From positions 1,488,001-1,552,000 of the forward strand of contig MU385710.1 in NCBI GenBank assembly GCA_022497155.1: a DNA stretch of 64,000 bases. Direction: 5' to 3'. A program made the translations under genes and the position numbers. Below, one piece after another: positions 1 through 64,000 of this stretch. Below the pieces are notes generated by a model. That model did not search any database. It was not told the origin of the DNA and saw only the letters and a list, made by a program, of their open reading frames with translations. Source of the stretch: Whalleya microplaca (lineage: Eukaryota; Ascomycota; Sordariomycetes; Xylariales; Xylariaceae). Within the stretch, counting starts at the first letter, position 1. The number at the start of each line of letters is the position of its first letter.

Positions 1-1372
1 GTCGGCCATCCACGACTATCTGGTAGCAGCAATAGCAGCAGGACTTTCCCTCTCGAGCCTCGTCTTAGTTGATCCCGACTTACGTGCGTACGTATACGTA
101 TGTATGTATGTGGAATCATTCTTCCCCCCGAGCAAGCCGGCTGGCTGGCTTGGTTCATTGACTGACTTGGCTTGGCCGGTCAGCAGAAACCCTCCCCGCA
201 TCATCGTGATCCTACGAAGTTAACTGCGTGCGCCCACGGAGTTCTGAATCTACGCAGTGCGTGGTGCTGATATCAGGCGGCGGCAGCAGCCACTGACTTA
301 CATATGTACGTATATACACCTATACCCCCAAATGCGTTCTTTTCTGCATTTTCGCAACCCCGAACTGGACAGCGTGGGGAGCGTAGGTGTGCGTACACGA
401 ATGCATGCATCGGCGATTTTTCCGTCTTCCTCCTCTCGTTTCCTCTTTTCCCCCTCCCCGCTCTTCCCTTTTCTTCACTTGCTTCTTTTTACGGACGGAC
501 AGACAGGTGGACGATATGTATCCTGCACAGCGACGGGTGAAATGGACATATTGGATGGGCGGGTGGACGGATAACGGACTGCCTTTATTGCATATTGCAT
601 CCAATGGCTCCATGTATATGTATACATACATGATGCGCATGCAGGTCCCGCCGGGTGTATTGCCGGCCGTTGGCGAACAAACGGACTAAATTAGGAAGAA
701 AGCGCGCGGCGGGCTCGGGGTGTCGGGTCCATTTTCAGCCTGCCTACATATATAGCTGCCTTCCTAGCTAAGATGTGCACATATAGATAGTCCACTGGGT
801 AGCCTTCAGGGGTAATATACACTTGTCCACACGAAATCTTCCTACATGTACATATGCGACTAGAAGTGCATTTTCCCCTCTTGAAGTGGGGATAAATAGG
901 TGAATCACCTAGTTGAGCCAGATGATGCACCTAGGTAAGTCCAAAACCGGCGTATTATCGTCGTATTAAAAAAACCGCATAGGATGTGTCTTCGTTTGTA
1001 TATGCGGTGAGAATAGCCTATGATTACGTAAGAATAAGGATTTAATATTATATTCTATGATATGTAGTACAAGTCGCATACAGGAAAGCAATGGGGTAAA
1101 CGTCATATTACCGTTAGCCGTATGCACATAAGCCGTCCGTTTGCAATATCAAATGGCCCCCAACATCTACTCAGCCGGGCCATATGCCGCGATATTGCCA
1201 TCGCTGCCGCCACGGCGGCCGACACAACCTCGCATCGCATCGCCAGATCGCTCCACGGGGCGGAAGGGAGGAATGGGGGCTGGAAGGGGGGCTAGAACAA
1301 TCTGATGGAAGAGAATAGCAGGCTCCAGGCAGGCAGATGAGTAGCACAACGGCCTACGAGAGAGAGAGAGCC

Positions 1373-1394
1373 ACCTACCTACCTACCTACCTAC
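1373..1394. repeat. ACCT tetranucleotide microsatellite
   Basis: About five and a half perfect copies of ACCT, immediately after a short AG dinucleotide run at 1358-1370. It lies in non-coding sequence. Confidence 0.9.
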
Positions 1395-1714
1395 ATCCCA
1401 CCTGCAGCCACACGGACACGACATAGGTGTGTATGTAAGCAACGCAGGCTGGCGAGCGGGCTGCTAACCGATGCCGCACACTCACTCGTTCGACAGTTGG
1501 GCTCCTCCCCATCCCGGTATCCGGGTGTGTGGTGATCCTGCCAATCTGTGCGAGGGGCCTGGGCATACATACGGCTTGTCTTGTGCGCCGCCCTATCTGG
1601 GATCTAGATGGGTGAGCGGGAGGCCACATATGTGCGGGTAGGGGCACAGACGCCGACACAGACAGGTGGGTTACTAGGTTAGGTAGTAGGTGGTGTAATG
1701 TGAGTACAGACAGA

Positions 1715-1730
1715 ACAGACAGACAGACAG
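1715..1730. repeat. CAGA tetranucleotide microsatellite
   Basis: Four tandem copies of ACAG/CAGA in non-coding sequence, with a related ACAGACAGA stretch just upstream. Confidence 0.85.
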
Positions 1731-2629
1731 AATCCTTTGCACGCCCGGATGGTCTACCCCCCCTCGGGTGCGACCTGTGGCTGTCTGTGGTGCTGTCCGT
1801 GGGTTGTCATCTGTATTTAGACGAAACGACGCCGCTGCATGTGTATGTGTATGTACCATGTAACGGCCACGCTGGCGATAATGATGGGACATATGTACGT
1901 GATAGATGAGCAGGCTGGGCCTCAGATTTATGCCCGTGTATAGGCGAGTAAAGGGGAGTAAGCTAGTAACCTATACCGAGTAGATACGTGGTAATACCTT
2001 TCCTGGTATACAGGATCTGATATTTAGGAGGCGTGAGAAGCGGTGAGGAGGCGTTTGGGGGCGATATTTAGTGAGACATAGGTTGAACGATGGATCGTAC
2101 GTACATGGAATCATCTCGGGTTACATGTAAATTTGCTCGACAATTCGAGCAGTTCTGCTTCAACACACTGATTGACATCGTCCCAGTGCCGTTCATCTCA
2201 CGTAGGTAGTCTGTATCGATAGCTGAAGCAGGCAACACGAAGATGAATACTGACGGGAATAAACGTGTAAAGGCTCATATACAAGATAAACAATCGTAAT
2301 GCAGACATTGAAGATACTTTGTAGATAACGTGAAAGTAGATATTCCAGCAAGCAAAACAATAGCAGAAACGAACGTAGAGAGTTAAGCCCGTTAGATCAC
2401 CAGCCTAGCCCAGCCCAGCTACGAGAAAACAAGTTGGGAGAGAAAGGAAAGAGAAAGGACAGGATCCCAGAGATACGACGATAATGTGTAGTTCTTCTTT
2501 TCGTTTCAGAAAGGAAAGTGAAATTCGTAAAAGAGAAAACGTAAATGATCTAGCGCCTCGCTGTCTCCCATCCATCCATCCATCTGCAGTTAAAGCAACA
2601 CGCATACCAACCCAAAAGCACTCATCCCA

Positions 2630-4185
2630 TCAACGCCACTCAACGCCCCTGACAAAATCAACATCGATCTCGAACCTCGGAATCCCGCCCGCGCTGAGGA
2701 CCGCGAACAGCTTACTCAGGTCGTCGCCGCGGTACGTGCGCATGTCGTAGGCGTCGGTGCCGAAGTAGGCGGTGCGGACGACCGCGCGCAGCCCCCCGTT
2801 GTTGCCGTTGGGACCGTTGGCGTTGGGGGGGTTTTGGCTCCAGACGCGCTCGCGGTCCGCGGCCGTCACGCCCTCGAAGGCGCCCAGGTGCGCGCGCACG
2901 TACGCCACGGCCGCGTCCTGCAGCGCGCGGATGCTCGCGCGGCTGCTCTCCAGCACCCGCTGCTCGCCGTGGTGGGCCCAGCGGATCGCCAGGCGGACGT
3001 CGTAGAGGCGTGTTTGCTGGGGGTGTGGGTGCGTGTTACCAAGACCGGGGTTAGGGTTGGGTTGTGGGATGGTGATGGCGTTGGAGCTGGGGATGAGGCT
3101 GTGGTTATTTCTGTTGGCGACGGTGACGGTGTTATTGTTGGCGTGGTGGCTGTGTTGGTTGTGGTTGTTGCTGAAGTGCGTCGAGCCCGTGGAAGTGCGT
3201 ATGGGACCTGAGGGCTGGGGTGGACTTGGGCCTGGGCCTGGGCCTTGGATGGGCGCTGGTCCTCCGTGGCCTGTTTGGAACGTCAACCCGGGTAAATGAG
3301 GCTGTATCGAGGGGCCTTCTGGGGGCGTGTGCTGGCAGCGATGAGGCGCGGGCTGGGACTGACCCGGATGTATGGGCAAGCCACGCATGGGGGGTGGGGG
3401 CCCTACGACCATTTGCCCAGGCGGCGAGGGAGGCACGCGGATGGCATTTGAACGATTCGAAGCGACGACAGTGGGATAGCCGCCAGGGGGAGTACGAGGC
3501 CTCGGCTGCTGATGCTGGCGGTCGTTGTCGTCGTCTGAGTAGTCAAAATCGTAGGGGAATTTCGAGTACCTCGGGTGCGGTGGCCGAGGATCCTTGCCTC
3601 TGGGTACTACATAGTTAACATTGCCGGTGTGATGATTTGTTTCCTTCTTGCTGCGGGTAGATTTGTTACGACGTGCGTGGTGGCTGTGGTTGCCTGCCAA
3701 CGAGGCTGGCGTCAGGGCCTCCTCGTCAGAGCTCCCCCACTCATCAGAGAGGGCAACGGTCGAGGACACGGAACGGCCGGAGACGACTGAGGCGGCGTCT
3801 TCGTTGTCGTCCTCGCCACCGTCGTTCTCATCCTCGACGAGCTTGGTCTTCTTGAGATCCGGCGGGTGAGAAAACCCGTTGGTCGTGATATATTGCTGTA
3901 CGGCTTCGCACGATTTGGTGTGCAGCGATTGGATGGCCGAATGGTGGGAGTCGCAGACATCCGAGAAGAGTAGTGCGTCTCGCGATTCCTCGCTGGTTCG
4001 TATCGCATATGCTTTGAAGCCTCCCGCGGGCTTCTTCGTTGTGATCACCGAAACAAATTCATCTTTACCCACGAAGAACTCGCAGTTATCTATAAGTCCA
4101 AGTTAGTATATAAACAAAGTATTGATGGGTGTCCAGTGTACTTACCCCTGATCTGGCTCCTGTAATCGAAACCGGCGAGAGCCAT
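2630..4185 (-). CDS. Unrecognised 499-aa protein with ordered ends and a disordered Pro/His/Asn-rich middle
   Basis: Two exons, 4185-4146 and 4089-2630, joined over a 56-nt intron with GTAAGT donor, TACTAAC branch site and TATAG acceptor. The first ATG gives MALAGFDYRSQIRD and splicing stays in frame, giving 499 residues. The first ~105 residues look folded (FVSVITTKKPAGGFKAYAIR, then a helical segment). An acidic stretch follows (EDENDGGEDDNED), then ~250 residues of low-complexity Pro, His, Asn and Gly. A compact C-terminal segment at about 374-499 begins RLYDVRLAIRWAHHGEQR. I do not recognise the family and assign no function. The ordered ends around a disordered linker, and the intron position right after the start, suggest a real conserved fungal gene, not a chance frame. 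Minus-strand codon use in the folded parts looks like that of neighbouring genes. Confidence 0.75.
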
Positions 4186-5782
4186 GCTGCAATCTGGCTG
4201 ATGATGAAAGCAGGCAGAGAGGAAGCGGTCGTGGAGGCGTATCACCATTGAGCAAGACTGTGAAGGATAATTTCACCTTCGGAGATCAAGATCGATATAT
4301 AAGATGGTAGCTTATATACAGCCACGATGGAAGGAACATTACACAGGTCCCTGCACCAAGCCACGCTTCCCAGGACCGGAGTAGTGTCTCATCGGCATAT
4401 ACTCTGCAGTTAAAAGTGAGGCGAACACAAGGATGCACCATGAATTGCCCGGCTTAGACAAACGCTCGCTTTCGTATGGTAGCACAGTGGATCGCATCGT
4501 AGCATGGGAACATCTAGGCCGAGATGGGGTCTGCATTAAGAGACGACTAAACGTGAACTACTCGAGCCCTCTCCGATGGAGTAGTAAAACACTTATTCCG
4601 TCTCTACGTCACAATGGCTACATCCGTTGGGCAACGGTGGTATTGAAGGCACCCAATACTCGTTGCCTCCGACGTAGCCCACGGCGCTGGTGAGCTCCTC
4701 CCAAAGCATGTTGAGCAATGTTGTACAAGGGGTACACATCCTCTTTGGCAGCAACGGGTAGCGGCGCTTAGGTCGCACCTGAATGCACAAGGTTGACACT
4801 GCTATTAGGTTGATCCTCGTGCCTCTCAATTGAGCCCCCCCTCCCTTCGAATTGGGCACAATTTTGCCACTATATATTTCCTGGCTCATACCCAAAGTTG
4901 ATGGTTGCTGTTGCGAGGTCATAACCTCATGAAGCTTCAAGAGATCTTCATAATGCCAACAATGGTCAAGTGTCTCATACATAGGGTAAAATAATGCTCG
5001 GCCACGGCGCACGCGACGTGAAATGATGACCAATGAAAAACAGGGCGAGCAGCGTTAGCTTTTACCCCAGACGTTGGGATAGGAAATCAATGAGCCGCTA
5101 CGGATATGGAAATAATGTGGATTTGCAATGCATTCAGCTCACAACTTGTAGGACATGCGGAAAGACTTATTCAAATTGGAAAAGATTCAGGGCGAAGGGC
5201 ATCTGATTGTTATGTAATATACGACTGCGTGCTGCTGTTCAATATTAGCATTGCATTAGACCCTTATCTCCATCGCCAATGTTTTCGTCGACGCCTTGGC
5301 CATTCTCGCAACGGAGTAGAGCAAAAGCAAGCCAAGCCAAGCCACTTGATCTCAGCCGTTATCTGTTGATCTCACAGGGGACCAGCCCATCTTAGCTGCG
5401 AATTGCAAGGCTGCATGTGGCCATGTATTGGTCTCATGCTATTGGATATGAGGATGCCGCCGAGATTCGCCTTCAGCTGTGGAACAGTCGCAATGGGGAA
5501 AAGGATCGGCCTCAACTCTGCCTATCCAAGTTCTGGCCCCATTGGGCATCTGGCGATATTGTCCCTAGGTGTGCAGTGAGTAACAGTAAGACTCGCCAAG
5601 GGGCCGCCACGATAACGAGGGTACGCTGACTGTGGCCAATTTTGTTGAACATTCCACGAAAGAAGTCCCTTTTTCTTAATCCAATCGCCCTGTTTCTGGG
5701 TCGACGTATATTAGACAATAGTAGTATCACATTTATTCATCTCCGAACAGGATGTACTCGTCACCACACCTCCTCTCACACT
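4186..5782. other. Intergenic stretch, no supported gene
   Basis: Upstream region of the minus-strand gene starting at 4185 and downstream region of the nucleoporin gene. One minus-strand frame (stop at 4593, about 128 codons from its first ATG) ends in a Cys/Trp-containing tail but has no recognisable domain. I do not call it a gene. Nothing else is visible. Confidence 0.5.
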
Positions 5783-8512
5783 CTACCCAGCCGACAGCCG
5801 CGCCAGTCGCCCCTTCACGGCATCTACTAAGGCTGTCTCACGGTCGAGAAGTTTCTTGACTTGGCCGATCTTTGCTCTTCGGAGCTCCGAGGGTATGCGT
5901 AAATCAGTCGTCGAAGTGTTCAAGCTTTCTTCTCCTTCGCCGGTAGTCGTGCTCAGCTTCTCTGCCTGTTCCATGAGCTCATCCTTGAGTTGTGTGACCT
6001 CTTCGTATCTTCGCAGGGTCTGTTTCAGGCGGGTCTGTCCATCTGCCGGCACCTCTGATCCAAATAGATTTGCATATAGGGCATTAACTTCCTTGACCCA
6101 TGACTTTTCCTTGTCACTTAGCTCTCGACTAGTCGCCTTGCCGACAGTTCTCCTCATCTTCTCCAATCGCTGGCTGAGAGCCTCTCCCCTCTCCTTAGCG
6201 TTCAGTAGGCGTCTCTCTATCGCAGCATTGCTAGATTCTGGTTCGCTGCTGTCTTGGTCTTCCCCTGTGACAGCCTCAACCCGAGCCTTGACCTCATTTG
6301 CCTTGATGATTTGCTGCTTAAGCTCTGATTGCAATTTTGCACATCGTCGGAATACTTCGGCCGCAGCTACACCAAGCCGATGCGTCTCGTGACTAAGTAA
6401 TTGATGGGCCTCGGTAAAGCGCTGCAGGGTTAGGGGTGAGAGCCGAACTTCCTGGTTGAGTATTGTCTTATGACGACTTGTGCGGAGCTGCTCGAGTAGC
6501 CCGGGCAGTGCTGAACTCTCGTCAAATACATGCGAGGGTTGAAAAACCGGGCGAGGTTCAAAAAGCTCCAAGGGTTGTACTTCTGCATCCTTGTCAAAAG
6601 AAGGCGAAGCGGACCGAATGGGTGCGAAGTCCTCTTCTGGTGTATCAAAAACCATGGCAATGGGATCAAAAGGAGTCGCAGATAGTAAAAAGTAGCCAAG
6701 ATCAGGATCTCGAATCGCAACTGCCGCAGCTAGTGGGAGAGGAAGACCACCCTGGGTTGGACTGTTGTAAAGCCGCTCTCGTGTTGAACTCTGTCCATTA
6801 ACAAGGAGATCGATTCTGAACTCGGATCCGGCTTGCGAGTCGCCCTGAAGTTCACTTTCAAGGCGGAAGACCCACGGTGACAAGGATACGTATGTGATAC
6901 TGGACGGATGGGTTACATAGAAAGAATAGCGCGAGGTGACATCGGGACTGAACATAGGCCAACCGTATTCAGTGACCTCTAACGAGCTCAAAACATCAAG
7001 TGCTTGAAAGGTCAGAAGAGACGGTGTTCTGGTCAAGCGCCCCATGACCTTCGACCTGTTCCGAGGCGGTAGCCATTGTGCTTGAACACCATCCACGTCT
7101 AGGCATATCCGTAACTGGCCACTAGATGAGAGTAAACAGATAACAGAGATAGACAAGCCTTCTCCTTCTATGTCCTCCATGTCTAGCTCTTCCTCTTCGC
7201 CCATCATTAACTCGTCGGTATCAAGCTTCTCACCGATAGCAAATATATCGGTAAGCTCAATGTCAAGGTCATCATCGCTTTCAGGGCTCAAGTCTAGATC
7301 GAATGGTCCTTGTAACCGGGGCACTACACCAGGTCTCGTAGGACGTGTATAGATCTCAGTGGGTGGCTCTCCAGGAGGACCCTCAATGACTCTAGGTTCC
7401 TGATTGTCAAGGTCAGACATCCAGTCAAGTTGCTGTTGCGCTAATAGCTTCGCCTGCTCAGAGACGTCTGGGTCATCCTCGACTGCTGCCAAATTTCCAA
7501 CAATCGAAACAGACAGTGAAGGTATTAACGTGGGCGGTGGTGCCCACTGCGTAGGTAGCAGGGGACACAAGGCGTATACGTCGCCTTCCCGCATTGCGAT
7601 CCAGAGTGTCATGGGTGACCAACCTCCGGAACCTCTGCCGGCAAAGCATGCTGCCGCCACATCCATCTCGAAAGAATCCGGTGAGAACCCCTTGTTCGTG
7701 AATTCAGATGAGGGTGTGAAATTCTGCTCCAAAGACGTGCCATCTACAAGCTTCTGTAAGTCAATAGTAAGGGAGGCCTTGTCAAACGACCACCTATCCT
7801 TCTGAGATAGTTCCCAGACCCTCACAATAGCATCTTTGCTGACTGTGACCAATGCAGAGCCATTAACTCCCAGGGGATGCCACAAAGCAGAGGCAATAGG
7901 CGCGCGGTCCAACACATGTGTTGTCGGGCCCAAGGTCCAAGTCTTTGGCTTGATAACATCGAGGCTCGGTGCCGTGAGATGGGAAGGGTCAGGCAAGAGG
8001 ACGATGCGAACGGTATGACTCGTCAAGACTGCCATAAAGTTGGCGTACGGCGAAATAATGAGCTGTTGGATGTTGTTGCCCATGGGGACTTTGATTGTCT
8101 ATAAAGCAATTAGTGTGTTAGTGTGCTCCAGAGGGTGAAAGTGACAAGGAGCTATATGACTTACACGAAAGCCTTCGGCGCATCCAGTCTCTATGGATTG
8201 TAGTAGCACCTCGTCATCTTCGAGGTCGGATGAGTTCTCTCGTTTTATACGAACACCGTCCCGGCCCTGAGCTTGTTTCTCCTGCCATCGTTCCTTCAGA
8301 AAGACAAGGTCTGCCCATCGGATCTCCTTGCCCACGGCGATGAACACCTCAGTCCCACGTCGAGCGATTGTGCGGCGGGGGGCAGGTCTAGAAGGGTTCT
8401 GGGAGAGATAGGAGGCGCTGCTGTGAGGATCTTCGGGGTCTGGTTTGAAGAGGTCATGGCCGGGCGAGGGCGACAAGAGCCAGGCGGGGGTATAGTTCTT
8501 TATTTTGGGCAT
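5783..8512 (-). CDS. NUP82: Nucleoporin Nup82 (Nup88 family)
   Basis: Two exons, 8512-8165 and 8098-5783, with a 66-nt GTAAGT...TATAG intron in phase 0. The protein has 887 residues, a normal length for the filamentous fungal family. Nup82 sits on the cytoplasmic face of the nuclear pore. With Nup159 and Nsp1 it anchors the mRNA-export and remodelling platform. The N-terminal motif MPKIKNYTPAWL is a hallmark of fungal Nup82. Residues ~1-550 should form the beta-propeller, with an acidic insertion near 400 (EEEELDMEDIEGEG). From ~660 to the end the sequence is heptad-rich and predicted coiled coil, the part that assembles with its partners. I saw no frameshift or missing segment. The gene is divergent from the cap-binding protein gene, also an mRNA-export factor, across a 603-bp promoter. 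Confidence 0.93.
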
Positions 8513-9115
8513 GGTCGGATGATCGGTACGTAAGGTATGTAAGGCGCATGCGCATCAACAGAATTGCATTTCTGCCTGAAATGTAGAGAGAAAATGACTC
8601 GTGGATATTTTCCTCGATTTTTCTTGCTGTCACTGATGGGCGGGTCGGGGTTGAAGTTGGGCAATGGGGAAGATCTCGATTTGTTGTTGGTGTTTTATGG
8701 TTTTTACCGTAATTACCAACCAGTTTGTTTGCGGAAGCTACATATGACTGTTCTAGAGTTGTCAAGTACGACGCAGGTTAAGGAGCTTAGGAATTTTGGT
8801 AGCAGGGAAGCAGGGAAGCAAGGAAAGCCAGCCGGAGCTTTTAGCGCGACGGAACTGACACGCCGCAGGAACGCGCATTGGGGAGCTTGCTTAACTAGCT
8901 AGGCAGTTGCTAGGTACATACATACATGGAGGGGAGCTTCACAACCTGAGCAGCTGAGCCACTCCTGGGAAAGAAAAAGGCGGGTCAGGCTTCAGCCTTC
9001 CTCCAATCTCAGCCTTCCTTTTTCCGACCTCCTTCAACATCATCCTTTCATCCCATCGTTACACACAGTATTTGTCACAATCAAGTCTCAATCGACAAAG
9101 AAGGCTTGATTCAAG
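8513..9115. promoter_or_regulatory. Divergent promoter region between NUP82 and CBC2
   Basis: A 603-bp gap between two divergent start codons. It contains pyrimidine-rich tracts close to the plus-strand start (about 8985-9060), as is common upstream of ascomycete housekeeping genes. No TATA box or factor site can be assigned with confidence. Confidence 0.5.
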
Positions 9116-9865
9116 ATGCGTATTGAACCGCGATCTACCGTTGATAGATTGGACCGACCCAGCGCTTATTATCACAGCCGGGTAAGCTCTCATTGGCTAT
9201 ATCTCATCCACGCTTTGTTTCATAGCGAGCACAACGCAAACTGACCTTTATCAATCTGGGTAGAACAAGCGAAGGCGGACAGACCATGGCCGTGATAGTA
9301 GGGATGGTAAAGATGGCGATGCCGAGATGGGTAACACGCAACCAGAGGAGCCGCCTGAGGACCCTCTGAGGAATGCTACCACCCTCTACGTGGGAAACCT
9401 GTGAGTCCATCTCAGCTTCTCACAAGCTCTACTTATGAATATTCATTAACATGGAATCCGACAAGCTCCTTCTACACAACCGAGGAGCAGGTTTATGAGC
9501 TCTTCTCCAAATGTGGTGAGATCAAGCGCCTGGTCATGGGACTGGACAGATTCACCAAGACCCCCTGCGGGTTCTGTTTTGTCGAGTACTATACCCACCA
9601 GGATGCTCTTGACTGTATGAAGTACATCGGTGGTACGAAGCTGGATGAGCGTATCATTCGTACTGACTTAGATTCGGGCTTTGAGGAGGGCCGCCAGTAC
9701 GGCCGGGGAAAGTCTGGTGGCCAGGTGCGAGATGAGTACCGGGACGACTTTGATGAAGGCCGAGGAGGGCTGGGTAGAGCTATTCAGCATGAGAGACTAC
9801 GCGAGGTGGAGAGAAACAGGGAGAAGAACCAGCGCATTGAAGACGACTACGGACGGCTTAGGTAG
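9116..9865 (+). CDS. CBC2: Nuclear cap-binding protein subunit 2 (CBP20)
   Basis: Three exons, 9116-9181, 9264-9400 and 9466-9865, encode 200 residues. Both introns are short (82 and 65 nt) with GTAAGC/GTGAGT donors. The product is the small subunit of the nuclear cap-binding complex. It binds the m7G cap of nascent pol II transcripts through one RRM and pairs with CBP80. RNP2 reads LYVGNL (63-68), followed by [20 protein letters not shown]1 is CGFCFVEY (102-109). The cap-stacking tyrosines typical of the family are present near the N-terminus (AYYHSR) and in RNP2. The C-terminal tail is rich in Arg, Gly, Asp and Glu, as expected. The second intron falls inside RNP2, which confirms the splice because the motif only reads through after joining. 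Confidence 0.95.
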
Positions 9866-10205
9866 ATTGGCTAGCGGAGAGGTTGACTAATACCCTGGAT
9901 GAGCAGCTTTTATGATTACAGTTGCCCTAATTCTAGAGCACTCGTAGGCTATCTAGTCTGATAATAAATCGGTAGCCTTCAGCTGATTATATCGTGACAT
10001 GCATATACCAGCGCAGCCCCTAAGCTCGCTCTATAGTGAGATGGTAGATGACCTGACCTATAGCCCAGTTAAGGAGCCACTGAAAAAGTCTATACTTCCA
10101 GTACAATAGTATACAGCTAATTCGGTCTCAAATGCCGAGTTCAGGATCATAAGGCAAGGTACCAGTTCGCAATCGTATTCTTATATTCATAGTCTCCCCA
10201 CATAT
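9866..10205. other. Convergent intergenic spacer
   Basis: A 340-bp tail-to-tail spacer between CBC2 and the mL60 gene. No open frame or RNA gene is visible. It presumably holds both 3' UTRs and polyadenylation sites. Confidence 0.5.
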
Positions 10206-10740
10206 TTAATATCCAGGCGGGTTTACTCTCTGCGACACTCTCGTCCACTTTGGTAATTCTGTTCGATAAGATTAGCAACTCAACTCATCCACACCCATCA
10301 CCAGCGCCAGCATTGAATACGTACTGTGAATGCCCTTTCTATATCGCTTCTCTTTCCGGTCGAACATGGTGTATTTGTCCTTGGGCAACATCTCGGCCTC
10401 CGTAGGCATGGTCTCCTTCCATATATCAAGGGACCTCAGCGTCTCGCCCTTCTTCGCCAGCGCGCTGTCTACCGTCGCTACGACCGCATCGACAGCCCGA
10501 AGTCGCTTCCGCTGTCGTGCCTTCTGGAATTTAGAAAGTCGCCAGGGGATCTTCCTGCAAGACCATGAAGTCAGCAAGGCTTTAACCACGTCGGGAAGGG
10601 ATACTGAGGGAGCGGATCACGCCGGGCGTTGGTTGAGATTCTGGAGGGAGCACTATGCTTGATGAGAATTGGACGGTCTATATTACATACCATAACAGAC
10701 CACCAGACAGGGGATTCGTGGCTCTGAATGCGCCGAACAT
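10206..10740 (-). CDS. MRPL31: Mitochondrial large ribosomal subunit protein mL60 (MRPL31 family)
   Basis: Three exons, 10740-10691, 10554-10325 and 10258-10206, give 110 residues. The protein starts MFGAFRATNPLSGGLLW, then KIPWRLSKFQKARQRKRLR. It has a conserved middle motif, MPTEAEMLPKDKYT, and ends KLPKWTRVSQRVNPPGY. This matches the fungal mL60 family from end to end. The product is a structural protein of the 54S mitoribosomal subunit. The basic N-terminus probably acts in mitochondrial targeting. Reading straight through the second donor (GTACGT) gives a nonsense tail. The family's C-terminal motif appears only after splicing to a 53-nt last exon, which supports the model. It is divergent from TRS20 at 296 bp. 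Confidence 0.92.
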
Positions 10741-11036
10741 TGTGTGTGAAATGCTATGCTCGACGAGTCAGAGGAATTAAACTGTTCAATGGGCGAAAGT
10801 GTGAGGCCCTTCGTTGATCGCAAGATTTCCATAGAAAAGCTCGGCGGGCGGAATGGCCATGCAGCGCACAAGCCACCTCCGACCTCCGACCGGGGCGGGA
10901 CACCAACACACCAATTGAAATCGCAACGCAAAGCAAGAGCTTCATTTTCACTATCTACAGTAAACTCTGGCGACACGCCTCTCTTCGGAACCCTTTCGAC
11001 ATTCATAGGCCGCAGATGATCGACAGATAGCCCGCA
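10741..11036. promoter_or_regulatory. Compact bidirectional promoter, mL60 / TRS20
   Basis: Only 296 bp separate two divergent start codons, so core promoters and 5' UTRs of both genes must lie here. No individual element can be named from the sequence. Confidence 0.55.
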
Positions 11037-11607
11037 ATGTCGTACTACTTCGCCATCATCGGCACGCAAGACAACCCGCTCTTCGAGCACGAGTTCGGCA
11101 CATCGAAGCAGGGCGGGGACGGCCAGCCGCGATTCAGCGACCAGGCACGGCACATGAACCAGTTCATCGCGCACAGCAGCCTGGACATAGTCGAAGAGGT
11201 GCAATGGGGCAGCTCGCAGATGTACGTAGACTTACAGTTCTACATATAGAGAGCCCATGGACCGGTAAAACTAGATGCTAACGATGATTAAATAATAAAG
11301 GTACCTCAAGTGCGTGGACAAGTTCTTCAACAACTACGTCTCGTGCTTCATGACGGGCGGCAACACCAAGTTCCTGCTGCTGCACCAGCCGACGGCCCCC
11401 GTCTCGACCACCTCCACCCGCACCTCGACCTCCATCGGCGCCAACCCCACCAGCCCCCAGACCGAGGAGGCCATCAAGAACTTCATGCTCGAGGTCTACG
11501 AGAACTGGGTCAAGGCCATCATGAACCCCTTCTACCGCGTCAACATGGAGGTCCGCAGTCCCGTGTTTAGACAGCGGGTCGCTGCTGCGGGGAGGAAGTA
11601 CTTGTGA
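11037..11607 (+). CDS. TRS20: TRAPP complex subunit Trs20 (sedlin)
   Basis: Two exons, 11037-11221 and 11301-11607, encode 163 residues. The 79-nt intron splits an ATG codon (AT/G). The protein begins MSYYFAIIGTQDNPLFEHEF and carries RHMNQFIAHSSLDIVEE and LKCVDKFFNNYVSCFMTGGN, all diagnostic of sedlin. It ends in the conserved segment around PFYRVNMEVRSPVFRQRV. Trs20 is a longin-fold adaptor. It links the TRAPP core to TRAPPII/III-specific subunits and works in ER-Golgi traffic and autophagy. A Thr/Ser-rich loop at about 97-115 is fungal-specific and probably disordered. The length is normal. Confidence 0.95.
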
Positions 11608-12119
11608 TGTATATGTATATGAAATAGGAAGCGAAGGGTTTGGGGAACTAGAATAGGCTACGGTGGCGTTTGGAGTTGGCATACCAAGGTAGCAAATCAT
11701 TTCAAGATACATACGAGTTATAATGATTAATCTCCTAGCAATTTACAATAAGCAATGTCACATTCGTCAAGTCACGTATGAGTCAAATGTAGTTGTTCTT
11801 AATAGCAAAGCTCAACGCAGTGCCAGTATATTCATTGTGCTGTAGCACTTCTTAACAGGCAATCTGCCTGTAGACGCCCTCCCTAAGTCATTTGCAAAGA
11901 CCATATAAACCGTAGACCACCAACGCCATTGTCAGATATGTGTATCATCTGGTATCATGCCAATCCGTAATACCACTTCACAAGTCCCCCAAATCATCGT
12001 GCATAGTAAAGCGTCTTCCCTTTACCATGCATGACCATCACGCTGCTGCTATCATGGGCTGAACTTATGGTGAAATAGATAGCACACAGAACAGAGCGAG
12101 CAGATGAGATGGACCCCGC
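11608..12119. other. Convergent spacer between TRS20 and histone H4
   Basis: 512 bp with no coding signal on either strand. It should contain the two 3' UTRs. Confidence 0.5.
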
Positions 12120-12718
<599 letters not shown>

Positions 12719-12878
12719 CTTGAATGAGGTTTAGTGTTGATTGAGATGTATTTTCGTGATGAAAAGTGATGAAATTGTGGATGTTATTGATGGCAATTTA
12801 TGTAGAGGTGTACGTGTGTTGATAGTATAAATCAGGAAACGGAGGGGGAAAAGGTGTAAGAAATGCAGGAGAGGGGGA

Positions 12879-12890
12879 AGGCTTATAAAT
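12879..12890 (-). promoter_or_regulatory. Possible TATA element of the H4 gene
   Basis: On the minus strand the sequence reads TTTATAAG about 165 bp before the H4 start codon. That would place transcription start roughly 130 nt upstream of the ATG. The element is plausible by position and sequence only. A similar CTATAAATAG lies within intron 1 and cannot serve the same start. Confidence 0.3.
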
Positions 12891-13743
12891 GTGTTAGGGA
12901 AAGGGATTACTGATTTGGATTTCAAGTTTGGGGGAATGCACTAGTCTGGATTTGGGTTGTCACTGCCAGCTGATTCTGTCCTCCAAAAAATAAAAACGCG
13001 TTTTTGTTGCACTCTGATTTTGTATTGTTTGGGGCCCTGGAAATCGGTTAATTGAGACTGCCAAAGCAACTTGGGTGCCAGTTTCCTAATCTGGGTCCCC
13101 TTTTTTATTTCGACGGGACCTTGTAAAAGTGGCCCGTGCTTTATTCTTTCGGATGCCGGATGTGACACAAATCCTCCGATTGAAATGCCCCACTAGTCCG
13201 TCAAACGGACCCAAACTGGTGGTTCGTGCCTAGGACTGACTACATGCATGTGTATATTCTGGTTTCAAACCTGAGTAATACTTCCATCATGGCAATTCCT
13301 CTCTAGATGTCATTCACGAGTCATATGTATGAATACATTGCCTTCTCAAGTACTTTGAATTATGCAGAGCGGTCTTAGACAATTGTCAGACCACTCGAAA
13401 TAGCTCCCCGCTGCGCTTTACTATACACTATACTACGATGCATACCCTACTACCTATACACAAAAACCAGTTTCCTGATAGTGGCAGACACGATGAGCCA
13501 CTTTATAATTCCAGAACGCCGATGCATATGCCTTTGCCAAGCCGAGTGATGCTGGACAACAAGACCGCTAACACTTTCGAGGTCGCAAAGTACCCGAACA
13601 CGACTCCTACACCATATGTCCAACCCATACCTTGGAGAAACACCCGAGCCTCCCAAGACCTCCCCGTACCGCTATGAATATAGAATTCGAAGGAATTCCG
13701 CTTTCTGCAAGTAAAACACACAAGTATTCTATCATGTCCTATA
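12891..13743. other. Upstream region of histone H4, no gene seen
   Basis: Between the H4 promoter and the 3' end of the APC3 gene. Short frames here show no domain or family resemblance. No H3 coding sequence is present. Confidence 0.5.
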
Positions 13744-16272
13744 TCATGCCATCATAGAATCGTCAAAGCAGTCATCTTCGAGGCTCTCGATGGCCTCTTT
13801 GATTTGTTGGCTAGCCTAGTTAATCTAGTTAGTAAAGAGCATACTCATAAGGAACACGGAAAGACAAACCTTGGGATCTAAGTTTAGCGCGATTGTGAAA
13901 TGTCGGACAGCAGACCCTTTGTCATTTAAGGTCTTATATAGTTTGCCAAGGAGGAAATGCACGGTAGCCTCGTCAGGGGCGAGATTCTTCAGAATCTCAA
14001 GCTCCTTCTGAGCTGCGTCAAGCTGATTGAGAGCCAAGAGCGCCCTGGCTTTCTTGTATCGAGTTTGTGCAGCATGAGGGGCAAGTTCGGTAGCTTTGCT
14101 GAAGTATTGGAGAGCTTGGACGATCTGTCGCTGCTTCTCGAGAACGTTGCCGATGCAACATATCAGGACAGCATTGGTAGGGTTTATGGCTGATGCTGAG
14201 TGGAAGTGTGTATACGCTTTGTCGTAGTTGCCGAGTTTTTCATAAACCCGGCCGATGCCATAGTACGCGTTATAATGGCGACGATCAGCTAATATGGCTT
14301 GGCGATATGCCGTGAGAGCCTTCTCATATTCCTCATTCGAGACATGCTCATGTCCTTGCAGAGTGAATGCATAAGCAAATTTGGGGTTCAGCTGCGTCGC
14401 TCTTTTGAAGCATCGTAATGCTTGCTCGTGATCTCGGGCGAGCGACCAGGCATTCCCTAGCGCGCACCATGCCTGCGGAGAATGCCACGAGGAGTCGACG
14501 AGTTCGTGAGCGAGGAAAGATAAGTCCGTCTCTCTTTTCAGAAACCACAAAATCGTGGAATAGACTTCCATGTCTTCGAGGCGAGTGGGGACCAAAATAC
14601 GTAGCCTCCTAAAGTACTTTTCTGCCTCCGCATATGCTGCTTGCTCATAGTATGCTCGCCCTACTTGCGAAAGCACCCAAGGCGTATCTTGATGCGCCGA
14701 CGGTAGCAAATTGTATGCTGCCAAAGCTTCAACGCATTGATATTGGGATAATGCGAAGTATCCGGAGCCGAATTTCTTCAGCAACTCCAGAAGATATTTC
14801 AAAGTCTCCTCTATCTTCACAGACTCGGGTTCCACGGGCTTGACAACCGGAACCTGAGGGAGACTTTCCTTGACTCGTGGTGCCTCAGCTTGATCGATAT
14901 CCATGACATTCTCCTCCAGGGGCTTTCTGTTGCCACTAACAGCTCTGCCGACCTGGGAGCTGACATAGGATGTGCCGGATATAGGTCGCATAAACTTAGA
15001 TCCGGGGGGCCTAGCCTTCTTCAATTCCCTTTCTCTCGTCGCTGCGGGACCAACGGTCGAAGTTACAGAATTGGCCTTGACGTGGGTGCCCTTGAGCCTG
15101 GTGCTCCTCCTTTGCGGCGCGCCAGGTTCTTCTGACTGTGGTCTGGGTTGGACGAGGTGACCAGATACCGTTCGTTTTCTTTCAATGCCAGTAACAGCTG
15201 AGCTGGAAGCCCTCAGGAAGGCTGGGTTGGAATCTGATGGTAGCTCGTCTTGGGGCTTATCCTGTAATCTCTGGGTTCTCTTGGTGCCGCCACGGTATCC
15301 CACCTTAGGGGCCAGATCAGCCAACCCAGACTCCACAGGTTGAGCATTCCTTGTTCTTCTCGGAGCTTGCGGAGGCTCCAGTGGAAAGGCGATTCGAGGA
15401 ATATTCGAATCCGTATTGCTGGATATCGGTGTTTCTGTGCTTTCGAGCCCCGGATCAGCAGAAGCTACCGTCCTAGAGCGAGCGGCGTTGATCTTGGACA
15501 TGAAATTATTGTCACCGGATCCCATTGAGAGAGAATTGTTACCAAGCATATCATTTGAGACTGCTGACCTATGCAGATCAAAAGGATCCGCTGTATCGAA
15601 TATGGCAGAACGAACAGAACCCTTCTTAGGCTGTGGCTCCAATGGATTGACTGCAGTGCTGTCTCTCTGCTCGGACAAGACTCCGCTCGGCTGATCACAA
15701 CTCAAGCTGGTAAGCAAAGTGTCGTGCACCTTGAATATGTTAGAGGTCCTGACATTCACACCCATGTCACACAGAGCAGTGAAGGCATCCCACATAAACG
15801 GGTTAACCTTTAAAGCTTCTTCGAAGTTGACAATGGCTTTCTTCTTATCGTCGTAGGCTCGATAGAGCTTTCCGAGCAAGCACGAAACACTTGCGGAATC
15901 CGGATGCTGTGCCCTGCTTGTTGCACTGTGTTTCCCGAAGCTGGTTTTGTGAGACCAGGCACCTCTGGTTTTCTCCAGCGCAGTAATGCCATCCTTGTGC
16001 CTTTCCAATATCAGGCATGTCTGTGCGAATATGTATGCACACCCAATATGACCTCCGCGGCAAGCCGATGCTTTGCTGAAGTCATACGCTGATCTATGAT
16101 CGCCAAGTCGAAAATGACAAAGGGCGAGTAGATATGCCGATTCGCTCGAGCGGGGGTCCTGGGCAGCTAATCTCTCAGCAAAGAAAAGCGCGTTGTCGTA
16201 AGATATGTTATCGAGATGGTAGTAGACGATCTGTCTCAGCTGGCCTGCTATGGCCGAAGTCGTCGGTGCCAT
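13744..16272 (-). CDS. CDC27: Anaphase-promoting complex subunit Cdc27/APC3 (BimA/Nuc2)
   Basis: Two exons, 16272-13870 and 13815-13744, encode 824 residues. The phase-0 intron of 54 nt sits before the last 23 codons. The start is the first in-frame ATG, giving MAPTTSAIAGQLRQ; the open frame upstream has no ATG. The product is the TPR scaffold subunit of the APC/C ubiquitin ligase, which receives IR-tail activators (Cdc20/Cdh1) and drives anaphase entry. An N-terminal APC3 TPR block covers about 1-180 (HLDNISYDNALFFAERLAAQ). A Ser/Pro/Arg-rich disordered region (~200-490) follows. Then come eight or nine consecutive TPRs to ~800, including AWCALGNAWSLARDHEQALR, AYYGIGRVYEKLGNYDKA and VHFLLGKLYKTLNDKGSA. 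The acidic C-terminus (ESLEDDCFDDS) is typical. It is divergent from the TMEM208 gene at about 1.05 kb. Confidence 0.95.
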
Positions 16273-17324
16273 GATGAGCTGACAGGGGGCGAATTGCGAG
16301 TGCGAGGGTTCGTGGGTGAATGGCACTATTCTCGACTGGCCATGTGGTCGCGTGGAGCTAACGATACAGCTCGACTACTTCGTTATAGACAGAAGCCTGA
16401 CCCAGGTGTCTGTAGAAGTGAGATCTCCGTGCACAGTAGCTGTGTTGTATGACTGCAAGGAACAGATACAGCCCAGCTTCTCGCGAGGGTGATTAGTATT
16501 ATTAAGGGCTTTCAAACGGCAATGTCGAAATGCCGGAAGGTCGTTCGGGGGAGATCAAAATGATCAGGTGGATTGAATAGAGCGAAATCTACGTCGTCTT
16601 GGTCTCTGGTTGGTTCGAGCGAGCATGTCTGATCACCGTAACGTGAATTCGGGGGTAGAGAAGAAAAAAATTGAGTTCCAATATCCTACCGGCTACCCAT
16701 CACAACAACAGGGACGAAAGCCGTAAGGGGACGATGAGGCGACAAGATTCTCCGGCAGGCAATCCAGCTTCCACACTCACAAGCCGCATACTCCAGGAAT
16801 ACCATGAACTGGCAAGGGGGGATCGAATATGGTGGTGGGATGAACGATAATAGCTTCTCATCTGGTCAACGTCCAAGCTTCCTCGCGACGATTTGGGATG
16901 TTGTGGTGGATGGCAGCGTCCCGGGCCTGATTGGCCGAATGTTGTCAGAATGAACCTGGCGGAGCAACAGCAGGCGCTAAACCCGACAGCCGCCCCCCCA
17001 GTCAGCCAGTAACGCCCCGCCACCCTTCAGCCGCTACCTACCCTTTCTACCTAAAGTATGTATGTAATAAACCATACATAGCGTACATATAGCCTTTCTC
17101 AACCTTGAGATGTCACCTCCAGCCTCAACATTAATAAACCTCAGCCACATTTTGGACGTTTTATCACCATCACCGTCAACTGATTAAAGTTTACCGGCCA
17201 CTCTTTTCTTCACGTACTACTCTCACTTATACGACCGGCAACACGAATCTCATACCTACGTACTTGATACATAAGGTAGTAGCAGGGAGAGTTTGTTCAC
17301 CTCATATTCCATCGTGATCACGCC
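16273..17324. promoter_or_regulatory. Divergent promoter region, CDC27 / TMEM208 homologue
   Basis: 1052 bp between divergent starts. It includes a pyrimidine-rich stretch at about 17100-17270 leading to the plus-strand start. No further gene or defined element is seen. Confidence 0.45.
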
Positions 17325-17810
17325 ATGGCACAGAAGGCACGCAAAGATAGGGCCAAGAGCAATGCCGCTGCTCTAACCAATCTCCACATCGGCACTCTCA
17401 TCATCAATACGCTTTTCGTGTTGTTTAGCTTGTTTTTCAAGAGGCGTTCGACGCTACTCTATGTTATCTTCTCAATTCCTAGTTTCGTCAGCGAATATAT
17501 CCTGGAGAGATCAGGACGGCCCAAGTACGATCCGTCAACGAAGGCTCTCCTGACTGCTGGTGAAGACCTCTCTGCTCCTGGACTTACCGAGTACCTGTTT
17601 GACGTGATCTGGGTCACCTGGGCATCCGTCGTCCTTGTCATACTCTTTGGCAACTGGGGTTGGCTCCTTTGGTCGGTTCTGCCTGCTTACGGAGCAGTCA
17701 AGGGATACAGTCTCCTGGGTGCAGCGCGTGGAATGGCAGGCTTGCAACAGCAGCAACCAGACAATGCAGCGCCAGTCGCAGGGAACAGGAAGCAGAGACG
17801 AGCAGCTTAA
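17325..17810 (+). CDS. SND2: TMEM208 / SND2 family ER membrane protein
   Basis: Single exon of 161 residues; the start sits in a good context (CGCCATGGC). The N-terminus MAQKARKDRAKSNAAALTNL, hydrophobic segments at about 21-39, 42-56 and a pair spanning about 90-130, and the basic C-terminal end GNRKQRRAA fit the TMEM208/DUF788 family. In yeast the homologue Snd2 acts in SRP-independent targeting of membrane proteins to the ER, with Snd1 and Snd3. The length matches the family. The basic QRRAA ending is characteristic of the fungal members. It is tail-to-tail with the DUF3605 gene, only 86 bp apart. Confidence 0.9.
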   Translation: MAQKARKDRAKSNAAALTNLHIGTLIINTLFVLFSLFFKRRSTLLYVIFSIPSFVSEYILERSGRPKYDPSTKALLTAGEDLSAPGLTEYLFDVIWVTWASVVLVILFGNWGWLLWSVLPAYGAVKGYSLLGAARGMAGLQQQQPDNAAPVAGNRKQRRAA

Positions 17811-17896
17811 ATAATTCCATTATATGGCAACTATTTCACCGAGACGGCTCCTACGAAGTTGAAGGCCGTGGACTTTACTCAGTCTATAATCTATAC

Positions 17897-18624
17897 TTAG
17901 TTCCTCAATCTATGGCACTCGAGCTCTGTGGTCCATTCATCCAAGACGTCTTTCTCGACGTCTCTGACTATGACATGAATGTGTTCCAAAGTTCTGACAC
18001 TTTGCAACGCAACCCAGTTCTTGAACCACAAGACCTTGTTATCTCCCCCCGGACCAAGCCTGTCAACAAAAAATCTTTTCACGAAATTGGCGACAGTGTG
18101 GAGACTCTCAGGGGTCATATCGCCAGTATTGGGGTCAGTCTTGATGATTGTTCTCGACCAGACAACTATATGAACCATATCGGATGTCATGCCATAAGGC
18201 CAATCATTAAGCAAGACTCGATAATCGGATGGTCCATCAAATGGAACATTCGATACGGGCGTGAAAGGAGGAGAGCCCCAGGCCTGTGGTAATCGATGTT
18301 TCAGGAGATAGCTTGTCATGGATCCATACTCTGCCTTTGTGTCGGCAGTCCATCTCATGTATCGTCGCAAATCGGAAGGCTTTCGCTTGAGAACAGAAAG
18401 GTTGTTCTCACCTAATGTCTTGTTTAAGCTGACATTGATACTTGGTCGATTGTAGTTGGTAAAGAAAGGATGATGTTGTCTGTCTTACCAATAATCTTTT
18501 TCATGTCCTCCCAGTCATGGTAATGGAATTCCTCATCGGTCAATGACAAGACCCATTTGTCCACATCCGTCAAGGGGAATGGTGCTTCTTCAGGAGGCGT
18601 TGTAATCGGAACATTGTCACTCAT
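17897..18624 (-). CDS. DUF3605 protein (N-acetylglucosamine-induced protein 1-like)
   Basis: Two exons, 18624-18489 and 18411-17897, encode 216 residues with a 77-nt intron in phase 1. The signature segments are PFPLTDVDKWVLSLTDEEFH, KRKPSDLRRYMRWTADTKAE, DYRVLLNDWPYGM, HIVVWSRT and RFFVDRLG...KVLWFKNW. These identify the DUF3605 family, whose members are annotated as N-acetylglucosamine-induced protein 1 after a GlcNAc-inducible yeast gene. The biochemical role is unknown. The highly conserved HIVVWSRT and WFKNW motifs with His, Trp and Asp residues suggest a ligand or catalytic site, which is inference. There is no signal peptide or membrane segment, so it is probably cytosolic. Length and ends are normal for the family. 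Confidence 0.88.
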
Positions 18625-19620
18625 CTTGACCCTCTAACGCTAGTGATTATAGTTAGTGGCCGTCCCTCCCGTATGATATAATAGTCGAAGTACCAACACT
18701 TTAAATGAGTAAATATGGCTTCAGTACTTTGGGCATTCAACGATAGCCCATCGCTCTACAATGACCTTTTTACACTTAATGGAGGATGAGGATAGTCACA
18801 AGCTACATGACAAGCACTTGAAAAAGACACGATTTTGGAATAGTGTGTGCAGGCATACATAGAACCCAGTCCAATAGCAGAGCTCCTGCGGCTCTGCTAT
18901 CACACCTACATAGACGCGGCAACTATTACCGAAGGGTCTCTTAGAAAGTCCACTCTTTATAGCTATTCCAATCTCATCATATCATACAAAACAGCGTTGC
19001 ATCAAAACACAATGTTTATAGTCACACCAACAAGCGGTAAAAACACGATTAGAGCGAAGAACCCCTTATAACATGAGAATATGTACATACAAATATATGT
19101 AATTCAGTCAATTCCGTGGTAAAAATCACCAAAAGCCGAGCAGCCGGGGGTGTTGCTTTGAGGGGTCGGTTGACTCAATGCTGACAGTACCTTATTTTCA
19201 GTGCTGGGATGGGGAAAGGCAGAGTCGCAGACAGGCCTGACAGGATGCACACCTATCTCCACTGAAGAGATAAACGTCGGCTCTGCCCACCGCCTAAATT
19301 TCTATGTGTGTTCAACCAGGCAACTTGCCAACCAGCTTGCGTCCATAGTGTGTGGGGCCATCTTTTTTAGTGCTCCCCCTTCCCCGACTTAGGAGATATA
19401 AGTACATTATTATAAGATTGTTGGGCTTTCGTCGCCCACCTCACGATCCTACTTCAATCCTAGCTCTCGCCCTCACCAATTCAGACATTCGCGCCTTGTC
19501 AACACTCACTCGAACATGCGATCGATGAGTTGCTAACGAGCAGGAGTCAATTCACATTACACGACACGCATTGTTAGAATTTGCGCATCGCGAGTCGGAA
19601 GCCAGCGAGTCGAGTCGAAA
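18625..19620. promoter_or_regulatory. Divergent promoter region, DUF3605 gene / CBR1
   Basis: 996 bp between two divergent start codons with no coding signal. Pyrimidine-rich sequence just upstream of the plus-strand start (about 19430-19510) is consistent with a core promoter and 5' UTR for CBR1. Confidence 0.45.
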
Positions 19621-20715
19621 ATGTCGTCCTTGCCATTGTTGTCGAGGCAATACTTTGACGGGATATATATTCCGGCACTTTTACTAATAGTCGGAACATT
19701 CATTGTCAAAAGGGAATGGCTTATTTTTGCGTTCCCAATTACCCTCGCCTTGGGAGTGCTCAAGTACTTCCGTTCTCGTACGTGGAATTGCTCTGTCCTA
19801 AAGAGCAGACTGAAGCTAACATGTCCTACAGTACCTAAGAAGTTCTTGAAACCCGATGTCTTCCAGGAATTGGAGCTCAAGGAGAAGACCATTATTTCTC
19901 ACAACGTAGCCATGTTCGTTCACCCTCGACTGGCGTGAACGCAAATAACTAACAGCTTGCAGCTACCGGTTTGCCCTGCCTACCCCGACCTCCATCCTCG
20001 GTCTACCCATCGGCCAGCACATCTCAATCGGTGCTGCTATCGCCCAGCCCGATGGCTCCTCCAAGGAAATCGTTCGATCGTACACGCCCATCTCCGGCGA
20101 CCACCAGCCAGGCTTTATCGACCTTCTTATCAAGTCGTACCCCACCGGAAACATCTCGAAGCACCTGGCATCCCTTGCCGTAAGCCAGTCGATCCGCGTG
20201 AGGGGCCCGAAGGGTGCTTTCGTCTATACCCCTAACATGGTTCGTCACTTCGGAATGATGGCTGGTGGCACCGGTATCACGCCCATGCTCCAGATCATCC
20301 GGGCTATCATCCGGGGCCGGGCTGCGGGCGACAAGACCGAGGTTGACCTGATCTTCGCCAACGTCACGCAGCAAGATATCCTCTTGAAGGAGGACCTCGA
20401 TTCACTGGCCAAGGAAGATTCGGGCTTCAGAGTTCACTATGTTCTCGACAAGCCCCCAGAGGGATGGACTGGCGGTGTCGGATACGTCACCCCTGACATG
20501 ATCACCGTAAGCTTCCACCACTGTCCGTGCCATTGCACTGTTTCACTAGCTGACTTTTCTCTCAGAAATGGCTGCCAAAGCCTGCCGAGGATGTGAAGAT
20601 ACTGCTTTGCGGCCCGCCGCCGATGGTTAGCGGACTGAAGAAATCGACAGAGAGCCTTGGCTTCAAGAAGGCTCGGCCTGTCAGCAAGCTGGAAGATCAA
20701 GTATTTGCTTTCTAG
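19621..20715 (+). CDS. CBR1: NADH-cytochrome b5 reductase
   Basis: Four exons, 19621-19777, 19832-19913, 19963-20506 and 20566-20715, encode 310 residues. Introns are 54, 49 and 59 nt. The enzyme passes electrons from NADH through FAD to cytochrome b5, supporting fatty-acid desaturation and sterol synthesis. An N-terminal membrane anchor lies at about 12-48 ([20 protein letters not shown]). The FAD-binding motif RSYTP is at 118-122. The NADH-binding GGTGITPM starts at 181 and CGPPPM at 276. The C-terminus ends VFAF, the usual family ending. All catalytic motifs are intact. The length and the single N-terminal anchor fit the outer mitochondrial/ER Cbr1 type better than the Mcr1 type. Confidence 0.95.
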
Positions 20716-23700
20716 ACTAGTTGTCAATGCGCTAGTCTTTTGCAAGTAATATACAGCATCTTGATTTACGGGCTAGCCAGCCAGCGGTCAAACGATGCCC
20801 GTTCGTCGGGCCACGAAAGGGCTATGATAACCCCTGGCGAAGGAAAACAATGGTGGATATTTCGTACGAATGAGGATATGAAGGAAGATACGCTAGCAGC
20901 CTCTAGCGATTCTAGGGATATGAAAACTAGAACTATGTCCATAGGTCATCTTGATCTCAGTGAGACATTTATATAATTGATCATGTTAAATCTCATCATG
21001 AATAGTACTAAGAGTATGTTGGAGCAACATTATAATGAAAGGAGTTGAAAAAATAAAATTATTTTCAGTTGGTTACGGTGTTTAGTCCCGCTCAAGTCGC
21101 ATTCAGTCGGGAACGTTCGAGGCTACAGAAGCTGCAAAATGCGTTGCCCCTATACATCCCAAGAGATCTAATGTGGTTGATAACAGCAGCGTATTCTGTA
21201 ACATGTTAATTATGGACGCTACTAAGCCTTGAAACTCTTCCAGTCTTACATGAAAGTTTCGATCCAGTTCTCTTCCATCATTAATAGAGAACAATTGTGA
21301 GGCTAGAATATGTAATGAAGCTTGACCATTGACTATCAATGATGAGTCTCAAAGGGACTCATATGCTATGGGTGACTGTGGGTGACTATGGTGGCTTATT
21401 AGCCTAACAACACTCCTCATGAACCAAGGCTATGTTATCATACCTCTGGGTCATCTAGAGATCTTACTCCTGGTGATATAGTTACCAAGGGCACAACTAG
21501 ACTCGGTAGACCCATTAAGTATAATGCAGAGTTAAAGATCAACTAGTTATATAATGCCAATTTATTATTATAATTCCTCTATAAATTCACTCTAAGCATA
21601 CATTAAGTTTATATAGTTTAGTATGTCTATAGCATGATTGATAACTCAGCAACACGTTAGAGCCATTTATATAGTATCTCAGCTGAGTACTACGTACCTA
21701 GTCTCTTGAACAGATATACCCCACATCTCGATTAACGAGAATTTTCAAGATCTCTCATTCATTACTTACTTTCCAAGGTATCACTAAGACTACAGAAATA
21801 ATACTTCTTACAATATCAATTTACGTCAGCTAATCGTCTAACAGCTACACCTACTTATAGTGACATATCCTTTAATCCCAGATATAGTAGTGAGACTAGT
21901 CAATAAGGAAATGAGACGTTTAGGGCAAACAACAACTCCAGGGACCACACCGAATCCAATACTAGACCTAGCGGGCTATGCCTAGGCACATTGGGGAGCA
22001 TTTGAATTTTCAACACGGTGAGCGTAAAGGCGTAGGACGTTACAGCATAAATTGAAGAAACCGAGAATCTTATCAAGATATTCCTGCCGAAATACAAAAC
22101 ACAAATCAACATGAATAAGTACATTCGTCGAAATAAGCCGTCGCCTGGCTACGTAGTATTGACAATGAGAGATGTTAATTAGTCATGATAGCTTCGTGAT
22201 AACGTAAAGTACTCTTCTGATAGGGCGCGTCGGCCATAAGGACTCAAGGTCCTCCTCCAGTTAGCATGTATATATCTCGCCTTACCCAAACTTAGTATGT
22301 ATGCAATCCATGGCAGAAAAATTGGATATCTCATATCTACCTGTTCGAGCTTCGTGGTCTCATTTGCTTCTCGAAGTCACAAGACCTTATCGCCCGATTT
22401 CGGAAATGCTGCTTGTGCCTGTAATAGTTGACAGCTCCATGACGACACGATAACGAGTATATCGAGATAACCCTCTATGAGACGGCACAGAGACGGCCAG
22501 TGGGCAGTGACTTATGGTTACGACTAAATATCCGTCTGATTCAATATAATTGGCACCTGGGTATTTCACATGAAATCTTCGAATGTGTTCCTCATATGTA
22601 GGTACCGTGGTGGCGGTTACAGCAAAGTTCGTTGCTAATATCGATCGAGAATGCTTAATACCGTGTCTAGGCCTTTATACTTCCCGCGCACGTAGTATTG
22701 AGCCGTGTTCCCAGGTCGCAGCATCCGGTATCCGAGGGCGCAATGCGGAGGCCGGGGGGTGCCAGCTAGGTTGCAGGGCTAGTCTGTGGTGGGAATAATA
22801 ACCGAAGAGGCAAGCCGTGGAATGGGATGAGGCCTTCTGGACCGTTTAGGCGTGCAGCGGGTTGTCCGGATCATCCTGTTCATACTACGGTAGACTGCCT
22901 TCACAATTTACTGTGATTCATCACGCCCGCCAATTGTTTTGTACTCTCTTGACGTATCTCGACATCCTGACACGGTGTGCGGCAATTGACTGGTCATTCT
23001 GTCGAGCCGATGAGGCAGATCAGATTGCTAGCCCGAAGTCTTGACCAGGTGCTCGGATGCCAACCCCACGCAGCCCGCGGAAACCTTACTGCTTAGTAGC
23101 TCTATTACCACCAGACCAGGAACTACCTGCACCACCTACACCAACCTACCGTAGCATACCGTAGTATACACTACTAGTAGCATCTAGGCTACTAGGTTGG
23201 GTGGTAGGCTGGGCTGATGACTGGTAGCCTGTACGGAGTAGGGTAGCAGAGAAAGCCCTTCTTCTGCCTGTCTGCCTGTCTGGGTAGGTCTATTACTCCA
23301 CACTTTTTTTTCCATCACACCTTTACACCATGACACCTTCACACCTTCACACCTCCATATCTTTCCTGCAAATCATCTAACCCTCTTTTCCTGAACTGAC
23401 AGTCTTCTAGAACAACCACATCCAGAAGATTGGCGAGGTGCGGCTCTAGCCCCTTACCACGTCGGGAGCCCAACCGTCATTACATACATACACTGATACA
23501 TACATTACAAGACTTATACAATCCCTTAACCTTTACACCACCAAACCTAGCCGCCATCGCGCGCATTGTACTGTACAGTAGTTCGTACTTTCAGCTCCAC
23601 CATATACCCAAGCAGCACAAGGTAGGTAACTAGGCATTTGCCATTCACCCAACCTAACAACTCACGGGCAAGGCCAAGGCTCACCAGTTCACAAGCAAAT

Positions 23701-23865
23701 TGTTTTTTTGTCATAGATTATTTGCTTCTTCTAAAAATCCGCACCGCTCAATTCCTCAATTCCTCATCATCCGCATGTTGTGTTGGCCAGCTCCAACAAT
23801 GCTTGTTCTTTGTTCCCCCACCGTTTTCGTTTAACCATCTGTATGCGGCGCAGTCGGCATTATCT
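20716..23865. other. 3.1-kb intergenic region with an AT-rich core (~20.98-22.2 kb)
   Basis: The first 1.4 kb is visibly AT-rich and stop-rich in all frames, unlike the flanking genes. One plus-strand frame around 21450-21900 reads as semi-continuous protein interrupted by TAA/TAG codons, and could be a decayed element, but no family can be named. From about 22.5 kb base composition returns to normal. The last ~550 bp (23300-23865) is pyrimidine-rich with ACACCTT repeats and is probably the leader of the next gene. Confidence 0.45.
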
Positions 23866-25689
23866 ATGGATGACACGACCAGCCTCGTATCGGAGCTTAT
23901 CCGAAAGCTTACCGAGCTCGACTACAAGGTCAGCGAGTATCGTCAGGACATGGCCCAAGAATTCCGTCGATATTCCCAAGATCTATTACAAGATGTACCC
24001 GATCATGTCTCTACCAAGGTCGAGAAGGTCATCGCCGACCAGCTCCAGAATTATCCCGCCCTGAACCCCGGTCTCCATCGTCCCGGTGCTGCCTCACGGT
24101 CACCTGATGATGCCGGCGTCAGCACCCCCGACGACAAGGGAGGACCAAGCTCTGACGCAGGCTTATCATTGACTGCTGCCTTACCTCATGTCTCTGACCT
24201 CTCCCCGGATGACGGCCCTAGAAGCCCGCATGAGCGCGAACGCGAGTTCCATGGTCTGTTCACACCGAGCTACCTCCCCTTGCTTGATGCTGTGCAGCGA
24301 CATAGCCTCACACCTACCTCGCCATCCCAAGCACTTGAAATCAAAATTCCTAACAGCGATCAAGACAATTCTCCAAACTTTCTAACTTCCGCTGCCTTGC
24401 CACGGCCAGACCCCGTTCGACGCGGTACTGAAGACACCATATCATCGGCCGCCTCTGACGAAAGCTCATCCCGAATACGAAGAAGTGCTCTTCGCCGCTC
24501 CTCGAGCTCCTCCACCAAACCCCAAAGTCCCAGACGAGTGCGTTTCGAAGTCGAAGGCCAGGAAGTTCTCCCTACCACATCGCCCCCAGGCTCGCCTCGA
24601 GCATCAGAGATGCCACCGTCTCCGTTAGGCAACCCCATTGGCTTCTTAGATGAGTCACCTCCCGCGATCGTGGTCGACGAGGAATCTACTTTACTAGGCA
24701 GTTCTCCGCCAAGGCCAAAGAAGATAACATCTACCGAGCGACTGAAGGCCATGGCGAGGAATTCCACCGAGGATACATCGAATTGGGAAGTAGTCGGTAA
24801 TCTGGGAGAGACAGACGACGATGACACAGAAGACGAGCTAGTCATGGCAAGTTTAAACGGGCGAAAACGTAATAGCATACCCCCGGTCAACGATCCGAGC
24901 CCCGGTGGTTTAGGGCTTCGTATAGATGATACTTATGTCCCACCTCCACCTAAGGGTCCGTTGGAGGTGGTAGAGGAGGCCGAGGAAAACGATGACACCG
25001 AAGAGGCCGATGATGCGGATGATATGCTTATGATGCCTCCATTGAGCTCTTTCAAGAACAAGAAGAGGTTTTCTCCTCCACTTTCCCCTTCCCCGGAGTC
25101 AGACTCGAGGACTTCTCCCGATATCCTAGAGTCGAAGAAGGAAGATATAGCGCCAGCAGCTTTATCTGCGCCTACTACGAAACCGATCTTCGACGAAGAT
25201 ATATTCAAGTTCGATGACAGTCGAGAAGACACCTTAGATGAGAAGGGCGATAAGGTTGAGCCGGCCAAGTACATAGAAGATGAGGAAGATGACGAAGCCG
25301 ATACAACGCCCATCGCTGAGTTCCCACCAGGAGATTCGGCAACCGCCCTATATTCTACTTCTCCGGGCATTCCTATTGCCAAGCCTGTTACCCCACCCCC
25401 AGGCTCCCCGCCGTCTCGTAGTGTGGCTGCATCCGCAGGTTCATACAGGGGAAAGTCCTTCTCGATCGACGTCGTTAGTAATGACGAGATTCACAGAAAG
25501 GCAGCCGAAATGGGCGATTTCTACACGTTTGTCGGAAGTGTCGACGGGCGCAGTGGCGTTGACGAAACGAGTAGCTATCGGCCCGAGCTGACCTACTTCA
25601 ACGGCACACCGAGGAGCCTCAGCGAACGCCTAATGAAGGAAGACTGGGATGACGCGCGTCGAAATCCAGAGACAAACAAACGAGAATAG
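23866..25689 (+). CDS. Unrecognised 607-aa acidic, Ser/Pro-rich protein
   Basis: One open exon. The first in-frame ATG gives MDDTTSLVSELIRKLTELDY, a start that looks like an amphipathic helix or coiled coil (~5-65). The rest is mostly low complexity. There are Ser/Pro stretches, basic patches (RIRRSALRRSSSSSTKPQSP) and several acidic runs (TDDDDTEDE, EEAEENDDTEEADDADD, EDEEDDEADTTP). A short, more conserved-looking C-terminal region at about 525-607 contains IDVVSNDEIHRKAAEMGDFY and SLSERLMKEDWDDARRNPE. I do not recognise the family. Composition suggests a mostly disordered cytosolic or nuclear protein with many possible phosphorylation sites. The uninterrupted 608-codon frame argues that it is a real gene. 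The long pyrimidine-rich 5' region fits a gene with a long leader. Confidence 0.75.
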   Translation: MDDTTSLVSELIRKLTELDYKVSEYRQDMAQEFRRYSQDLLQDVPDHVSTKVEKVIADQLQNYPALNPGLHRPGAASRSPDDAGVSTPDDKGGPSSDAGLSLTAALPHVSDLSPDDGPRSPHEREREFHGLFTPSYLPLLDAVQRHSLTPTSPSQALEIKIPNSDQDNSPNFLTSAALPRPDPVRRGTEDTISSAASDESSSRIRRSALRRSSSSSTKPQSPRRVRFEVEGQEVLPTTSPPGSPRASEMPPSPLGNPIGFLDESPPAIVVDEESTLLGSSPPRPKKITSTERLKAMARNSTEDTSNWEVVGNLGETDDDDTEDELVMASLNGRKRNSIPPVNDPSPGGLGLRIDDTYVPPPPKGPLEVVEEAEENDDTEEADDADDMLMMPPLSSFKNKKRFSPPLSPSPESDSRTSPDILESKKEDIAPAALSAPTTKPIFDEDIFKFDDSREDTLDEKGDKVEPAKYIEDEEDDEADTTPIAEFPPGDSATALYSTSPGIPIAKPVTPPPGSPPSRSVAASAGSYRGKSFSIDVVSNDEIHRKAAEMGDFYTFVGSVDGRSGVDETSSYRPELTYFNGTPRSLSERLMKEDWDDARRNPETNKRE

Positions 25690-27560
25690 AAAGTCCCTCG
25701 CTATTTGTCTCGAGAGGGCCTGTTATCGTGGCCAGAAATCTCGGTGTCTCGTCGGTTTTGCATGTGTGGGGGGTAACCCTGCCAGCAGCAATCTGCAGTC
25801 TACGATTTCATTTTATTATTATAATCTCTCCCCTTTACTTCGCCCTCGCATACGCATTGGTTTTGGCCCCCCGGACGTTGATGGGAAAATTTGCATTTGC
25901 TTCGGCGTTTAGAGGTGGTTATCGTGTGTTTAGGGGCCTATTTCCGGCGTCGTAAAACGCATAAAGGCATACTCCAGTACAGACAATACGAGGGGGTTTC
26001 CGATGACATCAACCCTTTTCCCGCCAATGTAGACACAAGCGAGAAGCATGGAGACGAGTACTTATCTCATGACGTCGGCTTGCATTTGGACCGGATCACG
26101 ATTCAGGTCCTACTCTTTTAATTCTCCATACGGACAGGTCAAGGTCACGGGAGTTGGTGGCTGTGAAAGGTTGTTATTAGCATTTGTACCGGGAGGGCTT
26201 AAGGTTCATAAATTGCTGGTTATGAACGGGCAAGGCTCCGGGTTGAGAGTGAGTGAGTGAGTGAGTGAAGGGAACGCCTGCGAAAGTAGCGCAGTAGCAG
26301 GGGGTCGGGAGGAAATGCAATGAATGGATTAAACTAATACAAGCTCACGATGTATATATAAGGCACGATGCTTCGTAATGGCTAATGGTTGATTCCGATA
26401 GGCGATGGGTTTTTCTCTGGTTGTAAAGGTGCAAGAAACGTAATGATGGCCCGGCTATTGAAAGTGAGGCTTAACGATATTAGCCGGTGGCTTCGGCGTA
26501 GGTTGGTAGACGTTTCGCTGGCCAACTGCCTTTTTAGGAAAGTCATAGTGGCTTTATGAAGTTAAAAGACTGAAGAGTTTAAGCGACCTTGTTTGCAGAT
26601 AAGGTTTATTAGTCCTCTTATACGTGTGGTAATAATGAACCTTATGAAAGGACTATACACTTACACATAGTAAAGGAATCATCGAACTGAGTATACTTAT
26701 ATTATAGATGGAATTAGGTAAGTATAGATCATCTTACAGCACTCAACCCCATCCAACTTGAGGCGCTAATGCCCTATACGGAAGGCAGAGAGGGGCCTAA
26801 GACATTCCAAGACTTATTACATGTAGTTAGACGACAACTCTTCTATAAAAATCTGTTGGTTAATTTCAGATACCTAGATACCTGCACCGACGCAGAGGAA
26901 CTTCGGGAACCAATCAATGGTGGCACATAGTAGACGAAGGATACCCTTGCCAGCTGGGCAATGACAGGGAGCAACGAGGGGAAAGATCGAAAAGGATTGG
27001 ACAGGTGTCTACCCCAATTGGTTCACCGTGCCTACAATTGCTAAACCGCATTCAGCTACCGAGGGGTCTATCTGGACTCTTTTGGGGTGCGACTGTCCAT
27101 CCTACGCACGTCTCGCCTACTCGCTCAGCCGCCACCCTCCAGCTCTTGTCCTCCAGTCGACTAGAGAGAGCCTGAGAGTAGCCCAGGCGATGCACCCAGG
27201 GGTCTGTCTGCCAACTCAAGTGAGTACGGCATTTTGAAATCAACCGTCCATCTACATACAACATTACCTACATACAGCAACACTTACTCAAGTGATTCTC
27301 GCTTATTCTATCCTATCCCATCCTATCGAAGTCGAAGAAGAAGCTCAGCTCAGCTCAGTCCCTTCTACTATATCCCAAAAAACCCGCCGTATGGCGCGGC
27401 AACATAATGTAAAGACGACGTGTACGACTACCAGCAGTCCTTTCTAACGTCTTTTGGGTCTTTGCTCCGCGCCTTTTCTCTCTCGCTCATTCTATAATAT
27501 ACCGCTATAATATATACCGCCTTAGTTGGTTGGCCCGCACAAGCCGCAGCACATGCAATC
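25690..27560. other. Intergenic region, no gene supported
   Basis: Holds the 3' flank of the preceding gene and the promoter of the caspase-fusion gene. Short frames show no recognisable domain. A GAGT microsatellite lies at 26247-26268. Short tandem motifs (TCCTATCC, AGCTC) occur near 27300-27355. Confidence 0.5.
26247..26268. repeat. GAGT tetranucleotide microsatellite
   Basis: Five near-perfect tandem copies of GAGT in non-coding DNA downstream of the 607-aa protein gene. Confidence 0.85.
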
Positions 27561-30500
27561 ATGGGGGATAGTCTGCCATTTGTAACGATAAGTACAAGGC
27601 AGCCCACGGATGGGAACAGCTTCAGCAGTGGGGATTCTGCCGTACGTCGAGACAACAACATCAGAACCAGGCCTCAAAACCGTTCCCGTCTAATCACAGC
27701 TTCTTCTCAGTATGGCTCTAGCGTGGGGGACGAGAGGGCGCCGTCGGCCACGCATGACATTAGTCGAGTCAACTATCACGTGAAGCATCTGCCTGAATTC
27801 GCGAGGACGCTCGAGGATGTGCGTTTCAACCTTTCCCTCAGATACTGTTAAGTCGCGGTCGTGATGATTATGTACAGAGCTAACGATATGGTTTAGTCTG
27901 CCACTCGCGCCTTTCCCACCAGGGGATCGTCACAGAGATACAAGAAGGTGCATGTCCTCCTTCTTCACTGGAGATCTGATGACCTCTTTGTCCTTCCCGA
28001 GTTAGAGGATCTCGAAACATGCTTTCGAGAGGACTACAGCTTCGAGACTGAGACGTTTCCGATCCCATCCGACAACGCGCACCTGGAGTTGATGTTGAGG
28101 GTTGGGGCCATGATCAAGGAACATGAATCAAGTGATACATTGTTCATTGTCTACTACGGCGGCCATGCGAGAATCGACGATTCTAGACAGAGCACGTGGT
28201 GCGCGTAAGTTATCAAACTGACATACTAGGTTTTTAATCTATTATACTGACGGTACGCATAGAACTCGAAGTTCGGATTCGCCTTGGCTGCAGTAAGTTT
28301 ACGCCTTGCTCGGCCGAGTCGCTTAAGTAAATTATATTGACTCTGGACACAGATGGTCTGCTATACAAACCTTGCTCGAGAGATCTCTCTCGGACGTTTT
28401 AATACTGCTGGACTGTTGCGCTGGAGCTGCCAGCGCTACCTTCCCTAATGGAAACAGCATCACCGAAACGATATCAGCGTCAAGCTGGGATGCTATCGCC
28501 CCGGATCCTGGAAGGTATTCCTTCACTAATGCTCTGATCGAGGTGCTTCAAGAATGGAAACGAAGGACATTCTCTGCAGCGATGCTGCATGCCGAGGTCC
28601 TAGCCCGCCTTAAGCATCCGAGGCCCATCATGCTGAACGGGAAACATTTCGAAGCACGGTCTACGCCCGTGCATTTCATGATGACTGCGAATCACAGAGC
28701 GCCGAGCATTGAGATGTCTCGGATACTTTCGGCAGATATGAGGCCACCCTCGCCTCCCCAAGAGCCGTCCCCGGAGCTCAACCCTGTGGGCCGATCTGCA
28801 GGTCCCCAAGACGTTGTCGGGTCCGAACCGAACGAGGACGTGCCGCATGTAATGATCTCTCTAGCCCTCGAAGAAGACCAGCGGCTCAACATCAATGATT
28901 GGGAGAACTGGCTTTCACAGATACCAGCGCTAGCCAAGTATGTCAAAGTCCAAGGAGTATTCAAAAGTCATTCGACATTGCTACTTTTGTCGATGCCAGT
29001 TATGGTCTGGGATTTGCTTCCAGAGAATCATGCGTGTAATTTTATAGCATTTGTTCGGTCGAATAACTTGGCCATCCGCAGCCACGGGGAACTACAACCC
29101 GTAGAAGAGGAGGTACAGACGGGTGCAGACATGGACGCGGATCTAAGGTCAATCTACTCGGGGACTACGGCGTATACTGCGGCGCCGTTCGAATCTACTG
29201 GAGGCGTCAGATTGTCCACAATATCTGCCATATCAAACAGCAAATCTCCGATAGAGCCATCCTACAGAAGTTTTGACAGACCAAGATTCGACTCGACGGC
29301 TAGAGGCTTTCGTCCCCCGTCAAACATATTATCTGGCCATTCGGAGAAGTCGCATAGATGGCCAGTCTCTCCTCATGGTTCACTAACAAGACGGGGTACC
29401 GCACCGCCTAGCATTCTGTCTAAAAGCGCGTCCATCGACAATATGTCGCAACAATCCAGCATGAACCAGCCCCGACACAGGTGGAATTCAATGAATTCCA
29501 TTGACGATCCAAGTTCACCCGGCCTGGCACCACATGTTCAGGCACGTCTTGAAGAATACTTCCAGAGCAATTCAAAACCTACAGTCGCTGTCAAGGAATT
29601 CCTAGCATCGAATCTGGGAATAGAAACCACGGATATTGATGTAAGTCCACAGGAACCAGAACATCCTCTACGCACTACACTATACTAACATGGCCTAGAT
29701 TTGGTTTTACCATCGTCGCGAGCAACAAGAGGTATCGAACAGGCTCCAGAGTCTGAGGATAGATGACCACAGCCATGAGGCTCCCAGGGAGGGTGCTCAA
29801 ATGATTTTACCTGGACACCTCAACAAACTGCTGGAGATCTTCCCGACGGGTCAAATGGTCATGATTGACCTCCGCTCACCAGCAGAATATGAGAGGTCGC
29901 ATATCCACGGCGCGATCAATTTCCGGGCTCCTGCGTCTTTCGTAGCGCGAGCCACCATGGAGATGATTGAACAGGCGCTGCCGGATGAGGCGAGTCGCAG
30001 CTCATTTACGAAGTGGTACACCAGTAAATGTGTCGTCTTCTACGACAAGATTGTCGAGTACGCCTGGGAAGCGCCGGCGGCCGAGGCGCTTTTCCACAAG
30101 TTCAAGAGCAAGGGCTGGACGGGGCAGTGTTTCGTGCTCAAGGGCCACTACCGAGAGTTCTCAACCTCGTTCGACAAGTACATCGTGGGCACGAACACTA
30201 CGGACAACGCCAAGGAGTACCTTGCAAGTCTTCAGGATGTCTCCTGGGAGAAGACGGTGAGCTCGTCGCATGAAGAAGACACCGATGGCATTGTGTTGAC
30301 CCTCAAGCAGAAGGACGACCACCAGCGGTACGACGAATGGCTCAAGCTTCTCGAAGGCGAAGATCGAGTTCAATCCATTGACCTTGTGCCTGCCGTGAAA
30401 GCGGAGCGCATCGATGCCATGGTGCGGTACCAGAAAGTAGTCGAGGATGAATTCGAGAAAAGGCTGCCGTTACTTTACAGGAAAGCGCTAGATCGCAAGC

Positions 30501-30865
30501 CCGACGACAACTGGACGATCAAGGGCCCCATGGTCGCGCACCTCGAACGCGGCATCTCCAAGATGCAAGAAGCCGGAAAGGGCATGGGGATGGGGCGATC
30601 CGGCGCGCCCCCGGAATTCAAGCTAGGCTACCGCGGGTATCCCACCATGGACAAGCTCTCGATGTCGGACTACGACCTGCTCGAGTCCGAGGACGAGCAC
30701 ATGACGCACGACCCCTCGGCGCAGAAGGGAGGGTCGGCGTCCGGGTCCAAGGCAGCCCCGCCGGAGGACACGGGCCCGGAGAAGAAGGGGCGGTCCGGCC
30801 TCGGCGGGGGTCGGAGCCTGCTGACGAAGATCATGCGGAGCGGACGGCCTGATCCGCCGCGGTAG
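27561..30865 (+). CDS. Caspase-like + divergent homeodomain + non-catalytic rhodanese fusion protein (1016 aa)
   Basis: Five exons, 27561-27818, 27897-28204, 28263-28292 (30 nt), 28353-29640 and 29699-30865, all phase-consistent. Residues ~100-330 form a caspase-like (clan CD, C14) fold. The beta strand VHVLLLHW is followed by IVYYGGHA with His176 and by VLILLDCCAG with Cys221, the usual His/Cys dyad. A Ser/Pro-rich linker follows (~330-585). Residues 590-640 match the homeodomain pattern: L598, F602, L620, W630-F631 and R635 sit exactly at positions 16, 20, 38, 48, 49 and 53, but position 51 is His, not Asn. Residues ~668-790 are rhodanese-like (MIDLRSPAEYERSHIHGAIN). The active-site Cys position is Asp744 (CVVFYDK), as in non-catalytic MKP-type rhodanese domains. 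The remainder is charged and Gly-rich. The function is unknown. A protease or pseudo-protease tied to DNA- or protein-binding modules is inference. Confidence 0.85.
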
Positions 30866-31167
30866 CCATAGCCCCTATCTACCTCTAGGATGGGTATTCG
30901 ATATTTATAGTGTGTGTGCTTGTATTCCCACACGCGTCCTTTAGAAAGGACAATGGCGACGCTCTCTGGATCGCAGGCGCCCATCCATCCTTCGTCTCCT
31001 TTTAGGCTTATTCGGTAGGGGGTGCATTTTGAGAAGAATACGATATCATCGTACATAATGATATCCTCGGGGCATTACCGCCATGGGTCACAATTTCACT
31101 TATGTCGCTACATATTTATCTGGGCAGGCAGGCGGATACATTATTGGATTCTGGAGTGGAAACGGGG

Positions 31168-31313
31168 GTTGGTTGGTTGGTTGGTGTCAGTTACGGGGGC
31201 GGGGGCGGTGATTATGTGTGTGTGTGCTTCATTTAGTTTCGTGGCTAAAACTTTTACGCATTGGATCGGTTGATTGATCAATTGGCGGATATGGGATAGG
31301 ATAGGATAGGATA
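31168..31313. repeat. Short tandem repeats (TTGG)n and (GGATA)n
   Basis: A GGTT/TTGG run lies at 31168-31184. Four copies of the pentamer GGATA lie at 31294-31313. Both are in non-coding DNA downstream of the fusion gene. Confidence 0.8.
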
Positions 31314-31571
31314 GGCTAATCAATGGTTTTGATCATTATGAGATTATGGGGGAGGGGGGTTGTTCTTCGCTGCTTGCTGTCCTGCTTTCATCGCTTGTGC
31401 TTTGGTGTTGATGCCGGCTGTGTTGTTTCCTGGTGTTAGGAAGGCTACGATGGTTAAAAGACTATGTACAAGACCATTGTGACACAGTGTAAACTTATGG
31501 CCTACGTTAAATTCGAGGACATATAACTAGACGCAAAGACTATATGTAAATCAATATACTTCTGTATAGCA

Positions 31572-31880
31572 TTACGTCTCCTGCATAGGCTTGTTGCCTT
31601 TCTCGTCAGTATAGCTCCAGCTACCGGCATTAAACCTTCGGATGACAGGCCATTCACAGCGAGGACACATTGAAATGACAAGCGTACTTCTCTTCTCTTC
31701 TGCCAATTTAGTATTATCCAGCCTGGACTGCTCATTCTTGACAAGGCTTTTCTTCCGGCTTATGCTTGAGGATAGGGTACCCCTCGTTGGCTTCACATGG
31801 GCTTCGGCTGCCTGCTTTGTGCCGTCTATGTGGGATTGTCGTTCAAGGCATTGAAGTAGCTGACTGATATCAATGGCCAT
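31572..31880 (-). CDS. Possible small protein of unknown function (102 aa)
   Basis: A minus-strand frame from the ATG at 31880 (MAIDISQLLQCLERQ; another ATG lies three codons upstream) ends near 31572. The C-terminal part reads MCPRCEWPVIRRFNAGSWSY. It pairs a CxxC motif with Trp and Arg residues like a small zinc-binding end. The upstream frame is closed by a stop. No second exon was found and no family is recognised. It could equally be a chance frame in a gene-poor region. Confidence 0.25.
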   Translation of the reverse strand: MAIDISQLLQCLERQSHIDGTKQAAEAHVKPTRGTLSSSISRKKSLVKNEQSRLDNTKLAEEKRSTLVISMCPRCEWPVIRRFNAGSWSYTDEKGNKPMQET

Positions 31881-32190
31881 GGGGAGCATGGCATGCTATC
31901 GAAGTGCTTCATAGTCGAGGTAGCAGAAGCTAGATTCTGTCGGTTAGTCACGGGAAGGGAGTCCCATCTCGAACGTGTTCTCGAGCTTCTTCATATATTG
32001 ATCGATTTGTGGTGTAGGAGAATGTTGAGTCTACTTAGACTCTGCGATATCGGATACGCAGGGTAGCTCGTCTGTGCCGCTTTCCCTCACCTATTTTCTA
32101 AACTTTACATGGAATCACTCATTTTTGAATTACTACTATATAGAAAAAAATATCCAAGAGATGGTAGATGATAGGCATCTCAGCGAGACT

Positions 32191-32207
32191 GGTGGTGGTG
32201 GTGGTGG
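32191..32207. repeat. GGT trinucleotide repeat
   Basis: Five to six tandem GGT units in non-coding sequence. Confidence 0.85.
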
Positions 32208-35200
32208 ATTTGACGTCGGATGGAGTAGTTACAAGGCATAGATACGCTCGTGGCCTTCTGTGGGGTATATGGTGCTTTGAATTATGTATATTTAGGTATA
32301 TCTAAGCGATTTCACCCTAGTCGTCTATATATTGATATATTAGCTGGTCCCGTTGTCCTCTTTACATACCCTCGTTTTCGGCATCTTGTTCGTTATCGAC
32401 ATCTCGTTGCCCACTCGTATGTGATCGTAGTTCGCCGTCTCGTCAAGTGTCGTCTAGTATGTTGGGTCTCGGAACGCGCCTATTGCGACCTGCCGCTTTA
32501 TATTAAAGTACTCTAAACCAAGATTGTTTCCATATCTCATTTGTAGGACTAGGCCTTATGTCCATGTCGGAGTACGGCACAATCGGGTACGCCGTCGGTA
32601 TACCACCTTCCTGTGCGGATTAGGTCTCACCACGGTGTTAGAAGTGTTGACTGCAATCTCCTAATGACCAATGGCTTCTATTTTATATATCAGTGTTAAC
32701 ATACAGATAATCTCACTAGGCGTATATGTTCAGTCATAACATTGCTTTTTGTCAGTCCTGATGGATCTGTCCTCGAGCCATAGTGTATGGCTTGGTACTT
32801 CATGAAGCGCACCTGTGGGCCGACTCCATGCTCGACGATTGGTTTGCCGCACGGGGAAGCTCACGACTGATAAGGTCTAGCACTTGGATCAAAGGCGGCG
32901 AGCACGGCATGGCAGTCAATGCCTTTTCTGTTATATAACTATCGACTAGCAGATTGCTCGTCTTCGTCAATCATTTCACTCTGTGTTTGACAATAGGGGT
33001 ACAGTCCACTGGCCCCAGAGGCACGTTTGTTAGGGCGAACCATGTTTTATGCTAACTATATATAAATACCTTCGAGGTTTTCTTGGTGCTATTATCACAT
33101 CCGTATGGCTATTAAGGCGCTTCGATGTTGCTTCGAGTTGAAAGGGGGAATGGCAATGATTACTACTCGTACTTCTAGAGGATTCGCTCCGTAGATCCAA
33201 AAAGACTCCACAAAGACGAGGACAGATATCAGTCCCTAGAAAGGGACGCTCATGCGCAGAAAACATATTAGTGTCCTAAGGTTCAAACCCTGAGAGAAAG
33301 GTCGACAATCTTGTATGCGTAGTCATGCTGTGATATTACTTATGATTGGTGAACAGTATCAATCATTTCTCAGTGCTGGGAAAACACCCAGTCGATATCA
33401 GTGTGCTCTATTAATTGCCCGTTACCGGATAGTTCGAACACTTGAAAGGCTACAGAGTGCTACAAAGCCATGAAGGTGCCACTTCCCAGATCCTCCGGTT
33501 CTTGTCCAAGTCATCTATAATCTATCCGTATAAAACATTTACTACGAAGACATGCTTTGTGTGTATATATATTAGCACACCGACAACTTCTCTTTAGCGC
33601 TGGTAGGACCTGATTCAAGCTGTCCCTTGGCAAGACGGCACGAGACCCGTGGTCAAGTGAGCAGCGACACACCTATCATGAGCCGGAAACCTCCATGTTG
33701 CCGAAGCGACCGCAAGATCGCAAATCCTAGCCATACATACAGTTTCCTGAAGACATTCACCAACCTATCAAAATGTTTACGTAGTCTTTTCCGCTCCCAG
33801 AGAGATCGGATGCTGACTCTCCTTCACGTCCTTAAACCTCAGCAGGTTTAGCAAGCAAGAGCACAGGAATACTTGATTATTCAACGGCATCGTATGCCAG
33901 TCAGGAGTTTATAAGCCTCTAGCTGCTATTTATATAATTAGCTGTCGTCTTGGCTCCGGAGGTATCCGTGCCTGTCAGTTCATACATGTAAGTAATGACC
34001 AATACTAAAGTCCGGTTTCCTTGATATCCTGTGAAATCCAGCGTACTTATGCTCTGTCACCCACCCTTTCCCCTTTCTCATTAGGGTAGGTAACATTTAC
34101 ATCATGTAGAGACAAGCCCTGGCTGACACGAGTCAAGGAGTATCATTGCAGCGTCGTGTGGCATTTGGGGTTCTAGGTTGTAGTACGTCGTATACTGATG
34201 TACTGTCGCAGTGACAGCTGGGCACATACGCGTTCTCCCCTTTTGCCTCACTCTATTGAACAGACAGCCCCTGGCCTACTGCCGCGGGATCTGGTTCAAT
34301 CACCTTGCATATTCGGATCTAGACAACCACCGAATTTCATGATTGGCTTCCCTGATCCTAAAACCAGAAAAGGCTTATTCTAGCTATCCGAACTCTACTT
34401 GGCGGAGAAAAGTGAAGCGGCGCAGCACCGTTTCTTGTTTTACAGCACAAAGGAAATTAATTACACTAAAGTAGGCCAGCTACTTACCTTACCCTGTAAC
34501 ACGAACATTCAATCACATACCTCGGTTCCTTGTGACTCGGATACTCTTGGTGACAGCCATTTCCCAATTCGGAAATGTATTCGTTTCCACCCGCCCCGTG
34601 AAATAAGTTATGCGTACCTATAGAACTACATATATCAGATGCTATATATGACAAGGCTCCGTCAATGACATCCAGCCCCACGCCGCGGTGTCAACACTGA
34701 GACCGGTGCAATATGTGGTCCGAGTGGCAGTGTTGTTTCGTTCTGACGGCGGCAGCACCAACAGGTGCCCCTCCGTCGGTAGCTTGACCCCAGATCTGAT
34801 AACCTGCCCAGCAGGTAAGCCTTTCCCGCCCTAGCTGCGCGCTTCTTCCAAGGACCCTGGCCAGCGGCTTTCCAAAAGAGAGAGCACAGTCCGTCTTGGC
34901 TCCGGCGGGCTGTGAACTCCCGTCCCCGGTGTCCGTGATACCGGTGTTTACAGCCAACTAGTTAAATAAAGCAGGCAGTGCAAGTCTCATCCAAAGTCAT
35001 GTGTAGTCGTAACGGCTAATTGAAAAACCATGTTATATTCATCTGGTTTTAATCCATTCATATATACGTGCACAGATGACTATGTAAACTCGCGTTGATT
35101 ACTTAAATCGGCATGCAATACGTATCAACTAGCACTCGTGCAATAAAGCACATAAGGAGACAGCGATATCAAACGGGCAAAGAATGACAATCAACAGCAG

Positions 35201-36800
35201 AGGAGATACGCCCTGCGATCTAAATGAAACAGAACGCCCATCAAGCTTCGTAATACCTAACAACCATTATCGATTAACTATCCTATTGGTCATTCTTACT
35301 GTCCCGATTGCATGGGGAATGGGAGACGACATATATGCCGTCATATTCTTGCGCGGCCGGACCCCTATTAGACAATTCGGCAGCTTGGCTCTGAGACAGT
35401 CCGGTGGACCGTGGTAGTAATGTAGCCGCACACGGACGGGCCCCTGTCGTCGAGAAACCTACCGAAAGGGGCATCTCGGCCCGTTAACGACAGATGACGG
35501 GTTCAGGTTCAGGATTTGGGGTGTCAGGGGGACCCGGGAACAGCTCGTGGCCTGGGCTCCCTGTCATTCGATTAAACTTGGCAGCTCATGGCCTGTTCGC
35601 ACTCACACGTGGTGTCAGAAACGGGGGTCGAAATCAGTACCTGGTCGAACCCACTCCCACCCGCTCCCCCGTGTACGGAGCATGCACACAGTAATGAGCA
35701 GATTTGCAGATGTAGGAATCCACGTCCCGATTGACAGGGTGCCTCCGAAGACCCCTAGGATTTCCGGTCAGGGTATGTCATTGACAGGTGTTGGTTGGGC
35801 CACTGGGAAACAGGGGCGATCGGGGCTCATGGGGTTTACTACATACATACTGCGTAAATACGTAGCAGTAGTATGGGGTTGCTGGGGGGCTTTTCTTTCT
35901 TGTTTTGCAAGCGAACCAAACAAACATAGAAGTGGGCTCGCATCTGGGTCCGAAAGATGTCCAAAGATACGATTCGGCCGTGAGAGATGTGACAGCTGGG
36001 GGCCCTGCAAGTTTTGCGATGGTGGGTACCAACGCATCTCCCGTTCCAAGGAACTACGTAGTAGATGACAGGCGCTTGGGCCATGTTAAAAAGAACTTCT
36101 TAGATGGAGTTCGTGAACGGCTCTGCGCTCGGCACGAGTCTTCGTAGCCTCGAAAATGCTGGTGCACTTTTGGCACGGCCATCCTGTGAAACTGAGTGCT
36201 TGTCGGTTTTGTCCGCCTTTGCCCTGGCGTCAGAACGACCTTATGGATGACCTCGGGCATTATTTTATGTCGAACATCCGCTTTGAAGGGCCCTGGTCAT
36301 CTAGACCCAAGCTAATCCGTACCCTTGCGTCTGTCAAGCTTGATGGGGCCCCGGGAATCCTTGCTCAGGGCATGGAAGATCTAGTATTGACAAGGGACAC
36401 GAACCACCATCCCCGTTCTGATGGTAGCAGCCGAGCTGGTACCCAGACGAGGAAAGATGCTCGTTCATCGGGCTCATTGTGATGAATTGCCCTACGCAGT
36501 ACAACTTGATAGCTCATTTGGGAAGTTGGCAGTGTCAACGCGGCTAAGACCTTCCACTCGTTTGATAGCGCTTCCACATACACAATGGTAGTTTTGGGCT
36601 CATCTTGCACTAGTAGGAATGTCTTGACGAGTCTTGGGTTGAATGTGTTTCGCTGGTGACTTGACCGAAGAACGTACAGATAAACACTGTCAGTGTCTAT
36701 GAAGAGCTTTAGAGCGAGATATGTTCTAATTGTTGGTAATTACTGTGCGAAGCACATATTGAGTCGGTGGTGACGTACTCGCTTTGTTGGCTTCCTTGAG

Positions 36801-37151
36801 ATGTACAATCAGAATAGGTATGCACAAGTCGTCCATGACATAGAACCACCTGCTAAACCAATTGACATTAAATTCAGCCAATGTGTCGGCTCACCTTGGG
36901 GGCTAGAGTTTATCCTTGACTGGCGGCTGCTTAACTGCGTCATATTATCTTACTATCTAGGAAGCCATACTGGTGGTGTGGCTGCAGCCTGGGTAGTATA
37001 TTGTGTGTATGTACTGAGGCGTCCAGATTATAGATTTATGGCAATCGTGCCAGCACACCTAATTGTCCTCTTAATGTCCTTCCCAATTATGAAGTTGGAG
37101 AAGGGAGGGGAAATCGTACATAAAGTACACAAGCATCTGCGAGGCTTCTAA
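36801..37151 (+). pseudogene. Possible C-terminal membrane-anchor relic
   Basis: A 116-codon frame starting at an ATG. From an internal TTCAG acceptor-like site it reads CVGSPWGLEFILDW, then at least two strongly hydrophobic segments (LLNCVILSYYLGSHTGGVA and FMAIVPAHLIVLLMSFPIM). A WG.xF..xW motif directly followed by paired membrane helices resembles the last exon of a large, poorly characterised family of fungal proteins. No upstream body of such a gene is visible, so if real it is a truncated remnant. An orphan small membrane protein or a chance frame is also possible. Confidence 0.25.
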
Positions 37152-38786
37152 TTTCATATAGAACTTTGACTGGGTCGCTGACGACGCTGATACAGTTGTT
37201 AGATGCGTTTCGCTTTCTGTCGAGTTGCGACATATATCAATGGTAGACTGGGTATGTGACATCTGCTTGCTGGCTCTGAGGAGCGCCACAGCGTCAACGT
37301 TGTATTCGCTTGATTGTCATATCGAGTAGTTATCCATGAAAGAGACTAGTGGCTTGCTCAGGTTGCTTCAACTACACGTACGAGGAGACAATCGATATAC
37401 TTGCAAGTGTTCAAGAGGCGATTAGCTAGACCTTCTTTTACTAAATTGAGGGGTTCAAGGTAGTACAACGAGCATTAAGGTAGTCTAGTGCAGCCACAAA
37501 TACAGTGCCGTCCGCCAGAGATGTGTCCGTTGATGAACAGACATTTCGAATCAGGGGCAAGCCACGTTTGGGCACCCGAAAACTAGCGTCTCTTCGGAGA
37601 TGCTCCGGACGAAAGTAAGATCTTGCGGCAACGCGGCACGAAATTGTGGCGTTAGACGGGTGTACGGACGAAATGTAGACCGACATGTCAAGAATATCAA
37701 ATTATCGATTGGTCTCAGATGTTGAAGGGGGCGTTGCCATCGTCATGTACTGAGCCAAAACAGGTAACGACCCAATAACCCAGGCGACGAATGCCTTAAG
37801 ACATGCATCTGCATATTTCCGATATGGCAGCTTTAGATCTCAGAGTAGCATCTTCAACAAAAAATGACATGTCTCATCATACAAAAACTAGGGTTGGTGA
37901 ATTAAAGGCACTGAGGGGCCCTGCAGTAAAAAAGAATATTTGACACACCATAAAACGTGGCAAAGAAGTTGCAAAAGCGCGAGACTCTGACCTCGGTGGC
38001 TGTAGGCCTCTCGGTTGAATGTTTGCGCGAAGAAATTACGCAAGAAGGGTAGCACACCGGTGTTCGGAAGAGCAAGCCCCCCCGGGACCAACAGTGAAGG
38101 TATCCGACTACAAATGGAGAGACCGGCTCCCCTCGTCACCTTGGACTGCCCTGGTTCATGCAGAAGCTTACTGATCTGTGGTGTCATGAAGCTTAAAGGC
38201 TGTTGCGGATAAGTTGGGATCGGGAAACATGCGTACTTGATGCAGCAGGAGATGACAAACTTACCATTCTATGGGATAAGAGTGCTTGGTGGTTGACACG
38301 ATTGTGTGACGGGGATCTGCCTGTAGCAAAGACACTGATATGGATTTAGTTCCCCTGGCCTTACGCGGGGATCGGGCAGATGCTTCTCAAGCAGCGAATA
38401 ACCCCGCTAGACTCTGCAGAAAGCCGTTCGTGCTGCGAGGAATGGCGGTGGGAACGCTGTCTAACGAGGCGCTCTAGGACAATATACGTCTTGTCGGCGC
38501 CAGGTCAACCGGAAAGCCACGTGAACAGCGGTCATCCCGAGTAATCAACATTGTGCGCTTCGTACGATAATGACCATGATGACCTTGGCTTCATCATAGG
38601 CAACTGCCTGCTAGCCTGGCTTTGCAGCGTGGCTCCACGAATGCCCGTGGCCGCCTGCGAGATTGGCGATGCTGTGGTTGCCTTGTGTTCCCACACCTCT
38701 CCTCATGTAGGTATGTACATGTACGCAAATTGAGAGGTCCAACAGCCGGCCGCAAGAGGAACAAAGATGTACTATAGTTGAGTTTT

Positions 38787-38803
38787 GGGGGGGGGGGGGG
38801 GGG
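38787..38803. repeat. 17-base G homopolymer
   Basis: Uninterrupted run of 17 G on the plus strand in non-coding DNA. Such runs are prone to length errors in sequencing and to slippage. Confidence 0.95.
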
Positions 38804-41800
38804 TAAAACGGCTGAGGGTTGAAAAGCCGATTGAAAAGTCTCTACAAGGCTGCCCTGACGAATTTGGAAGGAATGGAATAGCCTCGGTGGTTCAAATGTC
38901 TTCTTCTGAAACAATGACAGCCGTTGCGATTTAGATTTTGACAGCCGCAAGTTAGACTATCCTTGTTCCGTTTCTGACGATGGCCGGTGCGGCGAATCAA
39001 TAGGGCTGTCTTGACAGTCGAGTTCCGGTTGAAGCATCTTACCTAAGACGGTTAAGGATGGATATCATGAGTGCATATCCTTGAGCAAGCCTAGGTTGAA
39101 CGAATCATGTATGTACCTGGAGACCAACTCATCACTGTATACACAGTACTAATCAATATTCTAACACAGTGGATGATATCAAGTGTCGCATGGTAGGTTG
39201 TATGTATCACAATTCCACTGTGCGCGGGCGTGCGGAATTTGATAATGAAGACGAGTTCCAGTCAAGTTGTTCCAGAAGTAAGGGAAACCGGTACCAGGGG
39301 CTTTTATCAAGGATCCCATGAGGACGGAACCATCCCGGTGCGAACGCACAGAAGCCATCATACATATCTTTGCCTCTTCTAGAAATTATCGCGAATGGCA
39401 GGTTCCATAGCGCCCACCATACCCATGTTGGTTTATGGGTTTGATGGCCCGGGCTGGATGGTAGCGGGTCGGGATGGGCTTTGACAAGCCGACAGGGGAG
39501 TTTAAATCAAACGTTCGACTTGACAGAAGCCTGTACGTGCGTGTACGCTGTACTTGAGGCCTGTCCAGTTCGTCGAGTTTTGACAGCGATTGCGTCAGCC
39601 GCTGCCCCCAAATCAATTTCGGTACATGGATAGGGTAATCAAGACAGCATGCAGACGTGTACTGCGTATATACCTACTGATAAGTACATAATACCTGGGT
39701 AGTATATGTAGTATAGTAGTATGAGCCACCTCACAATGTGGCTGCATACATGGGAGGTAGTAGTATCGTTAGTACGTGTACTATGTATGTAGGGCCTCAA
39801 GTTTATGCGGCCATCTGAGTCGCCGCATCGTTAGTGCATCTGGTCAATGTCAGTCAGATGGAAGCTCTGTCATTGGCCCTTGTGCTATGGATAGCAGCAT
39901 GCTGAGCAGGGTCTCGCCTGGGACAACTTGGCCTTGACAGTGCCCTAAACGCAGGAGACCGATGTGGCAGGCGACATCTTGATGGTTCCAAGAAATACAC
40001 ATCTCAATGCACCGCATCGAATACGTAACGTCAGGTCGCACAATTCCTCTGAACATAGTCGGATCTCGTGTCCAGGCTATATAGACGCACAAGATTTTGT
40101 TTACCCAGCATAATACCATGTGGTGTTGGAAAGAAGGTTGAGCGAGGACATATTTCCTAGGAATCAGATTTTAACAAGTCCTTGGAAAACACATACTTGT
40201 ACGAAAGGATGATGTCGAAGTTGGGTTCTAGACGTGGGGGCAAACGGGGGGTGGTTGTGTACCCAAGCAGAGCAAAACGGTTGCCAGCCGAAGGCCAACC
40301 TCCGACAGTTGGCATGACATCTACACGTATGTACTACTTACTAACTAAATGGTTTGATATTGACCTCATATCCACGGTTGACTATAGAAGTGAACATATA
40401 GCGACTGGACGTGAATCACATGTTTTTCTCTAATCTTACCACCCAAGTCGTCTACACCAAGCGAATTGGAGAGAACCTACTGATGTATATCCCAATGCTA
40501 AAGTGAACGTGCAACCTACATAAGATGTATTGACACGGAAAATATCGTGAAGAGGCTTTGAGGGCCTTATACTGTGCAGGGCGCTCGCCTTAATCGTAAG
40601 TTTGGACAAGCCCAGAGCCACTAATTAGTATGCATGTACAGGACGAGGGTATCACTATCCTTGGGACTCACACTTGGCATTGAATTATAATTCACGCACC
40701 AGGTCTATCAAAATTAGCAGCCGAATACTTGGTGATTCAAACTTTGTGTGAAATCTGATACCCTAGAAGGAGAAGGTGATATAGAATGTTGCTGGTTGGT
40801 TATCCTATACTGTGGTCTTTGAACTGGAGGCGGTTCTCAATGACAACAGGGATAATCTCGTGCATTCTGGCTTTAAGTTAAAAGACGTTGGTAATACCTA
40901 GTAGACTCTGACCTGCGTTTACAAGTTTGTGACAACTGAGGAGACCAGGATGAGAGGAACCCGGGAACCAGGTTTGTGGCCATGATGCCGAATTCATTGA
41001 CCTGCAGCTGTTTCCGCTGTGATTGTCTCTCGTGCTCTGGGTGCTCACGTAAAGTTATTGGACAAACTACATAGCAGGCGCTTGGGCAGCGCATGGGATG
41101 GTTCAGCCACCACCCCAGTAATTCGGGATCGAGAGACGGCCCTTGCTGCGTTTGGAAGAGATCTGCGGCTCTTGACAGACTTCAGACCACAAAAAGAAAC
41201 ATCAAAATCTGTTAGGGAATGGTAGATACTGTCTCTTTCGACGCGGTATCATCCACGATAGGATGCGGAACGCAACAATCCATTAGCGCTATGTATGTTC
41301 GTTGTGAGAAAGAGTCCTAGTCTATATCATTTAGTTTAGTAGCCTAGTTCACCGTGCAAGATACGTGTGCGGTGCCGTTCCGCATAAGTGGACATTAGAA
41401 AATAGCATTCAAAAATTGGATTCAAATATGACAAGAATATCAGATGGCGAGGCTTTGGTCATGTCAACCACTCCACAGGTTCTGCCATACGAGACCCAAT
41501 ACCCTGTGACATTGTTTCTATTACTGAACGTCTGGTAAGAAGACATCATGGTAACATACATCATAATTTCAAAGCTACCATAGGAACTGTTGTGGACACG
41601 CAGCCGCTAAAAGTAGTGGCAGCTGCACCGTACGTCTCTGCTGAATCCACAATGCTCTTAACAATGTTCCGTTATAGTATATTAAGAAGTAAAACCCGGA
41701 GCCCATCCTACCCCCTGCATCTCCATCATGTATGTTTGACATGACAGACTGACAGAACCTAGGGGTCTAGTGTAGACCAATTATAAACACCATGGTTACT

Positions 41801-44800
41801 TTAAGCCGACCTCGACAGCAAATGAAAGAAGGGAAATGCAACTCCTTTTGTAAATTGGTGACCTTCCTGGTCTTCATTATACATGTCGCTTATAAAATAT
41901 CATTCTGTCCCTGTTCACAGAATATGCATTGCACATATTACCATGTGGTGGCCAAAAAGGTCGCCCACTATGCCAATCCATGATCCCGAGTCACTTGGGA
42001 GATATCTATTCCAGGTGTTCCTGACAAAGCCATATATTTCTATTTATTTTTGGAGGTCTATGAAAGGTACACAGAGACTTGGGGAATCAAGTATTCATAT
42101 GCAATGCTACCCCCATTGCTTAATATATATTATCGCACACGATATCCGCTTGGTTGCATATGATATTACCGATAAATGTGTATGAGTTCATATTAGCTTT
42201 CCGATTATATCGGGAAGCAAGGATAACTACCGAGATGTACTTGTCCTGAATTCTACAAGAGTCCCTTCTTCACTATAACTACTACGATTGGTTCTGGTAC
42301 GACTCTGCGACTATGTACTGCGTACACCCTTTGCCCTTTCTTCGCTTGAAACCCCCAAACCATGCCCTGGCCGCTGTACCGTACTAACGTTAGTATTCCC
42401 CACGTATGCCGATGAGGTGCAGCAACTTGAGGCAAGGGGATCGATTGAAGGCGATTGACAGATCAGGAAGAACCAATCGCAATTAAAAATAGCCCATTAG
42501 CAAGCTATGTAAGTGGAGGCACGTCACGGACCCGATCTCATTTGCAGCTCGACCGATGCAGATCTCCTACAATGTATGTATTCTCAACTTCCAAAGCCAT
42601 GTCAGGTTTTGTGAGGTACATACAAAAATATTTTATGCCAACTAGATTATCATGCCGACAACATGAAGCTCTTGAAGCTATTGTTGTCATCAGCACTTAT
42701 ATGTATGATAGTATACTGTTAGAGGCTTCATTCATTTTCTGCTGCAAAATACATATAAACAGATGTCTTCCCTGTACAGCCTCGGACCACTTACATACGA
42801 CGCTATGGCTGTCAAGAATTAAAGCTGCCGCTGTAACGGAGAATTTGCCCGAAACATGCCAGATCGAACGAGATTCGACTGCTGGTTAGGATCGTCGCGT
42901 ATCCACTCAGGCGGAGGCCACTACGTAGTAGTGGCACTCTATGCTATGGTCTTTATGAAAGGCCGCTTTGGATTCCCGAATTGTCGTTCTACTGCGAGTA
43001 CTTACAAGGTGTTTATTCCCGCCACAAAACCATGACTCGAAGTTTGATGCAGAATGACAAACCAGTTACCAAGCCGGTGGAACGGATATAATAAGACTTT
43101 CAAGATCGCTTGGGCTAAGTGATCTGTGTTCTAGCCATTCTGCCATTCAAGGAGATCCGACCGCAAGGTGATAGTTCGGATTAGTGTTCGGCATACGCAA
43201 ATGACACGCAGCTCATAAGGTTTTGGTCAGCAATCACCTGGCATGGAATTGTCAAATTGACAAACTCACCCCGAGAGTCTTGGGTGTCAAATCCGCCCGA
43301 CACATCTGAAAAGCGACGGACTCATAGATGAAAGTTATCTTATAAAATCGTGATTGCTACTATAACTTTGTTGTTGTGGTCACGTAACACCTTGGTATTG
43401 ATCGGTTTCTTTTCTGGTATTCATTTCTAGCTACGGTAGTCCTATCAGTACGCAGACAGCTCTCAATCCAACTTAAAAAACTACATGTACGTCCTAGTTA
43501 AAGACTCCGAGGTTGAGCCTGGTCTGCAGACTTATGTAAAGGGTATGTGGCGGAAGCATGAGCCGCTTTAGCGCTCGCTTTGATCGCTAGTCCAAAGCAA
43601 TTCAGGGCTCCCCCTAAATACCTTGTCCCTCGGTGTCGGTATTGTCTTAACTAGCCCACCTAATTAATTACTATGTATCTTAGATCAATCTCGTTGCCAC
43701 ACGTCAAGCACGAATCATTGCGTTTAGGTACAGCTCTACCCGTTTGTTGAATTGAACATATGAGTATGATAAACGACCCTTGAAGCGCTACAAAACACAG
43801 GGTGAATACTAGTATTAAAATATGAGTTGTTCTGGGCTCCAAAAATTGCGTTCTTGTCGCTCACATTACTCGAGACGCTCCAGTCGTTGCGTTCGTTGCT
43901 TTGGATATGCCCGAACATGGCCATCAGTAACGTTTGGTTCCGAGGAGACAACAACCTTTCAATGGTGCCGCCGCCTCGGGCGCATCTGCGTCATATCATT
44001 TGGTCTTCAGAGATGCTCAATGCCGTATTGCAGATGCACATAAACCTTCTTCTGGGTCGGTAACTTGCAGCTAGATGTTGCCGTTGCCATAGCTGCTCCC
44101 CTCCCTCCCCCCTTTAGTCCAATTCTGATACTAGGTACATGTACCTACTCACATGCCTCGTTCCATGACGCTACGGTTCTGACTATCACTAAGTAATTAG
44201 GTTCCTCTCATCACTGAGCGACAAGTTCAGCGCACTTCTTACTTGAATCCGGTCTCTTTTGGTCAACGGATGTACTCTTGAACCCATCGTGCTTAGTTCG
44301 GTCTCCCTCGCACACAAACCCTCTCTTGGAGGCCCCTGCAGCAAGTAGGTAGGTCCAATGTAGTATGTAGTTTGATAATGGCAAGGGACGAATAAAAGGA
44401 ACTCTGCTTGTCTAGAGGCAAGCGCTACTACGATCCGGCTGGAGAAGTGCACTCACATATGCAATGGTACGTGTGTAAGGTCTACCCCGGTAGTATCTTC
44501 CTTTCATCGGGCAATTTTATCTAGCACCAAAGCAATAACCGTCGCGGTCCGGGGTCTTCCCCCCTGCTGCAGATACATAGTACTTCCTCCCAGTACCAAC
44601 ACTAGGTTGCCCTCCTAGTCGTGTCACTCCCTCCCCTCCTCCATCAATATCGAGCCAAGCCTTTCTTTACGTTAGACTAGGCCCATCGACCATGTGTATT
44701 CTCCGTATCCCAGTGCCACCCGATAGCCTGGCAGCAGGCAGTTTTTCACAGTCCGTTGCCTGTCTAGAGTGAGACAGGCTCGTCTGTGGAGATGTGGGTA

Positions 44801-45618
44801 CAGTACAAGTCGAGTCGGCGGTAATTCTTCATCATCATACCCTGAACGCTGTTCTGGCATCTATCTTATCCTTGTTGCATGCTCCGCCGGCCTGGGACTC
44901 TTTGAGGTTTAGTTATTACGCGGTAGAGTCCATCAAAACCGTCCTCCACACCATAGGAGTCTTTCTCAACTTCAACATAGAAAAGCGTTCTGCCTCCTTA
45001 CCGAATGCGTTTTTACTGTTTCTTGCTCACCTTGACTAGACGTTTCCTAGGTTCCCTTCAGACTAGCTATTTGGGATTCACAGTCTAGAACCTTATCTGC
45101 ATTCATCTTGATGTCGTCTCTTCTAAAGTGTCCACTAAGCATCACCTACGTTCATCATTTACCTTGAACTATCAACCACTACGTATCACTGTCCGTGCAT
45201 GTAGTGTTTGATCATTAAGGTTTTGAACTAAAAATCCGATTTTGCCCCAAAAAAGCGCATTGTTCTTACGTTACCCTTATATGTCTTCGTCCCATCAAAA
45301 CGTCCCTGCAGTAAGGTTCCTACTAAATATCTAATATACAAGGAAGGTCCCGGTCAATCTATATATTGAATCCCTTACTCTAGATTCCTACTGCTTCTAC
45401 TACTTGCTTCTTACCACTTCATATATTCGTTTTTGTCCATAACAAGGTATGTACTTAGTTACACGGGATAGCATATTTCATAGCTTCGCCTTCGGTATAG
45501 TAGCTAACATTCCTATCAGGCTTCACTGTCGAGTTGTGTAGACAGAGTTGGCTTGGTATGACATATAATAAAGCGCTTACAATATTTTCTGGGTCAATCA
45601 TCACAGGATATCAGTAAC

Positions 45619-47099
45619 ATGCCTTACAATCCGAGGCGCTCGCCGCCTTCCCCTCACCAAAACACCAACCCTCCAAGCTATCTCTATCCGGATGAAGATT
45701 CCCCGGAATCAACATCCAGACCAGGTTCTAGCTCCGAGGACAATAAACTACCACCTATCCGACAGGTACGACCAACCGGCCTTAGTTGAAGAATCACACT
45801 GACACAAAGCCAGGCCCTCCCAGAATTCGACCTTCTTTTTCCTCCAGAGAGCTCGTCAAGGAGACTGCTATCTACGACCTCTCCTGGGGGCCATTTAACG
45901 GGTATAATTACTCCACCAGAATATGGTCATTCCCCAAAGGACCGCGAGAGGCAACGTTTTACTCCACCGAGGCGGCGCCCTTCTCCTCAAGGAGAGTATA
46001 CTCTTTATTCAGCCAATCACAAGAGGCGGCGCACATCTCTTGACGACGGTAGAGATATAGCAAGAGCGGGTCAAATCCCAAGAATATACCCTAGCCCGCT
46101 ACAAGACATCCCTCAAACACTATCACCAGTTGGCAGGTCGTGGTCATCGTTGTCGGGGAATTGCAGTAACGAGAGCCGGGATGGAAATGGTAGCATCCCG
46201 TCGATGTGCTCTCCCAGAAGCGTAGGGAGTCTCGAACGACGTCCCACCTTACCTAGTTTACCGAGGTTGGAATTTGATCGATGTACTGGTGAAAGGCACG
46301 TAGCTCGAAGCCAGCCTGTTCATGCATCCAATGGATACGCTACAGAAGCAGTGAGAAGACCGAGCCTCCCAAACAACAGCTATCGATTGGACGCAAGATC
46401 TCCCACATACACCTCACCCTTTAGTTACAGTTTCCATCATCCGAACCGAATACAGTCCCTTTCCGTCGGCTCGGTACTCCCATTCGACAGGATACCCTTC
46501 TCGCCAGAGGGCTATAAGCACCGATATAACGATCCCTTCATGCGTATCAACGAGTATGGTATGGGAGTGAGCGGCGACAGCAAGCAACGTAAGCGCCGAG
46601 GAAATCTACCGAAAGAGACTACCGATAAGCTTCGAGGCTGGTTTGTCAAACATCTCCACCATCCGTATCCCACCGAAGACGAGAAGCAGGACCTGATGAG
46701 ACAGACGGGATTGCAAATGAGTGAGTTGTGACGCCCAGATTTGCTTTACTTTGAAATATGTTTCGAAATGATGTTCTGGATTACCAGAGACAGCCGGGGC
46801 GCAAGATGAAGTGCAATTTGAAGACTGTTGTCTGGGATTACTAACTTTGCAACTTAACAGATCAAATATCAAATTGGTTCATTAATGCGAGGCGCCGGCA
46901 ACTACCGGTCCTCATGAACAACGCTCGTGCTGAGTCTGGTGCGAGGAACGGGCGTGGCGTAGAGGGCAACGTGTTATCTTCACCCGAACGGACTGGCCAC
47001 GAACGCGATGGAACGCATCTAAGCGATGGCGAAGTTGAGAGTTTCAACAGACCCCTGGCATGCAGTCCCGGTACCAACGGCCAGCGTGGTAGCATATAA
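45619..47099 (+). CDS. TALE-class (KN-type) homeobox transcription factor
   Basis: Three exons, 45619-45765, 45814-46720 and 46861-47099, encode 430 residues. The first intron is 48 nt (phase 0). The second is 140 nt and splits an Asn codon inside the homeodomain. The N-terminal ~300 residues are Pro/Ser/Arg-rich and probably disordered. The homeodomain begins after the basic stretch KQRKRRGNLPKE. It has the three-residue loop extension with Pro-Tyr-Pro (HHPYPTEDEK) and helix 3 reads ISNWFINARRRQLP, with Trp48, Phe49, Asn51 and Arg53 intact. It should bind DNA. TALE factors in filamentous fungi regulate development and differentiation, but I cannot say which orthologue this is. The gene stands alone between gene-poor tracts of 14.7 and 5.2 kb, typical of regulators with long control regions. 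Confidence 0.93.
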
Positions 47100-50000
47100 G
47101 GACACAGTATCATTAGTTTTGGGAGCGTGGTTATATTCTTATGTATAGCATTGAGTTGGAATATTGCACGCGTTAGGAATCGGTTAAGGAGTATATTTTA
47201 TTCGCGCAGCGGCGACACGAATCGGCACTTGGTTTCGGGAATGGCCATACCGATACGTTGGAAATTTCGATTAAATGACTTTTTACAAAACAATTATTTG
47301 CATTCAAGCGACGACCGCTCCCACAGGTCTTCAGATGTCTATTAGCAACTCAGCGCCCGGCGTCTACAATAGTCAGATATAGGTAGCAGGCGGCGCAGGC
47401 CGAAAAAAAGAAAAAAAAAACCTCCAGTATGTCAACTCAACTGAAGCACTCTTTGGCGACAAGTGTTACTCAAGCAAGAATACTGTATGATATTAACAGA
47501 CAGGCATCCATGCTTCTCGCTCCAGTTGAGGGAGTATTTCGGCTGAGTTGAACGTACTCCTCGCCTGAATTTTCAGTGAAGCATGCCCGTTAGCTATATC
47601 TGGAGCTGAACTACGAAGTACTAGATATTCTGGAGACCAATAGGGGATCTAGTCAGTCCAATAAACCGTTTCAGAGATTATCGCTAACAATTACCAGGTC
47701 AAGGAGTTGGTGTTTGGGCTTTAAAATGGTTGGCATGCGTGTGGATTATTTTGTCAATTGCTTGACGACTGCACATTACTGGAATTGGGTTGGGAGGCGC
47801 CTTCGAATACAGGAAAACCGGATACACAGGAGCATTGCGCGGCTTGGGTGAGGATTTCGAATAGAGCGAGATGGTACATGAGAACATCGCTGTGATAGAG
47901 AAGACTGCAAAATGCGGCATCGGATGACAAACACCGACATTAGGTATCAGGCGCCCAGAGCCAAGGGTGATCGATTTTTACGTGTATTGGTCTTTCTCGT
48001 CCTTACATGAGGCATGCGTTCTTCAGCATACACTGGGGCCTGTTCCGAGCTACATAGGAGATCGCTTGGCAATCAAGATATCTGCACTGTCCTCCCATCG
48101 CAACCCCAGGGGATATATTACTTGCATACCGCCTTTCCGATCGATAGATTAACTGCACATGTCCGCGGGTATGGTGTTGTGGCTTCCTCGAAATCTGTTG
48201 GCTACCAAGAGTTCTGTCCGTCAAGGCCGCCTAATCTCGCCGCATCGCACAGTTTCATGGGGTCAGTCGAGTATACCAGTCGGTGGGAGCCACATCTGGA
48301 ACGGATCGGATGACGACAGACATTACAAAACAGCTGACGTGCTCCAATGCTCGAAGTAAAGTTGTGCTTCCGAGTATGCGTGCTTACAAATTTGCAACTG
48401 TCGTGACATTCACCGTGCCGATCGTATATATAAAGGGCCATGTCTTACTGGCTCGGTAATGGATTCGTACCAACCTGGAGCAATAGGAATGACCACTCTT
48501 GAAACAAGAGGCGGGATCTAATCAACTCTAGAACGAAGCACAACAGCTGGACTGCCCCCACACATTCACACAGATCTCAGAAATCTGACCCTATACCCCC
48601 TCGATAGTATAGCTTCAGTGTCGTGTGTATGGTATGATGGCGAACTACGGAGGTTTCCGCCTCGGGAAGAGGCTTTTCACGCTATGGATAAGATCAGACC
48701 AGCAATACGTAGAGGTAGAATCTCGATGGTGCTGCTGACGAGGAGAATCGAGCTTATCTTCGCTGATGAGGAGAATGAAGTTTATCTTCGTCTAGTAAAT
48801 ACTCTAGTGTCTGACACGTCCCGTAGAAAGATGGGCGCAAGAAGCTTTTCACAAAAGTCCGTGCGACGCCGTTACGCCGTTATGTATGTATAAGTGAATG
48901 GTAGTACGGTCCTCTGGGTAGCTAGCTCGCCAAATACCTTAATGAGAGACATGGCGTTCATCGGACAAAACCCAAGTCAATGTCTTTCATCTCTATCATC
49001 TGTCAACTACGATGTCTTGCTCCAACCCCCAAACTTGTCTGAGAATGACAGCCTCTAGAACGTCTCACTTGAGCCTCACTGAAAGAATGCCAGTGTCATA
49101 TATATGTAAGCCTCGTCAATATAGCCCCGAAAACCTAGGGGTGGCCTCCGGTGGCGATACATTTCGTTTCTTCGGGCTATCTTGTATGTAAGATCAGACA
49201 CTATAATAGCGGCCATGTTCTGCAAAGTTTGTAGCCCCATGCCTGATGGTTGGAGTTAGGATGGGACGGAGAGCGCTTAGATGAAGAGGATATGGTAGTT
49301 CTTGATTTGCTTACCCGTGTAGTTCTAGCTTAGTGACGGTTGACCTAGTTCTAGATTCACTCTATAGGAGATCTCCACAGTGCTGTGAACGGAAAGAAGA
49401 TGCCGAGTCTAGATCATTAATAAGTCTGGTACATAGTATACCATGCATAGGTTTTGCTGACCTCCCTCCTCCATACATAGTAGGTATATTCATGGGTAAA
49501 GTGTAAGTTGTTAGTCACGCTAGATAGGGCAGCTGGTTAACTGTAATTGGTTACCTAGTGCCGCGATACATGCCCAGCTAGGTAACTGTCCGGTCTGAAC
49601 TCAGCTCTGACTGGTCCCGACGCTTACTGGTAGCAGGAGATGGTCCGTGCAACATTTATTTGTTACCGCTTACATGGTGCCATCCTCTACTACATCCGAT
49701 CCCAGGGCTCGTTCGGCTGGGAACTTTCCCCTGACCACACCCTCAAAACCTAAAGAGACAGCACTGGGGAATTAAGAAGCTAGCTGACCGAGGGACCACA
49801 GACCCTGATATTCAGTGACCAGGTCACAAAAGTACCTACCGAAGCAAGAAAGGATATGAAGTTCTAACTGTCTCTACAACAGAACCCTCGTCTAGATAAC
49901 ATTACATATCAGCCATGCCCAGACGCTAAATCTAATAAGACGGCGCCGAACGGTATGTGTGCAAAAAGAAAAAAAAAAAAAAAAAAAAAAAAGATTGCTG

Positions 50001-52315
50001 GTGAATATTGGTATATGCTCCCCGAATTGGTTGTCCCGCCGCACTTATCAGTTCCCGTCATCTGTAAGCGATGATATTTTGTTTGGCAAAACCATCGTGG
50101 CGGACACTCGGAGGAGAGGACCCTGGCTGGCTAGTGCCGAAAATGATTTCCACTTGCCACGACCCATGTCTTCGTTTCGACGGCCATCGGTCAACTGTCA
50201 GAACACTAGTCCTGCCATCCCAGAGTCGGATCCCCATATTTCTAGTCAAGGTAACCGAGTCGATGGATGATGTGCGTCCTGCTGTGCTGTCAAACGGCTT
50301 CTAGCTCGGCGCCTATTGTTGTCAGTCATGGATGGTCTTTGATTATGGCTTGAACGACTCATGCGATTGGAACCGAAGCAAAACAAATGGCCAGAACCGG
50401 GCACCTGCTTGACTTCGGTACCACGGCAGCCACTTGTTCATTAATCGAGACTCCTCTGTCCGATGGACGGCACCATCACAACTTGGGAAGAGGCTGATGT
50501 TGTTGACTGAAGGGATCGTCGGGACAAATCGCAAGTTATGAAACGAATTGCCAATGTCTAGTCCTGCACCGGACTTAGATGTTTCGTCCCGAATTTGGCA
50601 CTGCGTTGTATTCATCCAAGATTGGCTTTAGCGATTTGAAATCTGCCTATTAGCTCGCCGTGAGCCAGATATGTTTTCGGTCCGTCAACACACGTAGAAA
50701 TGATGACCTCTGATCTTTCCTGTCAAGTGGGTGCTGATCTTGATCTTAGCTTTGACTAAGGCGATCTACACCTGTCACGTCTGTCAATTGAAAGATCTCC
50801 GGAGCAGCGGCCGAATCGCGGGCAGGGCGGGTTCGCACTTCAGTCGTCGGCTAGGGATCCCTACTCAGGTCGGGCAGTCGTTAGCAGCGACACAGGCGCC
50901 CGCCCACCAACGCCCCTAGGCATATACATATAGCGCCTCCGTCACGTCAGGGACAAGGCCATTAAAGCCTGTTGACAGCCAAGACACAGAAGGGGAGCAT
51001 AACCCCTTCTCCTGTGTCCTGCTCTTGTGTTCGGAGTCAAATGTGCTGCAAGATGGCACAACCTCCGGATTGCCCATCCTGCCAACCTGCTGCCATTGAT
51101 GAGGTTGTGAGGAGCAAATAAGACTTTGTGGAGCACGAGTGGTGCCTCTTCGGCTGCGCATGCCTGTGTGAGTGTACAAGGTCCGTTCCCAGGTCCTTGG
51201 ACTTGGCTTCAGCGGCCCAGACGGAAACCCACAGACCACTGCCAACTTTGGAGTCGCCGAGCTTCCCCATGAATCACGATGCATCGTGATGTTTCAATAT
51301 GTACTCACCTTACGGAGTGTTAGCTTTTTGGACACCTACACCTGTGTCAAGTACAATACATACCTACATGCAAGCATACAGGCATGACGGGCCTGCGGGA
51401 TTTGGCAGATTTCCATTCCAATCTCGGGTTTCATTGCAGAAGCCGTATGTATTCCATATATCGTAGCAAGGTTATCGAGTACTACGCTTGCAAGCTTTGT
51501 GGTAATATGCCACCCGAGCCTTTTACACACCAGTAAAGTGTTGTGTAACAGACGTCTCCGCTACATAGTAGTTCCAATTTCTCCAATTCAGGGCCACAAG
51601 TCGGAGTTCCTCAAAAAAGACTAGGTTTACCAGGAAAGTTGCTAGGCTATGAGATTCGAATGAGGGTTGACTTCAACAGCAACATGACTCGGTACCCGGG
51701 ATCATGGATCATGACAATTCCGCCGATACTTTCACAAGAAAACAGACCTAGCGGGAAGTCCAGAATGAAATACCCATACGATTACAGGTTTGTAAGTGTG
51801 AAGAAAATATCTAATAAGAGGTGGTGAGTATAAAGAGGGGCAGGATAATAATAAGAGGTCTGTTATTGCCGAAATTTCGATATGTTTTTTTATTATTACT
51901 GTTCCTACGACCTGCAAAATGTCCTCACCATTCGGCAATAAAGCCAAGGTTTACATCACCATTGCAGCCCTTTCCAACTCGTTCTCTCTCAGCAAATCAG
52001 CGATGCCAACGCTTTGCAATCTTCTTTGGGAAGAAAGAATAGATAGTACATTGGATATTGAAATTCGATCTACCATGAAGGCCCGGGGCTGTGCATCGGG
52101 TTTCGGAGCAACCGGTTTCCGACCAGTGCAGCTTACTAGCCCAAATCCGCTTTGGCAAGTGCCGGCAATTCAGCCTTGATAGCTGTCATCCATGGATTAG
52201 GCAGAAGCCCTGCCACTGCAAGGCTGACGCGAACACATGTACATAGGTCAGTTCACAGGCCACATCTGTCTAGAAACTCAGATTTGTTTTTATATAACCC
52301 CGTCATCTTACTATC
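47100..52315. other. 5.2-kb gene-poor tract
   Basis: No convincing coding frame or RNA gene. It begins with the 3' flank of the homeobox gene. An A-rich stretch lies near 47402-47420 and a 24-A run at 49969-49992. The right end is the promoter of the Zn2Cys6 factor. One 86-codon frame at 51919-52179 has no recognisable features. Confidence 0.5.
49969..49992. repeat. 24-base A homopolymer
   Basis: A pure A run of 24 bases preceded by CAAAAAG. It could mark the 3' end of an old retroposed sequence, but no flanking target-site duplication or coding remnant was identified. Confidence 0.95.
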
Positions 52316-55300
52316 ATGCTAGGAGATGAGCCTTCTATTGAAGGCTCATCTGGCGGCCATGCGGCTGAGTCTTTGGTAATTTGTCATCCTGCCCGTTTGT
52401 AGCTGAACCTACTAACTAGGCATCACGTAGTCGTGTGTATCGTGCAGGTATTGGAGAACAAATGCTTATCCCAGGACTTCCTTATACTTATCTCATGCAG
52501 GACTCGGAAGCTTAAGTGTGATCGCTCTAAGCCTCGCTGTAATCGGTGTGAGAGAGTAAATGGCGAATGCACTTATCCGGAATCCCGGAGAAAGCCAGCC
52601 TTTAAGCGAAAGAATGTGAGAGAACTCGAGGCTCGCCTAGGTAAATGTTCTTGGAAACTATATTGAAGTAGGCTTGACTGAGACTTTTGTAGCTCAAGTC
52701 GAAGTGCTTCTGAAAGAAGCAGGTGAGAAGAGAGCACGGAACGGTAAGGCGGTCAAGAATGTAACCGTTGATACCACTGAAGTATCTTCTGTTCCGACTA
52801 CTGAAGTGCCAATTACCGAAGATGTCTGTCTTCAGGGGATGGACTTCACGGGGCCAGGACCAAACCCTTCTTTCGAACAGTTTGATGATAATGCCACATT
52901 TTCATTTCAAGACGACCCGACGGCCACCTTCCCGACAGGGGACTCGAATGACCAACGGCAGGACAATGACACTTTCAATGGTGAGCTTATGGACCTTGGT
53001 GGTATATTTGAATCTCTACCTCCTTTTGAGATCATGGAAGACCTGTGAGTTCCGCATGTGTGAAAAAATCGCTTTCAGCCGCTCATAACAATAGCAATCG
53101 AATCTTCTTCGAACGCCAGCATCATTTCATCCCCATTGTCCATCCTGCTCGATACTTGCAATCCTTCTATTCAGCCCCTCACATGAAGCCACCAATGTGT
53201 CTTCAGTATGCAATCTGGGCTCTTGCGTCCAATGGACACCCAAAGTATGCGTCATATCAAGACGTCTTCTATCGGCGTGCTCGACAGTATGTCGATGCAG
53301 ATGAGATGAAGGCAAGTTAGGACGAATAAATATGCATTGCGATGTATGAGCGCTGACGTCCTCTTAAAGGGCTATGGTGAACACTTCATCACCCTCAACC
53401 ATGCCCAGACGTGGTGCATAATAGCCACCAACGAAGCTAAATCGATGATGTTTACTCGAGCGGCAATGAGTTGTGCACGGGCAGTTCGACTTGTGGAAAT
53501 GATGGGCCTTCATCGACTTGATGGCGATGCTGAGGAGATGAGTCCGACTTTACTGCCCCCGAGAGATTGGACAGAGTTGGAAGAGCGGCGACGGGTGTTC
53601 TGGGGAATATTTTGTATTGACAGCCATTGCTCCATATCGACTGGCTGGCCGCATCTTATTGATGCCTCCGAGGTAAGACTAGTTCACAACACACAAACAG
53701 TTGGATGTGTTTATATGCTAATAGTACGTTAGATCACAACTCATCTTCCTGCAGTTAGTCAATCAGTTCCTTGTAACCTTGAAGATCTCCTGCGGAGTAT
53801 CATCCTTCTATAACTTGTTCCGTGGCTGTCTCTCGATTTCAAGATTTCTTGGACTCCTCATAAATTCCTACTGATCTCAAATTTCGTAGTCTGAATATGC
53901 ATTTCATAGCGGCGACGCACAAGAAACGAGCACCATCCATGACGCTTTCAAGGCACAGCCATACTCGTCATTTGCTGGGGCCATCTTAGTCTGCCATTTG
54001 TGAGTTGATACTTGAGGCACTCAGTGTCTCATCTACAACTTCATGTTTTATTTACTAACAAGGAATTTGCAAGATTCAATCAAATCCTCAAACATGTTCA
54101 TCGTCCGAAGCCGAATGACAATCCTGAGAATTATGAATACGGTGAATACTGGCAACGACATCGCGACATCGACAATACTCTTTCAAGCGCCTTTATGTTC
54201 CTACCAGAATCTTTTCGGCTACCTGAAAACTACCGTGACTTGACAGCCGTGCATACGAATCTCAATCTACACGCATCAGTCATTTGTTTACATCACGCTG
54301 CGATTGAGAGGATTGACACTTACAAATTACCAGAGAGCGTGAAGAAAATTAGCCAGAATCGCTTAAGCACATCGGCACAGGAGATTGTCAACATCATCAA
54401 GCTGACCAGTCATGTGAATTCAAGTCCGGTAAGGTTTTGCGTATGAGGATATCGACGAGAATAGCCACTGATAATGACATTAGAGAAGCCCACTAGCTGC
54501 GTTGTCTCTATATTGCGCTGCCTCGGTCTACGTTTACCTTTGCAAGGAGACGCAGGCGCAGGCGGGAACTAATATTGGGAACCTGGATTTCATCATTACC
54601 GCAATGGAGGCGGTTGGACGAGACCACGCCATTACCCGGGCATTTCTGCGTCAAGTAGTACTTGATATCGAGCGGAACGAGATCCAGCACATTGTTCGAC
54701 TTCCTGGGCTAGGTAACCTGAGCGAGGATTTTACTTCCAATATTACTCATAACATACCCTTGCTGGCTCGTTCGAAGATATCACGACATTCCGAGGTCCA
54801 GCCTCCCTTGCCTGGTCGTTTACCCCTAGGAAAGCCTATGGGGAAGATCCTCAACCCCGATGAATATGACTGCGCTGTTGGTACGTGGACATCGACGATT
54901 AGAGACGACAAGCCGTTTGCGTCGGGAAGTGATTCGGCAACAGACGCATCTAGGAGTAAACGGAAGCGTACAACCCAAACCCCACTTACCAGCACGCCCT
55001 CCACGCACGCGTCGCCCACGGAGGGCCTGTCGACACCACAGGCTTTCCCGGGCGGCTCGGGCGTCCTTGCAACGCCGGGGCCGCAGACACCATACATGAA
55101 CCTACCGCACCGGACGGGATCTCCTGCCCCCAACGGCAACGCCAACACTCAACCCGCAACGACATCCAAACAATCCGCGCCGCAGAACAATGGCCGTCTC
55201 GGCGTCAGCTTCAGCCACAGCATGCTTGGGAGTCTGGGACCGACGCCCTTTGCCACGGCCGGACGCGGGCCCGGTGACACTCAGACAGCGGCGGGCGGTC

Positions 55301-55545
55301 AGGGCAACTGGGATCTCGCCAGTCTGTGCATGTACTCGCGGTTTGCGAACGAGGGGGATAATGCTAATATGGCGGGCGGAAATGGCTCGTGGAGTGGCAT
55401 GGGGGATGAGGGAGTAGGGGTCGGTGTGGATTGGGATGCGCTTGGTGCAAGCCTAGGGATAGATCCAGTGAGTATGGCGGGTACTTTTGGTTTAAGAGGA
55501 GGCGAGGGAGGAAAGGATGGAGGGATGGAGAATGATGCCGGATAG
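52316..55545 (+). CDS. Zn(II)2Cys6 transcription factor with fungal-specific regulatory domain (878 aa)
   Basis: Ten exons: 52316-52375, 52431-52447, 52501-52640, 52693-53044, 53095-53311, 53370-53672, 53733-53753, 53890-53999, 54074-54428 and 54484-55545. All junctions are phase-consistent. The zinc cluster is split by introns and is complete only after splicing: Cys22, 25, 32, 39, 42, 49 in CX2CX6CX6CX2CX6C spacing (CVSCRTRKLKC...CNRC), followed by a basic linker and a short coiled coil (VRELEARLAQVEVLLKEA). An acidic region follows. The fungal-specific TF domain (PF04082 type) starts at IFFERQHHFIPIVHPARYLQ and carries GLHRLDGDAEEM and ELEERRRVFWGIFCIDSH. The C-terminal 250 residues are Gly/Pro/Thr-rich, likely an activation region. 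Intron 5 uses a GC donor. The target genes are unknown. It is tail-to-tail with the HET gene. Confidence 0.9.
53312..53369 (+). other. GC-AG intron in the Zn2Cys6 factor gene
   Basis: The 58-nt intron begins GCAAGT and ends AAAG. Exon 5 ends in phase 0 at DADEMK and exon 6 resumes at GYGEHFITLNHAQ, restoring the conserved domain. A GT five bases further on would throw the frame out, so the GC donor is the supported choice. Confidence 0.8.
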
Positions 55546-55924
55546 GCGGCGATAATGAGATCATGACGCCGATTTGGTTGTGGATAATGTGGTTTTCGAG
55601 GTTATGATATTCCCCCATCTCATCCATTGTAATATGAGTTTAGACCTGTCCACTTGAGATAAAAAGCTGCGGGTTGGCCATTGTCAATCAGAGCACCTAA
55701 AAATTCAGATAGGCTCAATAGATATCGCCATGACTAGCCTGGTCTTCTTGTATTGTCTATGTAATGCTGAATGGGCCGTGGATACATCAACCCTTACTTA
55801 TTATAACGCTCCTCACTTCTACTTGTATGGTCTAAAAAACCAGCCTCGGGGATATAGTTTCGATTTACGGCAGAAGCATGAGTTTCAATGTCGGCTATTA
55901 ATGTCTAGCCAAAGCCAGAAAAAG
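55546..55924. other. Convergent spacer between the Zn2Cys6 factor and HET genes
   Basis: 379 bp tail-to-tail. No coding signal. Confidence 0.5.
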
Positions 55925-57903
55925 TTATGTCAGTTGGATTACTGAGGCAAATACGCCGTCTATACTGGGAGGATATCCCTCCACGATACCTAGTCTTCGA
56001 TACGTTGCCTTAGTTCCCTGAACATGACGAAGTACGAGCCCCGGACCTTTAGTACCACAGAGGATATAGACGTTTGCGGGATTTTCAGGCCTACAAACAA
56101 GCTCCGACGCGACGGCTATGAGCCAGCTATGTTTTGACAAACCGGTGACTTGAATCCACCGGCTCTGCTTCTCATCGCATCCGCCCCAGGCACGAGCCTC
56201 TGTTAGGACACCGCGGACCGTTATAGCCCTCGCAGAGACCTCGGCCAGCAGATTCGGTTTACCGTGTTCGTACGCTACCTCGATTACCTCGATCCCTTCA
56301 AACTCTTGTTTGCTAGGACTATATCGGAAGGGGCCGTGGACGGACGCCCACGACCACGACGGCATAGCCTGATCTGTTGAGCGCTTCGTCGTGACATCGT
56401 AGTAGTCACGGAACGACCGGTCGAGTTCCCAGAATAGATCGGAGACCATGGTGGGCTCCCAGAGTCCATTGACGTACCGACCGAGATCCTTGTCGGCGAA
56501 GAGCTGCGTGATTCCGGCTAGGGCTGGCAGCTTGTCGGTGTCAAACGAGATCCCCTTTCTCGAGTACGCTTCCACTATGTCCTTCCACAGGCGATGTAAC
56601 TCCGTCTTGGAGCCGCTGCGTAGCTCTAAGTCGAAGCGAGCCTTCAGGTCGCTCGTGGAGTAGACCTCGCGCGTGCTCTCACTGAACGTCCCGCAGTTGC
56701 ATAGTCGTTGGGACAGGCATACCCAGAGGATCTCCCAGCGTGTGAATGATAGCACGCGGGGCGCTAGTAGGTACTCTGAATTTCCCCCTGTGTTAGTAGG
56801 GAGTTCCCTTTTTTAGGACAGTGCTTGTCTTGTCCCAGTAACTTACCTTGGAAACACCATGCTCGTTCAAGCAAGGGCGCCGACTCCGATGACTTTAGGC
56901 CGTAGGAGGTGTTGGAAAAGTACGAAGAGTGCTCTAGCGACGGACGAACGTTGATTGTCGTCAGTTGGCCATCTTGACCGCAATGCTCAATGATGTGTTT
57001 GACGCTATGTGGGGTGTGCTGATAGAAAAGACCGCTAGAACTATTGATAGAGGCTGTGGCCGCGATAGTGACGTAAGAGTTACCGTACACCTCCGCCATA
57101 CGTGATGCTTCCCTCTTCCAGTCATCGGTACTATCTTGGATAATACATAAGGAGTCGATCCATATGTAACGGCATTGAAGTTGTTGCGTGATGAAAATGG
57201 CATCCTGGAAGGTTTTTGGTAAAGACTCTATCGAGATTCCTGCTTTGAGCGTATCTAAGGTCGCCATAGTTGTTCGGATAGGAACAATACCGCCCCAACA
57301 GTGACTGAGGGCTACGTAATGGCCCCTATCTGTCTTGTCCGGCTCATATAAAAGGACATGGCCCTTCTGGCGTGAGACATCTAATACTCTGGTAGGAAGG
57401 TGATCTTCCAAGCGATTCTTGCAGACATCATGGCTTTTACAACAAGTCTCAACCCAGTCTCTCACTTGGCCAAGATATTTGGCACTTCCTGTGTATGGCT
57501 CAAGATCTCTGCTCGGCTTGAAAACATCAGATAGCGGGCACCGGGCTGATCCCAAAAATTAGTTAAGCACGGGTTTCTAATCCCACCTAGCTAAACACAT
57601 CCCCATAGATAGTACAAGCAGATACATACAGTCTTTCGCGTAGAAATGTAATCCGGTCCATCGCTCGTCATCTGGCAATAGCTTATACTCCAGTCGAAAG
57701 GCATCGTCTTCTTGGCGCAGCGCCATCCACTGAGCTGTGCTAGGCGATTCGGAGCAGAAAGCTGATAGACCTTCCCAGAGAATCGAGCAGAAAGTACAAG
57801 AGGAAGACGAGTTCTCCAGATCAGTGCCCTTCCCGCCGGTGATGAACCCGCCGGATGGACCTGGGAGAGGAATCAGATTACGGCAGACAGAGCAAGAATC
57901 CAT
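55925..57903 (-). CDS. HET-domain (heterokaryon incompatibility) protein
   Basis: Three exons, 57903-57630, 57545-56847 and 56775-55925, give 607 residues. The N-terminus carries two CxxC pairs (MDSCSVC and SCTFCSILW), a possible small zinc-binding lead. The HET domain (about 168-325) has its three usual blocks: YVALSHCWGG at 168, LPKTFQDAI followed by YIWIDSLCIIQD, and MAEVYGNSYVTIAA. It continues to ERAWCFQEYLLAPRVLSF, which is completed by the second splice. The C-terminal half (SWSWASVHGPFRY) is the common companion region of fungal HET proteins. Family members trigger cell death when incompatible hyphae fuse, or act in immunity-like responses. This one has no NACHT, ankyrin or WD part. 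Partner and allele status cannot be judged from the sequence. All core residues look intact. Confidence 0.92.
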
Positions 57904-58490
57904 ATTTGATTAAGGCGAAGTTGAAGTCTCGGAACCTCTCCATTGTTATTCTGGATAATGATAGTGGGTGCTCAAGGTATTTTTGGATTACAGACGAGCT
58001 GAAGACCAGGGTCTCTTACAAACTCCTGCAACAAGAGGTGATCCTTCGTCCCTGACGCCAAACTAGGTAAAGCGCGCCATTGTAAACTAGCCATGCTGCC
58101 GATTATTGATACACAAAGCTGTAAATCCTTTGCAACGTGAGTCTTCATCATGATTGAAGTTTGAGTTGAATTATTAAACTTGTCACATCTAATGAGAGTC
58201 GAAGACAAATTGGGATATAAAGGAGTCGGGATTGTTAGCGAGTGTGTATTTATCGATAAGGGGTTTCTACTGGCTCATAGGTTCGGCACCGTTCTGTAGC
58301 CGAACTCCACATACCTTTACGTTATGTCTGTATCTAGGAGATAGCCGACCGGCTAACTCATTCAACTTCATCAAGCCTTTGTAATAACGATCCCAAGGCC
58401 GATCTACAAGGCCCAGCCCGAAGAACGTACATACACAGGCGCCAATCAACCCGTGTCACTTGGTGTCTCCGGAACCGTAAAGTGCTGTAA
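57904..58490. promoter_or_regulatory. Shared divergent promoter, HET gene / Zn2Cys6 factor
   Basis: 587 bp between the divergent start codons of the HET-domain gene and the second zinc-cluster factor. A shared control region is likely from position alone. No specific CGG-type palindromic site could be assigned with confidence. Confidence 0.45.
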
Positions 58491-60636
58491 ATGCCGGACG
58501 TCACGCAAGAGACATCCCTGCCGTCTGGCCGAATTAAGCGAAACACGGCTTGTACCAGCTGTCGTGATGCCAAGGTATATATATACCCTTTACAAGAAGG
58601 CTTCTAGGCCACGAGTTACGGATTTTACAGACTCTGTGATATTGATTTCATATTTTAAGGTACGATGCAATCCGAGCCAAACCCCAAATCAACCATGCCA
58701 ACGATGTATGAAACTACACATGACTTGTGTTGTGGATAAAACCCATAAGAGGGTGAGTCGGAAGAGGTAAGTCTTCCTTTCAAACGGGCTAAACTCTATC
58801 TCATTGGTAAATGTGTAGTAAATTAGATGAACTAGCCCAAGAAATCCTATCTATTAAACAAAGCGTTGGCGATCGTTCAGCTTCATTGTCGAGCCAGACT
58901 GCCGAGTATCATGAGCAGAATGCACTCGACTCTATGAAAGAGCCCGGTCCATCACAGCTTGGCATACCATCTCCCACTAGCGTCTCTACGGTAGCAGTCA
59001 TAAAACCTAGCGTTCTAAATGTTTCGAGCAACGCGACAATAGATCCTTCTCCAGTATCACATAGCCCTACAGCCTCATTACTCATCAAGGATGCAGCAGT
59101 TGGGCCGTCGCTTCCTAGAACCTTAGGATCATATCCATTCTCTGGACAGGATATAGATTATTACTTTCAAAAGTTAGTTACTTATGGCTGTGCCATATAT
59201 CTTCCCGAACACCATATAGCTAATTCTGAATAGGTATTTCGAATGCTTTCACCCATATATGCCTATCGTGAGGGTAAGAGATCCAAACAAACTGTATGAA
59301 TCTGGACCTCTCCTATTCTGGACAATTATATACATCGCTTCACGCCGCTATGCAAAAAATGAGACAGTGCTACCCTTTCTGTTGGATACTGTCAAGCGAG
59401 ATATATTTTCAGCAATTACCAACTTCCCCTTGCCTTTGCCTTCGATAAATGCATTTATCCTGGTATGCTCGTGGATATTCCCGGACGTTCGATTTGTCAA
59501 TGACCCAACCGCCCTTTTCATCAGCGTAATCATGAATGCATCGACACTCTATGGAATACACACCGGAAAAGGGGCCAACCCAGAGTATAATCACAGTGTC
59601 TTTCAAAATAGTTTCACAGATGAGGAAGCTTCTTTCACATGGGCTGGATACAATATTGTTGCCCAAAGGGTCTCTTCTTACTTGGGAATACCGCCTCTCG
59701 GTGGTCTATTCAATCAGACCATTCAGAACATAATCGATGGTCGGACACCTTTTCAGGTACCTTCTACGTTCCGCGTTCTTCTAGAATGCCAGAAGTTCTG
59801 TAATCACTTGAATAAAACCATGGCAGCTTGCCTGGAAGAATCGCGGGGCGTCTCTGCACATACGGTCCGACTACTTGAGGATGAATGGACTGCTGTCTCA
59901 GGGGTTATATGTTCAGAACGAGCAGGTTGGTATTTCGCCTTAACCCTTGGAAGTGACGTACTTGTTATGTGCTGGGTTGCCTAAATACTAATTCTAGACA
60001 GACGATCTGGATAGATTTAACGTTTTACTGGTCCAGCTAGAAATTCATGTTTTTTATTTGATGCCGCTGCCGGGCTATGACCACGAAGCCCTGAAGCGCA
60101 ATGTATTGAGGACGTACAATACGGCTCAAGCAGTGATTCGAGAAAGTCTCGAACTGGATCGCAAAACTAACTTCGTTCATCACCTACCACACTTCTACCT
60201 CCGGACAATGATCTCCTCAGCTTGTGTCATTTACAAATTATTTCGGTCCTCGTACATGAAGTTCATCGACAGGAAAGCAGCGGAGCAGACAGGATCGGAC
60301 GCCATTGCTATGGCGAAACGAGCAACGATAATGGAGGCAGACCTCCCCATGCGTTTGAGAAGCCTGCTCGAATCCTGGTTCGAAATGGCACAGATCACAG
60401 AGTGGCAAGAAGAGCCCGTGTTGACATTCTGCCACCGCTTGAGCGCAAGCGTGACTCTAGACTGCATGTTCCGGTGGAAGAATGACCCCAGAAGTCAAAA
60501 TTCTACAGAAGGGACGAATGAGCCACCGGCCAGTCTGACGAGCGCGGAGACTGTGCAGAACATTGATTGGAGTTTCATGGACGATTTTGACTGGAATTTT
60601 GAGCCTAACATACTTACATCTGGTCCTCAAATATGA
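58491..60636 (+). CDS. Zn(II)2Cys6 transcription factor (623 aa)
   Basis: Five exons: 58491-58574, 58660-58766, 58819-59172, 59234-59925 and 60002-60636. The zinc cluster spans exons 1-2: Cys21, 24, 31, 41, 44, 51 in CX2CX6CX9CX2CX6C spacing (ACTSCRDAKVRC, PCQRCMKLHMTCVVD). The following stretch, THKRVSRKRSKLDELAQEI, is the linker plus dimerising coiled coil. Joining exons 3 and 4 restores YFQKYFECFHPYMPIVRV; without splicing a stop intervenes. The middle region (DPNKLYESGPLLFWTIIYIA onward) is the fungal-specific TF domain, including LYGIHTGKGANPEYNH. The cluster and linker resemble Leu3/War1-type regulators, but I cannot name an orthologue. The acidic, aromatic C-terminus (WSFMDDFDWNFEP) looks like an activation tail. 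It is divergent from the HET gene and convergent with the PEBP gene. Confidence 0.9.
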
Positions 60637-60823
60637 CTTATGACGGACCAAATTAAGCCGACACTGACGGCCATGACAAGATGAGCGGGTAGACAGATGA
60701 ATATTACTGCGATGACTCGTATTAATTACTAGTAATTACCTGAAACCAATATCACGTTGAATGCTGGTCTAAGTTGCCCAATTCAATTTTTAGCTGAATA
60801 CTTTGACTATGCGATTGAATTTC

Positions 60824-61629
60824 CTACTCCCATTTTCTCTCCGCAATTCCTACCCACATCCCCCACCCCAGGACTTTCCCAACGATTGCGTCAGCGATCT
60901 GTTCCCTGGACGCCGTCGAACTGAGAAGACTTGGGTCCAAGGGTTCCTTCAAGGCCACGACTTCGTAGAAGTCTGGGAAACCCCGTCAGTAGCTGTGTCT
61001 CTATGCCATCTGAAGAGCAGCAGCAGGGAATCTGACTTACATCGATGCGGGCCGTGGTTCATGAGCGGCCGCGGCGGTATGTAAGGCACGCCTCTCCTCG
61101 TCTGACCGTAGTGAAAGCCGCCCTTCAACAGCGCCTTGCTTCGGTCCTCGATCTCAAAGTCCCCGGCCGCCACACTGGTCTTCGTAGCATTAATCCCGCC
61201 AAAAATCCTACCGGATGTAAGAGTCTTACATAAAAACGTAGCAAACACATTGGGCTTAAGGGTTCTCCGTCTCGGTCAGGTATGAAAGAAAGAGAAGGGA
61301 AAAGTAAGATAAAAGAAGGGGATTGCTCACCCGTGGCAGATCGGCATCGGCAGCGGCGCATCCGGGTCCTCGGACACGAGCAGCCACTCTTGCACTTGGT
61401 CTGCGATGTCCGCCGGTGCCTCCCATCGCAGGCTCGGGAACTTCCCTGCGCCGTCGGCCGTGTACTCTACGCTTAGCACGGAATTGTTAGGGCCGCACTC
61501 CGGCGCCGTCACGGCGATGCACGGGGCAGGGGACTGGGTGAAGGCGGGCGTGGTATAGAAGAGTTTATCGTCGTGCTCCTTGGCGTTTTGTAAGAGCCAG
61601 GATAGAGTTACTTCGAGGACTGCTGTCAT
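60824..61629 (-). CDS. Phosphatidylethanolamine-binding protein (PEBP/YbhB-like)
   Basis: Three exons, 61629-61331, 61207-61041 and 60972-60824, encode 204 residues. Introns are 123 and 68 nt. The two family signatures are present: SEDPDAP with the following CHG, and GPHRY just across the second splice. The ligand-site-proximal LKGGFHYGQTRRGVPYIPPRP and the C-terminal VLGWGMWVGIAERKWE also match. PEBP proteins bind phospholipid or other anionic ligands. Eukaryotic members regulate kinases or proteases (RKIP, Tfs1), while others act in metabolism. The sequence lacks a signal peptide, so the protein is probably cytosolic. The start chosen is the ATG at MTAVLEVTLSWLL; the longer upstream frame is Lys/Asn-rich and unlike the family. 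It is divergent from the EBP gene. Confidence 0.92.
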
Positions 61630-62186
61630 TTTTATCTTTTTATCTTTATTTTTCGTTTCCTTGGCCCCGGGGTTGTATAGGCTGTGGTTGAGATATGCGG
61701 GCGGGTTTGTGTAAGTCGAAGTGTTGTCTTGGCGCGGGTGACAATTAATGGTTTTGAGGGGTTCAAAATGACCACTTATCTTTATCCTATCTTGTTCATA
61801 TATGTTCAAGATTTATACAGAGTTTTAAAGATTCAGAGGAGCAAGATGGAACCTTGTTGGACATATTTATCACCTACATGAGAGGTTGATGTATATAACG
61901 CTAGATATCCGGCGATTTCGGAGCCGGGGCGCTTACCTCCACGGTGGATAGGTTGCCAAGGCTTAATGTTCTGCAAGATTGACAGGTGCCACCTTATTAG
62001 GTACCAACATATGCATAACCCCTGAAAGCTCCGCACGCGTCGAGCCTCCTTAATATCAGTCGCGTTCACCTACAAACCTCCTATTACTTTCGAAGCCGGG
62101 GCGGACTTATGACTTCTTAGATCCTAACTACATGTGTTGTTCATTCACCTTTCCTTTTTCACGGACTTTTCGGACTTCTATTCTCA
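61630..62186. promoter_or_regulatory. Divergent promoter region, PEBP / EBP genes
   Basis: 557 bp between divergent starts. A pyrimidine-rich stretch (about 62146-62180) precedes the plus-strand start. No gene or specific element is recognised. Confidence 0.45.
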
Positions 62187-63300
62187 ATGGATTTCATAAA
62201 CAGCTTCCTCGGCGCCGCGGGCCCCACTAAACCCGAGGCCCTCGAACCCTCCCACCCGTACTACCCCCTAGACGTGGCCATTCCCGCGTACGTCCCCAAT
62301 GAGGCGCCTTTACCGGCGCTTGTGGCGTCCATGGCGGGCATGCTGGGGTGTGCGCTGCTGAGCGCCTCGCTTGTGGCGCTGAAGGTTAACCCGAATCTGA
62401 CGAAGTGTAATTTGGCGCTGGTGTGCTGGTTCGTCTTGAGTGAGTCGCTTGTTACATACCTGCTCATAGGTGTACATCCAATCTCATATGAGCCCATTTC
62501 GCTAACTACGTTTGAATTGATAGATGGCTGTTTGCATTGTTTCTTTGAGGGTTAGTCTGCGATATTGTATTCTTATCCTGCCTGTCCATGTGGACGTGGG
62601 TCCAGCTTGACTGGAGAGGGACTATAAGGATACACATAACTGACTGGTTGATCTAGGATACTTCGTGCTGAACCATGCTACGCTTGCCTCCTCACAAAAT
62701 GTGCTCGCGCAGCTGTGGAAGGAGTATGCGCTGTCCGACTCGCGATACCTGACCTCTGACTTTTTCATGCTGAGCGTGGAGAGCATCACGGCGGTAAGTG
62801 ATACCCATGGACGCGCTCATCGTCTATCAAATATAATGAAGCACGTGATCATCGTAGCTGATATAATTTAGTTCGCGTGGGGACCCCTCTGCTTCGCCAA
62901 CGCCGTGGCCATCGTCAAGGGCTGTCCTCTGCGCTACGCGCTCCGCATCGCCGTGTGCATGGCGCACCTGTACGGCGTGGCGCTGTACTTCGGGACGAGC
63001 CTGTCCCAGTACTACTACACGGGCCTCTCGCACAGCCGGCCCGAGGTTCTGTACTTCTGGGTCTACTATGTTGGGTGTAATCTACCATGGGCTCTCATTC
63101 CGTCGGGTAAGTTGGATGGACTCCGTGGAGTGTCGGCTGTTCGGTGCTAATTTGTGATGATAGTTCTCCTGTTTGATAGTGTGAGGACGGTCAACAGAGC
63201 AATGAAGGCTTTGGACAAGGTTGAGGACACTTTGAGCACACACCGCCAGAAGAATGAGGCTGCTGAGGGACGAAAAGCTGAGCCTAGAAAGACAAAGTAA
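62187..63300 (+). CDS. Emopamil-binding protein (EBP) family, sterol delta8-delta7 isomerase-like
   Basis: Five exons: 62187-62439, 62524-62550 (27 nt), 62657-62793, 62872-63106 and 63164-63300. The product is a 262-residue multi-pass membrane protein (EXPERA domain). Hydrophobic segments lie at about 42-63, 70-95, 130-155, 160-180 and 196-217. The catalytic-type residues are present: His89 and Glu93 in CLHCFFEGYF, and Glu135 in SVESITA. Their spacing (4 and 46 residues) equals that of His76, Glu80 and Glu122 as known from human EBP. The N..W motif (Asn209, Trp212) also fits. The basic Lys/Arg-rich C-terminus would face the cytosol. EBP shifts the sterol double bond from C8 to C7. Fungi normally use the unrelated Erg2 for that step, so the role here may be parallel or different. 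The length is close to the family's. Confidence 0.9.
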
Positions 63301-64000
63301 AGTGTCCACTTCTAGAGTAGTATATTCGACGCTGGAAGCTGGAACTCATTCGATTCACTTGACAATGATATATACCCTGGAAAATTTGGGCTGGGGCTGG
63401 TTCGATTAACTGGGACGGTCCGAAATGCAAATGGCTTTAGATGCGAGGTTCTGGATGTTCTCGGCTTACCTCCGAGATTTGGTCCCTATGTTACATTAAC
63501 TCTTATTCTTGGTTTTATGACACTTACAAAGTTATATATGTGGTACGTATATTAGATGTGTCTACTCAATCGCACCTCTATACCTAGTTAATCTTTGATC
63601 AGTGGCTCAACATAGAAGTTTGTCAACCTCACTCCATTCAAATGAACCACCAAAGACACAAAGCCATACAACACTGCCAACGCTGCGCTGTTAGATGCCG
63701 AACCTACCCCCTCTTAAAAAGCCCAAGCCACTCAAGCATATATCTATGCAGTCTAGGCTAGGCTAGGACCTGTAGTATTACTCAAGCCCCTGCTGATTCC
63801 TACTAGAATAGCCTGGATATTCCACCTGCCAGACCAAGACCCAGAAACATTAAAAACGTGATTAAGCCAAACATCACAGGAATAGCACACAGTATGACAT
63901 ACCATTAATAAGGCAATATTCATAAAGCATTGAGGCAAAAACCTAAACCTCGATAAAACTCCACGTACCATCCGCGTATTTTCCTTATCCGATCCCTTGC
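63301..64000. other. Right flank, no gene recognised
   Basis: 700 bp after the EBP gene, with no domain-bearing frame. It contains a short AGGCT tandem near 63756 and stop-rich AT-leaning sequence. A gene could begin beyond the window. Confidence 0.5.

Follow-up and report, generated by a model that had tools for sequence, protein, structure and literature searches.

The homeobox genes of the HOX4 class, for which the combination of a homeobox with a rhodanese domain has been termed characteristic, include NCU00100 as a reported orthologue, and no orthologue of the class is reported for A. flavus (PMC5666362). PAH7 of Podospora is reported to be orthologous to MoHOX4 of M. oryzae, and the same domain combination has been recorded in Colletotrichum and U. 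virens. In the available passages of these studies, deletion of MoHOX4 leads to smaller conidia, deletion of CsHOX4 in C. scovillei gives larger and abnormal conidia, and deletion of PAH7 alters the distribution of perithecia as its sole phenotype. The word "caspase" is absent from the full text of the Podospora, PMC5666362, C. scovillei and U. virens homeobox papers, as are "protease" and "rhodanese" from the M. oryzae MoHOX4 paper, and no mention of an N-terminal caspase domain, of a lost rhodanese cysteine or of a change at homeodomain position Asn51 was found in the available passages of the HOX4-class literature. MALT1, the caspases and the metacaspases have a common fold with the His and Cys placed after two successive core strands. 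Bacterial EACC1 and EACC2, in the passages available, combine a constant caspase with variable C-terminal domains, a plan for which their authors propose autoproteolysis, and the EACC1 system includes a partner gene whose product has a transmembrane helix.

The window analyzed here, a stretch of 64,000 nucleotides from Whalleya microplaca, contains a gene whose model has four introns of 58-78 bases, each with GT..AG ends, and the spliced product is identical over its full length to the deposited protein P0001 of this species. The features are as follows, in window coordinates.

27561..30865, + strand: whole gene, five exons, 1016 amino acids
27561-27818, 27897-28204, 28263-28292, 28353-29640 and 29699-30865, + strand: exons of the gene model
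27927..28728, + strand: caspase-like protease core, residues 97-324, from the predicted structure and fold comparison; introns 2 and 3 lie inside
28164..28166, + strand: codon of His-176, the candidate catalytic His, from conservation
28411..28419, + strand: Asp-219, Cys-220 and Cys-221, the last being the candidate catalytic Cys, from conservation
28828..29076, + strand: β-α-β-β-α-β domain, residues 358-440, which accompanies the caspase domain in relatives
29077..29511, + strand: residues 441-585, a disordered linker in which two short motifs are conserved (pLDDT below 50 over residues 435-585)
29503..29740, + strand: homeodomain, residues about 583-642, with intron 4 (29641-29698) inside
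29792..30184, + strand: MKP/Pyp-type rhodanese domain, residues 660-790
30203..30580, + strand: helical C-terminal region, residues 797-922, from the predicted structure and conservation

A protein search with the window protein gave 369 matches with E values no higher than 0.001. The counts given below refer to the best 120 of them, among which is P0001. The genera among the listed matches are Xylaria, Hypoxylon, Apiospora, Pyricularia, Colletotrichum, Chaetomium, Madurella, Podospora, Purpureocillium and Sporothrix, with Diaporthe and Discula in addition. MGG_06285 (MoHOX4, P0084) shows 54% identity with 90% covered, and the match P0333 carries the name pah7. The homeodomain is followed by the rhodanese domain as the HOX4 class requires alongside orthology to MGG_06285, and no difference in architecture is seen between the window protein and the class of MoHOX4, PAH7, NCU00100 and CsHOX4; judged by sequence, the window gene is an orthologue of the MoHOX4/PAH7 homeobox gene. 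The original prediction knew of no characterized protein with this architecture, a view that does not hold, as the orthologues MoHOX4, PAH7 and CsHOX4 have already been deleted and phenotyped according to the passages available. With these phenotypes and with hints in the databases (all three Pfam domains are precomputed for P0091, and UniRef gives the name "Caspase domain-co..." to P0130, which is half of a Colletotrichum orthologue) the gene class counts as known. As far as could be searched, neither the caspase half nor the modular family set out below has been described, and no fungal fusion of a caspase with a homeodomain, with or without a rhodanese domain, was found in open-licence PMC literature, where such an absence carries little weight.

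The N-terminal domain is modeled as a caspase fold, with His-176 coming after the strand 167-173 and Cys-221 after the strand 213-218 in the predicted structure, and its identity to the listed solved caspase and paracaspase structures is 10-16%. The blocks 221-230, 241-250 and 281-310, including the part next to Cys-221, have pLDDT values of 53-69. The window protein is not listed by the PF00656 profile at E 10, and the profile is above its cut-off in the orthologue P0091 (one of eight proteins scanned) and in several relatives. The His-176/Cys-221 dyad proposed from the sequence is borne out by conservation, as within the best 120 of 369 matches His-176 is found in 119 of 119 rows with a residue there and Asp-219 together with Cys-221 in 115 of 115, and all three are retained in 30 of 30 divergent relatives; Ser and Arg occur at position 176 in two rows outside these 30. 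In the same best 120, the caspase domain and not the homeodomain is the most conserved part of the protein. MALT1 and the metacaspases have an acid two residues ahead of the catalytic Cys, and Asp-219 at the same spacing from Cys-221 suggests a predicted preference for cutting after Arg or Lys at P1. Within the caspase superfamily the window protein differs in carrying a homeodomain and a rhodanese domain, and its proteolysis is predicted.

The homeodomain superposes on engrailed with a TM score of 0.88 and an rmsd of 0.6 (E 0.04) and matches the Pfam profile at E 2.1e-8. With position numbers conventionally anchored on Trp-48, this residue is present in 120/120 and Arg-53 in 111/120 of the best matches. 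Asn51 is nearly invariant in canonical sequence-specific homeodomains. In its place the window protein has His-633, and position 51 across the best 120 of 369 is His in 101, Gln in 7, Asn in 6 and Leu, Tyr or Arg in 2 each, compared with Asn51 in five of six further homeodomain genes inspected in this genome (seven are listed), L020 having Tyr. The replacement by His makes the canonical base contact doubtful, and the proposal of an action near chromatin, which rested on this domain, was overstated; a gene catalogued as a homeobox transcription factor is thus without the key DNA contact.

The closest matches of the rhodanese domain in both sequence and fold are DUSP6, DUSP16 and DUSP10, followed by Cdc25, and the nearest rhodanese found in the same genome (L034, 29%, E 4.3e-16) belongs to a protein that also has a tyrosine phosphatase domain. 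These matches confirm the MKP/Pyp-like phosphatase kinship that had been proposed, and this is probably why some orthologues are labeled "tyrosine-protein phosphatase non-receptor type 6". The phosphatase domain of DUSP6/10/16, Cdc25 and the fungal Pyp-type PTP is absent here. The position of the Cys in active rhodaneses is Asp-744 in the window protein, and among the best 120 of 369 it is Asp in 108, Ala in 11, Ser in 1 and Cys in none, so that, read from the alignment, the domain is a rhodanese without the catalytic Cys of an active sulfurtransferase. In MKP-type MAPK-docking domains paired basic residues form the kinase-interaction motif. The Leu-Arg-Arg of DUSP6 aligns with Val-Ala-Arg in the window protein, and in the best 120 position 711 is Ser, Gln or Glu in 92 and position 712 is Arg in 68; the suggestion of a docking domain fits in its MKP-type fold, but the paired-Arg motif is not conserved in this family, which leaves MAPK docking hypothetical. 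Mean identity is 52% over residues 791-930 in the best 120 of 369. The C-terminal tail (window 30788-30862) is basic and partly hydrophobic with a recurring Lys/Arg pattern, Arg-1008 being nearly invariant in 24 rows, and might act as a nuclear signal or contact a membrane.

Relatives without the HOX4 C terminus attach the same caspase and α+β module to other domains, the partners of some being taken from a precomputed Pfam column only. These partners are a WFQNRR homeodomain (P0289), C2H2 (P0270), Zn2Cys6 (P0304, P0284), Clr5 (P0218), bZIP below the cut-off (P0302, P0285, P0287, P0296, P0293), C2 (Fusarium), RA (P0273, P0292), TPR (P0311), WD40 (P0319), YDR124W-like helices (P0303 and others) and DUF3295. 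In the Whalleya genome no second near copy of the window gene was found. The module occurs there in L035 with zinc-finger-like repeats (a weak C2H2 match of E 0.007, under the cut-off), and the dyad, read by eye, is kept in L036 and L038. L038 (C2:849500-855000) adjoins what look by eye like kinase-like reading frames, and a Pfam scan of one piece of it found no domain. In L037 (its positions 961-2298; C47) both dyad residues look replaced by eye, making it a likely pseudo-protease, and loss of the dyad in some members indicates that the module can persist without catalysis.

The Leotiomycete protein P0289 (PAC_19200, Phialocephala) also joins the caspase module, 51% identical across 266 residues, to a homeodomain, but the latter has WFQNRR, no rhodanese domain was found and its caspase lies on a separate branch. 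The 15 sampled HOX4 rows form a single clade with support 100/100 in a 56-row tree, where P0289 falls into a different clade that also contains Zn2Cys6 and bZIP-like proteins; moving P0289 alone to HOX4 is rejected, whereas moving its entire clade is not. The 14 output labels require 18 changes on the tree (the least possible being 13) compared with 34 in shuffles, so within a clade the output is mostly inherited, with several swaps from one clade to another. An N-terminal caspase with variable C-terminal domains is thus a feature of the fungal family as of EACC1, and the NF047832 profile matches residues 122-277 at E 2.1e-7, but its score of 30.7 bits falls short of the cut-off of 140.

The fusions of a caspase with DNA-binding-type domains suggest protease-controlled gene regulators. 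The most far-reaching reading, with a probability of roughly one in three, is that filamentous ascomycetes have an undescribed family of protease-tethered regulators in which a constant caspase and α+β module has acquired homeodomains (probably on two occasions), domains of the Zn2Cys6, C2H2, Clr5 and bZIP-like types, or C2, RA, TPR and WD40 domains. HOX4 would be one branch, its homeodomain having lost Asn51 and become a protein-contact domain, and controlled proteolysis would be the switch with which the family alters gene programs. Proteolytic release of transcription regulators is best known from membrane-held factors. A caspase joined straight to several DNA-binding-type domains would, if the reading is true, be another design, near the bacterial conflict systems in plan, and the old homeobox knock-outs of MoHOX4, PAH7 and CsHOX4 become a testable protease question.

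In the linker the motif SxxSGTT at residues 465-471 (window 29149-29169) has Ser-465 in 110, Ser-468 in 109 and Thr-471 in 112 of the best 120 of 369. A basic stretch near 570-577 has Asn-570 and Arg-573 in 84 each, and is not universal, Asn-570 being absent in 36/120 (4 of these being gaps). In the favored explanation, itself somewhat less likely than not, the constant N-terminal protease module would be tethered by this linker to an output half composed of the divergent homeodomain, the MKP-type rhodanese without its Cys and the helical C terminus. A developmental or stress signal may activate the caspase-like domain through self-association or ligand binding, upon which it would cut after Arg or Lys, either within its own linker or in a partner. 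The homeodomain-rhodanese half, freed or re-tuned, would then act in the nucleus mainly via protein contacts on spore size and fruiting-body pattern. The protease-type module, the acid ahead of Cys-221 and an output half with no visible enzyme site tentatively favor such triggered cleavage.

The main rival to protease-tethered regulation, possible though on the unlikely side, is a constitutive signaling scaffold with the caspase-like domain as a non-proteolytic binding platform, the manner in which the caspase-like domain of Raptor works. Loss of Asn51 and of the rhodanese Cys across the best 120 makes the rest of the protein look like binding domains, L037 is without the dyad, and strong conservation might also reflect a binding surface. 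The Raptor_N profile matches relatives weakly (best seen E 1.9e-5, 25 bits), but the listed matches all fall under its cut-off of 27, and the invariance of His, Asp and Cys in the orthologue rows with a residue there and in the 30 distant relatives argues against a platform only. That the protein is an ordinary sequence-specific homeobox factor to which accessory domains are attached, the assumption of the HOX4 literature, agrees with the homeodomain fold and Pfam match, the retained Trp-48 and Arg-53 and the developmental phenotypes in the available passages, but is unlikely given the 6/120 retention of Asn51 and a conservation that peaks in the caspase domain. Less likely again is an effector of cell death or non-self recognition with the caspase as executioner, which the fold and the resemblance to bacterial conflict systems would suggest. 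Cell-death and non-self-recognition genes are expected to change fast, but the protein is strongly conserved in the best 120 and has no second near copy in the genome; the deletions affect spores and fruiting bodies, and no death or incompatibility phenotype appears in the passages available, contrary to the cell-death role first proposed. A false fusion of two adjacent genes by the splice model, for which the N-terminal half alone in some Colletotrichum and metagenome records (P0127, P0130 and others) might speak, is highly improbable and in its main part already refuted, as all four domains (caspase, α+β, homeodomain and rhodanese) are at least 80% covered in 115 of the best 120 of the 369 matches, a residue is present at every marker position in 114/120, and intron 4 lies inside the conserved homeodomain, which a transcript break there would split. 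The question of two transcripts is thereby answered without RNA, and the single continuous protein with matched caspase, homeodomain and rhodanese folds stands as the original prediction had it, the fold check on the caspase and homeodomain regions included.

About 15 kb downstream of the HOX4 gene the window contains a TALE homeobox gene (45790-47100, + strand) with a Homeobox_KN match of E 1.6e-10 and WFINARRR in its second exon. Tight linkage of pah5 and pah7 is reported in Podospora, so the linkage seems conserved, and from its Ile-Asn motif the neighbor may be pah5 itself. Elsewhere in the window are a HET (heterokaryon incompatibility) domain (56767-57558, - strand, E 1.2e-31) and a TPR protein (13828-16374, - strand) with an ANAPC3 match of E 1e-32, probably the Cdc27/APC3 subunit.
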